A stretch of DNA of 64,000 nucleotides, taken from assembly GCF_012689525.1 (NCBI RefSeq), contig NZ_CP051516.1:3720001-3784000 (forward strand), in the 5' to 3' direction. The notes beneath the pieces are model-generated. The model was not told the DNA's origin. It did not search any database and was given only the letters and a program-made list of their open reading frames with translations. A program made the translations under genes and the position numbers. Source of the stretch: Paraburkholderia aromaticivorans. GTDB taxonomy: Bacteria; Pseudomonadota; Gammaproteobacteria; Burkholderiales; Burkholderiaceae. This document shows positions 1-64,000 of the stretch, piece by piece (the stretch's first letter is position 1; every line of letters begins with the position of its first letter).

Positions 1-1083
1 GAAACGCTCAAGCTGGGCAGCGGCTTCATCCCTGAAGCGTGGCGCGACACGGACAGCATCGCGCAGGCAATTCGCCACGTGTCGCGGACCGATCTCGCGA
101 GCATGGTCGATTACGCCACCCCGCTCGGCAACCTGACGCTGCGCGAGCATCTGCAAAGTCGCATCGGCCAACTGGGGATTCAGGCTGACACGTCGCAGAT
201 CCTCATCACCAACGGCGCAAGCCAGGCGCTCGATCTGCTGATGCGCTACATGCTCAAGGCAGGCGACACGATCTTTGTCGAAGACCCCGGTTACTACAAC
301 CTCCACGGTCTGCTGAAGCTGCACGGCGTGAAACTGATCGGCATTCCGCGTACACGCAACGGTCCCGATCTGGACGTGATGCAGGAGCAGTTGAAGTCGC
401 ATCGGCCCAAGCTGCTGTTCATCAACACCGTGTTCCACAATCCGACGGGCACCAATGTGGCGCCGCCGGTGGCCTTTCGGCTGCTGCAGTTGGCGCGCGA
501 GCACGGCTTCTCGATCATCGAAGACGATATCTACGCAGATTTTCAAACCGACGTCACCGATCGGCTCGCCACGCTCGACCAACTCGAGCACGTGATCTAT
601 GTGGGCGGGCTGTCCAAGACGCTGTCGTCGTCGCTGCGAATTGGCTGTGTGGTGGCGAGCCACGCGATCATCAAGGATCTGGTCGACATCAAGATGCTCA
701 CGAGCATCGGCGGCTCGCGTTTTGCCGAAGCAGTCGCCGTGGCGATGCTGGAGCGCGGCGCGTATCGCAAGTATCTGGAGCGCCTGCGTCGGCGTATGCG
801 CGACGCGCTGGGCTCGACCATTCAGACGCTCGAAGACGCGGGCTGGGAAATTTTCGACAAACCCCTGGGCGGGAAATTCGTGTGGGCTCGCGTGCCGCAT
901 GTCGGCAATGCGGAACGGCTGGTGGAATGCGGCGTGCCGCTGGGGGTGACCGTCGTGCCGGGCAACCACTTTCGGCCGAATATGGAAGTGAGTCCGTGGA
1001 CCAGGATTCACATCGCATTCGGTAACGACCCGCGTGCGCAGTCGTTCTTTCGCGCGGCGGCGGCGTTGCCGGCGTCGGGGTGA
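1..1083 (+). CDS. PLP-dependent aminotransferase domain, MocR/GntR-type regulator (5' end outside window)
   Basis: The reading frame is open from base 1, so the N-terminus lies upstream of the window. The visible part is a fold-type I aminotransferase. It contains the cofactor-contacting stretch ITNGASQALDLL, the HNPTGTN substrate/PLP loop, EDDIYADF (PLP-pyridine Asp) and GGLSKTLSSSLRIG, whose lysine should form the Schiff base. The high similarity style and the sequence preceding the domain fit MocR-type regulators, which carry a GntR winged helix before this domain; that helix is not visible here, so a stand-alone aminotransferase remains possible. A GTG at 79 is not favoured as a start, because family sequence continues upstream of it. 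Confidence 0.8.
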   Translation, partial: ETLKLGSGFIPEAWRDTDSIAQAIRHVSRTDLASMVDYATPLGNLTLREHLQSRIGQLGIQADTSQILITNGASQALDLLMRYMLKAGDTIFVEDPGYYNLHGLLKLHGVKLIGIPRTRNGPDLDVMQEQLKSHRPKLLFINTVFHNPTGTNVAPPVAFRLLQLAREHGFSIIEDDIYADFQTDVTDRLATLDQLEHVIYVGGLSKTLSSSLRIGCVVASHAIIKDLVDIKMLTSIGGSRFAEAVAVAMLERGAYRKYLERLRRRMRDALGSTIQTLEDAGWEIFDKPLGGKFVWARVPHVGNAERLVECGVPLGVTVVPGNHFRPNMEVSPWTRIHIAFGNDPRAQSFFRAAAALPASG

Positions 1084-1162
1084 GTTTGGGTTGGTTGCGC
1101 TTGTGGCCTGGCTGCCGGGTTGTGTTGGTTATGGGAGTCGAATGCTTGAGCGGCCCGGTTAG

Positions 1163-1245
1163 GTGCTTTGCCTGAGTTGCTTTGCCTGAGTTGCTTTGCC
1201 TGAGGTGCTTTGCCTGAGGTGCTTTGCCTGAGGTGCCTGCCTCAG
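1163..1245. repeat. Five-copy 14-bp tandem repeat
   Basis: The unit [GT]TGCTTTGCCTGAG occurs five times head to tail (1163, 1177, 1191, 1205, 1219). Copies differ only at the first base, and a decayed sixth copy runs to about 1245. The array lies in the 238-bp gap between the aminotransferase and the MFS gene. The unit length is not a multiple of three and no ORF crosses it convincingly, so it is a non-coding minisatellite. Confidence 0.9.
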
Positions 1246-1321
1246 TTGCCCGCTGCGCCGGACCGCGCTTTTCCCTAGAATAGCGAGTCCCAGCCCGTCC
1301 CTGCGCGCCTAGCCGCCCTCC

Positions 1322-2770
1322 ATGTCCACGCCGACTCCGCCCGCCACCGCATCCAGTACGCCTTCGCCCCGCTCGCTCACCGTGATGCTGTGGATCGTTG
1401 CCACCGGCTTCTTCATGCAGACGCTCGACTCGACCATCGTCAACACCGCGCTGCCCGCGATGGCGACGAGCCTCGGCGAGTTGCCGCTACGCATGCAATC
1501 GGTGGTGATCGCCTATTCGCTGACGATGGCCGTGATGATTCCGGTGTCCGGCTGGCTCGCCGACAAGCTCGGCACGCGCCGCGTGTTCTTCAGCGCGATC
1601 CTCGTGTTCGCAATCGCCTCGTTGCTGTGCGCGAACGCGCATACGCTGAATCAACTGGTGGCCTTCCGCATCATGCAGGGCGTGGGCGGGGCCATGCTGC
1701 TGCCGGTCGGACGGCTCGCCGTGCTGCGCACCTTTCCGGCCGAACGCTATTTGCCGGCGCTCTCGTTCGTGGCGATCCCGGGTCTCATCGGACCGCTAAT
1801 CGGCCCCACGCTCGGCGGTTGGCTCGTGAAAATCGCCTCGTGGCACTGGATCTTTCTGATCAACGTGCCGGTCGGGATCGTCGGTTGCATTGCCACGTTC
1901 ATCTTCATGCCGGACAGCCGGAACGAACACGTCGGCAAGTTCGACATGAAAGGCTACCTGCTGCTGATCGTCGGCATGGTGGCGATCTCGTTCGCGCTCG
2001 ACGGCCGTACCGAGTTCGGCATTCAGCACGCCACGGTGCTGGTGCTGCTGATCCTGAGCCTCGCGTGCTTTGTCGCCTACGGCTTGCACGCCGTGCGCGA
2101 GCCCTCGCCGATTTTCTCGCTCGACCTCTTCAAGATCCATACCTTCAGTGTCGGCCTGCTCGGCAATCTGTTCGCGCGGATCGGCAGCGGCGCGATGCCC
2201 TATCTGATTCCTCTGCTATTGCAGGTAAGTCTCGGCTATAGCGCGTTCGAAGCCGGCATGATGATGCTGCCGGTAGCGGCTGCGGGCATGGCCTCCAAAC
2301 GCGTCGTGACGAGTCTGATCATCAAGCACAGCTATCGACGCGTGCTGATCGTCAACACGGTGCTGGTCGGCCTGACCATGGCGAGCTTCGCGCTCACGGC
2401 CGCGAACCAGCCGCTGTGGCTGCGCCTCGTGCAACTGGCGTTCTTCGGCGGCGTCAACTCGATCCAGTTCACCGCGATGAACACATTGACGCTCAAGGAC
2501 CTGGGCACCGGCGGCGCGAGCAGCGGCAACAGCCTGTTTTCGCTGGTCCAGATGCTGTCGATGAGTCTCGGCGTGACAGTGGCCGGCGCCCTGCTCGCGA
2601 CCTTCACCGGCCTGCTGCCGCGCGTGACGGCCGCCAACTCGCTGCCCGCGTTCCACGCGACGTTCCTGTGTGTCGGCATCATCACGGCAGGCTCGTCGTG
2701 GATCTTCGCGCAACTGTCGCCGGACATCCGCACGCCCGCGAAAAAGACCGATCCGTCCGAACGGACCTGA
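1322..2770 (+). CDS. MFS multidrug efflux transporter, DHA2 (EmrB/QacA) family
   Basis: A 482-residue inner-membrane protein. Family marks are the DHA2 signature LDSTIVNTALP (residues 35-45) in the first membrane helix and MFS motif A, GWLADKLGTRR (77-87), between helices 2 and 3. The length and many hydrophobic segments fit a 14-helix proton-coupled exporter. Such proteins extrude hydrophobic drugs or dyes; the substrate cannot be read from sequence. No EmrA-like membrane-fusion gene accompanies it, so it may act alone. The ATG is preceded by only a weak Shine-Dalgarno sequence. Confidence 0.88.
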   Translation: MSTPTPPATASSTPSPRSLTVMLWIVATGFFMQTLDSTIVNTALPAMATSLGELPLRMQSVVIAYSLTMAVMIPVSGWLADKLGTRRVFFSAILVFAIASLLCANAHTLNQLVAFRIMQGVGGAMLLPVGRLAVLRTFPAERYLPALSFVAIPGLIGPLIGPTLGGWLVKIASWHWIFLINVPVGIVGCIATFIFMPDSRNEHVGKFDMKGYLLLIVGMVAISFALDGRTEFGIQHATVLVLLILSLACFVAYGLHAVREPSPIFSLDLFKIHTFSVGLLGNLFARIGSGAMPYLIPLLLQVSLGYSAFEAGMMMLPVAAAGMASKRVVTSLIIKHSYRRVLIVNTVLVGLTMASFALTAANQPLWLRLVQLAFFGGVNSIQFTAMNTLTLKDLGTGGASSGNSLFSLVQMLSMSLGVTVAGALLATFTGLLPRVTAANSLPAFHATFLCVGIITAGSSWIFAQLSPDIRTPAKKTDPSERT

Positions 2771-3020
2771 TGCGCGGCTAACCTGGTTGCCGGCCCCGCG
2801 CCCGACCCGCAACGGGGCGCGGGCCGCACCAGCAAAGTGCGAATCGTCGTCTTCGCGCCCGTCCTGGCGCACAATCGTCTTATCTGAGTGTGACAATCGG
2901 GCATGCGTGCTGTGTTTCCGCACGCGCATAGTTCTTGCTCACCTATCCTGTAAACTCACATTTTGCGCGTGCGAACCAGTGCCGAGCATGCAGGCGCGCA
3001 GCCACCTCCACACGACTGAC

Positions 3021-4298
3021 ATGATGAGCATGATCGAACTCGATCCTCCCGGCTTCCAGCCGCCGCGCCCGATGGCCGGCGACGAAGGGTCCCGGCGCAC
3101 CGTTCTGTACGGCGGCTACACTGTTTTCAGCGTGTTCCAGCCGGTTTTCTCCGTGTCGCACCGGCGCGCGATCGGTTATCACGCGTCGCTGCGCGCCCAT
3201 GACGAACACGCGCTGCAAGTGCCGTCCCACGAGGTTTTCACGCAAGCCGCGCGACGCGGCGACCTGCTCGAACTGGGGCGGCTCGCCGAATCGCTGCATC
3301 TGGGCAACTTCAACGCATTCGACAGTCACGACGAATGGCTCTTCCTGAGCCTGCACCCCGCCGCGCTGATGGACACCAGTTACGGCGACGCCCTGCTCGC
3401 CGGCCTCAAGGCGCTCGGCCTGCCGCCGCAGCGCGTGGTGCTCGAAGTGTCCGAACAGGCAGGCGGCGAAACCACGCGCTTTGCCGAAATCGTCGATGCG
3501 CTGCGTAAATCCGGCTTCCTGATCGCGCTGGACGGCTTCGGCGCGAAACATTCGAACATTGACCGCGTGTGGAATCTGCGGCCGGACATCGTCACGCTCG
3601 ACCGCTGCATTCTCGCGCAAGCCAGCGAACATTCGCACATTGAGCGCGTGCTGCCGGGCCTCGTCTCGCTGCTGCACGAATCCGGCCAACTGGTGCTAAT
3701 GGGCGGTCTGAGCACCGAACGCGATGCGCTGATCGCGCTCGAATGCAACGTGGACTTCGTGCAAGGCGCCTTCTTCGCGGGCCCGAGCGTCGAACCGGTC
3801 AAGCCGCAAGCGGCGGCCGGCTTGATGGACTCGCTTTCCGCTGCGCTGCGCGAACGGGTCACCGCGCGTGAACACGCGCAATCGGCACGGCTCGCACCGT
3901 ATGTCACGGCGCTCGAAACGGCGGCCGCGCAACTGGTGGCCGGCGAGTCGGTTGCGCAAGCCACTGCGCCGCTTCTGACGCTCGGCGAGACGGCACGTTG
4001 CTTCGTGCTCGATGGGTCGGGCCGGCAGATCGGCGACAACGTGCTCCCGCCGGGGCGTGCCTCGCAACGCGCCAAGCGTTTCCGCCCGCTGCTGCATTCG
4101 GAAGGCGCCAGTTGGGAACGCCGACCGTACTTTATCCAGGCGATGCGCACGCCCGGCCATGTGCATCTCACCCCGCCTTATCTGTCCATCAACGAAGCGC
4201 ATCTGTGCGTGACCGCCTCGATTGCCGCGCACACACCGACGGGCACGCAGGTGCTATGCGTAGACATCAACTGGGAAGTCGCAGCCCATCGCAACTGA
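3021..4298 (+). CDS. Degenerate EAL-domain protein, probably non-catalytic c-di-GMP signalling
   Basis: About 425 residues from the ATG at 3021 (an in-frame ATG at 2988 is an alternative). Residues 30-270 follow an EAL phosphodiesterase layout, but the catalytic motifs are altered. The EAL-motif position reads YHASLRAH, so the metal-binding Glu is absent. The DDFGTG loop is DGFGAKHSN. The K of the KID motif is T (VTLDRCIL). The Glu of the VAEGVE motif is lost (VLMGGLST). Known EAL enzymes need these acidic residues and the Lys, so the protein is more likely a c-di-GMP sensor or a protein-interaction module. The C-terminal ~150 residues are not recognised. The gene ends inside the 3' end of the convergent sigma gene. 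Confidence 0.8.
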   Translation: MMSMIELDPPGFQPPRPMAGDEGSRRTVLYGGYTVFSVFQPVFSVSHRRAIGYHASLRAHDEHALQVPSHEVFTQAARRGDLLELGRLAESLHLGNFNAFDSHDEWLFLSLHPAALMDTSYGDALLAGLKALGLPPQRVVLEVSEQAGGETTRFAEIVDALRKSGFLIALDGFGAKHSNIDRVWNLRPDIVTLDRCILAQASEHSHIERVLPGLVSLLHESGQLVLMGGLSTERDALIALECNVDFVQGAFFAGPSVEPVKPQAAAGLMDSLSAALRERVTAREHAQSARLAPYVTALETAAAQLVAGESVAQATAPLLTLGETARCFVLDGSGRQIGDNVLPPGRASQRAKRFRPLLHSEGASWERRPYFIQAMRTPGHVHLTPPYLSINEAHLCVTASIAAHTPTGTQVLCVDINWEVAAHRN

Positions 4299-5240
4299 GC
4301 TCACGGCGCTGTGCTGGATCCGCGCGAGCAGTTGCGTGACTGCCGTGCGACCCAGCATGCGGTTGGTGGCCCGCAGACGCGCCGCGCTCGTCACCACGCG
4401 CATTGCGACAATCTTCGTGGAGCCATCCGCCAGGCTGTTCGTGGACACGTCGAGTACCCCGACGACGTCGCCCTCGAAGAGCAAGGCGATACACAATGTG
4501 CCCGCCACCGACACCGTCTCCGCGTTGCTCGCGTGCTCGACGAGCGACGTTACCGTGTCCATCCACCCTGCCGCCGCCGGTTCGGACGTGCTCACCGCTG
4601 CCCACACAGGCGCGTCGCTGACGACTTCCGGCGCGTCATTGAAGAGCCGCAATAGACCGACCCGATCCTGCGCCTCAAGCGCCGTGCGCAGACGCTCCAC
4701 GATCCGCGCATGCGCTGCGGGATCCGGTCGCTCTACCGGCGCACCCGCGCGTTGTAGACGCGCTTTGGCCCGATGGACGATCTGCCGGCAGGCCGCCGGC
4801 GTTCGCTCGAGAATGCCCGCGATTTCCGCGTAGTCACAATCAAACGCTTCGTGCAGCACGAACGCCGCCCGTTCGTCCGGTTTCAGGCGCTCGAGCAGCA
4901 GCATCACGCCATAGGACATCTCCGCCGCGCGCAAGGCCAGTTCTTCCGCCGATGGCGCCACCTCGTCGAGCCACAGCTCCGGCAACCAGCCCGCGGCCTG
5001 CGACGCGCGTTCGCGCTGGACACGCCGCAGCCTGTCGATCGCTACGCGCGTGGTGATCGTGGTGAGCCAGGCGGCGGGTATCTGCACCTCCTGCGTGTCC
5101 GCGAGGTGCCATTTCAATCCGACGTCCTGTACCACGTCTTCCGCTTCTGCCCGGCTGCCGAGCATCCGGTACGCCAGCGCGAGCAGGCGGGCGCGCACGG
5201 CCTCGAAGCTGGATGCCTTGTCGATTCCTTGTTCCGTCAT
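4254..5240 (-). CDS. ECF sigma factor with fused C-terminal regulatory domain (ECF41/SigJ-like)
   Basis: 328 residues, starting at an ATG with a perfect GGAGG seven bases upstream; extending the frame to 5348 adds only implausible sequence. Sigma region 2 includes RMLGSRAEAEDVVQD, and region 4 includes ERTPAACRQIVHRAKARL as helix-turn-helix. The linker carries WLPELWLDE, resembling the WLPEP motif of ECF41 sigma factors. About 130 further residues form a SnoaL-like domain, which in that group regulates the sigma factor in place of a membrane anti-sigma factor. The usual C-terminal DGGGR and NPDKL motifs are not evident. An ECF41-type promoter lies just upstream (5336-5362). The usual ECF41 partner (carboxymuconolactone decarboxylase or oxidoreductase) is absent; the divergent neighbour is a clpP paralogue. 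Confidence 0.85.
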   Translation of the reverse strand: MTEQGIDKASSFEAVRARLLALAYRMLGSRAEAEDVVQDVGLKWHLADTQEVQIPAAWLTTITTRVAIDRLRRVQRERASQAAGWLPELWLDEVAPSAEELALRAAEMSYGVMLLLERLKPDERAAFVLHEAFDCDYAEIAGILERTPAACRQIVHRAKARLQRAGAPVERPDPAAHARIVERLRTALEAQDRVGLLRLFNDAPEVVSDAPVWAAVSTSEPAAAGWMDTVTSLVEHASNAETVSVAGTLCIALLFEGDVVGVLDVSTNSLADGSTKIVAMRVVTSAARLRATNRMLGRTAVTQLLARIQHSAVSSVAMGCDFPVDVYA

Positions 5241-5335
5241 ACGTAGACCTCCAGATCGTGCGTGGTGAAAAGCGCGCGGCGCCCTGCCTGCGAAGTGATC
5301 CGGGCGCGCGCCGACATCCTGATTCTTTTCGTCTT

Positions 5336-5362
5336 GACGGCTGGGCATCGAACGATGTGACA
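5336..5362 (-). promoter_or_regulatory. ECF41-type autoregulatory promoter of the sigma gene
   Basis: Read on the minus strand, TGTCACA (5356-5362) is followed by exactly 16 bases and then CGTC (5336-5339). This matches the TGTCACA-N16-CGTC promoter described for ECF41 sigma factors, and it points at the sigma gene about 90 bases downstream. Confidence 0.7.
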
Positions 5363-5382
5363 GCCTCGCAAAAAAATATTTC

Positions 5383-5409
5383 TGTCACGTCGCTCAATGT
5401 CGCGTCGTC
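5383..5409 (+). promoter_or_regulatory. Second ECF41-like promoter, directed at clpP paralogue
   Basis: On the plus strand TGTCACG (5383-5389), a 16-base spacer and CGTC (5406-5409) repeat the motif of the sigma gene's own promoter with one change in the -35 element. It lies 20 bp from that promoter, back to back with it. The clpP start is 131 bases downstream. Confidence 0.6.
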
Positions 5410-5540
5410 ATAGCGAGAACAACCCACGCAATGAATGCGCAGGTTCCGGATCGGCGAAGGCACAGCCTGGAGGCTTCGTGCCATGAAGCCACGCGCTCCG
5501 CACAAACCGCGGTTACACAGACCGCCTAAGCGAGGTCAAT

Positions 5541-6188
5541 ATGCATTCCAGCTATCCAACCATTACCGGCCTCGGCCTCGTGCCCACCGTGATCGAGCAG
5601 TCCGGCCGCGGCGAGCGCGCCTACGACATCTATTCGCGTTTGCTGCGCGAACGCATCGTGTTTCTGGTCGGGCCAGTGAACGAGCAATCGGCCAGTCTGA
5701 TTGTCGCGCAGTTGCTGTTTCTGGAATCCGAGAATCCCGACAAGGATATTTCTTTTTACATCAATTCGCCGGGCGGCTCGGTGTACGACGGCCTCGCGAT
5801 CTACGACACCATGCAGTTCATCAAACCCGAGGTATCGACCTTGTGCACCGGCTTTGCCGCGAGCATGGGGACGTTTCTGCTAAGCGCCGGTCAGCGCGGC
5901 AAGCGGTACGCGCTACCGAACGCGCGCATCATGATTCACCAGCCTTCAGGCGGCAGCCAAGGCACGGCTGCGGACGTCGAGATTCAGGCGAAGGAAGTGC
6001 TCTATCTGCGAGAGCGGCTAAATGCCATGATGGCGGAGCGCACCGGGCGCAGCATCGAGGAAATCGCCCGCGACACCGACCGCGACAACTTCATGTCAGC
6101 GCAGTCCGCGAAGATCTACGGTCTCGTCGACGAGGTGCTGGAAACACGTGCGGCGCTGAATGTCGCGCCGTATCACATGGATAGGTAG
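5541..6188 (+). CDS. clpP: ATP-dependent Clp protease proteolytic subunit, orphan paralogue
   Basis: 215 residues, normal ClpP length. The catalytic triad is intact: Ser108 in GFAASMG, His133 in MIHQPSGG and Asp182 in [10 protein letters not shown], with the 25- and 49-residue spacings of E. coli ClpP. ClpP forms double heptamers that degrade proteins delivered by ClpX or ClpA. No clpX, tig or lon gene is adjacent, so this is probably a second ClpP rather than the housekeeping copy. GAGG precedes the ATG. The upstream ECF-like promoter suggests sigma-dependent expression. It could form mixed rings with the main ClpP; that is inference. Confidence 0.92.
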
Positions 6189-6478
6189 CACGGTGGCCCG
6201 CGTGGTGAATCCACTGCGAACCAACGCCGTAGAGCCGTGATCCTGAAACTGTTCAGGCACAGCGTCGACTGTCCTGCAAAAACCTTGGAGAACGTCACAA
6301 GAAGCGCGCGCCGTCGCGGGTTCCGCTCAAGCGCACGCTGCTCGCGTTGCTCACATTTCGGCCGGCGTTGTGCCGTGCGCATCGGTGCGCCCGGAACACA
6401 AAAGCTGATCACCTCCGCTGGAATCGCTATCATGGTCGCGATTCGTCGAATTCGACGATCGCTTCAATGGAGATAACC

Positions 6479-7915
6479 ATGGCGTCATCCAACGAAACCG
6501 TCAGCATGGCGCTATTCTGCGACTTCGAAAACGTCGCGCTCGGCGTGCGCGACGCGAAGTACGACAAGTTCGATATCAAGCTGGTGCTCGAACGTCTGCT
6601 GCTCAAGGGCAGCATCGTCGTGAAGAAAGCGTATTGCGACTGGGACCGCTACAAGAGTTTCAAAGGCGCGATGCACGAGGCCAATTTCGAATTGATCGAG
6701 ATTCCGCACGTGCGCCAATCGGGCAAGAATTCCGCCGACATCCGGCTCGTGGTCGACGCGCTCGACCTCTGCTACACGAAATCGCACGTCAATACGTTCG
6801 TGATCATCAGCGGCGACTCGGATTTTTCGCCGTTGGTGTCGAAGCTGCGTGAGAACGCCAAGCAGGTGATCGGCGTCGGCGTGCAGCAATCCACGTCCGA
6901 TCTGCTGATCGCGAACTGCGACGAGTTCTTCTTCTACGACGACCTCGTGCGCGAGAGTCAGCGCACGGTCGTTAAGCGCGAGTCGTCGCGTCCGCAACAG
7001 TCTGCCCAGCCGGCGGCCAAACGCGCACCCGACGAGGAGAAGACCCGCAACAAGGAAGACCTCGAAAAACGCCGCACCAAGGCGGTGGAGATCGCGGTGC
7101 AAACGTTCGACGCGCTCGCGTCCGAACGCGGCGACAGCGGCAAGATCTGGGCGTCGGTGCTGAAGAATGCGATCAAGCGCCGCAAGCCGGATTTCAACGA
7201 GACGTACTACGGCTTTCGCGCTTTCGGCAATCTGCTCGAAGAAGCGCATGCTCGCGGGCTGCTCGAGTTCGGCCGCGACGAGAAGTCGGGCGCGTATGTG
7301 TATCGGAGCACGGCTGCGAGTGTGGCCGGCGACAACACGGGCGAGCCTGCCGAAATCGTGGAGTCGGCGGAGCAGTTGTATGAGGCGCAGGTCGCCGAAA
7401 CGGTGATCGCCGAGCCGGGCGGCAAACACGAGTCGCGCCGTCGAGGGCGAGGCAATCGCAAAGCAGGACGCGGCCAACAGGAGACCGTTTACGAAGAGCG
7501 TACAGCCGTCGAGCAGGGCGGCAGCGCTGAGCCTCGAACGCACGACGTGCACGCGCAAGCGCCGGAAAATGCCGAGTTCATTTTTGAACTGCCGGAAGCG
7601 CCTTGGGCAGAGCCGGAAACCGTGACGGCCGAAGAACCGGACGGCTCCGAGAGCCCGGCAGACGCGCGGGATACGAGCGCCAAGCAACCCAAGCGCCGCA
7701 ATGAACGCGCGCCGCGCAAGACGGCTGCGAAGAAAGCAAAGAAAGCCGCGCCGCGAAGCATCGACGACATTCCGGAAATCGCAGCGCCTGCTGAAGCGCC
7801 GGCCGCGTCTGCCGCAGCGGAAGAAGCACCCGCGCCGGCAAAAAAGGCCGCGCGCAAAACTGCGGCGCGCAGTCGTCGTCCGCGTAAGACGGCGGCGACG
7901 AGCGACGCCGAGTGA
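6479..7915 (+). CDS. NYN (LabA/PIN-like) nuclease-fold protein with OST-HTH/LOTUS domain
   Basis: 478 residues from the ATG at 6479, with GGAG seven bases upstream. Residues 7-157 form a NYN domain with the conserved acids in place: Asp15 (CDFEN), Asp87 (KNSADIRLV) and Asp113/Asp115 (SGDSDFSPL), the usual metal site of this RNase fold. Residues about 200-276 resemble an OST-HTH/LOTUS RNA-binding module. A long acidic, disordered stretch follows, and then a Lys/Ala/Arg-rich tail with KKAKKAA and KKAARKTAA repeats like histone H1. The architecture suggests an RNA-targeting nuclease or RNA-binding regulator; the target is unknown. It is monocistronic. Confidence 0.82.
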   Translation: MASSNETVSMALFCDFENVALGVRDAKYDKFDIKLVLERLLLKGSIVVKKAYCDWDRYKSFKGAMHEANFELIEIPHVRQSGKNSADIRLVVDALDLCYTKSHVNTFVIISGDSDFSPLVSKLRENAKQVIGVGVQQSTSDLLIANCDEFFFYDDLVRESQRTVVKRESSRPQQSAQPAAKRAPDEEKTRNKEDLEKRRTKAVEIAVQTFDALASERGDSGKIWASVLKNAIKRRKPDFNETYYGFRAFGNLLEEAHARGLLEFGRDEKSGAYVYRSTAASVAGDNTGEPAEIVESAEQLYEAQVAETVIAEPGGKHESRRRGRGNRKAGRGQQETVYEERTAVEQGGSAEPRTHDVHAQAPENAEFIFELPEAPWAEPETVTAEEPDGSESPADARDTSAKQPKRRNERAPRKTAAKKAKKAAPRSIDDIPEIAAPAEAPAASAAAEEAPAPAKKAARKTAARSRRPRKTAATSDAE

Positions 7916-8009
7916 GGGGTATCTATTCGGCGTGATGTGTAGCGGTGCCGATGTGGGTGCCGCTACATAAGCCTAGCGGCAAACAGAATGCCTTCGCTCT
8001 CCCTTCCGC

Positions 8010-9791
8010 TCACAGCAACCCAAACACCGCGACGCCATTAGTAGCGCCGACATACACCTTGCCGCGCGCGATCATCGGCGTGATGAATTTGTTGCCCGCG
8101 CCCCATTGATCGCGCGTGCCGGCCTGGTTGCTGTTATACAACTCGACGGCAAGATTGCCCGCGTTATAGGCATGCAAAGCGCCGGTCGTGCCGTTTTCCG
8201 CCGCCCAGACAATCCCGTTGCTCGTGCCGTTCGCCGACACGGCCGGTGTCGCCCCCGGATACGCGAACGTGGTCGGGCTCCTCGACGCAGCAGTCGTCGC
8301 GAGAAACGCGCCCGAGACCGGCAACGCCTTCAGGTTGTCGTTCAGGCCGCCGTAATAGACCACGCCATTGTAGTAAGCCGGCGATCCCCAGATGCCACCC
8401 GCCAGCGTGCCGATCAACTCCTGCCAGATATTGTTGGCCGTCGGGCTGAATTTACCCATCGAATCGCGATCGACGACGTAGATGTTGTTGTCCTTGCCGG
8501 CTGCCACCGCCAGATGCTTGACGACGCCGCCTGTCGTGGTCTGATCCGGCAACACCATGGCGCCGCCCGAGCCGAAATCATTGTCGGCGGCCGCTTGCGC
8601 GACCACATCCGACATCGCGAAATAGTCGGTGACCTGCAGATTGCCCAACGAGAGCTTCATCATCGAGTCGCCAAAGTCGCCGTCGACGGGAAAGCCCGCC
8701 GCATTCAGCGTGGTGCCGAACGTGCCGTTGCCGTCCACGACATAGAGCGATGTGCCGTCCGACGCCATGCCCGAACCGGCCATCCAGATCGAGCCCTGAC
8801 TGCCGTTCGGCGTGATGTTGAGCACGCTGATCTGTTTCAGCGTGTCGGCGCTATAGGCCATCATCCAGCCGGTGTAAGAGCCCCCCATGCAGTGCGCGGT
8901 CCAACCCATGTAGATGTTGCCGCCGACCAGCGTGAGTGCCGCGCGCTCGGTGTGCAGCGACGGGTTGAAGGTAATCACGCCGTTGACGCTGCCCGCGCCG
9001 TTGCCCGGATAAGTCGCCGCGATTTCCGTCGGACCGCCGAGTACTTCGGCGCCGGTCGCCAGATCGAGCGCGTGCAGCCGGTGATGGTAGCCGCCGCCAC
9101 TGTCCTTCGTCATCGCGACGGCATACAGCACGCCATTCGTGCCGCGACTACGGTCGATGACCGGCGTCGACGTAATGCCGATCTCGGGGGTGATGTCCTG
9201 GCATCCGTGGTCGTCGCTGGGCGATTCACCGCTGCCGATCAACGAGACCATCCACAGTTGCGCGAAAGAGGTGGCGTCGTAGGCGTAGACGCTATCGTGT
9301 TCGGTGACCACGTACACCACGTCGTGCGCCGTGCCGCCGATCGACAGGCTGGTGACGAAGAGCGGCTGTCCGTCGACCTTGCCGTCCGCGGCAAGAAACG
9401 CGACTTTGCCGAAGCTCGCCGAATTGACGTTCGCCGGCGTGAGCGTGGTCTCGGCGAGCATCTGACCGGTGCGGCCGAGATCGTTGTGATGCATGAGGAC
9501 GTCGGTGGCGTAGGCCGTCACCGCTGCCGGGGTGTTACCCGCGCCGTTCGTTCCAGTGCCAGTGCCGGTGGTCGAGCCGCTGCCGGTGCCGGAGCCCGTA
9601 CCGCTACTCCCCGTGCTACCCGAGCCTGAACCCGAGCCGCTCGCCGACCCGGACGCCACGCCGGACGTGCCGCCCGACCCACCACCACACGACGCGAAAC
9701 AGGAAGCGACGGCGATCAGCGCCACTATCGTGCCCCGACGGGTCCATGCGCCCAGCCCGGAACGCTCAACGCCAGCTTGCGAGATTCGCAT
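8010..9791 (-). CDS. Secreted lipoprotein with PQQ-like beta-propeller
   Basis: 593 residues. The start has MRIS, a hydrophobic segment (about 20-29) and a lipobox VASC with Cys31, so it should be lipid-anchored outside the inner membrane. Residues 36-85 are an almost pure Gly/Ser/Thr linker. The rest resembles an eight-bladed quinoprotein-type propeller, with recurring VVYVVTEHDSVYAYDA, LYAVAM and NNIYVVDRDS blade patterns. Propellers of this kind include PQQ dehydrogenases and BamB-like scaffolds. No clear PQQ/Ca site was identified, so catalysis is not claimed. GAGGCGA precedes the start codon. Confidence 0.72.
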   Translation of the reverse strand: MRISQAGVERSGLGAWTRRGTIVALIAVASCFASCGGGSGGTSGVASGSASGSGSGSGSTGSSGTGSGTGSGSTTGTGTGTNGAGNTPAAVTAYATDVLMHHNDLGRTGQMLAETTLTPANVNSASFGKVAFLAADGKVDGQPLFVTSLSIGGTAHDVVYVVTEHDSVYAYDATSFAQLWMVSLIGSGESPSDDHGCQDITPEIGITSTPVIDRSRGTNGVLYAVAMTKDSGGGYHHRLHALDLATGAEVLGGPTEIAATYPGNGAGSVNGVITFNPSLHTERAALTLVGGNIYMGWTAHCMGGSYTGWMMAYSADTLKQISVLNITPNGSQGSIWMAGSGMASDGTSLYVVDGNGTFGTTLNAAGFPVDGDFGDSMMKLSLGNLQVTDYFAMSDVVAQAAADNDFGSGGAMVLPDQTTTGGVVKHLAVAAGKDNNIYVVDRDSMGKFSPTANNIWQELIGTLAGGIWGSPAYYNGVVYYGGLNDNLKALPVSGAFLATTAASRSPTTFAYPGATPAVSANGTSNGIVWAAENGTTGALHAYNAGNLAVELYNSNQAGTRDQWGAGNKFITPMIARGKVYVGATNGVAVFGLL

Positions 9792-10050
9792 GTTCGCCTC
9801 GTCTCTTGAACGATGCGACGTCAGCTCCGCACAACGATCGGTGCGCGCCGTGACTCACGTCGCGAGCCGTAAGAGAGGAGTCCGCCACGCGCGTCTCCCG
9901 CTCGCTGAATACGTTCATCGCCCTTACGGCTGATTAACCGTACGCCGTTTGCAAAGGCGTTTATCGCCATCGTGTCGCCTCTCTCCGCCATACGAGGCAA
10001 TACAAGACGGCGACGCAATTCAGTGAATGCGGACGCTCGGCGGAATTCAA

Positions 10051-10626
10051 TCAGTAGTACGGATAGGGGGCATACATTACCGGCGGCGGCCCGTAATAAC
10101 GCGGCGGCGGAGCAACATATACCGGTTGCGGCGCGTACACAGGCTGCGGCGCATAGACCGGCATTTGCGGCTGCGAAATCGTATTGCCCTTCGACGTCAT
10201 GCACTGCGCGTACGCCGCGTCGTACTGCGCCTGCAGGCTACCGCCGGCATACTGTGCGCCGTTCGCGCCGGCCGCGCCGCCGACCAGCAAGCCGCTGCCC
10301 GCACCAATCGCCGCGCCCGCGCCGGGATTGCCCGCTGCCGCGCCGATCAGCGCACCGACAGCGGCACCGCCTAGCGTGCCAAGAGCCGCGCTATTGACGC
10401 TGTTCGTGGTCGCGGCCTGCGAGGCGCCGGTCGCATTGGTCGAGCGATACGCGTAGTCGCGGCAGCTGTAGTCGTCTTGCTGGAACTGATTGAGCGGCTC
10501 GCCGCTGCGCGGTAGCGCGACGATGGAAGGACCGCTCGGCGGCACCACTGCGCAACCGCCGAGGAGCGCCAGTGCGACTGCTGCCACAGGCAGCGCGACG
10601 CATATCGATTTAGGACTTGAGATCAT
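10051..10626 (-). CDS. Glycine-zipper lipoprotein
   Basis: 191 residues from the ATG at 10626. The first 24 residues form a lipoprotein signal peptide ending LLGGC, with Cys25 as acylation site. The centre carries a glycine-zipper block (GTLGGAAVGALIGAAAG and GLLVGGAAG), a feature of outer-membrane-associated zipper lipoproteins. The C-terminus is a Pro/Tyr-rich tail with a repeated YAPQPV unit. The function is not established; envelope integrity or a structural role is likely from the family. The longer frame back to 10785 lacks any signal sequence and was rejected. Confidence 0.8.
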   Translation of the reverse strand: MISSPKSICVALPVAAVALALLGGCAVVPPSGPSIVALPRSGEPLNQFQQDDYSCRDYAYRSTNATGASQAATTNSVNSAALGTLGGAAVGALIGAAAGNPGAGAAIGAGSGLLVGGAAGANGAQYAGGSLQAQYDAAYAQCMTSKGNTISQPQMPVYAPQPVYAPQPVYVAPPPRYYGPPPVMYAPYPYY

Positions 10627-11008
10627 GGTGGCGCACGTTTCTTCATGGGGGAAACATACGTTAGGCCAATTTGCGTGCGCTTTGTTTACGAGATAGTTAC
10701 CGTATTTTTTCCGCCGGCATCTGGACGCGCTGTCGGCAGGCTGAATGCCAATTGGAAGCCGCGATGCCGTTACCAACTGTGACAAAGATTCACGCGCCGC
10801 GTCGTGTGAAAAGCAATCCTATGCATCTCGGGCACGAGACGCTTCGAGACCCTTCGACCCACGTGTGCACGACAGCAAGCCACGCCAGGAAAAAGAAAAG
10901 CCCTCGCATTCGAGGGCTTTCTTTCCTGCAACTGCTACGGAGCCTGACGCTCAACACCGTGACCGGATCACCCAGCCAGCAGCGCCGCCTTCAAACTCAC
11001 CGGCAATC
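10627..11008. other. Intergenic region between lipoprotein gene and sodB
   Basis: 382 bp. It contains the sodB terminator (10897-10920) and an A/T-richer stretch near 10680-10710 that probably holds the minus-strand promoter of the lipoprotein gene, though no clean -35/-10 pair stands out. Nothing else was recognised. Confidence 0.6.
10897..10920 (-). terminator. Rho-independent terminator of sodB
   Basis: Perfect inverted repeat AAAGCCCTCG / CGAGGGCTTT with a four-base loop. On the minus strand the stem is followed by a T-rich run (TTTTCTTTTTCC). It lies 88 bases after the sodB stop codon. Confidence 0.85.
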
Positions 11009-11587
11009 TCACGCGAAGTTCTTCGACGCGAATTCCCAATTGGCAATGTTCCAGTACGCTTCGACGAACTTCGGACGCGCATTGCGGTAGTCGATGTAGT
11101 AAGCGTGTTCCCACACGTCGATCGTCAGCAGCGCCTTCGCGTCCGTGGTCAGCGGCGTGGCGGCGTTGCTCGTCGACACCAGGTCGAGCGAACCGTCGGC
11201 CTTCTTCACCAGCCATGCCCAGCCCGAGCCGAACGTGCCGACTGCGGTCTTGGCGAACTCTTCCTTGAACTTGTCGAACGAACCCCACTTGGCGTTGATC
11301 GCGTCAGCGAGCGCGCCGGTCGGCGCACCGCCACCTTGCGGCGACAGGCTGTTCCAGAAGAACGTGTGGTTCCACACTTGAGCGGCGTTGTTGAACAGGC
11401 CGCCCGATGCCTTCTTGACGATTTCTTCAAGCGACAGGTTCTCGAACTCCGTGCCCTTGATCAGATTGTTCAGGTTGGTCACATAGGTCTGGTGATGCTT
11501 GCCGTAGTGAAACTCGAGCGTCTCTTCCGACATGTGCGGAACGAGTGCGTTTTTCGCGAACGGCAGCGGCGGGAGCGTATGTTCCAT
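11009..11587 (-). CDS. sodB: Iron superoxide dismutase
   Basis: 192 residues, the standard length. It dismutates superoxide to oxygen and peroxide in the cytoplasm. The metal ligands are His27 (LEFHYGKHH), His74 (WNHTFFWN), Asp157 and His161 ([12 protein letters not shown]). Family-specific residues such as AQVWNHTF and GSGWAWL favour the iron over the manganese type. The start is an ATG preceded by AAGGAAAG. It is a single gene with its own terminator. Confidence 0.96.
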
Positions 11588-11806
11588 GGTGCTTTCCTTC
11601 TGTCTGTATCTGTTGTGGGGGAGTCTGCGGATAACGCTTTTGAGCACTCGATTGTAGGCGAGTTGGAATAACCCCGCAAACCAACGGACTTTATGTCCGG
11701 CATCGGCGAACATGCCGCATTCATAGCGCAATTAGTGCTTGCGCACACAGTGTGCCCGGCCCTCGCAACAGTCAAAAGCACGGCAGCGGACGCCGTCGGC
11801 GAAGTG

Positions 11807-13186
11807 TCAGAAACCGTCGGTCAGGCGCGGTTGCACATCGGCCAGCGCGATGTCCGCGGCGCCTTCCGCGAGATGCACCGTGAGGCGCCGCCCCGGCTTC
11901 AACGACGACGGCGCGCGCACCGCTCGCCCGCTCTGCGCATCGAGCACGGCAGCGTAACCACGCTCCAGCGTACGCTGCGGACTCAGCACTTCGAGACGCG
12001 CGGCGAGCGTGTCGATGCGCGCGGTCTGACGTTCATGCTGACGTAACAAAGCCGCGTCCAGACGTTGCGAAAGATTACCGAGTTTCGCCTGATGCCCCGC
12101 GAGATCCGGACGCCAGCGCTGCCAGCGCATCTGTAGCAGCGAAAACCGCGCTCGCGCGTCACGCACCGGACGCGCGCCTGCCGACGCGAGCCGCACGCTC
12201 AATTGCTGCAAGTGCGTGCGTTGCCGCGCGAGCCGCTCGGCCGGCGACACCAGCCGGCGCGCGAGCCAATCGAGTTGCTGGGCGCGCCGCTCCATCATGC
12301 GGCCGAAGCCGCGCGCGAGTGTCGCGTGACGGTGGTCGAGTTCGCGCAACAGCAGCACGCGCTGCGGGCTGACGAGTTCGGCGGCGCCGGTCGGTGTCGG
12401 CGCGCGTACGTCCGCAGCGAAATCGGCGATCGTGAAATCGGTTTCGTGGCCCACGCCGCTGACCACGGGAATCGCGCTTTCCGCGATCGCGCGCGCCAGC
12501 ACTTCTTCGTTGAACGCCCACAGGTCTTCGATCGAGCCGCCGCCACGACAGACGATCAGCACGTCGACCTCGCGCCGCGCGTTGGCGGCGTCGACCATCG
12601 CGGCGAGCTTGCTGCTCACGCCCACGCCCTGCACCGGCGCCGGATAGACGATCACCGGAATGTGCGGCGCGCGCCGCGATAGCGTGGTCAGCACGTCGCG
12701 CAACGCCGCGGCCTGCAACGATGTGACGACGCCGATCGCCCGCGGATGCGACGGCAACGCGCGTTTACGTTCGGCGGCAAAGAGACCCTCGGCTTCAAGC
12801 TGCGCTTTCAGCCGGAGGAACGCTTCGTAGAGACGCCCCTGCCCGGTGCGCCGCACCGCTTCCACATTCAGTTGCAGTTCGCCGCGCGGCTCGTACATCG
12901 TCACCAGCGCGCGCACTTCGATACGGTCGCCTTCGCGCGGCGTGAATTCGGCGTATTGCGCCCGCCCGCGGAACATCACGCAGCGCATCTGCGCCTGCGC
13001 GTCTTTGATCGAGAAATACCAATGGCCGCTCGCGGCGCGCGTGAAGTTCGACACTTCGCCGGCGACCCAGACGAGAGGAAACGAACGTTCGAGCATCGTG
13101 CCGATTGCGCGATTGAGCGCCGAAACGGGAACGACGACCTCACCGCCGGGCGTCGTCGACGAGGAAAAAGGGCTTTCGGGATTCAT
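11807..13186 (-). CDS. xseA: Exodeoxyribonuclease VII large subunit
   Basis: 459 residues. The N-terminal OB-fold (about residues 17-115, including [24 protein letters not shown]) binds single-stranded DNA. The catalytic core contains [20 protein letters not shown] sequence (here [16 protein letters not shown]) and [28 protein letters not shown], both typical of XseA. With the small subunit XseB it degrades single-stranded DNA in repair; xseB is not in the window. The C-terminal coiled region is Arg-rich as usual. Confidence 0.95.
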
Positions 13187-13754
13187 GCGAGGAATATGGG
13201 TGGCTGGCCGGACAGACGATAGACCGAGCGGCCATCGCCGTCCAGCGCGGCGCTCGAATCGTTAAAAGTGTCCACATGGCGGGACCTGCCAGACGGATCC
13301 CGCCAGATTGCCCGCCCGGTCGCATGAATTCCAGGCATGTCGTTGATTTATATGGTGTTTACATCTCGTTAAAGAGAATGATTGCCGATACCGGGCGCGC
13401 GGAACGGCCCTCTCCGCCCGTCGGACGGCAGGTTCTCCACAAAGTTATCCACAGGCTGTGAGCCACGCCGGAAGCGCCGTTTCGTCGCGCGGTGCAGGGC
13501 GCGCGACTTGCCGGGCGGGACGCCAGCGCGCTAGAGTGGCGGGTTCGACGGCATGCCGAACGCCCCGCGGCGTCCAGCATTGCGGCACACTGCGCAAGTG
13601 CGCCGCCAAGCCGCCCAGATTCATTTTTCGCCTCACTTTCGATAGTCCGGAGAACCGCGTTGATGCTTGCCCCGCGTATTGCGCCTAGCTCCTTCACGCC
13701 GCCGCCCGGGTGCCTATGCCCGAGCGGCGCGCCGCTCGTCCGCGCGACGTGCTC
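13187..13754. other. Intergenic region between xseA and lpxK, with DnaA-box pair
   Basis: 568 bp between divergent genes. It includes an A/T-richer part near 13340-13380 and two DnaA-box-like nonamers at 13433-13453. The remaining sequence shows no gene, hairpin with a T-run, or clear sigma-70 pair. Confidence 0.6.
13433..13453 (+). promoter_or_regulatory. Two adjacent DnaA boxes
   Basis: TTCTCCACA (13433-13441, one mismatch) is followed after three bases by a perfect TTATCCACA (13445-13453) in the same orientation. This could be a DnaA-regulated promoter or a titration site. No origin-like AT-rich element or dnaA/dnaN genes are near, so oriC is not suggested. Confidence 0.5.
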
Positions 13755-14771
13755 ATGAGCGACGTCACCCACCGTCTCGAGGCACGCCTCGCGCGCGAAT
13801 GGCAGCAGCGCGGCCCGCTCGCCTGGGCACTGTCGCCGCTCGCCTGCGTGTTCGGCGCAATTTCCGCCGCGCGCCGCGCCGCCTTTTCGTTCGGCTGGTT
13901 GAAATCGGTGCGCATCGGCGTGCCCGTGGTGGTGGTCGGTAATGTGACCGTCGGTGGCACCGGCAAGACGCCGACCGTGATCGCGCTGGTCGAGGCGTTA
14001 CGCGCCGCGGGCTTCAAACCCGGCGTGGTGTCGCGCGGCTACGGCGCGCGCGTGAAATCGCCGACGCGGGTCACGCCGACGTCGGCGGCAAGTGTCGGCG
14101 GCGACGAGCCGCTCCTGATCGCGCGCCGCACCGGCGCGCCGGTGTGGGTCTCTCCGGATCGCGTGGCGGCCGCGCAGGCGCTGTGCGCCGCGCACCGCGA
14201 AGTCGACGTGATCGTGAGCGACGACGGTTTGCAGCATTACCGGCTCAAACGCGACGCCGAACTCGTCGTGTTCGATCACCGGCTCGGCGGCAACGGTTTC
14301 CTGCTGCCGGCCGGACCGCTGCGCGAGCCGCTGTCGCGCCGCCGCGACGCGACGCTCATCAACGATCCTTACGCGCGCACGCTGCCGGCGTGGCCGAATA
14401 CCTTTGCGCTGCAACTCGCGCCCGCCGACGCGTGGCATCTGGACAATCCCGCGTTGCGCCGTCCGCTCGCGCAATTCAGCGGCGATCGCGTGCTGGCCGC
14501 GGCCGGCATCGGCGCGCCGGAGCGCTTTTTCGCCACGTTGCGCGCCGCCGGTCTCACACCCGCCACGCGCGCGCTGCCGGATCACTACGCGTTCAAGCGC
14601 AATCCGTTTACCGACGTGGACGCCGACGCCATCCTGATAACGGAAAAGGATGCGGTAAAATTAGGGTCCTGGCACGATGCGCGCATCTGGGTTGTCCCGG
14701 TCGAAGCCGCGCTCGATCATCGCCTCATTGCATTAGTTGTGGAGAAAGTCCGTGGACGCTCGCCTGCTTGA
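13755..14771 (+). CDS. lpxK: Tetraacyldisaccharide 4'-kinase
   Basis: 338 residues from the ATG at 13755. It phosphorylates the 4' position of the lipid A precursor to make lipid IVA at the inner membrane. It has a P-loop ([12 protein letters not shown]) after an N-terminal membrane-associating helix, and the conserved [23 protein letters not shown] and ITEKDAVK motifs of LpxK. The next gene begins inside its last 20 bases, so the two are translationally linked. It is the first gene of a lipid A/KDO supply cluster. Confidence 0.95.
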
Positions 14772-14955
14772 AATTCTCGTCTGCCCGATGTGCAAGGGCC
14801 CGCTCAGCTACGACCGTGCCGCGCAGGAGCTGATCTGCAACGCGGACAAGCTGGCGTATCCGATCCGCGACGGCATCCCCGTCATGCTGGTCGACGAAGC
14901 GCGGCAGACGGTGGAAGGCACGCCGGTGGATCTGAATCCGGGCTCCGTGGCCTGA
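14752..14955 (+). CDS. Trm112 family small zinc-ribbon-like protein
   Basis: 67 residues beginning at GTG 14752, with GGAGAAAG upstream; start [16 protein letters not shown]. It has CPMCKG and a third Cys in ELICNAD, then [11 protein letters not shown], which is diagnostic for the Trm112/YcaR family. In Gram-negative bacteria this protein sits between lpxK and kdsB, as here. Bacterial members are thought to be small partner proteins for methyltransferases or other enzymes; the partner here is unknown. Confidence 0.9.
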
Positions 14956-15102
14956 GTCAGACTGGTTCACACGGGCGGCCGCCATGTCAGCTTGCCGCGT
15001 GTCGCGAACTGCATTCGTCGTCTTGTCCGCCCGCGGCCGCGCTGCATGCCCGGCCGCTTTCTTCCGGCTCCATCGCCGCCCGTCTTTGCGCTTGCCTTGC
15101 CG

Positions 15103-15903
15103 ATGACCCACGCCAACACCACCACTCCCCCGTTCATCGCCGTCGTGCCGGCCCGGCTCGCCTCGACGCGTCTGCCCAACAAGCCGCTCGCCGATATCGG
15201 CGGCAAGCCGATGGTGGTGCGGGTTGCCGAACGCGCGCGCGAATCGGGCGCGCAGCAGGTGCTGGTCGCCTCGGACGCGCAAGCGGTGCTCGACGCCGCC
15301 CGCGATCACGGCTTCGAAGCGGTGTTGACGCGCGCGGACCATCCGTCCGGCACGGACCGTCTCGCGGAAGTCGCGGCGCAATTCGGCTGGAGCGACGACA
15401 CGATCGTGGTCAACGTGCAGGGCGACGAACCGCTGATCGATCCGGCGCTCGTGTGCGGCGTTGCGTCGCACCTTGCGGCGAACAATGGCTGCGCGATCGC
15501 CACCGCCGCGCATCCGATCACCGACCCCGCTGAAATTTTCAACCCGAACGTCGTCAAGGTCGTGCTTGACGCGCGCGGCGTCGCGCTGTACTTCTCGCGC
15601 GCGCCGATTCCCTGGGCACGCGACGCCTACCAGCCGCACTGGCCCAATGTCGCGTCGATGCCCGCGCCGCCCGCGCCCGCGGTGGTCCATCGGCATATCG
15701 GCCTGTATGCGTATCGCGCGCAATTTTTGCGCACGTATCCCAGCCTCGCGATCTCGCCGATCGAACAGGTCGAAGCGCTCGAACAATTGCGCGCGATGTG
15801 GCACGGCGAACGCATCGCGGTGCTCGTCACGCACGACGTGCCGCTGCCCGGTGTCGACACGCCCGCCGATCTCGCGCGCGTGCAGGCTTTATTCGGGTCT
15901 TGA
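15103..15903 (+). CDS. kdsB: 3-deoxy-manno-octulosonate cytidylyltransferase
   Basis: 266 residues from the ATG at 15103. It activates KDO as CMP-KDO for lipopolysaccharide core synthesis. It has the nucleotidyltransferase start [16 protein letters not shown], followed by [30 protein letters not shown] and an [14 protein letters not shown] stretch typical of KdsB. Sequence upstream of the chosen ATG does not resemble the family. It follows the Trm112 gene after 147 bases. Confidence 0.95.
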
Positions 15904-16102
15904 GCGGAAAAACCCATGGCATAATCAGACGGTTGTGCGCGCCTCCCGCTACACGCGAGAGTCAGGGTTTGCCCGGTCGCGCCGTTACCGTCTTGCAGCG
16001 CCGTCGTCGTCGACGTGCAGCGCGAGACCCAAAACGGCAGCCGACGCGGGTCCCCTCGACGCATCGTGGGATGTCCGCAGCGCCACCAAAGAATTCACAT
16101 AG

Positions 16103-16783
<681 letters not shown>

Positions 16784-16816
16784 GCTCGTTTCCGTCTGTG
16801 TTCGCTTCAGGAGAGA

Positions 16817-16841
16817 CCCGCCCTTGCCGGCGGGTTTTTTT
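16817..16841 (+). terminator. Rho-independent terminator of adk
   Basis: Stem CCCGCC / GGCGGG with a six-base loop, followed by seven T residues, 33 bases after the adk stop codon. Confidence 0.88.
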
Positions 16842-17060
16842 ATGCAACGGATGGTTCGAGCGCAGTGAACGTTTTCTCCGTGCCCACGCTTGATATTAAT
16901 TAGCCATCCGTAACGGTTTGCTTTGCCGGCGCGCCGCCGACAGCGCGTGAATCAGCCGCCTGCCCGCTTCGCTTTCCGCATTGCAGCATAGCCGTTACAA
17001 TCGATCATCGAAAAGATATTCGATCTAGACATTACTGAACCGTAGCAAAGGAGAGAAGAC

Positions 17061-17819
17061 ATGGAGATTCGTGACAACGTTTTCCTGATCACCGGCGGTG
17101 CATCGGGTCTGGGCGCAGCCACGGCGCGCCTGTTCGTCGAAAACGGCGGCAAAGTGGTGCTCGCCGACCTGAATGTGGATGCCGGCGAGGCGCTCGCGAA
17201 AGAACTCGGCGGTGTGTTCGTCAAATGCGATGTGAGCCGCGAAGACGACGCCACTCAGGCCGTCGAAGCCGCCACCAAGCTCGGCACGCTGCGCGGCCTC
17301 GTCAATTGCGCGGGCGTCGCGCCGGCCGTCAAAACGGTCGGCAAGGACGGCCCTCATCCGCTCGACTCGTTCGCGCGCACCGTCTCGATCAATCTGATCG
17401 GCACCTTCAACATGATCCGGCTCGCCGCCGCGGCTATGTCGAAGAACGAACCGAACGCGAATGGCGAGCGCGGCGTGATCATCAACACGGCGTCGGTGGC
17501 CGCGTATGACGGCCAGATCGGCCAGGCGGCCTACGCGGCGTCCAAGGCCGGCGTGGTCGGCATGACGCTGCCTATCGCACGCGACCTGTCGCGCAACGCG
17601 ATCCGCGTGATGACGATCGCACCGGGCATTTTCGAAACGCCCATGCTGCTCGGCATGCCGCAGGAAGTGCAGGACGCTCTCGGCGCGATGGTGCCGTTCC
17701 CGCCGCGTCTCGGCAAACCGGCCGAGTACGCGATGCTGGCCAAGCAGATCTTCGACAATCCGATGCTCAACGGCGAAGTGATTCGTCTGGACGGCGCGAT
17801 TCGGATGCAGCCGAAGTAA
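17061..17819 (+). CDS. SDR dehydrogenase, 3-hydroxyacyl-CoA dehydrogenase type 2-like
   Basis: 252 residues. Rossmann motif TGGASGLG at 11-18, DVSRED, NCAGVAP, and the catalytic Ser in [10 protein letters not shown] with Tyr/Lys in [10 protein letters not shown]. The inserted segment after [20 protein letters not shown] and the [19 protein letters not shown] region match the HSD10/FadB2-like branch, which oxidises short-chain 3-hydroxyacyl-CoA with NAD. A role in fatty or branched amino acid breakdown is likely. It is a single gene; AAAGGAGAGA precedes the ATG. Confidence 0.88.
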
Positions 17820-17868
17820 GCTGGCAGACAGCGCGCGGTTTTACAAAGCAGCCCGCGCTAAAGTGAAA

Positions 17869-17905
17869 CGCCTGCACATGATCATTCATGTGCAGGCGTT
17901 TTTTT
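17869..17905 (+). terminator. Rho-independent terminator of the SDR gene
   Basis: 13-bp perfect stem CGCCTGCACATGA with a four-base loop and seven following T residues. The minus-strand flank is also T-rich (TTTCAC), so it may also serve the convergent sirB1 gene. Confidence 0.88.
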
Positions 17906-17942
17906 GAGCGGTGGTTGCAATGCCGGTTGCGTGGGCGCGCTT

Positions 17943-18785
17943 TTACTCGCGGTCGTCATGCTGGGTGCGCTGACGCAGTTCTTGCAGTTGCGATTCCACC
18001 ACGGTCGCGTCCTCGGCATCCGGCCGGTCGCCGAGATAACGCTCGAGGTCCTCGAGCGCGGGCCGCAGATAATCGAGCCGCGCATAAGCGAAGCCGCGAT
18101 CGCGCACTTCCTCGATACTTTCAGGCAGCAGGATCACGAGACGCTGCTGCACCGCCAACAAACGCTGCCAGCGTTCCGTCTGAAGATACGTGGACTTCAG
18201 ATTGCGCAGCATACGCGCGATGATCTCGCGGCGCGTGGCCGGCTGCAGCAGCATGCGCAGCGCCCTGCTCACCGATTCGCCCGCCGACGCCACATACGGC
18301 TCCAGCATTTCCACCATCTCCGATTCGGACAGCGAGTGGCCGCTGGTCGGATCAAGCATGACGTCGCCGTCGGGCGTCGTGACGCGCAACAGAAAGTGAC
18401 CGGGAAACGACACGCCGCGCGCAGGGACGCCGATCTGTTCGGCCATTTCCAGATACAGCACCGCCAGCGAAATCGGAATGCCGCGGCGACGCTTGAGCAC
18501 CGCGTTCAGATGGCTGTTGTCGGGGTCGTAATAATCGTTGAGATTGCTGGCGAAACCCAGTTCGCGAAAGAAGAACCGGTTCAGGATGCCGACCTTCTGC
18601 TTGATGTCGGCGTCGTCCGGCATGCGCCGCTGCAAGCGCACCACCAACTCGTCGATCTCGGCGAGCGTGCCTTGCAGATCGAGATCGGGATAGGCGTCCT
18701 GCGCGAGCGACAGCGCCGCCTCGGTCAGTGGAAGACTGTCGTCTTCGGCGACGAGCGTGCTGAAATAGTCGAGAACTCGCGTCAT
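17943..18785 (-). CDS. SirB1 family protein (transglutaminase-like fold with TPR)
   Basis: 280 residues from the ATG at 18785. It has the RRRGIPISLAVLYLEMAEQIGVPARGVSFPGHFLLRV-type core of the SirB1/DUF family (seen as RRGIPISLAVLYLE and FPGHFLLRV), a transglutaminase-like region, then helical repeats near the C-terminus (YARLDYLRPALEDLERYL). The biochemical role is not established. It begins five bases after murJ ends, so the two form an operon; this pairing is usual in these bacteria. Confidence 0.88.
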   Translation of the reverse strand: MTRVLDYFSTLVAEDDSLPLTEAALSLAQDAYPDLDLQGTLAEIDELVVRLQRRMPDDADIKQKVGILNRFFFRELGFASNLNDYYDPDNSHLNAVLKRRRGIPISLAVLYLEMAEQIGVPARGVSFPGHFLLRVTTPDGDVMLDPTSGHSLSESEMVEMLEPYVASAGESVSRALRMLLQPATRREIIARMLRNLKSTYLQTERWQRLLAVQQRLVILLPESIEEVRDRGFAYARLDYLRPALEDLERYLGDRPDAEDATVVESQLQELRQRTQHDDRE

Positions 18786-18790
18786 CGTGA

Positions 18791-20341
18791 TCACTTCACT
18801 CGCCTTTTGAAATACGCGTACTTGAAGCCCATCAGCCAAAGCATACCGAAATATAGCGCGGCGAACAGCACGAGGCACGCTGCGAGCAACACCATGCGGT
18901 CGACCGGGCGGCTGTGCATGCCGATCCAGTCGAAGCTGATGGCCAGCCAATGCATCGTGCCGGCCAGCACCAGACAGGCGCCGAACAACTGCACGAAGAA
19001 TTTGAGCCAGCCGCTCGACGGCGTATAGATGCCACGCTTGCGCAGACCGAGAAACAGCAGCAGCGCATTACCGCAAGCGCCGAGCCCGACGCTCAGCGTC
19101 AAACCCGCATGCGCGAAAATCGGCACGAACAGATAGTTGCTCAACTGCGTGAGGATCAGCACGCCGACACCGATCTTCACCGGCGTCTTGATGTCCTGCT
19201 TCGCGTAGAACCCCGGCGCGAGGATCTTGATGAGAATCAGGCCGATCAGGCCGACGCCGTACGCCGACAGCGCGCGGGCGACCATAACCACGGAATTGCC
19301 GTCGAACTTGCCGTAGTGGAACAGCGTGGCGGTCAGCGGCTGCGCGAAGAAAAACAGCGCGACGGCGCTCGGCGCGGCCAGCAGGAAGGTCACGCGCAAG
19401 CCCCAGTCGAGCAGCGACGAATACTCGTGCGGGTCGGCGTCGACGTGCGCCTTGGAGAGACTAGGCAGCAGGATCGTGCCCAGCGCGACGCCCAGCAGCG
19501 CGGTCGGAAACTCCATCAGCCGGTCGGCGTAGTTGATCCACGACACCGCGCCCGGCCCGATGCGCGACGCGATATTCGTGTTGATGATCAGGCTGATCTG
19601 CGCGACCGAGACGGCGAACATTGCGGGCACCATCTTGGACAGCACGCGCTTGACGCCGCGATGCGCGAGCGCCTTCACCGGGTCCAATCCGATGCGCGGA
19701 ATCATGTCGATCTTCTTCAGACCCGGCAGCTGCACGAGGAATTGCAGCACGCCGCCGGCGATCACCGCCCACGCAAGCGCGTAGACCGGCGTTTGCAGAC
19801 GCGGCGCGACGAACACCGCGGCGACGATGAACGCGAGGTTCAGCAGAACCGGCGCGAACGCGGGCAGCGAAAAGTTCTTGTACGTATTCAGCACGCCCGA
19901 CGCCAGCGATGTCAGGGAAATGAAAATGATGTACGGGAACATGATGCGCGTCATGGTGACCGCGAGGGCGTACGCCTGACCTTCGTGCGCGAGACCCGAG
20001 GCGACGATGAACACCACGCCCGACGCGCCTACGACCCCGATCAGCGAGAGGACCGCGAGCGCCCAGGCGAGCACCGTCGACGTGGCGTCGACCAGCGCTT
20101 TGGTGGCGTCGTGACCTTGCTGGTTCTTGAACTCCGCGAGGATCGGCACGAAGGCCTGCGAGAACGCGCCTTCGGCGGAGATACGGCGCAGCAGGTTCGG
20201 AATGCGGAAGGCGACGTAAAACGCGTCAGTGTATTGACTGGCACCAAACGCGCGTGCGATCAGCGTTTCGCGGGCCAGTCCGGTCACGCGCGACAGCAGC
20301 GTGAAGCCGCTGACCGTCAGCAGGGCTCGGAATAGATTCAT
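18791..20341 (-). CDS. murJ: Lipid II flippase MurJ
   Basis: 516 residues from the ATG at 20341. An MOP-superfamily inner-membrane protein with about 14 helices, beginning MNLFRALLTVSGFTLLSRVTG. AFGASQYTDAFYVAFRIPNLLRRISAEGAFSQAFVP contains the essential Arg and Glu residues of MurJ (seen in LLRRISAEGAFSQ). It moves lipid II across the membrane for peptidoglycan synthesis. A TATAAT sits only nine bases upstream of the ATG, which would give a very short leader. Longer upstream frames lack family sequence. Confidence 0.95.
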   Translation of the reverse strand: MNLFRALLTVSGFTLLSRVTGLARETLIARAFGASQYTDAFYVAFRIPNLLRRISAEGAFSQAFVPILAEFKNQQGHDATKALVDATSTVLAWALAVLSLIGVVGASGVVFIVASGLAHEGQAYALAVTMTRIMFPYIIFISLTSLASGVLNTYKNFSLPAFAPVLLNLAFIVAAVFVAPRLQTPVYALAWAVIAGGVLQFLVQLPGLKKIDMIPRIGLDPVKALAHRGVKRVLSKMVPAMFAVSVAQISLIINTNIASRIGPGAVSWINYADRLMEFPTALLGVALGTILLPSLSKAHVDADPHEYSSLLDWGLRVTFLLAAPSAVALFFFAQPLTATLFHYGKFDGNSVVMVARALSAYGVGLIGLILIKILAPGFYAKQDIKTPVKIGVGVLILTQLSNYLFVPIFAHAGLTLSVGLGACGNALLLFLGLRKRGIYTPSSGWLKFFVQLFGACLVLAGTMHWLAISFDWIGMHSRPVDRMVLLAACLVLFAALYFGMLWLMGFKYAYFKRRVK

Positions 20342-20350
20342 GGGGCGCTT

Positions 20351-20356
20351 ATTATA
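20351..20356 (-). promoter_or_regulatory. Candidate -10 element for murJ
   Basis: A perfect TATAAT on the minus strand, ten bases before the murJ ATG. The -35 position (about 20374-20379) is poor (GTCGTC). If used, transcription would start within a few bases of the start codon. Confidence 0.4.
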
Positions 20357-20595
20357 CGGGTGCCGCGAGTGCGGACGACGAGCCGGAACGCGATTCGGAC
20401 CGATTTGCCGCGAGGACGTTCGATCGGATAAGCGAATCAGCGCGTTTTTTGTAGCGCGGCCACGCCGTTCTGGGCCCGCCGGGCACGCCCTGCGGCAGCC
20501 TTGTGCCCGCCCTGCGACAGGTTTGCGCGATCTGGCCGCCGACCCGGCGCCGGACTTTACGCAACAGGGCGGCAAAGCTTCCTGGCGCTTTCCCG

Positions 20596-20625
20596 TTGCC
20601 ACGTGCCTGATTTTGTTGCTATAAT
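20596..20625 (+). promoter_or_regulatory. Sigma-70 promoter of rpsT
   Basis: TTGCCA (20596-20601), an 18-base spacer and a perfect TATAAT (20620-20625). The -10 is also flanked by GC-rich sequence typical of stringent promoters. This is the only strong sigma-70 pair upstream of rpsT. Confidence 0.65.
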
Positions 20626-20876
20626 CGCCGGTTTCGAAGCTCGCTCAATTTTCGGACGGGGTTCAGATCGGTCATACGCTAGCCACAGTTAGCCGCGCGC
20701 CATCTGCCAACACCCTTGAGTAGCCCGAAAACACCGGCCTGCCTTCGCGTAGTCCAATCGATTTTTTTCGACACTTTTGCGCTCTTGGGCAATCGCTTCC
20801 AAGAGTTCGATCTAAAAGCAGCACCTCACCACTTGAAGGTCAGGTACTGGAAACAGGAACAGGATAAGGAACCGTC

Positions 20877-21155
20877 ATGGCTAACTCCGCACAAGCACGC
20901 AAGCGCGCCCGCCAGGCCGCCAAGGCAAACTCGCACAACTCGGCACTGCGCTCGAAGTTCCGCACGGCTATCAAGGCTGTCCGCAAGGCGATCGACGCCG
21001 GCGACAAGGCTAAGGCCGCTGAAATCTTCCAGGCATCGTCGAAGACCATCGACATCATCGCCGACAAGAAAATCGTTCACAAGAACAAGGCAGCTCGCCA
21101 TAAGAGCCGTCTCGCTGCAGCCATCAAGGGTCTGCAAGCGTCCGCAGCGCAGTAA
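20877..21155 (+). CDS. rpsT: 30S ribosomal protein S20
   Basis: 92 residues, basic and helical: [16 protein letters not shown] start, [17 protein letters not shown], and [17 protein letters not shown] at the end. It binds the 5' domain of 16S rRNA. AAGGA lies before the ATG. It is monocistronic with a strong promoter and two downstream hairpins. In E. coli S20 represses its own translation; the long leader would allow this, but no mimic site was identified. Confidence 0.97.
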
Positions 21156-21205
21156 TTCCGGTCAGCCCGCTTCGGTGGGCTACCTCCTGTTTCCGCTGCA
21201 CAGAA

Positions 21206-21229
21206 AAGCCCGCCTCGGCGGGCTTTTTT
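21206..21229 (+). terminator. Rho-independent terminator of rpsT
   Basis: AAGCCCGC / GCGGGCTT stem with CTCG loop and six T residues, 50 bases after the rpsT stop codon. Confidence 0.88.
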
Positions 21230-21296
21230 GCTTCGGACCGACAGATCCGCACTGTATCGCGTAGTTCGTCGCGCTCGTGACTAACGGACTGCCCGT

Positions 21297-21324
21297 AAAA
21301 AAACCCGCTGCCAGCGGGTTTTTT
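21297..21324. terminator. Bidirectional terminator between rpsT and the DUF3579 gene
   Basis: AACCCGCT / AGCGGGTT stem with a three-base loop, flanked by seven A residues on the left and six T residues on the right, so it can stop transcription from both sides. It mainly ends the minus-strand DUF3579 transcript. Confidence 0.82.
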
Positions 21325-21362
21325 GCTTTTGATTTTGCCTTTACCGATCCGGCAGGCTCGCG

Positions 21363-21707
21363 CTAGATCACGTGCCGTTTCTCTTGCGGCGTGGCGTGCT
21401 CGAGTTGCAACTCGCACGCCTCCGTCACGACGAGGTCGTTGTCTTTAGCGAAGTTGAGGACGAAGTCGAAAGCCATCGGTTCGATGTCGCGCAAACGCGA
21501 ATCGAGAATCACGCATTTGAGGTCGCCAATCATGGTCGGCCGGACATACACCGAGTACTGCAAATAAGCGTTCGGCCCCTTCCTTGCGCCGGGGCCGAAG
21601 CAGGCCATGACGCCTGCGAGACGCTCCGACCAGTCGCTCGGCCGAAACTTTTTTCCCGTCGACGTGATGCCCTGAATGAAATATTCGGTTGGAGCTGCTT
21701 CGGCCAT
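21363..21707 (-). CDS. DUF3579 domain protein
   Basis: 114 residues covering the whole DUF3579 family: EYFIQGITSTGKKFRPSDWSERL near the start, then GRKGPNAYLQYSVYVRP-like sequence (here ARKGPNAYLQYSVYV), CVILDSRLRDIEPMAFDF and LVVTEACELQLEH. The function is unknown. The family is largely betaproteobacterial and commonly lies divergent to argF, as here. A candidate -10 (TATAAT) occurs about 255 bases upstream. Confidence 0.88.
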   Translation of the reverse strand: MAEAAPTEYFIQGITSTGKKFRPSDWSERLAGVMACFGPGARKGPNAYLQYSVYVRPTMIGDLKCVILDSRLRDIEPMAFDFVLNFAKDNDLVVTEACELQLEHATPQEKRHVI

Positions 21708-22156
21708 GTAGGAATACCTGTGTGACTGCCCAGCGGGATGACGGCAAAGCGGACGGCGGAACGGCTCTGAATTGCCTGGGACTTGCCGACCGTGCCGACC
21801 GTGCCGCGATGGCGAACCACACCACCAGAAACCGCGAAGAGCCGGCTAAGCCGCCTTGTCGCTTGTCATGACGGCGCACCGCGAGCAGGTTGTTCCGAAC
21901 CGCGCGAGCCGAGGCCGGCCAAGCGGAATACCGGCCTGCTGAGCTTTGGGATAACCCGCGGATTATAGCGCAGCGGACCCTTTTCCGCAGCGCACACAAG
22001 ACATGTCTGAGGGTTCCACAAGGCTTTCAGACAGCTTGCCCAGCCTTTTGGCCGACTCGTCAAACCGGGCGAAATCCTTTATGCTGCATTGAGTTACCAC
22101 AAACGACGGCGGCGCCGTCCGGCAATCCTGCCGGGTGAGACCGCCGTATTTGTTTC
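21708..22156. other. Divergent intergenic region DUF3579-argF
   Basis: 449 bp. It holds the minus-strand TATAAT candidate (21962-21967) and presumably the argF promoter near 22050-22085, where no clear -35/-10 pair could be chosen. No ARG box with convincing symmetry and no small gene was recognised. Confidence 0.55.
21962..21967 (-). promoter_or_regulatory. Candidate -10 element, minus strand, upstream of DUF3579 gene
   Basis: Perfect TATAAT on the minus strand (GCTATAATCC). The -35 position at 17 bp is CTGCGG, a weak match, and the distance to the gene is long, so assignment is tentative. Confidence 0.35.
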
Positions 22157-23086
22157 ATGACCGCCAAGAAAATTCGCCACTACCTGCAGTTCAAGGATTT
22201 CTCGCTGGAAGACTACGAGTACGTGCTGGAACGCGCGCGTATTCTGAAACGCAAATTCAAGAACTACGAGACCTACCATCCGCTGCACGATCGCACGCTG
22301 GCGATGATCTTCGAAAAAAATTCGACACGCACGCGCCTGTCGTTCGAAGCCGGCATCTTCCAGTTGGGCGGCCACGCCGTTTTCATGAGCACGCGTGACA
22401 CGCAGCTCGGCCGCGGCGAACCGATTGAAGACGCCGCGCAAGTGATCTCGCGCATGGTCGACATCATCATGATCCGCACGTTCGGCCAGGACATTCTCCA
22501 GCGCTTTTCCGAGAATTCGCGCGTGCCGGTGATCAACGGGCTGACCAACGAATATCACCCGTGCCAGGTTCTGGCGGACATCTTCACGTACTTCGAGCAT
22601 CGCGGCCCGATTCGCGGCAAGACGGTCGCGTGGGTCGGCGACGCCAACAACATGCTGTACACGTGGATCGAAGCCGCGCAGATTCTTGGCTTCAAGCTGC
22701 GTCTGTCCACGCCGCCGGGCTACAAGCTCGACCGTTCCATGGTCGCCGCCGAAAGCGCGCCGTTCTACGAAGAATTCGACGATCCGAACGACGCCTGCAT
22801 CGGCGCCGACCTCGTGACCACCGATGTCTGGACCAGCATGGGCTTCGAAGCCGAAAACGAAGCGCGCAAGAAAGCCTTCGCCGACTGGTGCGTCGACGCC
22901 GACATGATGGCGCGCGCCAATGCGGACGCGCTCTTTATGCACTGCTTGCCCGCCCACCGCGGCGAGGAAGTCAGCGCGGAGGTGATCGACGGCCCGCAAA
23001 GCGTCGTGTGGGACGAGGCGGAAAATCGTCTGCACGTGCAAAAGGCCTTGATGGAATACCTGCTGCTCGGCAAGCTGAATCACTGA
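22157..23086 (+). CDS. argF: Ornithine carbamoyltransferase, anabolic
   Basis: 309 residues. It makes citrulline from ornithine and carbamoyl phosphate in arginine synthesis. Carbamoyl-phosphate motif STRTR at 56-60, the HPCQ equivalent in NEYHPCQVLAD, ornithine loop around SMG, and catalytic HCLP at 262-265. The length is typical of anabolic ArgF. argG follows after 250 bases, so two consecutive arginine steps are encoded side by side. Confidence 0.96.
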   Translation: MTAKKIRHYLQFKDFSLEDYEYVLERARILKRKFKNYETYHPLHDRTLAMIFEKNSTRTRLSFEAGIFQLGGHAVFMSTRDTQLGRGEPIEDAAQVISRMVDIIMIRTFGQDILQRFSENSRVPVINGLTNEYHPCQVLADIFTYFEHRGPIRGKTVAWVGDANNMLYTWIEAAQILGFKLRLSTPPGYKLDRSMVAAESAPFYEEFDDPNDACIGADLVTTDVWTSMGFEAENEARKKAFADWCVDADMMARANADALFMHCLPAHRGEEVSAEVIDGPQSVVWDEAENRLHVQKALMEYLLLGKLNH

Positions 23087-23336
23087 GCGAGCCGCTCAGT
23101 CAGCACGTTGAGTAGCATCTGCGTGAAGCGCGACGGGGCCTTGAATACGAGGCAAGGCATCCACGTTTAGCGCCACGCATCGAGCCGGCGTCCACGGTGG
23201 TAGCAGACCCGGCTTCAACACCGCAGGGCCCCAAAAACGCGGGCAACCTGCGGTTTAGTGTCAAAATAGTGGTTTTCCGCGCTCCGGGACCGCCGGCGCG
23301 CCTTGTTTTCCCGCTTTCTCCAGCTACGAGTTCACC

Positions 23337-24563
23337 ATGAGCGATATCAAGAAAGTCGTGCTCGCCTATTCGGGCGGCCTCGACACCTCCGTCATCCTGA
23401 AGTGGTTGCAGGACAATTACGACGCCGAAGTCGTCACGTTCACGGCCGACATCGGCCAGGGCGAAGAGTTGGAACCGGCGCGCAAGAAAGCCGTGCAACT
23501 CGGCATCAAGCAGGACAACATCTTTATTGAAGACCTGCGCGAAGAATTCGTGCGTGACTTCGTGTTCCCGATGTTCCGCGCCAACACGATCTATGAAGGC
23601 GAGTACCTGCTGGGCACGTCGATCGCGCGTCCGCTGATCGCCAAGCGCCAGATCGAAATTGCCCGCGCCACCGGCGCACAAGCGGTGTCGCACGGCGCAA
23701 CCGGCAAGGGCAACGACCAGGTTCGCTTCGAACTCGGCTACTACGCGCTGGAACCGGGCATCAAGGTGATCGCACCGTGGCGTGAATGGGATCTGCTGTC
23801 GCGCGAAAAGCTGCTCGCATACGCGGAAAAGGCCGGCATTCCGATCGAAATGAAGCACAAGCAAGGCGGCGCGCCGTATTCGATGGACGCGAATCTGCTG
23901 CACATTTCGTTCGAAGGCCGTCACCTGGAAGACCCGAAAGCGGAAGCCGAAGCCGATATGTGGCGCTGGACCGTGTCGCCGGAACAGGCGCCGGACCAGG
24001 CTGAATTCCTCGACATCGAATACGAGCACGGCGATCCGGTCGCGATCAACGGCAAGCGTCTGTCGGCTGCGGAAATGCTCACCGAGCTGAACCGTCTGGG
24101 CGGCAAGCACGGCATCGGCCGTCTGGATCTGGTGGAAAACCGTTACGTCGGCATGAAGTCGCGTGGCTGCTATGAAACGCCGGGCGGCACGATCATGCTG
24201 AAGGCGCACCGCGGCATCGAGTCGATCACGCTCGACCGTGAAGTGGCTCACCTGAAAGACGATCTGATGGCTCGTTACGCGTCGCTGATTTATAACGGCT
24301 ACTGGTGGAGCCCGGAGCGCCGCGCGATTCAGGTACTGATCGACCATACGCAAGAGAAGGTCAACGGCTGGGTGCGCGTGAAGCTGTACAAGGGCAGCGT
24401 GTCGGTGGTTGCGCGCGATTCGAAGGAAACGCTGTTCGACAAGACCATCGCCACGTTCGACGACGACGGCGGCGCCTACAACCAGGCCGACGCTGGCGGG
24501 TTCATCAAGCTGAACGCGCTGCGTATGCGGATCGCGGAGAATGCGCGTCGTCAGCGCGACTGA
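23337..24563 (+). CDS. argG: Argininosuccinate synthase
   Basis: 408 residues. It condenses citrulline and aspartate with ATP. The ATP pyrophosphatase loop AYSGGLDTS is at 10-18; [13 protein letters not shown] and [11 protein letters not shown] are also family signatures. The start is ATG 23337 after a pyrimidine-rich leader with a weak Shine-Dalgarno sequence. It ends at a strong hairpin shared with convergent murB. Confidence 0.97.
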
Positions 24564-24644
24564 TGGCGGGCGTTTCGGTGAAGGCTAACTTCGTGCAATC
24601 GAAGTTAAGCGCCGTCAGGCGCGGCCGAAGCCAAAACGCCCACG

Positions 24645-24686
24645 CAAAAAAAGGCGCCGGGAGGAAACTCCGGGCGCCTTTTTTAT
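24645..24686. terminator. Bidirectional terminator argG/murB with GAAA tetraloop
   Basis: Outer stem AAGGCGCC (24651-24658) / GGCGCCTT (24673-24680), one G-G mismatch, inner stem GGAG/CTCC closed by a GAAA tetraloop. A runs on the left and T runs on the right make it work on both strands. Confidence 0.9.
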
Positions 24687-24699
24687 CATCAGCAAATCA

Positions 24700-25740
24700 T
24701 CACAAACAAACCGGTTCCGCCTCCAATTCCACCCCAAACCGCTCCAGCACATCGCGCTGAATGGCTTTGGCGAGCGCCAGCACTTCCGCGCCAGTGGCTC
24801 CGCCGCGATTCACCAGCACCAGCGCCTGACGCTCATGCACGGCCGCCGCGCCCATCGCGCGACCTTTCCAGCCGCATTGATCGATCAGCCAACCCGCGGC
24901 AAGTTTCACCCGCCCATCCGGCTGAGCGTACGACACGACGTCGGGCTCCCTGACCTTCAGCGCCTCGAACTGCGCCGCGTCCACCACCGGATTCTTGAAG
25001 AAGCTGCCAGCATTGCCGAGTTCCAACGGATCGGGCAGCTTGGCGCGTCGCACTGCTACCACGGCATCGAAAATGGCCTGCGCTGTCGGTGGCGCGTCGG
25101 CATGGCCGTTCGCGGTCAGTTCACGAGCCAGATCCGCGTAGCCGGCGCGCGGCTGCCAGACCTTCGGCAAACGGAACGTCACCGACGTGATGACGAAACG
25201 GTCGCGCCCTTCCCGCTTGAAAGAACTGTCGCGATAGCCGAAGCGGCACGCCTGAGCGTCCATTTCGATCACGTCGCCGGTGGCCAGCTCCACGGCGCGC
25301 AGCGACGCAAAGCGCTCGCCCATCTCCAGCCCGTACGCGCCGATGTTCTGAATCGGCGCCGCGCCCACCGTGCCCGGAATCAACGCGAGGTTTTCGAGGC
25401 CGGGCAACCCTTGCGACAAAGTCCAGGCGACGAACTCGTGCCACGGCTCGCCGCCGGCCGCTTCGACGTACCATGCGTCATCATCCTCGCGCACGACGCG
25501 GCGGCCCTGCAGCGCGATCAGCAGCACGAGTCCGCCAAAGTCGCCGGTCAGCACGACGTTACTGCCGCCGCCCAGCACGAGGCGCGGCAGGCCGGCTGCG
25601 CGCGGATCGCGCACCGCGGCCATCAATTGCTCTTCACGCTCGATGCGGCACGCAAACTGCGCGCGCACATCGAAGCCGAAGGTGTTGTGCGCCTTCAGCG
25701 GAAAGCCGGCAATGAACGCGGCGGAATCGGATTGGGCCAT
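24700..25740 (-). CDS. murB: UDP-N-acetylenolpyruvoylglucosamine reductase
   Basis: 346 residues, type I MurB length. It reduces enolpyruvyl-UDP-GlcNAc to UDP-MurNAc with FAD and NADPH. FAD motif [17 protein letters not shown], then [16 protein letters not shown], the Tyr/Arg region FGYRDSSFK, and the proton-donating Ser in [10 protein letters not shown]. It is convergent with argG. A TATAAT on the same strand lies at 25881-25886. Confidence 0.96.
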
Positions 25741-25880
25741 CGGAATGAGAACCGTGAAACGATAAATGAAACAACGAATAAAGCAGCCGATGAAACCGGC
25801 TTCGGGCCCCGGCCGGGCGACAATGCGCGGCGGCCTTGGGCAAAAGGGAGTGGCGTCGGTAAAATGACGTCCGGTCCGTG

Positions 25881-25886
25881 ATTATA
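25881..25886 (-). promoter_or_regulatory. Candidate -10 element for murB
   Basis: Minus-strand TATAAT in the context CGCTATAATC, 140 bases before murB. The hexamer 17 bp upstream is weak (GCGGCT). Confidence 0.4.
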
Positions 25887-25949
25887 GCGAGTGCCCCGTG
25901 AGCAGCCGCCCGGTTGCGTCACGCACCGCAGCACTATTGGGAGAAAAAA

Positions 25950-26435
25950 ATGCCATCGTTTGACGTCGTCTGCGAAGCGAACATGATCGAAGTCAAGAAC
26001 GCGATCGAGCAGTCCAACAAGGAAATTTCAACGCGCTTCGACTTCAAAGGGTCGGACGCGCGCGTGGAACACAAGGAAAACGAAATCACGGCCTACGCGG
26101 ACGATGACTTTAAACTCGGCCAGGTGACAGACGTGCTGCTGTCGAAAATGGCGAAGCGCAACGTGGACGTGCGTTTCCTCGACTACGGCAAGACCGAGAA
26201 GATCGGCGGCGACAAGGTCAAGCAGGTCATCAAGATCAAGAAGGGTGTGTCGGGCGATCTATCGAAGAAAATCGTGCGCCTCGTGAAGGACAGCAAGATC
26301 AAGGTCCAGGCGAGCATTCAGGGCGACGCGGTACGCATCACCGGCGGCAAGCGCGACGATCTGCAAAGCGTGATCGCCGTGCTGCGCAAGGACGTGACCG
26401 ACACGCCGCTCGACTTCAACAACTTCCGCGACTGA
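25950..26435 (+). CDS. yajQ: YajQ family cyclic-di-GMP/nucleotide-binding protein
   Basis: 161 residues from the ATG at 25950, preceded by GGGAGAAA. The sequence [18 protein letters not shown], the [14 protein letters not shown] segment and [17 protein letters not shown] at the end span the complete two-ferredoxin-like-fold family. In Xanthomonas and Pseudomonas the protein binds c-di-GMP and acts with a transcription factor; in E. coli it binds tRNA. Which applies here is unknown. Confidence 0.93.
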
Positions 26436-26638
26436 TCGCCTGGGGCGCGAGTGCGCGCCCGGCTAAAGCGTTCGCGCGATGCAGTTCGGCGGTTTGCGCG
26501 GGCCGGCAAACGCGCGGCGCCGCGCAAAGTCGGTGCACTGGGCACGGCGGATTGCATAGCGCGCCGCCTGGCCAGGTAGAGCACAGCCAAGCCAAGCACG
26601 AACGCACGAACGCAATCAACGCGTCTACGCGTCAACCA

Positions 26639-27283
26639 TCAAAGATCACTACCCCCCGCCGGCTTCGCCGCCGCATCCGCCTTCTTCTTATGCCCGATGC
26701 GGCTCTCCTGCCCGCGCATCAGCTTGGCGATATTGCCGCGATGGCGCCACACCAGCAGCGAACTCATCACGACGATCGCCAGCGCGATGACGTGCGGCCC
26801 GAACAGAAAACCGTCGAAGATCGGCGCGAACACCGCAGCAGCCAATGCCGCCAGCGACGAATAGCGCGTGAAAAACGCCACGATCAGCCACGTCAGCAAG
26901 GTCGCAACGCCAAGAATCGGGTTGATCGCGAGCAGCACGCCGGCCGCGGTCGCCACGCCCTTGCCGCCCTTGAACCGGAAAAAGACCGGATACAGGTGAC
27001 CAAGAAACACGGCCACCGACGCAATCGCCACCGCCGTCTCGTCGAGCCCGTAGCGCGCGCCGTAGTGCACGACGAACCACACCGGCAGCCAGCCCTTGAA
27101 TGCGTCGCCGATCAGCGTGAGAATCGCGGCCTTCTTGCTGCCGCTGCGTAGCACGTTGGTGGCGCCCGGGTTGCCCGAGCCGTACGAGCGCGGGTCGTCG
27201 AGGCCCATCGCGGCGCTCACGATCACGGCGAACGACACCGAACCGATCAGGTAGGCAACGACAGCAACGATCAGGTTTTGCAT
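26639..27283 (-). CDS. plsY: Glycerol-3-phosphate acyltransferase (acyl-phosphate type)
   Basis: 214 residues with about five membrane helices. It acylates glycerol-3-phosphate from acyl-phosphate, the first step of phospholipid synthesis. It carries the three conserved loops: [19 protein letters not shown] and the distal [14 protein letters not shown] Lys/Ala-rich tail extends the C-terminus. It lies downstream of ybaK on the same strand after a 125-base gap. Confidence 0.95.
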
Positions 27284-27408
27284 CTGGGACTCTTATAAGG
27301 ATCGGCGGTCTGAAACTCGATACCCCAACCGCAACAGGGCGCGCAACTCGGAACAAGGCGGCGCACATTCTACCGAACCCGCGCGCCCGCAAAACATTCA
27401 GGCAAACG

Positions 27409-27900
27409 TCAATCGACGCTGGCGCACTGCACCGCCTTCGCCGCCAGCAATTCCGTCAGCACCTTGGGATCGATGCTCACCAGAAAACCGCGCCGGCCGC
27501 CGTTCAGCCAGATCTTGTCCGTCTCGAGAATGCTCGACTCGACGTACACCGGCATCGGCTTCTTCGTGCCGAACGGCGAGGTGCCGCCGATCAGGTAGCC
27601 GGAATGCCGGTTCGCCACCTCGGGCTTGCACGGCTCGACACGCTTCGCGCCGATTTGCCGCGCGAGGTTCTTGGTGCTGACGGTGCGGTCGCCGTGCATC
27701 AGTACGATCAGCGGCTTGGCGTGCTCGTCTTCCATCACCAGCGTCTTCACGACGTGATGTTCGTCCACACCGAGCTGGCGCGCCGATTCCCCGGTGCCGC
27801 CGTGCTCGACATAATCATAAGGATGTTCGCCGAAAGCGATGCCATGGCGGCGCAGAAACTGCGTGGCCGGCGTTTCGGAGACGTGTCTGGATTTGCTCAT
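27409..27900 (-). CDS. ybaK: Cys-tRNA(Pro)/Cys-tRNA(Cys) deacylase, YbaK/EbsC family
   Basis: 163 residues from the ATG at 27900 (MSKSRHVSETPATQFL). It hydrolyses mischarged Cys-tRNA(Pro). Family features include VKTLVMEDE, the catalytic Lys region DRTVSTKNLARQIG and YLIGGTSPFGTKKPMPVYVE-type sequence (seen as GGTSPFGTKK). The longer frame to 28017 overlaps the neighbour's promoter region and has no family sequence. Confidence 0.93.
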   Translation of the reverse strand: MSKSRHVSETPATQFLRRHGIAFGEHPYDYVEHGGTGESARQLGVDEHHVVKTLVMEDEHAKPLIVLMHGDRTVSTKNLARQIGAKRVEPCKPEVANRHSGYLIGGTSPFGTKKPMPVYVESSILETDKIWLNGGRRGFLVSIDPKVLTELLAAKAVQCASVD

Positions 27901-28040
27901 CGGCGCATTGTAATGGCGACTTTGCACAACGGCTATTTGCCGAATGGTCAATTGTGCGCGTCGGGCGATTGTGGCACGATCGTTCGAAAATCTTCCGGCG
28001 CACTGCATGCCGAGCACCGAATCGTTTTTAGGAGACAGCG

Positions 28041-29603
28041 TTGAGCTTCGATTCGCCTACCCGTTCCACCATCGACATTCCCGCGCTGCTGGCGGCCCTG
28101 CCCGCACGCATCGCCGACATTCCGGCGCTGGCCGCCGCGCGCGATCCACAGCACATCGCCTTGATCGAGGACGCGCGCCGCCTGACCAGCGCGCAACTGC
28201 TGGAGGCCGTCGACGCCGCCACCGCGCTGCTGCGCGAATGGGGCGTGCGCGGCGGCGATCGCGTGATGATCGTCGCGGAGAACAGCATCGTGCAGATCGT
28301 ACTGCTGTTCGCGACCGCCCGACTCGACGCGTGGGCGCTGGTCTCCAACGCGCGCCTGTCCGCGGCTGAACTCGACTCGATCCGTGCGCACGCGCAGCCT
28401 CGCGTGGTCGCCTACGCCACGGAAAGCTCGGCCGACGCCAAGCGGCACGCAGAGCGCCATCACGCCGCCAAGGCACCCACCATCACGCCGGACATCGGCG
28501 CCTGGTCGTACACGGTGGACAGCGCGGCCGTCGCCGAGCCGGTCGAAGCCGCAAGCGACCGCCAGTGCGCCGCGTTGATTTACACCACGGGCACCACCGG
28601 CGCGCCAAAGGGCGTGATGCTGTCGCATCGCAATCTGCTGTTCATCGCCGCGATTTCGAGCCGGTTGCGCAAAGTCGGCCCGGACGATGTCGTCTATGCC
28701 GTGCTGCCGATCTCGCACGTGTACGGTTTCGCGTCCGTCTGTCTGGGCAGTCTGCATGCGGGTGCGACCTTGCGGCTCGTGCCGCGCTTCGCGCCGGAAG
28801 CCGTGCGCCGCGCGCTCGCCGAGGAACGCGTGTCGATTTTCCAGGGCGTGCCGGCCATGCACGCCAAACTGCTCGAACATCTGCAGACGCACGGCCACTC
28901 GTGGTCCGCGCCGCAATTGCGCTTCGCCTATTCGGGCGGCTCGCCGCTCGACGCCGCCTTGAAAGCGCAGGTGGAAAGCGTCTACGGTCTGCCGTTGCAT
29001 AACGGTTACGGCATGACCGAGAGCAGCCCGACCGTGTCGCACACCATGCTCGATGCGCCGCGCAGCGATTGTTCCGTCGGCGAGGTCATTCCCGGTGTCG
29101 ATGTGCGTTTCGTCGGACTCGACGGCATCGACGCCGCAAAGGGCGACATCGGCGAACTATGGGTGCGCGGCCCCAACGTGATGCTCGGCTACTATCGCAG
29201 CCCGGAGCAAACACGTAAGGTCGTGACCGAAGACGGCTGGCTCAAAACCGGCGACCTCGCGCGGCAGGACGCGGACGGCGTGTTGCATATCGTCGGGCGC
29301 AGCAAGGAACTGATCATCCGCTCGGGTTTCAACGTGTATCCGGCCGAAGTCGAACATGCGTTGAATGCGCATCCGCAAGTCGTGCAGTCGGCGGTGATCG
29401 GACGCGCGGTGGAGGGTAACGAGGAAGTGGTCGCGTTCGTCGAGTTGCTTGCGGGCGCGACGGTGACGCCCGCCGAATTGATCGACTGGTGCGGCGAGCG
29501 TCTGGCGCCGTACAAGCGACCGGCCGAAGTCAAAGTGCTCGCCGCGCTGCCTGCGGCATCGACGGGCAAGATTCTCAAGCACCGGCTGCGCGAGTTTCTC
29601 TGA
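28041..29603 (+). CDS. AMP-dependent acyl-CoA synthetase/ligase
   Basis: 520 residues from a TTG start with TAGGAGA seven bases upstream. ANL-superfamily enzyme that adenylates a carboxylic acid and forms its CoA thioester. It has the P-loop-like IYTTGTTGAPKGVML, NGYGMTESSPTVS, the ATP-binding TGDLARQDADGVL and the hinge GRSKELIIRSGFNVYPAEVE, with the C-terminal Lys in STGKILKH. The substrate is probably a fatty or aromatic acid; neighbours give no clue. No ATG lies near, so the TTG is favoured. Confidence 0.88.
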   Translation: MSFDSPTRSTIDIPALLAALPARIADIPALAAARDPQHIALIEDARRLTSAQLLEAVDAATALLREWGVRGGDRVMIVAENSIVQIVLLFATARLDAWALVSNARLSAAELDSIRAHAQPRVVAYATESSADAKRHAERHHAAKAPTITPDIGAWSYTVDSAAVAEPVEAASDRQCAALIYTTGTTGAPKGVMLSHRNLLFIAAISSRLRKVGPDDVVYAVLPISHVYGFASVCLGSLHAGATLRLVPRFAPEAVRRALAEERVSIFQGVPAMHAKLLEHLQTHGHSWSAPQLRFAYSGGSPLDAALKAQVESVYGLPLHNGYGMTESSPTVSHTMLDAPRSDCSVGEVIPGVDVRFVGLDGIDAAKGDIGELWVRGPNVMLGYYRSPEQTRKVVTEDGWLKTGDLARQDADGVLHIVGRSKELIIRSGFNVYPAEVEHALNAHPQVVQSAVIGRAVEGNEEVVAFVELLAGATVTPAELIDWCGERLAPYKRPAEVKVLAALPAASTGKILKHRLREFL

Positions 29604-29621
29604 ACGAAGCGCAAGCTCGCA

Positions 29622-30557
29622 TCAGCCTCGCGGATGATGCTGCGCATGCAGCGATTTCAACCGTTCGCGCGCCACGTGCGTGTAGATCTGCGTAGTCGAA
29701 ATATCCGTGTGGCCGAGCAGCATTTGCACGACACGCAGGTCGGCGCCGTGATTGAGCAGATGCGTCGCGAACGCATGCCGCAAGGTATGCGGCGAGAGCG
29801 GCGCATGCACGCCGGCCGCCGCCGCGTGACGCTTGATGATGTTCCAGAACTGCTGGCGCGTCATGCCCTCGGCGCGGCTCGTCACGAACAGCGCGTCGGT
29901 CGCGCGCGCGCCGAGCAACGCGGGCCGCGCCTCGCGCAGATAGCGCTCGATCCAGCTATGCGCTTCCTCGCCAAACGGAATCAGCCGCTCCTTCGAGCCC
30001 TTGCCCATGACGCGCACCACGCCTTCGTTCAGGCCGACTTCCACCGTCTTCAACGTGACGAGTTCAGTCACGCGCAAACCGCTCGCGTACATCAACTCCA
30101 GCATCGTGCGATCGCGCAAACCCAAAGGCGTATCGACGTCGGGCGCACCGAGCAGCGCTTCGACTTGCGCTTCGCTGAGCGTCGAGGGAAAACGCGGCGG
30201 CTGTTTCGCCGAACGAATGCGCACCGTCGGATCGACCTTCGCGCGATGCTCGCGCACCGCCCAGCCGTAGTAGCGGCGAAACACGGAAAGCCGGCGGTTC
30301 GCCGAAGTCGATTTGTCTTTTTGCCGCGCCGCGCTATACGCGCTCAGATCGGCTTCGCTCGCGGTGTCGAGCGAGGCGTTGCGGCTCTGCGCCAGCCATT
30401 CGCAAAAGAGACGCAGATCGCGGCGGTAGGCATCGAGCGTGTTGCGCGACAGTCCGTGTTCGAGCCACAGCGCGTCGCAGAATGCATCGATCGACGCCGA
30501 GCTGGCGGCGAACAGAGGTGACGCGGCTGCCGCGTCGTCGATCAACGTATCGCTCAT
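29622..30557 (-). CDS. xerD: Site-specific tyrosine recombinase XerD
   Basis: 311 residues. With XerC it resolves chromosome dimers at dif. The N-terminal SAM-like domain covers about 20-105. Catalytic residues are present: Arg162, Lys186, His257, Arg260, His283 and nucleophile Tyr292. SPHTLRHAFATHLLNHGADLRVVQ is the classic Xer signature (seen here as HTLRHAFATHLLNHG). Its ATG overlaps the ogt stop codon by four bases (ATGA), so it is co-translated. The core-genome setting argues against a mobile-element integrase. Confidence 0.94.
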   Translation of the reverse strand: MSDTLIDDAAAASPLFAASSASIDAFCDALWLEHGLSRNTLDAYRRDLRLFCEWLAQSRNASLDTASEADLSAYSAARQKDKSTSANRRLSVFRRYYGWAVREHRAKVDPTVRIRSAKQPPRFPSTLSEAQVEALLGAPDVDTPLGLRDRTMLELMYASGLRVTELVTLKTVEVGLNEGVVRVMGKGSKERLIPFGEEAHSWIERYLREARPALLGARATDALFVTSRAEGMTRQQFWNIIKRHAAAAGVHAPLSPHTLRHAFATHLLNHGADLRVVQMLLGHTDISTTQIYTHVARERLKSLHAQHHPRG

Positions 30558-31024
30558 GCGTAGGGAATGCCTTCATGCGCCAGCAACCAGCGCTTGATGT
30601 TGCGGAAGAAACCCTCTTCGGCGTGATTCGCGAAGCCGCCGATGCCGCTCGAACTCACCACCCGATGACAGGGAATCACAATCGGAAAATAATTGGCGCC
30701 GCACGCCTGACCGACCGCGCGCGGCGCGCTGCCAAGTTGCCTCGCCAGTTGACCATAGGTCAGCACGACGCCCGGCGGAATGTCGCTGATGGCCTGCCAG
30801 ACACGCTTCTGAAATACGGTGCCGACCGAGGCCAGCGGCAACTCGAACTTCGCCGAAGCGCGCTCGAAATATCGCTCGATCTGCTCGGCTGCCTGTCTCG
30901 CCAAAGGCGTGTCGGGCGCGACGCTTTGGATCGAATCCGGCAGATAGACGATCTCGCGCACGGCCTCGCCTTCGAGGCGGATGCCGACCTTGCCGAACGG
31001 CGCATCGATCACTGCGTTGAACAT
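30554..31024 (-). CDS. ogt: Methylated-DNA--[protein]-cysteine S-methyltransferase
   Basis: 156 residues. It removes O6-alkyl groups from guanine by irreversible transfer to Cys119 in the active motif IPCHRVV. The helix-turn-helix region TYGQLARQLGSAPRAVGQA and the downstream GGFANH are also typical. It is short, without an Ada domain, so it is of the Ogt type. It is coupled to xerD by a four-base overlap. Confidence 0.94.
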   Translation of the reverse strand: MFNAVIDAPFGKVGIRLEGEAVREIVYLPDSIQSVAPDTPLARQAAEQIERYFERASAKFELPLASVGTVFQKRVWQAISDIPPGVVLTYGQLARQLGSAPRAVGQACGANYFPIVIPCHRVVSSSGIGGFANHAEEGFFRNIKRWLLAHEGIPYA

Positions 31025-31118
31025 GATTGCCCACTCCTCACTGGCGCGGCGCTACGGCTGGCAGAGCAGCGTACCTGCATGGGGTGCAGGCGCTCCAAAC
31101 ACGCAACGCACCGCTACT

Positions 31119-32360
31119 TTACGCCGCTTCCAAAGCCCATTCCACATGCTCGCGCACGACAGCGGAAGCATCATCGACACGCATTTTCAGCGCCTCTACG
31201 ATCGCCTCGCGCGCCGGCCCGCTCAAACTGTCCGACGACGCACGCAGCGCGTTGCCCATGCCCACCGCGAGATTGCGCAACCAGCTCTCGTAGCCGATGC
31301 GGCGAATCGCGCTGCCCTGCATGCGCGTATCGAACTCGTCCGCGCTCCACGCGAACAACTCGACCAACGACGCGCGATCGAGCCCATGCCGCACGTCGAA
31401 GTCCGCGACCGGCGCGGCCTGCGCGAATTTGTTCCATGGACACACGAGTTGACAATCGTCACAGCCATACACACGATTACCAATCAGCGGCCGCAACTCC
31501 AGGGGAATACTGCCCCTCAATTCGATCGTGAGATAGGAAATACACAGGCGCGCATCGACCTTGTAGGGCGCGACGATCGCGCCGGTCGGACAGGCGCCGA
31601 TACAGCGCGTGCAACTTCCGCAATGCGAGCCCGGCGTTTCAGGCGCGAGTTCAGGCACGGTCTCGGCGTCGGTCGGCAACGGCACATCGACATAGATTTC
31701 GCCGAGGAAAAACAGCGAACCCGCGTCACGTTGCAGCAGCAGCGTATGCTTGCCGCGCCAGCCGATGCCGGCCTTCTGCGCAAGTTCTACTTCCAGCACC
31801 GGCGCCGAATCGGTAAATACGCGGTAGCCGAACGCGCCGATCTCAGCTTCGATTTTCTCGGCCAGATGTTGCAAACGGTTACGCATCACCTTGTGATAAT
31901 CGCGGCCGCGCGCATAGATCGACACGACCGCCGCCGACGGGTCCGCGAGCCGCGCATGCTCGGCTGCGCGCCAGTCCTGCGTGAGTGGGCCGTCCTGCAA
32001 AGCGCTTTCGTGCGCCTTTCCGCTCAACGTCTGAACGGGCAAATAAGCGATGCGCGCCGTAATCACACGTCGCGTGCCGGCCACAAGCTCGGCGGGCCGC
32101 GCGCGTTTCATGCCGTGTTTCGCCATATAATCCATCTCGCCGTGGCAACCCGCTTCCAGCCAGGCTGCAAGCGGCGCTTCGGCGGCGGAAAGATCGGTGT
32201 CGCTAATGCCGACCGCTCCGAAACCCAGTTCACGGCCCCACGTTTTGATGTTTAGCGCGAGCGCATTCAGCGCCGCTTCATCGAAATGACGTTCGGCACG
32301 CGCATCGTCGTTAGACGCAGGCGGGCAGGAAACAGGGGACTCCGGACTTCGGTTCATCAC
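31119..32360 (-). CDS. queG: Epoxyqueuosine reductase
   Basis: 413 residues; start at 32360 or the next ATG at 32357. Last step of queuosine synthesis: reduction of the epoxide on tRNA, using cobalamin and two 4Fe-4S clusters. Ferredoxin motifs CGSCTRCIGACPTG and CDDCQLVCPWN are intact, as is the DYMAKHGMKRARP region. It starts only 14 bases from the divergent tsaE, so its promoter must overlap that gene or lie in the shared gap. Confidence 0.94.
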   Translation of the reverse strand: MMNRSPESPVSCPPASNDDARAERHFDEAALNALALNIKTWGRELGFGAVGISDTDLSAAEAPLAAWLEAGCHGEMDYMAKHGMKRARPAELVAGTRRVITARIAYLPVQTLSGKAHESALQDGPLTQDWRAAEHARLADPSAAVVSIYARGRDYHKVMRNRLQHLAEKIEAEIGAFGYRVFTDSAPVLEVELAQKAGIGWRGKHTLLLQRDAGSLFFLGEIYVDVPLPTDAETVPELAPETPGSHCGSCTRCIGACPTGAIVAPYKVDARLCISYLTIELRGSIPLELRPLIGNRVYGCDDCQLVCPWNKFAQAAPVADFDVRHGLDRASLVELFAWSADEFDTRMQGSAIRRIGYESWLRNLAVGMGNALRASSDSLSGPAREAIVEALKMRVDDASAVVREHVEWALEAA

Positions 32361-32374
32361 GCCATTTTACGAGA

Positions 32375-32959
32375 ATGCCTGTCAATCCCGATCTCGCGAT
32401 CCAACCGCCCGCCAACGTCCTGCTCGAACGCACCTTCGCGCTCGCGGACGAAGCCGCCACGCTAGCGTTCGGCGAGCGCTTCGCGCAGGCAATCGAAAGC
32501 GTGCGCGAAGCCGCGCAACAGGCGCCCGGCGCGGACGGCGACAAGGCGTTCTACGGACTGCAAGTCCAACTCGTCGGCGATCTCGGCGCCGGCAAAACCA
32601 CCCTCGTGCGCGCGACCTTACGCGGCCTCGGCCACACCGGCCGCGTGCGCAGCCCCACTTACACACTTGTCGAACCCTACGTGCTCGAACGGCCCGCTGG
32701 GGAACTCGCGCTCTATCACTTCGATCTGTATAGATTCACCGATCCGGCCGAATGGGCCGACGCGGGCTTTCGCGAGTACTTCGACAGCGGCGCGATCTGC
32801 CTCGTCGAATGGCCGCAGCGCGCAGGACGTCTCTTAGGCGTGCCGGATCTTGTCTTCTCGCTCGACCTCGATAATGACAACGAGAACGAAAGCGACGGCC
32901 GTGTCCTCGTCGCACGGGCATACAGCGAATCAGGAAAGGCATGTCTCGAAAGATGTTGA
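32375..32959 (+). CDS. tsaE: tRNA threonylcarbamoyladenosine biosynthesis ATPase TsaE
   Basis: 194 residues. ATPase of the complex that makes t6A at position 37 of ANN-decoding tRNAs. Walker A GDLGAGKTT at 68-76, SPTYTLVEPY, and LYHFDLYR with the family Asp. A short insert (about 41-58) lies before the P-loop. The tail after LVEWPQRAG is less conserved. It overlaps amiC by 19 bases, a pairing common in proteobacteria. Confidence 0.93.
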   Translation: MPVNPDLAIQPPANVLLERTFALADEAATLAFGERFAQAIESVREAAQQAPGADGDKAFYGLQVQLVGDLGAGKTTLVRATLRGLGHTGRVRSPTYTLVEPYVLERPAGELALYHFDLYRFTDPAEWADAGFREYFDSGAICLVEWPQRAGRLLGVPDLVFSLDLDNDNENESDGRVLVARAYSESGKACLERC

Positions 32960-34521
32960 TCAAACCGTTCCGCTCGATCGAATCGGCGGCTACCGCGACG
33001 CATAACTGGCGGCGCCGGCAGATTCTGCGCGCGGGTGCGTCCACGCTCGTGCTCGGCCTCGTCGCGCCGCGTCTCGCGTGGGCCAGTTCGGTGCTCGGCG
33101 TGCGGGTCTGGCCGGCGCGTGACTACACGCGCGTGACGATCGAATCCGATCAGCCGCTGCAGAACGCACAGCAGTTGTTGCAGGGACCGGACCGGCTGGT
33201 GGTCGATCTGAGCGGCCTCGATCTGGATCAGGCGTTGAAAGACCTTGTGTCGAAGATCACGCCGAACGATCCGCAGATCTCGTCGGTGCGCGTCGGGCAA
33301 TATCAGCCACATGTGGTGCGCATGGTGTTCGACCTGAAGGGTTCGGTGAAGCCGCAGGTGTTCACGCTGCCGCCGGTCGGCGCATACAAGTACCGGCTGG
33401 TGTTCGACCTGTATCCCGCGGTCGCGCCCGATCCGTTGATGGATCTGCTCGCGCAGACGGAACACAAGCAGCAGACGTTCAACGAAGAGAACGGCGCGCC
33501 GCCGCCCGCCACGCTGAGCGGCCCCGGCACCACGCCGCCCACCGCCGACAACAGCGAGGCGTTCTTCGAGCGTTACGCGCAGAACGGCGGGAGCGGGTCC
33601 GCGCCGAGCGTGCCGCGTCCGCCGGTGCGTGTCGCGCCGACGCCTGTTCCGCCTATCCTCGGCAAGCCCGCCACGCCTGTTGCGCCAGTGGCGCCGCCCA
33701 CGGCCATCGCCCGCAACAAGGGCAACAGCGCCAGCACGCTAGGCGCGGACGATGCCGGCAGCGACGATACCTACGCCTTCACCAATCCCAAGTCCGGCAA
33801 GAGCAACACGGTGCGTCTGTTGACCGTCGCGATCGATCCGGGCCACGGCGGCGAAGATCCGGGCGCGATCGGCGGCTCGGGCACGTACGAGAAACACGTC
33901 GCGCTCGACATCGCGAAGAAGCTGCGCGCGAAGATCGACGCGCAACCGAACATGCGCGCCATGATGACGCGCGACGCCGACTTCTTCGTGCCGCTGAATG
34001 TGCGCGTGCAGAAGGCGAGGCGCGTCGGCGCAGACCTGTTCGTGTCGATCCATGCCGATGCGTTCACCACGCCCGACGCCAAGGGCTCGTCGGTGTTCGC
34101 GCTGTCCGAGCATGGCGCCACGAGCGCCGCGGCGCGCTGGATGGCGAACAAGGAAAACTCGTCGGATCAGATCGGCGGGATCAACATCAAGTCCGCCGAC
34201 GCCACCGTGAACCGCGCGCTGTTCGATATGTCCACCACCGCGCAGATTCGCGACTCGATGCGTTATGGCAACTTCGTGCTGAACGAAATTGGCGGCATCA
34301 ACAAGCTGCACAAGGGCTCGGTCGAGCAGGCAGGGTTCGCGGTGCTGAAGGCGCCGGACATTCCGTCGATCCTCGTGGAGACCGCTTTCATCAGCAACCC
34401 GGACGAAGAGCGCCGCCTGAACGACGACGCGTATCGCGAGAAGATGGCCGATGCGATCATGACCGGCATTAAGCGCTATTTCGCGGCGAATCCACCGCTC
34501 GCGAAGAACCGCATGACGTGA
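32941..34521 (+). CDS. amiC: N-acetylmuramoyl-L-alanine amidase, AmiC type, Tat-exported
   Basis: 526 residues. The N-terminus has a twin-arginine signal (RRRQILRAGAS at 24-34, hydrophobic core, cleavage near AWA-S at about 49). An AMIN domain follows (about 50-155), then a Pro/Ala linker, then an Amidase_3 domain (about 290-518) with zinc ligand His302 in IDPGHGGEDPG and later VSIHADAF and ILVETAFISN. It cleaves septal peptidoglycan to separate daughter cells. E. coli AmiC is likewise a Tat substrate. Confidence 0.94.
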   Translation: MSRKMLIKPFRSIESAATATHNWRRRQILRAGASTLVLGLVAPRLAWASSVLGVRVWPARDYTRVTIESDQPLQNAQQLLQGPDRLVVDLSGLDLDQALKDLVSKITPNDPQISSVRVGQYQPHVVRMVFDLKGSVKPQVFTLPPVGAYKYRLVFDLYPAVAPDPLMDLLAQTEHKQQTFNEENGAPPPATLSGPGTTPPTADNSEAFFERYAQNGGSGSAPSVPRPPVRVAPTPVPPILGKPATPVAPVAPPTAIARNKGNSASTLGADDAGSDDTYAFTNPKSGKSNTVRLLTVAIDPGHGGEDPGAIGGSGTYEKHVALDIAKKLRAKIDAQPNMRAMMTRDADFFVPLNVRVQKARRVGADLFVSIHADAFTTPDAKGSSVFALSEHGATSAAARWMANKENSSDQIGGINIKSADATVNRALFDMSTTAQIRDSMRYGNFVLNEIGGINKLHKGSVEQAGFAVLKAPDIPSILVETAFISNPDEERRLNDDAYREKMADAIMTGIKRYFAANPPLAKNRMT

Positions 34522-34552
34522 TGCTCACGCATGCAACGCAATGATGCGATGG

Positions 34553-34582
34553 AAAACGGCCGCTCGAAGCGGCCGTTTTTTC
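34553..34582. terminator. Bidirectional terminator amiC/EamA gene
   Basis: AACGGCCGC / GCGGCCGTT stem with TCGAA loop, followed by T6 on the plus strand and preceded by A4, between the two convergent genes. Confidence 0.87.
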
Positions 34583-34607
34583 GTCCTCGTTCAGGCCTGC
34601 CGGCCGC

Positions 34608-35489
34608 TCAGCGCGCGGGTGAAAACCACTGCACGACCCTGCCGCCGAATACGTTCACGACCAATCCCGCCATCACCAGCAAAGCGCCCGCAATCTGCGC
34701 CTCGGACAATTGCTCGTCGAGAAACAGCGACGCCGACGCGAGACCGACGATCGGCACAAGCAGCGAAAACGGCGCGACCTGGCTCGCCGGATAGCGCGAC
34801 AGCAGACGGCTCCACAACCCGTAGCCGATCAGCGTGGCGATGAACGCGAGATACACGATGGCGAAGATCGACGTCGCGCTGATGCCGGACAGCGCCGCGG
34901 CGATCCGCTGCGGACCCTCGAACGCGTACGACAGCGCAAAAAACGGCAGCGGTGGAATCAGGCTGCCCCACACCACCAGCGCGACGAGATCGACCTGGCC
35001 GACCTTCTTCGTGACGATGTTGCCGAGCGCCCACGAACACGCGGCGCACAAGGTGAGGACAAAGCCGGCCAGCGTCATGGCGTGGCCGCCTTGCACGCCG
35101 ATCACGGCGAGGCCGCCCGCCGCGATCAGTAAACCCACGACATTCGGCAAGCGGAACCGTTCATGCAAGAAGATCGCGGCGAAAATCAGCGTGAAAAACG
35201 CCTGTGCCTGCAACACCAGCGAGGCGAGCCCGGCCGGCATGCCGACGTACATGGCCGAGAACAGGAACGCGAACTGGCCGAACGAAATCGTCGCGCCGTA
35301 CGCAATCAGCCAGCGCCACGGCAAGTTGGGCCGTTTGATGAAAAACGCCGCCGGCACGGCGGCGAGCGCGAACCGCAGCGCGCCGAGCAGCATGGGCGGC
35401 ACGCCATGCAGACCGACCTTGATCACGACGAAGTTAACGCCCCACACCAGAACCACGAGCATCGCCAGCAGCAAATCCCTCGGCGACAT
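34608..35489 (-). CDS. EamA/DMT-superfamily metabolite exporter
   Basis: 293 residues from the ATG at 35489, which has GGAG eight bases upstream (an in-frame TTG at 35501 overlaps that Shine-Dalgarno and is unlikely). Ten predicted membrane helices in two EamA repeats. Features include VWGVNFVVIKVGL near the start, LRFALAAVPAAFF and VAPFSLLVPIVGL in the second repeat. E. coli EamA exports cysteine pathway metabolites; the substrate here is unknown. Confidence 0.88.
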   Translation of the reverse strand: MSPRDLLLAMLVVLVWGVNFVVIKVGLHGVPPMLLGALRFALAAVPAAFFIKRPNLPWRWLIAYGATISFGQFAFLFSAMYVGMPAGLASLVLQAQAFFTLIFAAIFLHERFRLPNVVGLLIAAGGLAVIGVQGGHAMTLAGFVLTLCAACSWALGNIVTKKVGQVDLVALVVWGSLIPPLPFFALSYAFEGPQRIAAALSGISATSIFAIVYLAFIATLIGYGLWSRLLSRYPASQVAPFSLLVPIVGLASASLFLDEQLSEAQIAGALLVMAGLVVNVFGGRVVQWFSPAR

Positions 35490-35669
35490 CCCAGTCTCCA
35501 ATTGATTGTTCGATCCGGCAGTTTAGCGGAGCCGGCGCCGCTTGGCGCCGCCCCGCGCTACGGATTCCCGGAGCTTCGACGTGTCGCCCAGCCGTCGTCA
35601 TCGCGCCCTCCGCAGTAGAATCGTCCATTAAGCAAAAATCCCCACCCACCATTCCAACCGAGCCTGCCC

Positions 35670-36545
35670 ATGTCCTCCTCGATCAAAGCAGTCCTCAAAC
35701 CGCATCTGCGCGACGTCGGCAGCCTGACCGTGCGGCGCGTGCTGCCGGCCATGGCGGCGCGCCTGATCGGTCCGTTCATTTTCTTCGACCACATGGGCCC
35801 GGCCACCCTCGAACCCGGCGTGGGCCTCGACGTGCGGCCGCATCCGCACATCGGCTTGGCCACGGTGACCTATCTGTTCGAAGGCGCGATCATGCATCGC
35901 GACAGCCTCGGCTCGGCGCAGAAAATCGTCCCCGGCGACGTCAACTGGATGACGGCCGGGCGCGGCATCGTCCACTCCGAGCGCACGCCGGACGAGGACC
36001 GCGCGAGCGGCCAGACTATGCACGGCATTCAGACGTGGGTCGCGCTGCCGCTCGACGACGAAGAGATCGAGCCGTCGTTCGCGCATCACGCCGCTGACAC
36101 GCTGCCGGTGGTCGAGCGCAACGGCGTCACGCTGCGGGTGATCGCGGGCACGGCGTTCGGCGAAACCTCGCCGGTCGCGACCTTCTCCGGCACGCTGTAT
36201 GTCGCCGGCGAATTCGCGCCGGGCGGCGCCTTCGCGCTCGAACCGGAACACGAGGAACGCGGCGTCTATCTCGTCGACGGCGATCTGGAGATCGACGGCA
36301 CGTCGCTCGAAGTCGGCCAGATGGCGGTGCTCGCGCTCGACGAAACGGTGACGCTGGCGAGCACTCACGGCGCGCGCGTCATGCTGCTCGGCGGCGAAAA
36401 GCTGGATGGCGAGCGCTTCATCGAATGGAATTTCGTCGCCAGTTCGCGCGAGAAAATCGAAGCCGCGAAGCTGGCGTGGACTCATCAGGAAATGGGCAAG
36501 GTGCCGGGCGAAACCGAATGGATTCCGCTGCCCGAGCGCAAGTAA
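35670..36545 (+). CDS. Pirin family protein
   Basis: 291 residues, a two-cupin protein. The metal-binding pattern is present in the N-terminal cupin: RPHPHIGLATVTY and the later GRGIVHSE, giving His ligands and a Glu. Pirins include quercetinase-like dioxygenases and redox-sensing regulators, so the activity cannot be fixed. It is a single gene divergent from the EamA gene. An extended C-terminal part (EWNFVASSREKIE) is typical of proteobacterial members. Confidence 0.9.
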   Translation: MSSSIKAVLKPHLRDVGSLTVRRVLPAMAARLIGPFIFFDHMGPATLEPGVGLDVRPHPHIGLATVTYLFEGAIMHRDSLGSAQKIVPGDVNWMTAGRGIVHSERTPDEDRASGQTMHGIQTWVALPLDDEEIEPSFAHHAADTLPVVERNGVTLRVIAGTAFGETSPVATFSGTLYVAGEFAPGGAFALEPEHEERGVYLVDGDLEIDGTSLEVGQMAVLALDETVTLASTHGARVMLLGGEKLDGERFIEWNFVASSREKIEAAKLAWTHQEMGKVPGETEWIPLPERK

Positions 36546-36651
36546 GCCACGCAGGTAAGCCACGCAAATAAGCGCAAGCAGTTCGGGCAGCATTGAATCC
36601 CCGGTGTTCGGCCCCAAATAATCAACAGACCGTTTTATCGACGAGGACGCA

Positions 36652-37500
36652 ATGGACACCACTCTGGCCACTTTCGAACAGGACGTCATCACGGCGTCGA
36701 CACTGGCCCCCGTGCTGGTCGATTTCTGGGCGCCCTGGTGCGGCCCGTGCAAGACCCTTGGCCCGATGCTGGAGAAGCTCGAAGCCGAAGCCGCCGGCAA
36801 ATGGAAGCTCGTGAAGGTGAACGTAGACGAGAACCAGGAACTGGCCGCGCACTTCCAGGTGCGCAGCATTCCGCACGTCATGGCCTTTGCCGACGGACGG
36901 CCGGTCGATCAGTTTGTCGGCGTGCTGCCTGAAGGTCAGTTGCGCGAGTTTATCGAGCGGCTCGTGCCGCAAGGCGCGGACGCCTCGCGTGTCGAGGCGC
37001 ACACCGCACTGGCCGAAGGCCGCCGCGAAGATGCCTACGACGCGCTGCAAGCCGCCCTCGCCTACGACCCGGGTTTCGACGAAGCGCGCATGGACCGCAT
37101 TGAAATGCTGCTCGAAGACAATCGTCTCGACGAAGCGCGCAACGAAGTCGAACTGCTGTCGCCGAAAACGACGCAAGGTATCGACGCACGCTTCAACGCG
37201 ATCAAGACGCGCCTCGACGCCGTGGACGCCGCCGCGGATCTGCCGCCCACTGATGCGCTGGAGGCGAAGGTCGCGACCGATCCGGCCGATCTCGAAGCGC
37301 GTTTCGATCTGGCTAGCGCGTTTATCGCTCGCCACAAATACGCGGAAGCGCTCGAACAATTGCTGGCGATCGTGCAACGCGACCGCACGTTCCGCGACGA
37401 TATCGGCCGTAAGACGATGCTGTCGGTGTTCGATCTGGCCGCGCATCAGCCGGAGCTGGTGTCGCAATGGCGGCGCAAGCTGAGCGCTTCGTTGTTCTGA
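36652..37500 (+). CDS. ybbN: Thioredoxin-TPR protein, YbbN/CnoX family co-chaperone
   Basis: 282 residues. Thioredoxin domain 1-110 with WCGPC (Cys30, Cys33), then three to four TPR-like helices (RREDAYDALQAALAYDPGFDEA, RHKYAEALEQLLAIVQRD and others). E. coli CnoX protects proteins from oxidation and hands them to GroEL but lacks the CGPC motif (it has SQHC). This protein keeps a normal redox motif and so may act as both reductase and holdase. It is a single gene. Confidence 0.91.
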   Translation: MDTTLATFEQDVITASTLAPVLVDFWAPWCGPCKTLGPMLEKLEAEAAGKWKLVKVNVDENQELAAHFQVRSIPHVMAFADGRPVDQFVGVLPEGQLREFIERLVPQGADASRVEAHTALAEGRREDAYDALQAALAYDPGFDEARMDRIEMLLEDNRLDEARNEVELLSPKTTQGIDARFNAIKTRLDAVDAAADLPPTDALEAKVATDPADLEARFDLASAFIARHKYAEALEQLLAIVQRDRTFRDDIGRKTMLSVFDLAAHQPELVSQWRRKLSASLF

Positions 37501-37520
37501 TCTGATTGGCTCAATCGGTA

Positions 37521-37550
37521 TTCAGGCGCGGCGCCCCAGCCGCGCCTGAA
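37521..37550. terminator. Inverted repeat between ybbN and tcdA, likely terminator
   Basis: Perfect 12-bp stem TTCAGGCGCGGC / GCCGCGCCTGAA with a six-base loop in the 83-bp convergent gap. There is no T run on either side, so termination by this hairpin alone is uncertain. Confidence 0.5.
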
Positions 37551-37583
37551 TGCGCCGCGGCATCCACCGCGGCTTAAATCACC

Positions 37584-38441
37584 TCAAGCCGTCGCCTGCT
37601 TCGCCAACGCCCGCAACACATGCGCGGCCGCGGCAAAACCGAAGCTCGCCGTCACGCACACGCTCGAACCAAATCCCGCACAGTTCAAACCGACCGGCCC
37701 GGTGTGGCCCGGCGACGTGGTGACGTGCTCAGCTTCCTCGTCGATATCGCAGACGGCGGCTTCCGGGTAGATCAACGGTTCGTCGGAATACACCGCGCTC
37801 ACCTTGAACTTCGCCTTCGGGGCACGCGGAAAACCGTGTTGCTTGCGCAGCTGTCCGCGCACTTTCGATAGCAACGGATCCTGGATCGTCAGCGCGAGAT
37901 CGTCGATGCGAATGCGCGTCGGGTCGAGCTGACCACCCGCGCCGCCGACCGTGATCAACGGCTGCTTCTTCTCCACGCACCATGCGATCAACGCGGTCTT
38001 GGTGCGCACGCTGTCGATCGCATCGATCACGTAATCAAAGCCGCCGCCGAGCGTCGCGTCGAAGTTATCCGGCTCGACGAAGTCCTCGATCAGGCGCACG
38101 TCGCAAAACGGATTGATCGCCGCGATGCGTTCGGCCATGGCTTCGACCTTCGGTTTTCCGTAGTTGCCGTCGAGCGCGTGGATCTGCCGGTTAGTGTTGC
38201 TCTCGGCGACATTGTCGAGATCGATCAGCGTCAGCGTGCCGACCGCGCTGCGCGCCAGCGCCTCGGCCACCCACGACCCCACTCCGCCGATGCCGATCAC
38301 CGCGACGTGCGCGCCTTCGAAAGCGGCGAGCGCCGGCGCGCCGTACAAACGGGCGATGCCGCCGAAGCGCCGCGCGCGGTCGGCCATTTCATTCCCGTCG
38401 GGGCTGGTAGTAAGATCGGTTTGCGGGGTGGTGCTGGACAT
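37584..38441 (-). CDS. tcdA: tRNA threonylcarbamoyladenosine dehydratase
   Basis: 285 residues, E1/MoeB-like fold. It cyclises t6A to ct6A on tRNA with ATP. Nucleotide-binding VIGIGGVGSWVAEAL, DLDNVAESNTNRQ, VIDAIDSVRTK, and the distal Cys in GLNCAGFGSSVCVT. Two tRNA t6A genes (tsaE and tcdA) are thus in this window but far apart. The first 25 residues are an unconserved extension; an in-frame ATG at residue 19 could also be the start. Confidence 0.92.
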   Translation of the reverse strand: MSSTTPQTDLTTSPDGNEMADRARRFGGIARLYGAPALAAFEGAHVAVIGIGGVGSWVAEALARSAVGTLTLIDLDNVAESNTNRQIHALDGNYGKPKVEAMAERIAAINPFCDVRLIEDFVEPDNFDATLGGGFDYVIDAIDSVRTKTALIAWCVEKKQPLITVGGAGGQLDPTRIRIDDLALTIQDPLLSKVRGQLRKQHGFPRAPKAKFKVSAVYSDEPLIYPEAAVCDIDEEAEHVTTSPGHTGPVGLNCAGFGSSVCVTASFGFAAAAHVLRALAKQATA

Positions 38442-38670
38442 GATGGCAGGGCTCGGTGGTCAGGCAAAAACACGACGTGGCGACGCAAAGGCGTACGCAA
38501 CCCCGTATTTTGCCTGAACGCGTCGAATTGCATCGCCGCGAAAAGCGCAGCACCGTGGGCCACACGCGCGCCGGCAGGCATGAATACACCGCGCCAGACC
38601 TTGACGTGGTTGCGGGCAAAAAACCAGCGGCTTAGCTATACTGATTGAACTGTAGCGTTCGCATAAGAAC

Positions 38671-39312
38671 ATGACCTCACTTGCCGAACTTCGAAAAAAC
38701 TATTCGCTAGGTTCTTTGGACGTTGCCGATATCGACCGCAACCCGTTTCGTCAATTCGATACGTGGTTTCAACAAGCGGTCGACGCCAAACTGCCCGAAC
38801 CGAATACCATGACGCTGGCCACGGTCGACTCGCGCGGCCGGCCGTCGGCGCGCATCGTCCTGATCAAGGGCGTCGACGAGCGTGGCTTCGTGTTCTTCAC
38901 CAATTATGAAAGCCGTAAAGGCCGCGAACTGGCCGCTAATCCTTACGCCAGCTTGCTGTTCTACTGGATCGAACTGGAACGCCAGGTGCGCGTGGAAGGC
39001 CGCATCGTCAAAACCAGCGCGGAAGAAAGCGACGCGTATTTCGCGTCGCGCCCGCTCGGTTCACGCATCGGTGCGTGGGCATCGAATCAGAGTCAGCTAA
39101 TTGAAAGCCGTTCGCAGCTCGAAACACGCGAACGCGAAATCAGCTTGCAATACGGCGACCAGCCACCGCGTCCACCGCACTGGGGCGGTTATCGTTTGGT
39201 GCCCGAAGCAATCGAATTCTGGCAGGGCCGGCCGTCACGTCTGCACGATCGCTTGCTCTACACGCGTTCAGGCGAACACAGCGACTGGCAGATCTCCCGC
39301 CTATCGCCTTGA
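38671..39312 (+). CDS. pdxH: Pyridoxamine 5'-phosphate oxidase
   Basis: 213 residues. It oxidises PNP/PMP to pyridoxal phosphate using [26 protein letters not shown] and [13 protein letters not shown] (FMN binding), [16 protein letters not shown], and [27 protein letters not shown] at the substrate site (diagnostic for PdxH). A TATACT at 38637-38642 may be the -10; its -35 is unclear. Confidence 0.95.
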
Positions 39313-39404
39313 TACGGAATACAACGCCGCCACCGCGTTGCCAACGCAGCAGCGCGCGGCGCGCCGGATGGCATCTCGCGGCATGGGAGTCGCGCCGCAT
39401 TGAG

Positions 39405-39432
39405 TTGCGATCCACACAGGCTTTGCTTTAAT
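39405..39432 (+). promoter_or_regulatory. Candidate sigma-70-type promoter of cfa
   Basis: TTGCGA (39405-39410), 16-base spacer, TTTAAT (39427-39432), 22 bases before the cfa ATG. No other pair fits the short gap better. Confidence 0.4.
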
Positions 39433-39454
39433 TCAACGGACACGGAGAGATCAC

Positions 39455-40669
39455 ATGTTCTGGGAGAAGAAGCTGGCGCAGTGGGTGGAAGAAGTAAAAA
39501 CCAGGGCTAACGTTCCTGCACGCCTCGTGCTGTGGGACGGTCAGCAACATGACTTCGGGCAGTTCGCCGCGCCTCAGGTCACGCTACATGTCAAAAGCGC
39601 CACGGCGCTGCCCTATCTGCTCGAACCGAGCCTCGACAATCTCGGCGAGGCGTACGTGAAGGGCAAGATCGACATCGAAGGCAAGCTGTCGGACATCATC
39701 AATATCGGCTACCAGCTGGCGCGCAATACCGTCACCAGCGCGGGCAAGCTGGCGCGCGTGCGGCGCTACTTCAATCATTCCAAAGCGTCGGACAGGAAGG
39801 CGATCGAGTATCACTACGACGTCTCAAACGAGTTCTACAAGCTGTGGCTCGACGAGAACATGGTGTACTCGTGCGCGTACTTCGAGAACGGCAACGAGGA
39901 TCTCGCCACCGCGCAGATCAAGAAGATCGACCACATCCTCACCAAGATCCAGTTGCAACCGGGGCAGCGCCTGCTCGATATCGGCTGCGGCTGGGGCGCG
40001 CTCGTCCTGCGCGCGGCGCAGAAGTTCGGCGCGCAGTGTGTGGGCGTGACGCTCTCGCAGAACCAGTTCGACCTCGCCACCGCGCGCGTCAAAGCGGCGG
40101 GCCTGGAAGGCCAGATCGAGATTCGTCTACAGGATTACCGCGACGTCGAAGGGCAATTCGATCGCATCACGAGCGTCGGCATGTTCGAGCACGTGGGCCG
40201 CAAGAATCTGCCGGGCTACTTCGAGAAGATTCACGATCTGCTGGTCGACGACGGCATCGCCCTGAATCACGGCATTACGTCGAGCGATTCGGACAGCGGC
40301 GAGGCCGCGCTCGGCGGCGGCGAATTTATCGACCGCTATGTGTTTCCGGACGGCGAGCTGCCGCATATCAGCCTTGCGCTCGAATCGATGCAGCGCGGTG
40401 GCCTCGAAGCGTTTGACGTCGAAAGCCTGCGCCGTCACTATGCGCACACGCTGGACCTTTGGGCGGAAAATTTCGAAGCGCATGCGGAGGAAGCCCGCAA
40501 GCTCGTCGACGACGAAAAATTCCGCATCTGGCGCTTGTACCTCGCCGGTTGCGCCTACGCGTTCGAAACCGACGACGTCTCGATCTACCAGGTGGTCTGC
40601 CGCAAAGCCGGCCGCAGCGCGAAAACCTTGCCGTGGTCGCGCGGCTTCATGTACGAGAAACCGCTGTGA
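39455..40669 (+). CDS. cfa: Cyclopropane-fatty-acyl-phospholipid synthase
   Basis: 404 residues. It adds a methylene bridge from S-adenosylmethionine across double bonds of membrane phospholipids. The SAM motif LLDIGCGWG begins near residue 173. HYDVSNEFYKLWLDENMVYSCAYF contains the conserved lipid/SAM contacts (seen in YDVSNEFYKLWLD). Also GMFEHVGRKNLPGYF and CAYAFETDDVSIYQ near the end. CGGAGAG precedes the ATG. Confidence 0.94.
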   Translation: MFWEKKLAQWVEEVKTRANVPARLVLWDGQQHDFGQFAAPQVTLHVKSATALPYLLEPSLDNLGEAYVKGKIDIEGKLSDIINIGYQLARNTVTSAGKLARVRRYFNHSKASDRKAIEYHYDVSNEFYKLWLDENMVYSCAYFENGNEDLATAQIKKIDHILTKIQLQPGQRLLDIGCGWGALVLRAAQKFGAQCVGVTLSQNQFDLATARVKAAGLEGQIEIRLQDYRDVEGQFDRITSVGMFEHVGRKNLPGYFEKIHDLLVDDGIALNHGITSSDSDSGEAALGGGEFIDRYVFPDGELPHISLALESMQRGGLEAFDVESLRRHYAHTLDLWAENFEAHAEEARKLVDDEKFRIWRLYLAGCAYAFETDDVSIYQVVCRKAGRSAKTLPWSRGFMYEKPL

Positions 40670-40741
40670 TACGGTTGCGCCGCGGCGCCGTGCATGAGCG
40701 GGCGACGTGGCGCAAACCTTTGAACAGCAGGTTGAACACCG

Positions 40742-42175
40742 ATGGACCCAAGCGGGACAAACGAAGTTGAACAGCCGGTCGAGGGCGAATCTGGCGCCGA
40801 TGGCGAAGCCGTGCAGTTCGATCTGTTCGGGATGCCGGTGGACGCGGCGACGGCGAAGGGCGATGGCGGGGTGAAGTTATCGCACGGGGCGACAGGGACC
40901 GCTGACGCAGATGCGGACGCCGCTCAGCAGACAGTGGAGCGGGTGACCTCACCGGCTGATGCAGCCGCCGCACCCGCCGCCGCGACGCAGCCCGAGCGCC
41001 GGCGTCAACCGCGCGCGACGAAGACCTCAAGCGCCGGTTCTTTGTGGCAGGAAGACGAAGCGGCAGCGCCAAACGACGCCATCACCGCGCCCGAAGCCAA
41101 TACCGCACCCGCCCCCGCCGACGCCCCCAAAAAACGCCGCACTCGCGAAATCGTCGCCGCCCCGCCCTCGCCCGAACTCCTTGCGCTTGCAGCGCAACTA
41201 CCACCGCAAATCCACCTCGGTACCTCGACATGGTCGTTTCCGGGCTGGAACGGCATCGTCTACGGCGACGAGTACAGCAACAGCAAATTGTCACGCGAGG
41301 GTCTCACCGCCTACGGTGCGCATCCGCTGCTGAAGACGGTCAGCATCGACCGGTCGTTTTATCAGGCGCTCACGGTCACCGAGTATTTGCGTTACGCGCA
41401 GCAAGTGCCCGAGCACTTCCGCTTCATCGTCAAAGCCCCGATGACGATCACCGACGCCACCGTGCGCGCCGAACGCGGCGAGCCGGTCTCGATGAATCCG
41501 TGCTTTCTGAACGCGCAAATGGCGATCGACGATTTCGTCACGCCGTGCCTCGAAGGGCTCGGCGCCAAGGCCGGCGCGCTCGTGTTCCAGCTTTCGCCGC
41601 TGCCGGATCAGATGCTCGCGCAGCCGGCGGTATTCATCGAACGGCTGGCCGAATTTTTGATGGCCTTGCCGAAGCTGCCGGGCAGCGCCTGCTACGCGAT
41701 CGAAATCCGTGATGGGAGTCTGCTAACGCCGCGCTTCATCCGCACGCTCAAAACGGCGGGCGTGCGTTATTGCGTCGGGATTCACGCGCGCATGCCTGAC
41801 CCGCTGCGCCAGTCCGCGGCGCTCGCGTTGCTGGACGGTGAACCGGCCGGGCCGCTGATCGTGCGCTGGAGCCTGCACGGCGGCTTCAAATACGAACAGG
41901 CGAAGGCCAAGTACGAACCGTTCAACCAGTTGGTGGATGAAGACCCGGCGACCCGCGCGTCACTCGCCGAACTGGCCGCGCGCTACGCGCTGGCCGGCCA
42001 GCCGGTGGTGATCGCGATCAACAATAAAGCGGAAGGCTCGGCGCCGCTTAGCTGTGTGGAGTTGGCGCGGGCGATCATCGAAGCGTATGCACGGCTCGCC
42101 CATGAGCATGAGGACGACGACCATGAGCCTCCGTCATCTGAAGAGAACGAGCAGCCACCCGACTCCGACGTTTAG
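40742..42175 (+). CDS. DUF72 (YecE-like) family protein with disordered N-terminus
   Basis: 477 residues. Residues 1-150 are low-complexity, rich in Ala, Asp, Thr and Pro. The DUF72 TIM-barrel-like domain starts near 157 (HLGTSTWSFPGWNGIVYG) and includes KAPMTITDATV, FVTPCLEGLG, YAIEIRDGSLL and LIVRWSLHGGFKYE. The function of the family is not established. The N-terminal extension is longer than in E. coli YecE. It follows cfa after 72 bases and may share its transcript. Confidence 0.85.
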   Translation: MDPSGTNEVEQPVEGESGADGEAVQFDLFGMPVDAATAKGDGGVKLSHGATGTADADADAAQQTVERVTSPADAAAAPAAATQPERRRQPRATKTSSAGSLWQEDEAAAPNDAITAPEANTAPAPADAPKKRRTREIVAAPPSPELLALAAQLPPQIHLGTSTWSFPGWNGIVYGDEYSNSKLSREGLTAYGAHPLLKTVSIDRSFYQALTVTEYLRYAQQVPEHFRFIVKAPMTITDATVRAERGEPVSMNPCFLNAQMAIDDFVTPCLEGLGAKAGALVFQLSPLPDQMLAQPAVFIERLAEFLMALPKLPGSACYAIEIRDGSLLTPRFIRTLKTAGVRYCVGIHARMPDPLRQSAALALLDGEPAGPLIVRWSLHGGFKYEQAKAKYEPFNQLVDEDPATRASLAELAARYALAGQPVVIAINNKAEGSAPLSCVELARAIIEAYARLAHEHEDDDHEPPSSEENEQPPDSDV

Positions 42176-42202
42176 GTAAAGCGCAAATGGCCGCTCGTCC
42201 CG

Positions 42203-42751
42203 TTAGCTCGCCTTGATCCGGTGAGCAAACTTCTGACGAAACTTCGCCACCTTCGGCGCCACCACGACCGAGCAGTACCCCTGATTCGGGTGCTGCGCAA
42301 AATAGTTCTGGTGATAGGCCTCGGCCGCCCAGTAATTGCCGTCGAGCGGCAGCACCTGTGTGACGATCTGACCGTCGTAAATGCGTTGTTCACCGATCTC
42401 GCGAATTGCCTGCAACGCCGTTTCCCGCTGCGTGTCGGAATGCGTGAAGACCACCGAGCGGTATTGCGTGCCGACGTCGTTGCCCTGCCGGTTCAATTGC
42501 GTCGGATCGTGGATCGCGAAGAAGATATCGAGAATCTCGCGATAGCTCATCTTCGCCGGATCGAAGTCGACCTTCACGACTTCGGCATGACCGGTTTCGC
42601 CATCGCACACCTGCTCGTAGGTCGGGCGCTGGGTCTTGCCGCCCGCGTAGCCCGACTCCACTGCGTTCACGCCGTCGACGCCCAGGTACACCGCTTCGAG
42701 GCACCAGAAACACCCGCCACCGAGGGTGGCGACTTCGCCTGTCTGACTCAT
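42203..42751 (-). CDS. msrA: Peptide methionine (S)-S-oxide reductase
   Basis: 182 residues from the ATG at 42751, chosen because AAGGAG lies nine bases upstream; the frame continues to 42856 but that extension is not family-like. It repairs methionine-S-sulfoxide. Catalytic Cys14 in GGGCFWCLEA, and SGYAGG, YRSVVF and AAEAYHQNYF complete the MsrA signature. It is convergent with the DUF72 gene. Confidence 0.94.
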   Translation of the reverse strand: MSQTGEVATLGGGCFWCLEAVYLGVDGVNAVESGYAGGKTQRPTYEQVCDGETGHAEVVKVDFDPAKMSYREILDIFFAIHDPTQLNRQGNDVGTQYRSVVFTHSDTQRETALQAIREIGEQRIYDGQIVTQVLPLDGNYWAAEAYHQNYFAQHPNQGYCSVVVAPKVAKFRQKFAHRIKAS

Positions 42752-43008
42752 GCTGCTCGCTCCTTGAAACTCATAGTCGGCCGATGCCGGTCCACGGTTC
42801 GCCGCAACGCTCATGCCACCATCCGAGCTTTCCAGCTTAGCGGCTTTTTCACTCATCGGCTGGGGTCGCGGCCGATCCGCCGCGATTGCAGTTAAAATTG
42901 GGGCAAATCGACGATTTTCACTATGACTTTCGAATCATTTATTTCCAGCGGCACGCGAGATGGATTCAACCCGGCGTTCACCCGGTTTGCGCCAGGGACT
43001 TGCGCCCG

Positions 43009-43518
43009 ATGAAGCACGCCAGCCCGCCCAACTTCGACCAGAACGCCTTCAAACAGGCGCTCAGCCAATTTGCCACCGGCGTCACCGTCATTACAACGCG
43101 CGCGGCGTCCGGCCAGTTGATCGGCATCACGGCCAGCTCATTTAATTCGGTTTCGCTCAATCCGCCGCTGGTGTTATGGAGTCTCGCCACGCGCTCGGCG
43201 TCGATGCAGGTGTTCCGCGCCAACAGTCACTACGTGGTCAATGTGCTAGCTTCGTCGCAGCTCGATCTGTGCAAGCGTTTTGCGACCGTGAAGGGCGATC
43301 GCTTCGAAGGCGTGTCGCACGCGGAAGGCGACACCGGCATGCCGGTGCTCGACGGCGCGCTCGCGTGGTTCGAATGCCATAACCGCAGCCGTTACGAAGA
43401 AGGCGACCACGTGATTTTTGTCGGCGAAGTGGAGCGCTGCGGCGTGCACGAGAATGCCGCGGAGATTTCGCCGCTGGTTTTTCAGAACGGCTTGTTTCAC
43501 GGACTCGACCCGCTTTGA
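43009..43518 (+). CDS. Flavin reductase family protein (FMN-binding split barrel)
   Basis: 169 residues from the ATG at 43009, with AGGGA upstream. It has FATGVTVITTRAASGQLIGITASSFNSVSLNPPLVLWSL-type sequence (seen as GITASSFNSVSLNPPL), the flavin-binding core of HpaC/NADH:flavin reductases that supply reduced flavin to monooxygenases, and later GDHVIFVGEVERCGV. No partner oxygenase is adjacent, so the physiological role is open. Confidence 0.88.
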   Translation: MKHASPPNFDQNAFKQALSQFATGVTVITTRAASGQLIGITASSFNSVSLNPPLVLWSLATRSASMQVFRANSHYVVNVLASSQLDLCKRFATVKGDRFEGVSHAEGDTGMPVLDGALAWFECHNRSRYEEGDHVIFVGEVERCGVHENAAEISPLVFQNGLFHGLDPL

Positions 43519-43643
43519 ACGCGCCGCCGCGTTGAGATGCGGTGCGAACGGTTCGAGCGGTTCGAGCAATGACATGCGGCGCCAGGCGGTCGCCGCCAGA
43601 AATAAATCGCCGCGCCCCCATGCCGGCGCGGCCGCCCTCTCAC

Positions 43644-44159
43644 TCAGCGATCGTTATGCGCGGCGCTATGCCCACCGGTTTTCTTCACCAACGAAACCGG
43701 CACGCCCGAATCTTCCTTGAGCGTCTGCAGCACGATATTCGAACGAATATCCATCACACCCGGCGCCTTGTAGAGACGCTGCAGGACGAAATCCGAATAG
43801 TGTTTGAGGTTGTGCGCGAGGACCCGCAGCAGATAGTGGGTCTCGCCGGTCACGACGAACGCGCCGACCACTTCCGGCCAGTCGCGCACCGCTTCCGCGA
43901 AGCGTTCGTGCCAATTCTCCTGGTCGTTGCGCATGGACACCTGCACGAACGCTTCCAGTTCGAAACCTAGCACTTCGCGATTCAGACACGCGCGGTAGTG
44001 TTCGATGACCCCCTGCTCTTCGAGCAGGCGCAGGCGTCGCAGACAGGCTGACGGCGAGAGCGAAATGCGCTCCGCGAGGTCGAGATTGCTGATCCGTCCT
44101 TCTTGCTGAAGCACCGTCAAGATACGGCAATCGGTGGCGTCGAGCGAGATCGCGTTCAT
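43644..44159 (-). CDS. kynR: Lrp/AsnC-family regulator of kynurenine operon
   Basis: 171 residues. N-terminal winged helix (DLAERISLSPSACLRRLRLLEEQGVI) and a C-terminal RAM domain with GAFVVTGETHYLLRV and APGVMDIRSNIVLQTLK. It is divergent from kynB with a 130-bp gap. In Pseudomonas and Burkholderia relatives the Lrp-type KynR at this position activates kyn genes in response to kynurenine. GGGAG precedes the ATG. The gene name is by context and family. Confidence 0.87.
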   Translation of the reverse strand: MNAISLDATDCRILTVLQQEGRISNLDLAERISLSPSACLRRLRLLEEQGVIEHYRACLNREVLGFELEAFVQVSMRNDQENWHERFAEAVRDWPEVVGAFVVTGETHYLLRVLAHNLKHYSDFVLQRLYKAPGVMDIRSNIVLQTLKEDSGVPVSLVKKTGGHSAAHNDR

Positions 44160-44180
44160 ATTCGGTCTCCCTTTCCCGTT

Positions 44181-44204
44181 TGTCTCAAATTATGTTCCAA
44201 GACA
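44181..44204. promoter_or_regulatory. Candidate KynR operator
   Basis: Inverted repeat TGTCT (44181-44185) and AGACA (44200-44204) around an AT-rich 14-base centre, in the kynR-kynB gap. Lrp-type dimers bind such symmetric AT-rich sites. The evidence is symmetry and position only. Confidence 0.35.
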
Positions 44205-44289
44205 CGGCGCAGAAGGAGATTTTTTCGCAATCACATTTCGCGGCAAGCCACCTATCATTCCCGGATAGACACAAACCGCTGATGCGACT

Positions 44290-44940
44290 ATGCCAACACT
44301 TTGGGACATTACCCCCGCCGTCGATACCGCCACGCCCGTCTGGCCGGGCGACACGCCGGTGGCCATCGAGCGCGTGTGGCGCATGGAGGCGGGCTCGCCC
44401 GTCAATGTCGCGCGGCTGACGCTGTCGCCGCACACCGGCGCGCACACCGACGCCCCGCTGCACTACGACGCCGAAGGCGCCGCCATCGGCGAAGTGCCGC
44501 TCGATGCGTACCTCGGCCGATGCCGCGTGATTCATTGCATCGGCGCATCGCCTGTTGTGACGCCACAACACCTGGCCGGCTCGCTCGACGACCTGCCGCC
44601 GCGAGTCTTACTGCGCACTTACAGAAATGCGCCGACCACCGCTTGGGACAGCGCGTTCTGCGCGGTCGCGCCGGACACCATCGACCTGCTGGCGGCGCGC
44701 GGCGTGAAGCTGATCGGCATCGACACGCCATCGCTCGACCCGCAGGAATCGAAGACGATGGACGCTCATCACCGGATCCGCGCGCATCGCATGGCGATTC
44801 TCGAAGGCATCGTGCTCGACGACGTCGCGCCCGGCGACTACGAACTGATCGCGCTGCCGCTCAAGCTGACCACGCTCGATGCAAGCCCGGTGCGCGCGAT
44901 TCTGCGCGCACTGCCCGGGTCTCGGCCCAATTCTCACTGA
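44290..44940 (+). CDS. kynB: Kynurenine formamidase
   Basis: 216 residues, cyclase-family metal hydrolase. It converts N-formylkynurenine to kynurenine. [19 protein letters not shown] at the start, the metal-binding [11 protein letters not shown] and later [20 protein letters not shown]. First gene of kynBUA; kynU follows after 29 bases. Confidence 0.94.
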
Positions 44941-44969
44941 ACACCTCTGATCTGACTGACGGAATCACC

Positions 44970-46220
44970 ATGAACAACCGAGACGAAGCACTGGCGCTCG
45001 ACAGCGCCGATCCCCTCGCGACGTTGCGCGACCAGTTCGCGCTGTCGCCGACCACCATCTATCTCGACGGCAATTCGCTGGGCGTGCCGCCCGCGGCCGC
45101 CGCGCAGCGCGCACAGACCGTGATCGGCGCCGAATGGGGCGAAGGCTTGATTCGTAGCTGGAACACCGCCGGTTGGTTCGAGCTGCCGCGCCGCCTCGGC
45201 AACAAGCTCGCGCCGTTGATCGGCGCGGGGGAAAACGAAGTGGTCGTCACCGATACGATTTCGATCAATCTGTTCAAGCTGTTGTCGGCGGCCGTGCGGG
45301 TCGCGAATGCACGCGATCCCAAGCGTCGTGTGATCGTTTCCGAGCGCTCGAATTTCCCGACGGATCTGTACATCGCGCAAGGTTTGATCGAGCAGCTCGA
45401 TCGCGGCTATGAACTGCGCCTCGTCGACGATCCTTCCGAACTGCCTGCCGCGATCGGCGATGACACCGCCATCGCGATGATCACGCACGTGAACTATCGC
45501 ACCGGCTACATGCACGACATGGCTGCGCTCACCAAGCTGATCCACGACAAAGGCGCGCTCGCGTTGTGGGACTTGGCGCATTCGGCGGGCGCGGTCCCGG
45601 TCGATCTGAACGGCGTCGGCGCGGACTATGCGGTGGGCTGCACGTATAAGTATCTGAATGGCGGTCCGGGTTCGCCTGCGTTCGTGTGGGTGCCCAAGCG
45701 TCATCAAAACGAGTTCGCGCAGCCGTTGTCGGGCTGGTGGGGACATCGCGCGCCGTTCAAGATGGATCCGGCGTATCAGCCCGATGACGGCATCGGCCGA
45801 TTTTTGTGTGGCACGCAGCCGATGGTGTCGATGTCGCTTGTCGAGTGCGGGCTCGATGTGTTTTTGCAAACCGATATGCAGGCGGTGCGCAAGAAGTCGC
45901 TGGCGTTGACGGATCTGTTCATCGAACTGGTCGAAGCGCGTTGCAGCGAATTTCCGTTGACGCTCGTGACGCCGCGTGAGCATGCGCAGCGTGGGTCGCA
46001 TGCGAGCTTCGAGCATCCGCATGGCTATGAGGTGATGCAGGCGTTGATTGCGCGTGGGGTGATCGGCGATTATCGTGAGCCGCATGTGTTGCGGTTTGGT
46101 TTTACGCCGCTGTATACGCGCTTTGTCGATGTATGGGATGCGGTGGAAACGTTGCGCGAGGTGCTTGTGAAGGAAACCTGGCGGGCACCCGAATTCGCTG
46201 CACGCGGCGCAGTGACCTGA
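44970..46220 (+). CDS. kynU: Kynureninase
   Basis: 416 residues from the ATG at 44970. PLP enzyme that cleaves kynurenine to anthranilate and alanine. DGNSLGVPP near the start, [31 protein letters not shown], and the Schiff-base Lys227 in [13 protein letters not shown]. In-frame sequence upstream of 44970 overlaps kynB and is not family-like. Codon composition drifts through the gene: the first part is C-rich, and the last third favours G and T. Confidence 0.95.
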
Positions 46221-46230
46221 GGAGCGCGCG

Positions 46231-47163
46231 ATGACCGATCACATGCAAACACCGGGGTTGCCCGAAGAGAAACCGGCACAGGGATGTCCGTTTGGGCATG
46301 GGAGTGTTGCGTCGCATGCGGCTCCCCCGGCCGCCGATTCCGGCGATGGCTGGCATGATGCGCAGCTCGATTTTTCGGACTCGATGAGTTACGGCGATTA
46401 TCTTTCGTTGGGGACGGTGCTGGATGCGCAGCATCCGTTGTCGCCGGATCACAATGAGATGCTGTTCATCATTCAGCATCAGACGAGCGAGTTGTGGATG
46501 AAGCTTGCTTTGTATGAGTTGCGGGCGGCGTTGCAGGCTGTGCATCGGGACGAATTGCCCCCGGCGTTCAAGATGCTTGCGCGTGTGTCGCGGATCATGG
46601 AGCAGCTCGTGCAGGCTTGGAGTGTTCTCGCGACTATGACGCCGTCTGAGTACACGGCGATGCGGCCTTATTTGGGCAGTTCTTCCGGGTTTCAGTCTTA
46701 TCAGTATCGGCAGATTGAGTTTTTGCTCGGGAATAAGAATGAGCAGATGCTGAAGCCGCATGCGCATCAGGCTGATGTGTTGGCTGAGGTCAAGGCTTCG
46801 CTGGAAGCGCCTTCTTTTTATGATGAAGTTGTGCGGTTGCTCGCGCGGCGGGGGTTTGCGATTTCATCTTCCAGGTTGGAGCGGGATTGGAGTCAGCCTA
46901 CTGTGCATGATGCTTCTGTTGAGGCGGCATGGTTGGAGGTTTATCGGAATCCTTCCCAGCATTGGGAGTTGTATGAGATGGCTGAGGAGCTTGTTGATCT
47001 CGAGGATGCTTTTCGGCAGTGGCGGTTTAGGCATGTGACTACCGTTGAGAGGATTATTGGGTTTAAGCAAGGGACTGGGGGGACCAGTGGGGCCACTTAT
47101 CTGCGCAAGATGCTGGATGTGGTTTTGTTTCCGGAGCTTTGGCATGTTCGGACTATGCTGTAG
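46231..47163 (+). CDS. kynA: Tryptophan 2,3-dioxygenase
   Basis: 310 residues. Heme enzyme that opens the indole ring of tryptophan, the first step of the pathway. Family core [43 protein letters not shown] (heme and substrate contacts; seen in parts), [22 protein letters not shown] sequence, and [15 protein letters not shown] near the end. Translation is intact, but the codons are unusual for this genome: the final 120 coding bases hold 43 G and only 20 C, with many TTT, GGG and GTT codons. It ends beside the large inverted repeat. Confidence 0.95.
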
Positions 47164-47169
47164 GTGCGT

Positions 47170-47471
47170 TGTTTTTCCTGCTTGGTCGCTTGGTTTGTCT
47201 GGGATCCTAAGGGGTTGGCCTTTCCTTGATTTTTTTGTGGTCTATTAGCGTTGCCCCTGTGCGGGGCGGCACCTACTTCTCTTTGCCGCCGTGTATAGAC
47301 CGCCGCAAAGAGAAGTAGGCAAGAGAAAGCGGCTCATACCGCTAATTCTTAAGTGGATCCCTCGCGCAGCCTCGGTAGTGGTGCATCTGGAATCTGTGTT
47401 CTCGCACGTTCCGCGTTCGTGACAAGGCCGTCATACTTCCCGCCTCGCGCTCCGCGCTCGCCGGAACGGTC
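47170..47471. repeat. Left arm of large inverted repeat
   Basis: From about 47190 the sequence matches the reverse complement of 47771-48041 with only five substitutions, all transitions, and one 14-base insertion here (47291-47304). Similarity is weaker at 47170-47190 and continues weakly inward for about 60 bp. The arm contains the hairpin CCTACTTCTCTTTGC (47272-47286) / GCAAAGAGAAGTAGG (47305-47319) and a smaller AGCGG/CCGCT hairpin. It starts seven bases after kynA. Confidence 0.92.
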
Positions 47472-47770
47472 TGCTTATAACCTGTGGCTTCGATTGTGTA
47501 CGGTGGGGGCCATCGGCTTCGCCTCGGCGATGACGCGAACAGTCCATCGTTTGATGGTGCACCGGGCAATGGACGAATGTCTCGCTTAGCAAGACCGTCA
47601 CATTCGCGAAATGGCTAGGCACGGCATTCACCAAACTATGCGTTCTTGCGCCGAAGCTTCTTTGGCGCCGTAGTCTTTCAGGTGCCGGTAAAACCGGAAG
47701 CCTTTAACGGCATTTCGCCGAGGCGGAGCGACGGCCCCCAACCACGCACAAACGCACCCACTGGTTTTAC
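47472..47770. other. Spacer between the inverted-repeat arms
   Basis: 299 bp. The outer ~60 bp on each side still resemble each other at lower identity, as if two copies of one repeat family had diverged there. The centre has no recognised gene, no transposase fragment and no RNA gene. Confidence 0.7.
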
Positions 47771-48060
47771 GCGGACCGTTCCGGCGAGTGCGGAGCGCGA
47801 GGCGGGAAGTATGACGGCCTTGTCACGAACACGGAATGTGCGAGAACACAGATTCCAGATGCACCACTACCGAGGCTGCGCGAGGGATCCACTTAAGAAT
47901 TAGCGGTGTGAGCCGCTTTCTCTTGCCTACTTCTCTTTGCGGCGGCAAAGAGAAGTAGGTGCCGCCCCGCACAGGGGCAACGCTAATAGACCACAAAAAA
48001 ATCAAGGAAAGGCCAACCCCTTAGGATCCCAGACAAACCAACCGCCGAGCAGGCAAAAAC
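47771..48060. repeat. Right arm of large inverted repeat
   Basis: Mirror copy of the left arm. Its hairpin is perfect with a four-base loop: CCTACTTCTCTTTGC (47926-47940) / GCAAAGAGAAGTAGG (47945-47959). It lacks the 14-base insertion and ends directly at the stop codon of the minus-strand SDR gene. The sequence around GCCGCCCCGCACAGGGG recalls intergenic repeats I associate with Paraburkholderia genomes, but this is from memory and needs a search. Confidence 0.92.
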
Positions 48061-48062
48061 CC

Positions 48063-48800
48063 TCACTTCGCCGTATACCCCCCATCAACAGGCAAACAAA
48101 CCCCACTAATCATAGAAGCCGCATCACTCAACAAAAACAAAATCGGCGCCGCAACCTCAGCAGACTCAGCAAACCGCCGCAACGGAATCGCCCTAAGCGC
48201 AGGATCCCGCTTAACCGGATCACTCCAGGCCAGCACTGCCATAGGCGTCAACGTAACCGTAGGATTCACACTATTAACCCGAATCCCAAAAGGCCCCAAC
48301 TCAACACACAAAGCCCTCGTAACAGCATCAAGCGCCGCCTTGGAAGCCGAATAACTCAAATGATCATCCAGCGCCACCAGTGCAGCCTGACTGGAAACAT
48401 TAACGATACTGCCACCGCGTTGAGCATCGATCATCCCCCGCGCCACATGCTTGGCCACCAGCACCGCGCCCCGCGCATTCACCGCCATCACACGATCGAA
48501 ACTCTCACCGGTCGTATCCACAGCACGCTCAAGCAACGCAATCCCCGCGCAATTCACAAGCCCATCGAACGTATCGAGCGAACCAAACGCGTCATCGATA
48601 GCCGCTTCATCGCTCACATCGAGCGTTAAAGGCTCGCAACCCGTTTCCTCCGCCAACCGCGCAAGCTCATTCACATTGCGAGCCGCAGCAACTACATTCG
48701 CGCCGGACGCGCACAACGCTTCAACCGTCGCACGCCCAATCCCGCTCGAAGCACCCGTAACCAGAATCGACTTACCAGAAAAATCAAAAGTAGCATTCAT
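48063..48800 (-). CDS. SDR-family oxidoreductase of the polyol operon
   Basis: 245 residues. Rossmann VTGASSGIGRATVEAL, NCAGIALLE, catalytic Ser in VNVSSQAAL and Tyr/Lys in SYSASKAALDAVT. The pattern resembles L-xylulose/dicarbonyl reductases and D-threitol-type dehydrogenases. Last gene of the minus-strand sugar operon; its ATG overlaps the kinase stop codon by four bases. Coding composition is unusual: its last 120 coding-side bases carry 48 G and 16 C, mirroring kynA. It probably acts on a ketose or polyol. Confidence 0.85.
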   Translation of the reverse strand: MNATFDFSGKSILVTGASSGIGRATVEALCASGANVVAAARNVNELARLAEETGCEPLTLDVSDEAAIDDAFGSLDTFDGLVNCAGIALLERAVDTTGESFDRVMAVNARGAVLVAKHVARGMIDAQRGGSIVNVSSQAALVALDDHLSYSASKAALDAVTRALCVELGPFGIRVNSVNPTVTLTPMAVLAWSDPVKRDPALRAIPLRRFAESAEVAAPILFLLSDAASMISGVCLPVDGGYTAK

Positions 48801-50341
48801 GATGTCTGCAACCGATGCATGACCGGTTTCAACGCCGGATACAAATCCGTATAAACGCCGAAGCGTTGCTCATACAACGCCATCCGTTGCGCGTTCGGCT
48901 CCGCACGTTCAATCAGCGTGACCCATCCGCTCTGCGCCTCTTCACGCGATACCAAACCGACACCGACGCCCGCCAGCAACGCCGCCCCCATCGCCGCCTC
49001 CACATCCTGCTCGATGGTATAAACCGGATAGCCGGTAATGTCCGCGATGATCTGCATCCACAAATCCGAATGCGCGGCGCCGCCCACTACGATCAACTTG
49101 TCATCCAGCGACTGCGCGCCTTTGCGTCCCGCCTCGATGTTGTGCTTCAGCGCGAACGTTACGCCCTCCAGCACGGCGCGGTACAAATGCGCGCGCGTAT
49201 GAAACAAGCTCAGTCCGACGAACGCCCCGCTCGCCTTGGCATCCCACACGGGACTACGCTCGCCCATCAGATACGGCAGGAACATCACGCCGTCCGAGCC
49301 GGCCGGCACCTTCTCAGCCGACTCTTCCAATAAGCGATGTGGATCGCCATGCGGCGTCGCGCGCGCGGCCTCGATCTCCGCGTGACAGAACTGCTCGCGA
49401 TACCAGGTCACGGACGCGCCCGCCGTAATCGCGCCACCGAACACATAAATATCGCGCTGTCCATTGAACACATGCGGCATGCTGATCAACCCATGCCGCG
49501 CGTCGACACTCTGGTTGATATAGCCCCAACACATGCTCGTGCCGATCATCGCGACGTGCTGTCCCGCGCGCGTGACGCCGGCCGCGAACGTCGCCATCGC
49601 CGCGTCCACGCCGCCCGCGACGATCGACGTGCCCGCGTCGAGGCCAAGTTGCTCGACCCACTGCGACAGCAAGCCGCCCACCACGTCCGACGATTCGACC
49701 AGCCGCTCCGGCATCATCGTCGCGGGAATGCCGAGCATGTCGAGCGCTTCGTCGGACCAGTCGCGTTTGCCAATGTCGTAGATGCCGCCGATATTGCCCG
49801 CCGAACTATGATCGACCGCCACCTCGCCGGTCAGCATGTAGATCACGTAAGCATTCGGCGGCAGGAAGTAGCGCGTATGCGACCACACCTCCGGCTCGTG
49901 ATCGCGCAGCCACAGCATCTTCGTGTAGCCGTAGTAACTATCCACGCCGTTGCCCGTGATCGTATAGAGCCGTTCGAGATCGACGTTATTGCGTACCCAT
50001 TCCACCTGCTCGGTGGCGCGCCGATCCATCCAGATCAGACAGGGATAGAGCGGCCGCATGTCGCTATCCACCGGAATGCCGGAGCCGCCGTACAGGCTGC
50101 TCACGCACACGGCTTTGATCGACTTTGCCGCAACACCCGCCTCCTTCGCTTTAGCGACGCATGCGGCGATGCACTCCAGGACCGCCTTCAGCCAGACCGC
50201 GGGCCATTGTTCGGCCCACAACGGCTTGGGCGTATCCGGCTGGTAGCTCGACGCATGCTGCGCGACGATCGCGCCGTGCTGATCGACCAGCAGCGCCTTG
50301 GTGCTCTGCGTGCCGATATCGACGCCGATGACGTAATCCAT
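48797..50341 (-). CDS. FGGY-family carbohydrate kinase
   Basis: 514 residues from the ATG at 50341, with GGAGACAG upstream. Two actin-like domains: DYVIGVDIGTQSTKALLVD at the start, GTSMCWGYIN and FGGAITAGASVTWY in the middle, and MGERSPVWDAKASGAFVGL and VVGGAAHSDLWMQIIADITG near the end. The sugar is not assigned. The operon context (two dehydrogenases and an ABC importer) suggests a keto-sugar formed from a polyol. It differs clearly from the xylulokinase at 58167. Confidence 0.9.
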   Translation of the reverse strand: MDYVIGVDIGTQSTKALLVDQHGAIVAQHASSYQPDTPKPLWAEQWPAVWLKAVLECIAACVAKAKEAGVAAKSIKAVCVSSLYGGSGIPVDSDMRPLYPCLIWMDRRATEQVEWVRNNVDLERLYTITGNGVDSYYGYTKMLWLRDHEPEVWSHTRYFLPPNAYVIYMLTGEVAVDHSSAGNIGGIYDIGKRDWSDEALDMLGIPATMMPERLVESSDVVGGLLSQWVEQLGLDAGTSIVAGGVDAAMATFAAGVTRAGQHVAMIGTSMCWGYINQSVDARHGLISMPHVFNGQRDIYVFGGAITAGASVTWYREQFCHAEIEAARATPHGDPHRLLEESAEKVPAGSDGVMFLPYLMGERSPVWDAKASGAFVGLSLFHTRAHLYRAVLEGVTFALKHNIEAGRKGAQSLDDKLIVVGGAAHSDLWMQIIADITGYPVYTIEQDVEAAMGAALLAGVGVGLVSREEAQSGWVTLIERAEPNAQRMALYEQRFGVYTDLYPALKPVMHRLQTS

Positions 50342-50387
50342 ACTGTCTCCGTTTATATGCCGCTCGTTCACTGCCTGCGTTCGACGT

Positions 50388-51476
50388 TCAGGCGCGCGGC
50401 TTCAGCAACACCTTGATCGAATCGAGCGAGTTGGCGATCTTGATCGCCTCGTCCCATTCTTCCAGCGAAAAGCCGTGCGTGACAATGCCTTTCGATGTAA
50501 CCAGCCCGCGCGCCAGCAGATCGATCGCGATCGGGTAGCAATACGGTCCAAGATGCGCGCCGCGCACGTCGAGTTCCTTGCGATCGCCGATCACCGACCA
50601 GTCCAGCGTCGTATCCGCGCCGAACACCGAAAACTCGACGAACCGCCCAAGCTTGCGAATCAGGTCCATGCCCTGATTCACGCCGATCGGCGCGCCGGTG
50701 GTTTCAATATACACATCGCAGCCGTAACCGTCCGTGAGCGAATGGATGATCGCCAGCGCGTCGTCCTGTTTCGGGTTGATCGTCACGTCGGCGCCGTATT
50801 CGCGTGCGAGTGCCAGGCGCTCTTCGACCAGATCGATCACCACCAGCTTCTTCGGTGTTTTCAGATGCGCGATTTGCGTCATCATCAGACCGAGCGGGCC
50901 GGCGCCGGCGATCACCACCACGTCGTCGAGTTGCACTTCGCCACGGTTGACCGTGTGGATCGCGCAGGCGAGCGGCTCGATGATCGCGGCATCTTCCAGC
51001 GAGATGCCGTCGGGTATCTTGTGAACAATCGCTGTCGGCGGAATGCGCATGTATTCGGCCATGCCGCCGTCGGCGACTTCGCGCTGGAAGCCGAAGATGT
51101 TGTGCACCTCGCACATCCAGTATTGGCCTGATTTGCAATAGCGGCATTTGCCGCACGGCACGATCTGTTCGGCGATCACGCGGTCGCCCATCTTCACGCC
51201 GAAGTGATCGGCCGCACCCTCGCCAATTTCTTCGACGAAACCGAAGAACTCGTGACCGGGAATCACCGGCGCTTTTACCCATGGGCTCGGGCCGCCCCAG
51301 AACATCTTCGCGCCCGAATGACATTTGCAGTCGCTCGCGCAAATGCCGCACGCGGCAATGCGGATCACTAGCTCGTGCGCGCCCGCGCGAGGCTTCGACA
51401 CCTGTTCGACGCGATAGTCTTTCGGTGCGTGACAGACGATAGCTGTCATGTTCTGCTTGTCGGATTGAGTCGTCAT
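50388..51476 (-). CDS. Zinc-dependent alcohol/polyol dehydrogenase
   Basis: 362 residues, MDR family. Catalytic zinc ligands lie in CGICASDCKCHSG and GHEFFGFVEEIGE. The structural zinc site is CGKCRYCKSGQYWMC. NAD-binding AGAGPLGLMM with the following Asp (VIDLVEERL) favours NAD. The KCHSGAKMFWGG stretch recalls erythritol/L-threitol dehydrogenases, but from memory only. It probably oxidises the imported polyol to a ketose. It lies 38 bases after the permease gene. Confidence 0.88.
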   Translation of the reverse strand: MTTQSDKQNMTAIVCHAPKDYRVEQVSKPRAGAHELVIRIAACGICASDCKCHSGAKMFWGGPSPWVKAPVIPGHEFFGFVEEIGEGAADHFGVKMGDRVIAEQIVPCGKCRYCKSGQYWMCEVHNIFGFQREVADGGMAEYMRIPPTAIVHKIPDGISLEDAAIIEPLACAIHTVNRGEVQLDDVVVIAGAGPLGLMMTQIAHLKTPKKLVVIDLVEERLALAREYGADVTINPKQDDALAIIHSLTDGYGCDVYIETTGAPIGVNQGMDLIRKLGRFVEFSVFGADTTLDWSVIGDRKELDVRGAHLGPYCYPIAIDLLARGLVTSKGIVTHGFSLEEWDEAIKIANSLDSIKVLLKPRA

Positions 51477-51514
51477 TGCATGGTCCTGCTTAAAAAGTGG
51501 AGGTCGTTGAAGAG

Positions 51515-52522
51515 TTACTTTCTGCGGTCGCGGCTGATGTAAATCGCGAGCAAAATGATTCCGCCCTTGATCACGTTCTGTACATACGGATTCACGCCGA
51601 CCATGTTCAGGCCGTTGTTCAGCACGCCGAGCAGCAGCGCGCCGATCAGCGTGCCGATGATCGAGCCGCGGCCGCCAGAGATCGACGTGCCGCCCATCAC
51701 GACGGCGGCGATGGCGTCGAGTTCGAAGCCGACGCCGGCGTTCGGCTGGCCGCTCATCAAACGCGCGGTCAGGACAATGGCGGCGAAGGCGGACGTCAAA
51801 CCAGCAATCGTGTAGACGATCAGCTTCACGCGCGCCACGCGCACGCCGGACAGACGCGTCGCCTGTTCGTTGCCGCCGATCGCATAGACATAGCGGCCGA
51901 ACGGCATGCGTTCAAGCAGCACCCACGCGATCACATAGATCACCGCCATGATCACGACAGGTGCCTGCACGCCGAGAATCTTGCCGCTGCCGAAGAAGCT
52001 GACCCAGTCGGGCAGGCCGTCGATCGGATAGCCGCCCGTGTAGATCAGCGCGAGGCCGCGCGCGATGCCCATGGTCGCGAGCGTGACGATGATCGGCGGC
52101 ATGCCGGCGAACGCTACGAAGAAACCGTTCGCCGCGCCGAAGCCGAGCCCGACCGCGACACCGATCGCGAGCGCGGCCACCGCGTTCATGCCGGCCACCA
52201 TCAAACCCGCCGCGAGCGTGCCCGCCAGCGCCATGACGGAGCCGACAGAGAGATCGATGCCACCGGTCAGAATCACGCACGTCATCCCCACGGCGATGAT
52301 CGCGTTGATCGACACCTGGCGCAGCACGTTCTCGATGTTCGCCCCGGACAGAAAACTGTCGCTCGCGAACACCATCACGACGCAGACGACCAGCAGGCCG
52401 ATGAACGGGTAGAACAGCGTCGAGCGTTTCAACGCGGCCCACGTGAAGCGCACCGGCGCTCCCGGCGTGTCACTGCTGACAGTGGATGTCTTGGGTGAAG
52501 AAGAAGGATTAGGCGTGTTCAT
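51515..52522 (-). CDS. Ribose-type sugar ABC transporter permease
   Basis: 335 residues from the ATG at 52522. RbsC/BPD_transp_2 family with about ten helices. [20 protein letters not shown] is the family hallmark (as [12 protein letters not shown]), with [19 protein letters not shown] and [23 protein letters not shown]. Its first 14 bases overlap the ATPase gene, so the two are co-translated. It forms the membrane channel of the importer. Confidence 0.93.
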
Positions 52523-54029
52523 GGGTTGCTCCACGAGAGCCGGCAGTTGCATAGGTCATCACGGCGTTCGAGTCGATCGCGTCGCCTTCGAGCATCGCTT
52601 CGATGCGGCCCTGCCGGAACACGGCGACGCGGTCGCACATGCCGACGATCTCCGGCAGTTCGGACGAGATCATGATGATCGAGTAGCCGCGCGCGGTGAG
52701 TTCGCGCATCAGCAGATAGATTTCGGCTTTGGCGCCGACGTCGATGCCGCGCGTCGGTTCGTCGAAGATCAGGATGTTGGTGTGATGATTCAGCCAGCGC
52801 GCGATCACCACCTTCTGCTGATTGCCCCCGGAGAGCGTCGCGACTTCGGTATGCATGGTCGGCGCTTTGACGCCCACGCGTTTCATGATGTCAGCGGTCG
52901 CGCGCGCTTCGCTGCGCTGGTCGATAAAGAAACGCAACGAGCGATACTTGCTGAGGTTGTTGATCGAGATGTTCTGCTTGATCGAGAAGTCGGTGATCAG
53001 GCCTTCGGTCTTGCGGCTCTCGGGCAGGATGCCGACGCCGGCGCGCAACGCATCGGCGGGATCGGACAGCTTCGCCGCCGCGCCGTTGATGCGAATCTCC
53101 TTCACGTAGGCCGAATCCGCGCCGATCACGGCGAGCGCGGTTTCCGTGCGCCCCGAGCCGACCAGTCCCGCGAAGCCGAGAATCTCGCCTTCACGCAGCG
53201 TGAAGCTCAACACGGGGCTGTCCTTGAGCAACTGCAGCTTGTCGACGTCGAGCACGATCTTCGCATCGGCACGTATCGGCGGCTTCGGCGGAAAACTGTT
53301 TTCGATGCGGCGCCCCACCATCATCTCCACGAGATGCCCCACGTCGGATTGCGATACCTCGGTCATGCCGACGTACTGGCCATCGCGCAGCACGGTGATG
53401 CGGTCGCACACTTCGAAAATCTCTTCGAGGTGGTGCGAGATGAAAATCATCGCGACGCCCTGCTGCTTCAGTTCGCGCATGATCGCGAACAGATGCTCGG
53501 CTTCGGCGGGCGTGAGCGTGGCGGTGGGCTCGTCCAGAATCAGAATGCGCGCCTCCAGCGAAAGCGCCTTGCCGATTTCGACGAACTGTTGCTGCGCCAC
53601 CGACAGTTCGCGAATCGGCACCGACAGATCGATCGTCACGCCAAGCCGCTGGAAAATCGCCGCCGCCGCGCGCCGCATCTTGCCGCGTTCGAGCAAGCCC
53701 AAACCGTTCTTCAGTTCGCGGCCGAGAAACATGTTCTCCACCGCGTTCAGATACGGAATCAGGCTGAACTCCTGAAACACAATGCCGACGCCCGCGGCGA
53801 CCGCATCGTGATAGTTGGTGAAATGACGCACCTCGCCTTCAATCGTGATCGAGCCTTCGTCCGGCTGATAGATGCCGCACAGGATTTTCATCAGCGTCGA
53901 TTTGCCCGCGCCGTTTTCGCCGAGCAACGCGTGAATCTCGCCGCGCGCGATTTCCAGGTGAATGCCTTGCAACGCCTTCACGCCGGGAAAACTCTTGGTG
54001 ATGTTGTCGAGCTTGAGTATCGTGTCCAT
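52509..54029 (-). CDS. Ribose-type sugar ABC transporter, dual ATPase
   Basis: 506 residues from the ATG at 54029, with GAGGAGG upstream. Two nucleotide-binding domains in tandem, as in RbsA/XylG. The first has Walker [10 protein letters not shown], signature LSVAQQQ and Walker B LILDEPTA. The second has a degenerate P-loop (GLVGSGRTE) with LSGGNQQKV and [14 protein letters not shown]. It energises sugar import. Confidence 0.94.
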
Positions 54030-54090
54030 CGGGTCCTCCTCTGCTGTCCGTTGCCGTGCTTTTTTCTCAGCGCGGCAACGGACATTCGCG

Positions 54091-55056
54091 TTACCAGCTG
54101 AAACCCTTGGCATTGCTCTTGTCGATCATCTTCACGTCGACAGGAATCGTTTTCGGCACATTGGCGCCCCACTTCTTCGCGAGCGCGATGCCGAGCGCGA
54201 TGCGCACCTGGTCAGCCGGAAATTGCGCGGACGTTTCGATGAACTTCGAATTCGGCTTCTGAATGGCGGCAATCGCTTCCGGCGCGCCGTCGACGCTGGT
54301 CAGCTTGATGTCCTTGCCCGACGATTCAATCGCCGACAGCGCGCCCATCGAGCCGCCGTCGTTCACGCTGAACACGCCCTTCAGATTCGGATGCGCCTGA
54401 ATCATGTTCTCGGTCACGGACAGCGCGGTTGCGCGTTCCTGCTTACCGTTCTGCGTATCCACGAGCTTCACGCCCGGCACTTTCGCGAGCGCCGCCTTGC
54501 AGCCGCGCACACGTTCAAGAATCGGCACGACCGGAATGCCGTCGAGGATCGCCACTTCGCCGCTGCCGCCGATCGACTTCACCAGATACTCGCAAGCCAT
54601 TTCGCCCGCGTCGTAGTTCTTCGAGCCGACGAACGAATCGACCGGGCCGTTAGCATTCGCATCGACGGCGACCACCACCACGCCCGCCTTCTTCGCCGAG
54701 GTCACCGCCGACTGGATGCCGGTCGTATCGGTCGGATTCACGAGCAGAATGTCGATCTTCTTTTGCAGCATGTCTTCGACGTCGCTGACCTGCTTGCTGA
54801 CATCATGGTGCGCGTCGGTGACGACCACCGTCGCGCCGATCGAAGCAGCCGCATCGTTCAGCGCTTTTTGCATCGTCACGAAGTACGGATTGTTCAGCTC
54901 CTGAAACGTCATGCCGATCTTCAGCGGCGCGGCTTGCGCAGCCGGCGCGGCGATGAACGACAGGCCGAAGGCGAGCGTCGCCAGTGCTGCCGTGCTGCGC
55001 GCGAAAGTCTTCAACGAAGTCGGCTTCGAAAGGGATTGCGTCAAGGTTGTCTCCAT
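54091..55056 (-). CDS. Periplasmic sugar-binding protein of ribose-type ABC importer
   Basis: 321 residues. Sec signal peptide (about 1-42, ending AAQA) and a peripla_BP_4/RbsB fold: [59 protein letters not shown] core (seen as [15 protein letters not shown]) and [16 protein letters not shown]. It binds the substrate in the periplasm; ligand unknown. First structural gene after the AraC regulator. Confidence 0.93.
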
Positions 55057-55157
55057 TATTAAAAGTGAGCACGTCCCTCACGCTGTCCTGGGACAGCGCG
55101 ATACGTGTTGAAACGCGGGTGAAATGAAACGCTTCGGCTGGAACCGTGGGCTTGAGA

Positions 55158-56138
55158 CTACGTCGGTGGATAAGCGGCGGCGGCGCTGCGCGGCAGACCC
55201 GGCGCGAGCACGATGGCGGGCGCATCGTCGATACCCACGCCGCGCGCTGCGGCTTCTTCGGAGGCGTCGCGACTCGCGTCGTTCAGTTGCTGGTAGCGGC
55301 GGAACTTCGAAGGCGCCATGCCCTTCACCGCGAGAAACTGCCGGTTGAAATTCGACAGATTGTTAAAGCCCGCCTTGAAACAGATATCGGTCACGCTCAG
55401 ATCGTCGTCGGTGAGCAACTGGCACGCGAGGTTGATCCGCATGCGGTTCACGTACTGCACGAACGGCAAACCGGTATGGCGGCGGAAATAACGCGAGAAC
55501 GCGCTGACACTCTGGCCCGCGAGCTGCGCGAGGTCCGACTCGCGCAATTCGTTCGCCAGGTTTTTGCCGATATACGACAGCACGTGATTGATGCGCGTCG
55601 ACGCGAAACGGGTTGGGTCGGCCTGATAAGCGGGACTCGCGAGCGTCTCGCGGTCCTCGGCGTTCATCAGGATTTCGAGCATCGACATGAAGAGAACCAG
55701 TCGGCGCAGGCCGCGCGCCGCCAGCAATTCGAGGAACAACGGCTGGATCGCCGCGCTCGTTTGCGCGCCGAACGAGATGCCGCGGCGCGAATCGCCGAGC
55801 AGCGCTTCGACCTGACGCCACTCCGGAAAACTGTCGATGCAGCCCGACACGAACTCCTGCCCAAACTGCACGACCAGATTGCGCTGCGCGATCGTCTCGC
55901 CTTCCGGCACGTCGCTCACCCAGTTGTGCGGCAGGTTCGGCCCCATCAACACGAGGTTGCCGGGCGTGTAGCTGCTGATGTGATCGCCGACGAACATCTT
56001 GCCGGTCGTCGCCACGATCAGGTGAATTTCGTATTCCGGATGAAAGTGCCAGCGCACCGTACGGTACGGATAGCCGTGCGACCATACTTTGAACGATTCG
56101 TCACGGCGTACGGCCACGAGTTCGAGATCGGGTTGCAC
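55158..56138 (-). CDS. AraC-family transcriptional regulator of the sugar operon
   Basis: 326 residues. N-terminal cupin (about 1-110: HFHPEYEIHLIVATTGKMFVGDH). The C-terminal double helix-turn-helix is at about 190-290, with ESDLAQLAGQSVSAFSRYFRRHTG and DICFKAGFNNLSNFNRQFLAVKGMAPSKFR (signatures seen in GFNNLSNFNRQF). It likely activates the downstream importer genes, and possibly the divergent mannitol dehydrogenase, on binding the sugar. The last ~35 residues are an unconserved tail. Confidence 0.9.
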   Translation of the reverse strand: MQPDLELVAVRRDESFKVWSHGYPYRTVRWHFHPEYEIHLIVATTGKMFVGDHISSYTPGNLVLMGPNLPHNWVSDVPEGETIAQRNLVVQFGQEFVSGCIDSFPEWRQVEALLGDSRRGISFGAQTSAAIQPLFLELLAARGLRRLVLFMSMLEILMNAEDRETLASPAYQADPTRFASTRINHVLSYIGKNLANELRESDLAQLAGQSVSAFSRYFRRHTGLPFVQYVNRMRINLACQLLTDDDLSVTDICFKAGFNNLSNFNRQFLAVKGMAPSKFRRYQQLNDASRDASEEAAARGVGIDDAPAIVLAPGLPRSAAAAYPPT

Positions 56139-56595
56139 TGTCTGCCTCCATGAAGCGGCCTGCTGAACGCGCCGCTGGTCTTCGTCTTGTATAGCGAAAA
56201 GTAGTCCTCCGGCGCGCTATTCACCACTAGAAATGAAGCCGCGGACCGATACTTTTTTGCATTCGGGTTAGTCCTGGCACGGCCGATGTCAAATTTGGTG
56301 CAATGCAATACGCTCGGCAACACGCGTCCATCACGCTGTGGCGAACTGCCGATCGCGCCGAAAAGCCCCGCCACGCCGCGCTGCGCCACAAAAAACCGTA
56401 CGCGGTCGCCTTGACTTTCGTTTCGCCGGGTACGATCATTCGCTCACATGCAGAGCAAATGCTCCAACCAGCGAACGCCGGGCCGCCCCAAGTTCGCTTC
56501 GCCCCCTCGGGGGGTCGGCGCGAAGCGTCAGGTTGGGGGCATTCACAAAAACGCACGCTACGAGCCGTGCGAGCAAGGACATTCAGGAGACGCAC
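56139..56595. other. Divergent control region of the polyol genes
   Basis: 457 bp between the AraC gene and the mannitol-type dehydrogenase gene. It should hold both promoters and regulator sites, but no clear -35/-10 pair was chosen. A three-tier palindrome occupies 56485-56540. AGGAGA precedes the dehydrogenase ATG. Confidence 0.6.
56485..56540. repeat. Nested palindrome upstream of mannitol dehydrogenase gene
   Basis: Outer arms GCCCCAA / TTGGGGGC, middle arms CGCTTCGC (56495-56502) / GCGAAGCG (56520-56527), centre CCCCCTCGGGGGG. No T run follows, so it is not a standard terminator. It resembles a GC-rich intergenic repeat of Burkholderia-type genomes, from memory. Confidence 0.6.
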
Positions 56596-58008
56596 ATGAA
56601 CAGCGGGCAAGACAGCGGCGCGGCCGCACACGTGATCCTGCACATCGGCGCGGGATCGTTTCATCGCGCGCATCAGGCGTGGTATCTCCATCGATTGAAC
56701 GAGGCCAACGTGCCGGGCGAGCCGCACTGGTCGCTGACGGTCGGCAATATCCGCAGCGACATGAACGCGGTGCTCGAAGCGCTCGCCGCGCAAAATGGCG
56801 TCTACACGCTCGAGACCGTCACGCCTCAGGGAGAGCGCGCTTACGAGACGATTCGTTCGATCGAGCGCGTCGTACCGTGGACCGAAAACCTCGACGCGCT
56901 GATCGAAGCGGGCGCCGACCCGGCCTGCAAGATCATCGCGTTCACCGTCACCGAAGGTGGCTATTACCTCGACGAGCAGGACGAACTCGACACGGATAAC
57001 CCCGATCTCGCGGCCGATCTCAAAGGCGGCCACACCACCATCTACGGCGCGCTGGCTGCCATTCTCGACGCGCGCATGAAAGGCGGCGCGGGCCCGGTCA
57101 CGCTGCAGACTTGCGACAACCTGCGCAGCAACGGCGAGCGCTTCCATGCCGGCATGAGCGAGTTTCTCGAACGGCGCGGCGCTGCCGACCTGGCGCAATG
57201 GTTCGACGACAACACCGCCAGCCCGAGTTCGATGGTCGACCGCATCACGCCGCGTCCCACGCCGGACGTGCGCGAGCGCGTCAAAGCGGCCACCGGCGTC
57301 GACGACGCCGCTCCGGTGATGGGCGAAGCGTTCATCCAATGGGTGATCGAAGACAACTTCATCGCGGGGCGTCCGGCATGGGAAAAGGTCGGCGCAGAAC
57401 TCGTCGACTCGGTGATGCCGTACGAGGAAGCGAAGATCCGCATCCTCAATGCGACGCATAGCTGTATCGCCTGGGCGGGCACACTGGTCGGACTGAACTA
57501 CATTCACGAAGGCACGCTCGACGCCGACATCAACAAGTTCGCCTACGAATATGTGACCGAAGACGTGATCCCGTGCCTCACGCCGAGTCCGCTCGATCTC
57601 GAACGCTATCGCGACGTGGTGCTCGAACGCTTCAGCAATCCTTATATCCAGGACACGAACCAGCGCGTCGCGGCGGACGGCTTTTCGAAGCTGCCCGGCT
57701 TTATCGCGCCGACGTTGTCGGAATGTTTCGAGCGTGGCGTCACGCCCGCGGCGACCGCCATGCTGCCCACGCTGTTCTTCCGCTTTCTGGATCGCTGGAA
57801 CGCCGGCGAGCTGCCCTACGCGTATCAGGACGGCGTGATGGACGAGCGCGTCGCGCGTGCTTTCTTCGAGGCACCCGATCCGTTGAAAGCGTTCGCCGCC
57901 GATCGGCTGCTGTGGGGCAGCATGGCGCAGACGCCGGAACTGGAATCGGCGCTGGAAGGCGCATTGGCGCGCGTCGATGTATGGCTCGCGAAACGCGGCG
58001 CGGTTTGA
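56596..58008 (+). CDS. Mannitol/polyol 2-dehydrogenase (long-chain, MtlD/M2DH family)
   Basis: 470 residues from the ATG at 56596, with AGGAGA upstream. Zinc-independent polyol dehydrogenase. The NAD-binding start [29 protein letters not shown], and the catalytic Lys/His motif [18 protein letters not shown] are family marks. It oxidises mannitol, D-arabinitol or sorbitol to the 2-ketose. The xylulokinase gene next door makes D-arabinitol to D-xylulose a good guess. Confidence 0.9.
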
Positions 58009-58166
58009 ACGCCGCTGACCTCACGATTCAGAAGGGCCGCGCACCGCGCGGCATCGAAGCGCGCACGTGCCACGCCAAGCCAGGCTCAGCCAGGCTTAAT
58101 GCGCATGGCACCGCGCGCCATGTGCGGCTAAAGTAGCGCATCTCCAACGACGAAGGTTCCGCGCCC

Positions 58167-59648
58167 ATGTATCTCGGCATCGACCTCGGCACGTCCGAAG
58201 TGAAAGTTCTGCTGCTCGCCTCCGACGGACGCGTGATCGGCACCGCAGGCTCACCGTTTACCGTTTCGCGCCCGCATCAGCGTTGGGCCGAGCAGAATCC
58301 CGAAGATTGGTGGGCCGGCACGCGTACCGCGCTCGCCGCGTTGCGCGCCAAACATCCCGACGAGTTCGCGCAGATTCGCGGCATCGGCCTGTCGGGTCAG
58401 ATGCACGGCGCCGTGCTGCTGGACGCGCAGGACCGCGTGCTGCGTCCCGCGATCCTGTGGAACGACATGCGCAGCGACAAGGAATGCGCGGAACTGACCG
58501 AGCGCGCGCCAGAGTTGCACAGCGTGGCCGGCAATCTCGCCATGCCCGGTTTCACCGCGCCGAAGTTGCTGTGGGTCGCGCGCCACGAACCCGAGATTTT
58601 TGCGCAGACTGCCTGTGTATTGCTGCCGAAGGATTACTTGCGCCTGCAACTGACCGGCGGCAAGGTGTCCGATCCATCGGATGCGGCCGGCACGCTGTGG
58701 CTCGATGTCGCCAAACGCGACTGGTCGGACTCGCTGCTCGCGGCCTGCAACATGTCGCGTACGCAAATGCCGAGCCTGTGCGAAGGCAGCGAGCCGTCCG
58801 GCACGCTGCTGCCCGAAGTGGCGCGCGAATTCGGCCTGAGCGACGGCGTGATCGTCGCGGCCGGCGGAGGCGATAACGCCACCAGCGCGATCGGCATCGG
58901 TGCGACGCAACCCGGCGACGGCTTCGTCTCGCTCGGCACGTCGGGCGTGCTGTGCGTGGTCGGCGACAGCTTCCGGCCGAATCCAGCTTCGGCCGTGCAC
59001 GCGTTCTGTCACGCGATTCCGGATCGCTGGCATCAGATGAGCGTGGTGCTCTCCGCCGCAAGCTGTCTGCGCTGGGTCTGCAAGCTCACCTCCACCGACG
59101 AGCCGACGCTGCTCGCCGAAATCGAGGCGCTCCCTGCGGACGCATTGAACACCGCGCCGCTCTTCCTGCCCTATCTGTCCGGCGAACGCACGCCGCATAA
59201 CGACCCCTATGCGCAAGGCGTGTTCTTCGGCATGACTCACGCAACCGATCGCGCGTTGCTCGGCTACGCAGTGCTCGAAGGCGTCACGCTCGCGCTCACC
59301 GACGGCCTCGACGCGCTGCGCGCGGCCGGCACCGAAGCGAAGGCGCTGTCCCTGCTCGGCGGCGGCGCCCGCAGCGACTACTGGGCCCAGTTGCTCGCCG
59401 ACGCGCTCGACACCGCCACCCGCAAGCACGGCGGCGGCGAGACCGGCGCGGCGCTCGGCGCGGCACGCCTCGGCTGGCTGGCCGCCGGTGGCGATCCCGC
59501 CACGGTGCTGACCAAGCCGCCGATCGCCAAGGAGTTCACTCCGAACCCGCGCCGCCATGCCGAACTGCGCGCGCGGCTCGAAGCGTATCGTGCACTTTAC
59601 CGCCACGTGCGGCCGTTGTTCGACCCCGCGCGGCAGCCGCTTGCCTGA
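58167..59648 (+). CDS. xylB: Xylulokinase
   Basis: 493 residues. FGGY kinase: MYLGIDLGTSEVKVLLL, then GLSGQMHGAVLLDAQ (substrate-binding MHG, typical of XylB), ILWNDMRSDKECAEL and the catalytic Asp in AAGGGDNATSAIG. LPYLSGERTPHNDP is also characteristic. It makes xylulose-5-phosphate for the pentose phosphate pathway. It follows the dehydrogenase after 158 bases and probably shares its control. Confidence 0.93.
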   Translation: MYLGIDLGTSEVKVLLLASDGRVIGTAGSPFTVSRPHQRWAEQNPEDWWAGTRTALAALRAKHPDEFAQIRGIGLSGQMHGAVLLDAQDRVLRPAILWNDMRSDKECAELTERAPELHSVAGNLAMPGFTAPKLLWVARHEPEIFAQTACVLLPKDYLRLQLTGGKVSDPSDAAGTLWLDVAKRDWSDSLLAACNMSRTQMPSLCEGSEPSGTLLPEVAREFGLSDGVIVAAGGGDNATSAIGIGATQPGDGFVSLGTSGVLCVVGDSFRPNPASAVHAFCHAIPDRWHQMSVVLSAASCLRWVCKLTSTDEPTLLAEIEALPADALNTAPLFLPYLSGERTPHNDPYAQGVFFGMTHATDRALLGYAVLEGVTLALTDGLDALRAAGTEAKALSLLGGGARSDYWAQLLADALDTATRKHGGGETGAALGAARLGWLAAGGDPATVLTKPPIAKEFTPNPRRHAELRARLEAYRALYRHVRPLFDPARQPLA

Positions 59649-59738
59649 CCGGCAATCCGTGGCCGGTTTCCGCGCTGGGATGAGTTGAAGCGTGGGGACC
59701 GGCTGCTATCATCGGCGCACTTCAAGCGAACCGTCACC

Positions 59739-60686
59739 GTGCCCAAGTCCACAGAAAAATTAGATCTTGCTACCCGCGCCGCGTGGCTCTACTACGTTGC
59801 CGGCAACACCCAGAACGAGATCGCCGAGAAGCTTCAGGTGTCGCGCCCGGTCGCGCAACGGCTGGTCGCCTTCGCGGTGGAAAAGAATCTGATTCGCGTG
59901 CGCGTCGATCATCAACTGGCCGATTGCCTCGCGCTCGCCGATCAACTGTCGAAACGCTACGGCCTGAGCATGTGCGAAGTGGTGCCGATCGACAGCGATA
60001 CGTCCGAGGAAGTCGATCGCAAACTGGCGGTGGCCGGCGCGCAGGTGATGGAGCGCTACCTCGGCGAGGAAAAACCGATGGTGGTCGCGGTGAGCAGCGG
60101 CCGCACGCTAAAGGCCGCCGTCGATCAGATCGCGCAACTGGACCGTCCGCAGCACCGGCTGGTATCGATGGTCGGGGCAATCGCCCAGGACGGCTCCTCG
60201 AACCGCTATGACGTCGCGCTGCACATTTCGGAGAAGACGGGCGGCAAACATTTTCTGCTGCCCGCGCCGCTGCTCGCCGATAGTGAAGCGGAACGCGCGC
60301 AGTGGTGCAATCACCGGCTCTATCGGATTGTCGAATCGCTGTCGGCACAGGCCGACGTGGCGTTTGTCGGCATCGGCAATATCGGGCCGAAATGTCCGCT
60401 GCACGAAGACGGCTTCATTACGTCGGCGGAAGTGAAAGAGTTGATGCAGAGCGGCGCAGTGGCTGAAATGCTCGGACTGCCGATCGACGCAGCCGGCGCG
60501 CACGTCGAATCGCCGACCGGCCGGCGCGTGACGAGCATCGCGCTCGACTCGCCGCCGCGGCGCCCGACCATCGGTTTCGCCGGTGGCCGGCGCAAGCGTG
60601 AGGCGCTGATCGCGGTGCTCAAAGGCGGCTGGCTTTCTGGACTCGTGACCGACGAATCTTGCGCGAAGGCCGCGCTCGAGGCGTGA
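59739..60686 (+). CDS. SorC/DeoR-type sugar-binding transcriptional regulator
   Basis: 315 residues from a GTG at 59739 (MPKSTEKLDLATRAAW); a TTG at 59685 would add 18 residues. Helix-turn-helix about 20-45 (NTQNEIAEKLQVSRPVAQRLV) and a C-terminal phosphosugar-binding domain with VSSGRTLKAAVDQ, GAIAQDG and GIGNIGPKCPLHEDGF. Proteins of this family usually repress polyol/sorbitol operons until a phosphorylated sugar binds. Last plus-strand gene of the polyol block. Confidence 0.9.
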   Translation: MPKSTEKLDLATRAAWLYYVAGNTQNEIAEKLQVSRPVAQRLVAFAVEKNLIRVRVDHQLADCLALADQLSKRYGLSMCEVVPIDSDTSEEVDRKLAVAGAQVMERYLGEEKPMVVAVSSGRTLKAAVDQIAQLDRPQHRLVSMVGAIAQDGSSNRYDVALHISEKTGGKHFLLPAPLLADSEAERAQWCNHRLYRIVESLSAQADVAFVGIGNIGPKCPLHEDGFITSAEVKELMQSGAVAEMLGLPIDAAGAHVESPTGRRVTSIALDSPPRRPTIGFAGGRRKREALIAVLKGGWLSGLVTDESCAKAALEA

Positions 60687-60753
60687 GCGTTTCCGTAACG
60701 TGGAGGAGCGGAAAACTACGAGGAAAGCGGCGCGCGCACCGCTTTCCCAATCA

Positions 60754-60858
60754 TCACGCGGATAGCACTTCGGCGATCTTACGCTGCAATGCTTGCCCTG
60801 CGCTGTCGAACAGATGACAGTGCTCCGGCGTGGCGCCGAGTTTTGGGGTCGCCGGTTC
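60754..60858 (-). pseudogene. 3' remnant of a MalK/UgpC-type ABC ATPase gene
   Basis: About 35 codons closely matching the true C-terminus encoded at 63721-63829: LGATPEHCHLFDSAG is identical, and the rest differs by a few conservative changes (QALQRKIAEVLSA versus KAFQRKIVEVLAA). Homology stops abruptly at both ends; the sequence upstream in the frame has no ATPase character. It ends in TGA and lies beside the convergent SorC regulator. Confidence 0.8.
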
Positions 60859-60904
60859 GCAGCGAATCATCACACGGTTGCTTGACCGACCGCATGCGAA
60901 AAAA

Positions 60905-61477
60905 TCAGGTCCGTGTCGAAGACGATTCGCCGCGCACCCACTCGTGTTCGAAGTGGTAGTCCGGCGAGCCAGTGCCGCCGAGCGCCTCACCAAAGCCGGC
61001 GACCGCTTTGGAAACGGCATAACCGCCGAGATCGGGTACGAGATGACACAGTTGCCCGCAAAGGCCGAACTTGTTGAATATCTGACCCACCGACGAGACC
61101 AGCGGCGAGTTCAGCAAGTCGTTGCACTTCGACACGCAGCCAATGATCACGGAACCGATCGAACTCATGACGCCCTTCCCGCCGGCGTTAGCACATTTGT
61201 CGGGCTTGCCGCACGCGGGGAGATACGAACACGCCGACGCCCCGTTCTCGCTAGCGAGCACTGACGCCGTGCTCATGGCCGCCCGGTTGCCCAGCCATTC
61301 GCCATGTGCACCGGAGGTTGCGCAGCCGCCGGCTGTGCTGAATGTGGCGCTGAACCCCGATACCTGCCGCTCCTGTCCATGTCCGCCGGACGCGGCGCAC
61401 GTCGTTGCCGAGGCATTCGAATACATGGATCCCGCGCTGGAGAACGCGTCGATTTTGATCAAAGTGAGTTGCGGCAT
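60905..61477 (-). CDS. Cysteine-rich protein of unknown function
   Basis: 190 residues from an ATG with AAGGAAA nine bases upstream. No family recognised. It is rich in Gly, Ser and Ala with nine cysteines (27, 52, 83, 89, 95, 114, 118, 140, 144), including two C-x3-C pairs. A hydrophobic stretch spans about 103-113, and there is no clear signal peptide. It lies 142 bases downstream of the cholesterol-oxidase-like gene on the same strand, so the two are possibly linked in function. The good ribosome-binding site and a distinct non-repetitive protein make it likely real. Confidence 0.65.
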   Translation of the reverse strand: MPQLTLIKIDAFSSAGSMYSNASATTCAASGGHGQERQVSGFSATFSTAGGCATSGAHGEWLGNRAAMSTASVLASENGASACSYLPACGKPDKCANAGGKGVMSSIGSVIIGCVSKCNDLLNSPLVSSVGQIFNKFGLCGQLCHLVPDLGGYAVSKAVAGFGEALGGTGSPDYHFEHEWVRGESSSTRT

Positions 61478-61619
61478 ATTTGTTTCCTTGCAAATTTACA
61501 TGCCAGATAGCCCGTCTGGCCGGGTATTCGCCAGCGGCTCGAAGACGAGTCGCCGGTCAGTGCCGGTGCCTGTCGAGGGCCGGTCCGCAACTGGCCGCGC
61601 AGACAATCTGCCGTCGGCG

Positions 61620-63449
61620 TCAGGGAAGCAGCCAGTCAAGTAAAGCGGAAGAGAAGATGCGGTACGGGTCGTAGCGATTGAGCGTGTTGCGCGCCGTGTT
61701 CCAGGTGCTCCCTGGCGGTTGTCCGTCGGAGTGCAGATTCGGAATCGTGGTGCCGATCATCTCGCTGTCCTGCCACGGGGCGACATTTGTGTAGGCCCAG
61801 CCTTTCGACCATTCGGGGCGCACAGTCGCATATGAGCCAGCGTAGTTCGACATCATCCATTGCTCGATTTCCCGATAAAAACTGTTCGCCGACGGCGTGC
61901 CGGGCATCGTCAAAATGTCGAAGTAGACGGCGATGTTCCACTCAGGGTGGTCAAGGCGCGGCTTGAGCGCGGCAAGCGACAGCGTGACGGCGCCCGGCCC
62001 GGCATCGGCCGGTTGGTCGAGCCCTGTCACGCGGATTTCGACTGGGCCGTTCATCGGGTATTCGCCGCGCTGCCTGTAGACGTCGACCCGGTTCTGATAG
62101 AACTGGACGAACTCGTAGATGACGCGTTGCACGTCGGCACGCCGGGCAAGCACCGCGTAGCCATTTGCCGTCACACGCAGCGTCGAAGGACGGATGTATT
62201 GCAGCACGTTGCGCGACCAGCCCCAGATATCGGTACTGAACGTGACACCCAGACCCGCGACGACAATCCCCATCTGTAGCTGCCCAAAAAGCGGCGTCAG
62301 GTGGCGTTCGCCGCCGATCACGATGCGTTTGAGCAGATCCGACACCGGCTGCGAGATAGAATCGGAAAATGGGTAGTTGTAGGGTTGCGTCACCGTACGC
62401 GATAAGAGTGGCTTGCTGGATTGCACGGTCCAAACCTTGAGCCACGGGCAACTCGTGAACGGAAACCAGATCGCCTCCATCCGGCCGGAGCAGTCGAGGA
62501 ACGACTCGATCGTACGTCCGCCGGACTTCGCCGACGCGAACAATTCGGATGCCGGAATATCCACATAGCTCCGGCAGCGCAGCCGCTGGTTGACGCCCGC
62601 TTCGAGCGTCGCCTCGACGATCAACGCGCGGCCGAGGTGAACGAGGAACGCGCCGATGTCCGGATCGGTTCGCTTGAACGTGCGCAGCGCATACTGCTGT
62701 TTCACGTCGTCGAACACGACCGCCGTGAGCGACAGGATCAAATTGCTCAGCGAGCCGTAGGTATGCCCCTTCAATGGCGTTTCGCGGGAAGCGGGTATGG
62801 CCGTTCCGTGCGCGCCGATCGCAAGAGCGCCGCCTAGTGTGATGTCGCCTGGAGCGGGTGCGGCCGTGACACCCAAACCAAATTTTTCCAGCGTGGCAAG
62901 CAGCGCTTCCATCGAAATGCCGGTTTGCGCCGTAACGCGTGCAGGCTGAGATGACGTGTCCACCGATATGGCATTGAGCGACTTCGTCATGTCGAGCAGG
63001 ACGACTTGTGAAGTCCTGGTGGTCCGGTCGATCGTCAGCGGCGACCAGTTGTGCATAAAGCCGCGAGGTCGGATGCGATATCCGTTCGCGCGCGCCCAGT
63101 TGACGATCGTGACCACAGCGGCGGGCGTGTCGGGCGAAGCTGTCCAGACGTCCGCTACCGTGATTTCACCGCTCCAGTTTTGGAATGCCTGCTTGTAGAG
63201 GGGAATGCCGTCGGGGAAATTGGCTGGAACGGGCGCGGCGCCTTGCGCGTGCGCGGCAATCTGATAGACCGGCGTCCATCCGGTCACGACCCCGGCCGCC
63301 GAGAGCCGGGCGATATCGGCAATGAATTTTCGGCGGGGCGGCGGTGTAGAAGCATCTTGAAGGTCTTTGGTCACGGTTCGCTCGAGTGCCTGTTGCAGGG
63401 AAGAAGTTTTCAGTCCCAATGCTATTTTTCCGAGGCGTACGCGAGGCAA
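61620..63449 (-). CDS. Tat-exported FAD oxidase, cholesterol oxidase class II-like
   Basis: Up to 609 residues. The first codon is TTG (63449) just after an in-frame stop; a GTG at 63374 is an alternative start nearer the signal. Tat motif RRKFI at 39-43 with a hydrophobic run to about 68. The VAO-type FAD domain has RIRPRGFMHNWSPLTI, then GGALAIGAHGTAIPA, where His214 is placed to bind FAD covalently. The C-terminal part resembles the cholesterol oxidase substrate domain of Brevibacterium/Burkholderia enzymes. It probably oxidises a sterol or bulky alcohol; no other sterol genes are nearby. Confidence 0.82.
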   Translation of the reverse strand: MPRVRLGKIALGLKTSSLQQALERTVTKDLQDASTPPPRRKFIADIARLSAAGVVTGWTPVYQIAAHAQGAAPVPANFPDGIPLYKQAFQNWSGEITVADVWTASPDTPAAVVTIVNWARANGYRIRPRGFMHNWSPLTIDRTTRTSQVVLLDMTKSLNAISVDTSSQPARVTAQTGISMEALLATLEKFGLGVTAAPAPGDITLGGALAIGAHGTAIPASRETPLKGHTYGSLSNLILSLTAVVFDDVKQQYALRTFKRTDPDIGAFLVHLGRALIVEATLEAGVNQRLRCRSYVDIPASELFASAKSGGRTIESFLDCSGRMEAIWFPFTSCPWLKVWTVQSSKPLLSRTVTQPYNYPFSDSISQPVSDLLKRIVIGGERHLTPLFGQLQMGIVVAGLGVTFSTDIWGWSRNVLQYIRPSTLRVTANGYAVLARRADVQRVIYEFVQFYQNRVDVYRQRGEYPMNGPVEIRVTGLDQPADAGPGAVTLSLAALKPRLDHPEWNIAVYFDILTMPGTPSANSFYREIEQWMMSNYAGSYATVRPEWSKGWAYTNVAPWQDSEMIGTTIPNLHSDGQPPGSTWNTARNTLNRYDPYRIFSSALLDWLLP

Positions 63450-63632
63450 TGACTATTCATGACATGGCCGTGCTGGCCACAATTAAGCAAACCGTTTTAA
63501 GCAAACCGTTGGTCGGATGCGGCAGTAAGTGAAGCAAATGGGATATGCGGGGCGTCGGCACACGCAGCACATGCGCGCGACTGAACCTGTCAGGGTCTGT
63601 CGAACATCAAAGGCGCGCGTCACTGATCGACG

Positions 63633-63661
63633 CAAAAAAATGCCGCGCTCGACTGGCGCGG
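63633..63661 (-). terminator. Rho-independent terminator after ABC ATPase gene
   Basis: GCCGCGC / GCGCGGC stem with seven-base loop. On the minus strand it is followed by a run of seven T residues. It lies about 60 bases after the ATPase stop codon. Confidence 0.85.
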
Positions 63662-63720
63662 CAAAGACTCGTTACAGGGTTCGGAGCAGGGAAGCCGCCT
63701 CGACGCGGCCCTTGGAAACC

Positions 63721-64000
63721 TTACGCGGCCAACACTTCGACGATCTTGCGCTGGAATGCTTTCCCAGCGCTGTCGAACAGATGGCAATGCTCCGGCGTGG
63801 CGCCGAGTTTTTGGGTCTCGCCCTTGGTATGCCGTTCGAGCGGCGGAATCCGCGCAATCAGTCCGTCCGGCGCGACGCTCGATTCCGCATACAGATACGC
63901 CGCGTCGCCGAGCGACTCGATCGCCATCGTGCGGGCCGAAATGCCGTCGTCGGCCATGCCCACATGCAGATGCTCGGGGCGAATGCCGACCGTCACCTTG
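63721..64000 (-). CDS. ABC transporter ATP-binding protein, MalK/UgpC type (5' end outside window)
   Basis: The last 93 codons of the gene: VGIRPEHLHVG is the diagnostic start of the TOBE/MalK-like regulatory domain, followed by IESLGDAAYLYAES and a terminal GATPEHCHLFD that holds the substrate's usual end. The nucleotide-binding part is beyond the window edge. The ATPase probably energises a polyol importer (SmoK-like) serving the dehydrogenase/xylulokinase block; that is inference from proximity. Confidence 0.85.
   Translation of the reverse strand, partial: KVTVGIRPEHLHVGMADDGISARTMAIESLGDAAYLYAESSVAPDGLIARIPPLERHTKGETQKLGATPEHCHLFDSAGKAFQRKIVEVLAA

Follow-up and report, generated by a model that had tools for sequence, protein, structure and literature searches.

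Among described regulators, the ECF41 sigma factors are the closest counterparts of the system considered here. In the parts of the paper that are accessible, Wecke et al. (2012; PMC3426412) define the ECF41 promoter TGTCACA-N16-CGTC, find no detectable targets other than COE genes, and state that about 30% of ECF41 genes lack a COE neighbour. Divergent pairs, often with both promoters, are recorded in the same portions of that work (PMC3426412). The NPDKL motif of ECF41 proteins is said to connect the C-terminal extension with the linker motif (PMC7730460, available in part). For the Clp protease, the accessible text on Corynebacterium glutamicum reports that SigH controls clpP1P2 in a network with ClgR (PMC3489674), and a review, likewise available in part, mentions a duplicated clpP in P. 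xenovorans (PMC12117332). A pairing of an ECF41-type sigma factor with ClpP is not described in the available portions of the literature matches listed. Two of these papers name both ECF41 and ClpP, with the mentions in unrelated places of the accessible text. The clade described below may already have an ECF group number.

The window, a stretch of 64,000 nucleotides from the 10.8-Mb genome of Paraburkholderia aromaticivorans, contains a divergent gene pair for an ECF sigma factor and a second ClpP peptidase, separated by a gap of 300 bp. Within this gap, two predicted promoters lie back to back. An earlier sequence-only reading of this DNA had given the coordinates and strands of both motifs, their 16-base spacers, and the 20-bp distance between them, and all of these were found as claimed in the window sequence. 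Judged by sequence conservation, this sigma-ClpP switch is real and strongly conserved, and as far as searched it is undescribed. We consider it quite probable that an ECF41-derived sigma factor activates its own gene and is dedicated to the second ClpP via the paired promoters. The relevant features of the window are as follows.

3024-4298, plus strand: convergent EAL-domain gene (PF00563, E 1.4e-32); its final 45 bp run into the 3' end of the sigma gene (coding overlap 4254-4298).
4254-5240, minus strand: ECF sigma factor gene, 328 aa, with sigma-2, linker WLPEL, sigma-4, and a C-terminal extension (Pfam Sigma70_r2 and Sigma70_r4_2).
4257-4733, minus strand: C-terminal extension of the sigma factor, homologous to the ECF41 SnoaL-like domain, with DGGG and NPDKL absent.
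5240, minus strand: ATG start of the sigma gene, with GGAGG at 5248-5252 ahead of it.
5336-5362, minus strand: predicted sigma-side promoter, with the -35 element TGTCACA at 5362-5356, a 16-bp spacer, and the -10 element CGTC at 5339-5336.
5370-5381, no strand: AT tract AAAAAAATATTT between both -35 elements, possibly an upstream (UP-like) element that serves both promoters.
5383-5409, plus strand: predicted clpP2-side promoter, with the -35 element TGTCACG, a 16-bp spacer, and the -10 element CGTC.
5541-6188, plus strand: clpP2, encoding a second ClpP peptidase of 215 aa (TIGR00493), with the triad Ser108, His133, and Asp182.

Transcription is predicted to start near 5329 and 5416. The EAL gene is a neighbour that probably does not belong to the switch. 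The gene after clpP2 (6479-7915) encodes an NYN domain and has a weak, below-cut-off match to OST-HTH/LOTUS.

Based on its domains and motifs, the sigma factor is derived from ECF41 but is not a textbook member. The window protein scores above the cut-offs of Pfam PF04542 and PF08281 and carries a fused C-terminal SnoaL-like extension, which is an ECF41 feature and which the sequence-only reading had recognized correctly. When compared with the extension of 27 ECF41-type proteins, this region gave an hhalign value of 97.4% (E 1.2e-11); the structure models were weak. The linker motif that had been pointed out, WLPEL, is present in the window sigma and takes the form WLPEP in many orthologs, but W[LM]P[ED]x is found in just 45 of the 78 clpP-linked rows, as against WLPEP in 52 of 54 comparators that were called ECF41-type by similarity and motif, without a curated list. 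DGGG is a mark of the ECF41 family and is also visible in an alignment. In the extension of the clpP-linked proteins, both NPDKL and DGGG are absent from all rows (0/78), compared with 48/54 and 39/54 in the comparators, respectively. The 78-row tables and the trees omit repeat loci and the damaged loci L155 and L156; in the tables, L122 and L153 are one locus entered twice and some species occur in two collections, and the counts of gaps given below are of distinct gaps. Moreover, the window sigma misses the NCBIfam cut-offs for SigJ (NF007214; 183.6 vs. 271) and SigX4 (TIGR02957; 179.8 vs. 323.25). An ECF41 paralog encoded in the same genome (locus L154, C3:2737000-2743000) passes both of these cut-offs (312.7 and 370.6, respectively), has WLPEP, DGGGK, and NPDKL, and adjoins a carboxymuconolactone decarboxylase gene. 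This paralog provides an in-genome control for the deviating clpP-linked sigma. Because NPDKL and DGGG are lost, the linker motif is eroded, and the cut-offs are failed, control by the extension must have changed. No COE gene adjoins the clpP-linked sigma gene, the neighbours being clpP2 and the EAL gene (the latter in 74 of 78 rows), and no anti-sigma gene occurs among the neighbours examined. The sigma factor probably works like ECF41, without such an anti-sigma gene nearby. The earlier proposal, in which an ECF41-like sigma uses paired promoters to drive its own gene and that of a second ClpP, is supported in part: it agrees with the conservation of motifs and spacers but not with strict membership of ECF41, and the stress role given to the module is at most conjectural.

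For promoter conservation, the loci L011-L040 and L041-L068 were collected by protein similarity, which is blind to the promoter, and only the best-scoring loci were kept. L041-L068 and L069-L120 together represent the best 80 of 392 loci, with clpP beside the sigma gene in 28 and no ClpP in the stretch in 52. The 57 protein-found loci correspond to 50 distinct gaps after the decayed locus L058 was dropped, and YGTCAC-N17-CGTC is present on both strands in all 50. The first motif base is T in 49/50 on the sigma side and in 30/50 on the clpP side, the rest being CGTCAC, and motif base 7 varies between A and G. As a non-circular test, 39 distinct gaps were aligned on the -35 pair alone (GTGAC-N22-GTCAC); in all 39, the left-hand -10 position then reads GACG and the right-hand one CGTC. 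In this alignment, both -10 elements reach 2.0 bits per column, as opposed to an average of 0.57 in the spacers, and the AT tract, with the consensus AAAAAtatt among 53 aligned blocks, has 1.1 to 2.0 bits per column. When the pattern-found loci are included, all 67 distinct gaps carry both motifs, with the 20-bp distance in 54, a figure that is partly circular. Invariant -35 and -10 elements with free spacers have the look of selection on two promoters. The conservation of both motifs and both 16-base spacers in orthologous gaps, which the sequence-only reading had put forward as one test of its claim, was thus observed. Among the eight pairs first located by the searches of 25 further genomes for both proteins, seven have both promoters; in the eighth (L187), only the clpP-side motif was detected by the scan used. 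The dropped locus L058, on a contig of an uncultured Paraburkholderia (Vmac symbiont), contains a damaged pair of sigma gene and clpP2 in which the sigma-side motif remains.

The weight of these motifs depends on their arrangement. Within the window, TGTCACN-N16-CGTC has three exact matches compared with 0.22 expected, the third of which (51408-51434) falls within an ORF of 362 aa. In the whole genome, TGTCACR-N16-CGTC has 15 matches compared with nine for the reversed control, so a lone motif is weak evidence. By contrast, the divergent double arrangement is strong evidence by the genome counts. This pattern occurs in one of 369 class genomes, which is the genome of the window itself, and in 34 of 299 family genomes, 31 of these being among the 39 genus genomes; the control for the pattern has no match in the same 369 class and 299 family genomes. 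Of the 34 family loci, 32 were read (G706 and G679 were left out), and the sigma gene and clpP flank the pattern in 31 of these. The remaining locus (G579) encodes an ordinary ECF41, recognizable by DGGGK and NPDKL, and has no ClpP in the stretch read. Among the eight genus genomes with no match, three (G499, G620, and G637) have the pair and both promoters, spaced beyond the limit of the pattern. Letter-shuffled gaps, in which composition but not dinucleotides was kept, contained both motifs in 0 of 13,400 trials. A chance origin of the paired motifs is ruled out by the genome draws, the shuffles, and the alignment on the -35 elements alone. In a Rhodospirillales locus (L083), an ECF41-type sigma is accompanied by two divergent motifs at offsets -26 and -55, almost in contact, and the stretch contains no clpP; back-to-back promoters of ECF41 type therefore also occur outside the ClpP pair.

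The two motifs lie 20 bp apart in 40 of the 50 distinct gaps and 21 bp apart in five; distances of 18, 19, 31, 51, and 56 bp occur once each. RNA polymerase has a footprint large enough that, across a 20-bp gap, two footprints would overlap and the promoters may compete. A partly competitive switch, in which the AT tract sets the balance between both directions, is a tentative and less probable alternative that draws on the prevalence of the 20-bp distance and on the conservation of the AT tract between both -35 elements. However, the seven further pairs with both promoters, some of them within the genus, tolerate distances of 24 to 94 bp, so the 20-bp distance is not essential. The AT tract may also serve both promoters across the 20-bp gap. 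In L051/L181, L182, and L186, the distance is 31 bp, which is about one helical turn above the usual 20 bp; this fits, but does not prove, an arrangement of the promoters on the same face.

The product of clpP2 passes the cut-off of the clpP equivalog TIGR00493 (323.6 vs. 308.6 bits), and the catalytic Ser, His, and Asp are each kept in 78 of 78 rows. Five positions set ClpP2 consistently apart from the other ClpP rows used. Another ClpP that is 73% identical to the clpP2 product is encoded elsewhere in the genome, which confirms the description of clpP2 as a second ClpP. A pattern that combines the AT tract with the promoter has 18 matches in 59 genomes, all at clpP2. Since it fails to pick up clpP2 in 12 of the 30 genomes that have the pair, this pattern is strict, such that weaker or plainer targets are possible. 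Outside the window, the host genome has 12 exact motif matches. Nine are in predicted ORFs of at least 186 aa, an exact match near the ECF41 paralog lies in a predicted ORF of 356 aa, and two (L002 and L003) are in no ORF of at least 100 aa. A regulon with one target is a proposal based on the strict pattern and on the exact matches of this one genome.

The linked genes have closely matching distributions. The sigma factor and ClpP2 were each searched in the same 59 relatives, of which 35 belong to the genus. Among the 35 genus genomes, 30 have the sigma gene with an adjacent clpP2, four have neither (G009, G010, G033, and G034), and in one (G008) both are truncated. In G008 (L155, contig C9), the rear parts of both genes remain, face to face and with a slight overlap, and the gap is gone. 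This locus looks like a single deletion that removed the promoter region together with the front parts of both genes. Among 25 further chosen genomes, 10 have the pair, two have ClpP2 without the sigma, 13 have neither, and none has the sigma without ClpP2. By these counts, the sigma and clpP2 appear to be near-exclusive partners. The two exceptions (L184 in G459 and L185 in G438), which are two of the 12 ClpP2-bearing genomes among the 25, have a ClpP2 of 85-86% identity and lack the linked sigma. In both, no promoter of the TGTCAC/CGTC type was found within 400 bp ahead of clpP2. The EAL gene, which usually faces the sigma gene, is in G459 the immediate upstream neighbour of clpP2 and has the same orientation; the sigma gene was apparently lost from between them. 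The position of clpP2 behind the EAL gene on the same strand in L184 looks as if another promoter took over. The promoter seems to go when the linked sigma goes (just two cases, both from one genus other than Paraburkholderia), which is expected if the linked sigma reads this promoter. The dependence of ClpP2 on the sigma is not absolute, given that ClpP2 persists without it in two of 12 genomes, and the term "self-contained" that had been applied to the module does not hold for G459 and G438.

Alternatively, both promoters may belong to the other ECF41-type sigma, the one with the carboxymuconolactone decarboxylase neighbour, and the adjacent sigma may be incidental. We regard this as improbable. 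The paralog is present and qualifies as a full ECF41 on both motifs and cut-offs, and the published motif is used by the ECF41 family as a whole according to the accessible parts of Wecke et al. (PMC3426412); since such a paralog sits in the same genome, cross-recognition may occur. However, G459 and G438 keep sigma relatives elsewhere (42% and 41% identity, respectively), and yet the linked sigma and the motifs of clpP2 are both gone. In addition, all 50 distinct gaps have the sigma-side promoter ahead of the linked sigma, and the commonest triplet at motif bases 7-9 is ATC on the sigma side (28/50) and GCG on the clpP side (16/50), as opposed to AA in many comparator loci (by eye).

In the trees, each partner falls into a single clade. 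For the sigma, this clade unites 67 distinct clpP-linked cores (support 100/100, branch length 0.61), and its fork with the 54 comparators is left open by the tree; for ClpP2, it comprises 66 distinct sequences (99/96) and excludes 15 other ClpPs. Pseudoduganella flava (L061) branches off first in the sigma tree as well as in the ClpP2 tree, on a long branch, and has an isochorismatase-family gene after the sigma gene in place of the EAL gene. At G628 and G441, no match to the EAL gene was found in the stretches read, and the two genes still adjoin. The pair is found in Paraburkholderia and some relatives, and the simplest reading is a single origin of the pair, which was then kept together amid different neighbours. 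That the genes are merely neighbours by descent, with the clpP-side motif a by-product of the sigma promoter region, is highly improbable and disfavoured: the EAL gene is likewise conserved alongside, but the -35 and -10 of the clpP-side promoter are invariant in their own right around a spacer that varies freely, the pair outlasts the change of neighbour in Pseudoduganella and in G628 and G441, and both genes were truncated together in G008.

Comparison of the genomes establishes the gene pair, its near-exclusivity, both promoters, the conservation of exact spacers, the intact triad, the single clades, and co-loss. The conserved matching promoters suggest that the sigma switches on itself and ClpP2. 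In this dedicated, self-activating switch, the ECF41-derived sigma, with its fused and reworked C-terminal control domain, would recognize TGTCAC-N17-CGTC and would be activated through a conformational change of that domain. The active sigma would then direct RNA polymerase to its own promoter, resulting in positive autoregulation, and to the promoter of clpP2, which is predicted to produce a catalytically complete second ClpP. ClpX or ClpA are the expected unfoldases of the cell. Under these, ClpP2 may join or mix with the other ClpP, and the resulting protease would have an altered proteolytic capacity or preference.

An extension of this switch, which we consider rather unlikely, is a thermostat of protease capacity: the sigma itself would be a Clp substrate, so that when Clp is swamped the sigma survives and amplifies itself, more ClpP is made, and destruction of the sigma is restored. 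Rpn4 acts as a comparable thermostat of the yeast proteasome. ClpXP tags can end in alanine, in LA-, VA-, or FA-like form. A terminal alanine, often as LA, VA, or FA, is present in 26 of the 35 sigma tails that are not fixed by a long overlap with the EAL gene, compared with 13 of 55 relatives not linked to clpP (one of the 13 being the decayed L058), a contrast that is weak because the 35 rows are related. As a possible Clp tag, the terminal alanine is a weak hint. Of 74 rows, 43 have an overlap of 42-45 bp between the sigma and EAL genes, seven have one of 4 bp, and 24 have none. The window sigma ends in DFPVDVYA, which is the antisense reading of the conserved EAL end LCVDINW; the conserved tail DFPVDVxA was accordingly rejected as a degron in the 43 rows with the 42-45 bp overlap.

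If the proposed switch is correct, an ECF switch that has no anti-sigma of its own now acts on a main protein-shredding machine instead of on small redox-type enzymes. It would offer a clean system, in which two promoters report on a single sigma and what appears to be a single target, and in which one may ask what the C-terminal domain of a sigma factor senses once the textbook contact motifs are lost, and what a bacterium gains from a second ClpP under separate control. It would also provide a hypothesis on function for the duplicated clpP of P. xenovorans, as noted in the accessible part of the review (PMC12117332). That review differs from the present account in making no sigma link there, and "ECF" occurs 0 times in the main text in the form available.

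Compared with the ECF41/COE systems, as presented in the accessible parts of PMC3426412, the locus is alike in having a fused C-terminal extension, TGTCACA-N16-CGTC before both the sigma and target genes, no anti-sigma gene among the examined neighbours, and targets that amount essentially to one neighbouring gene or operon. Unlike those systems, the target here is a ClpP rather than a carboxymuconolactone decarboxylase, oxidoreductase, or epimerase, and the clpP-linked sigma, with NPDKL and DGGG missing and the linker motif eroded, forms a separate clade. Among solved structures, SigJ of Mycobacterium tuberculosis (5xe7, an ECF41) is the best match (159.9 bits, profile positions 7-227); unlike SigJ, the window sigma does not reach the NCBIfam SigJ cut-off, and the match ends inside its C-terminal extension. 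SigG1 of Streptomyces tsukubaensis (ECF56, structure 7qh5) is also among the closest known systems. Finally, SigH of C. glutamicum is alike, in the portions of its literature that are available, as an ECF sigma that takes part in clpP expression; it is a broad stress regulator with an anti-sigma factor, whereas here one sigma appears to be dedicated to an extra clpP.
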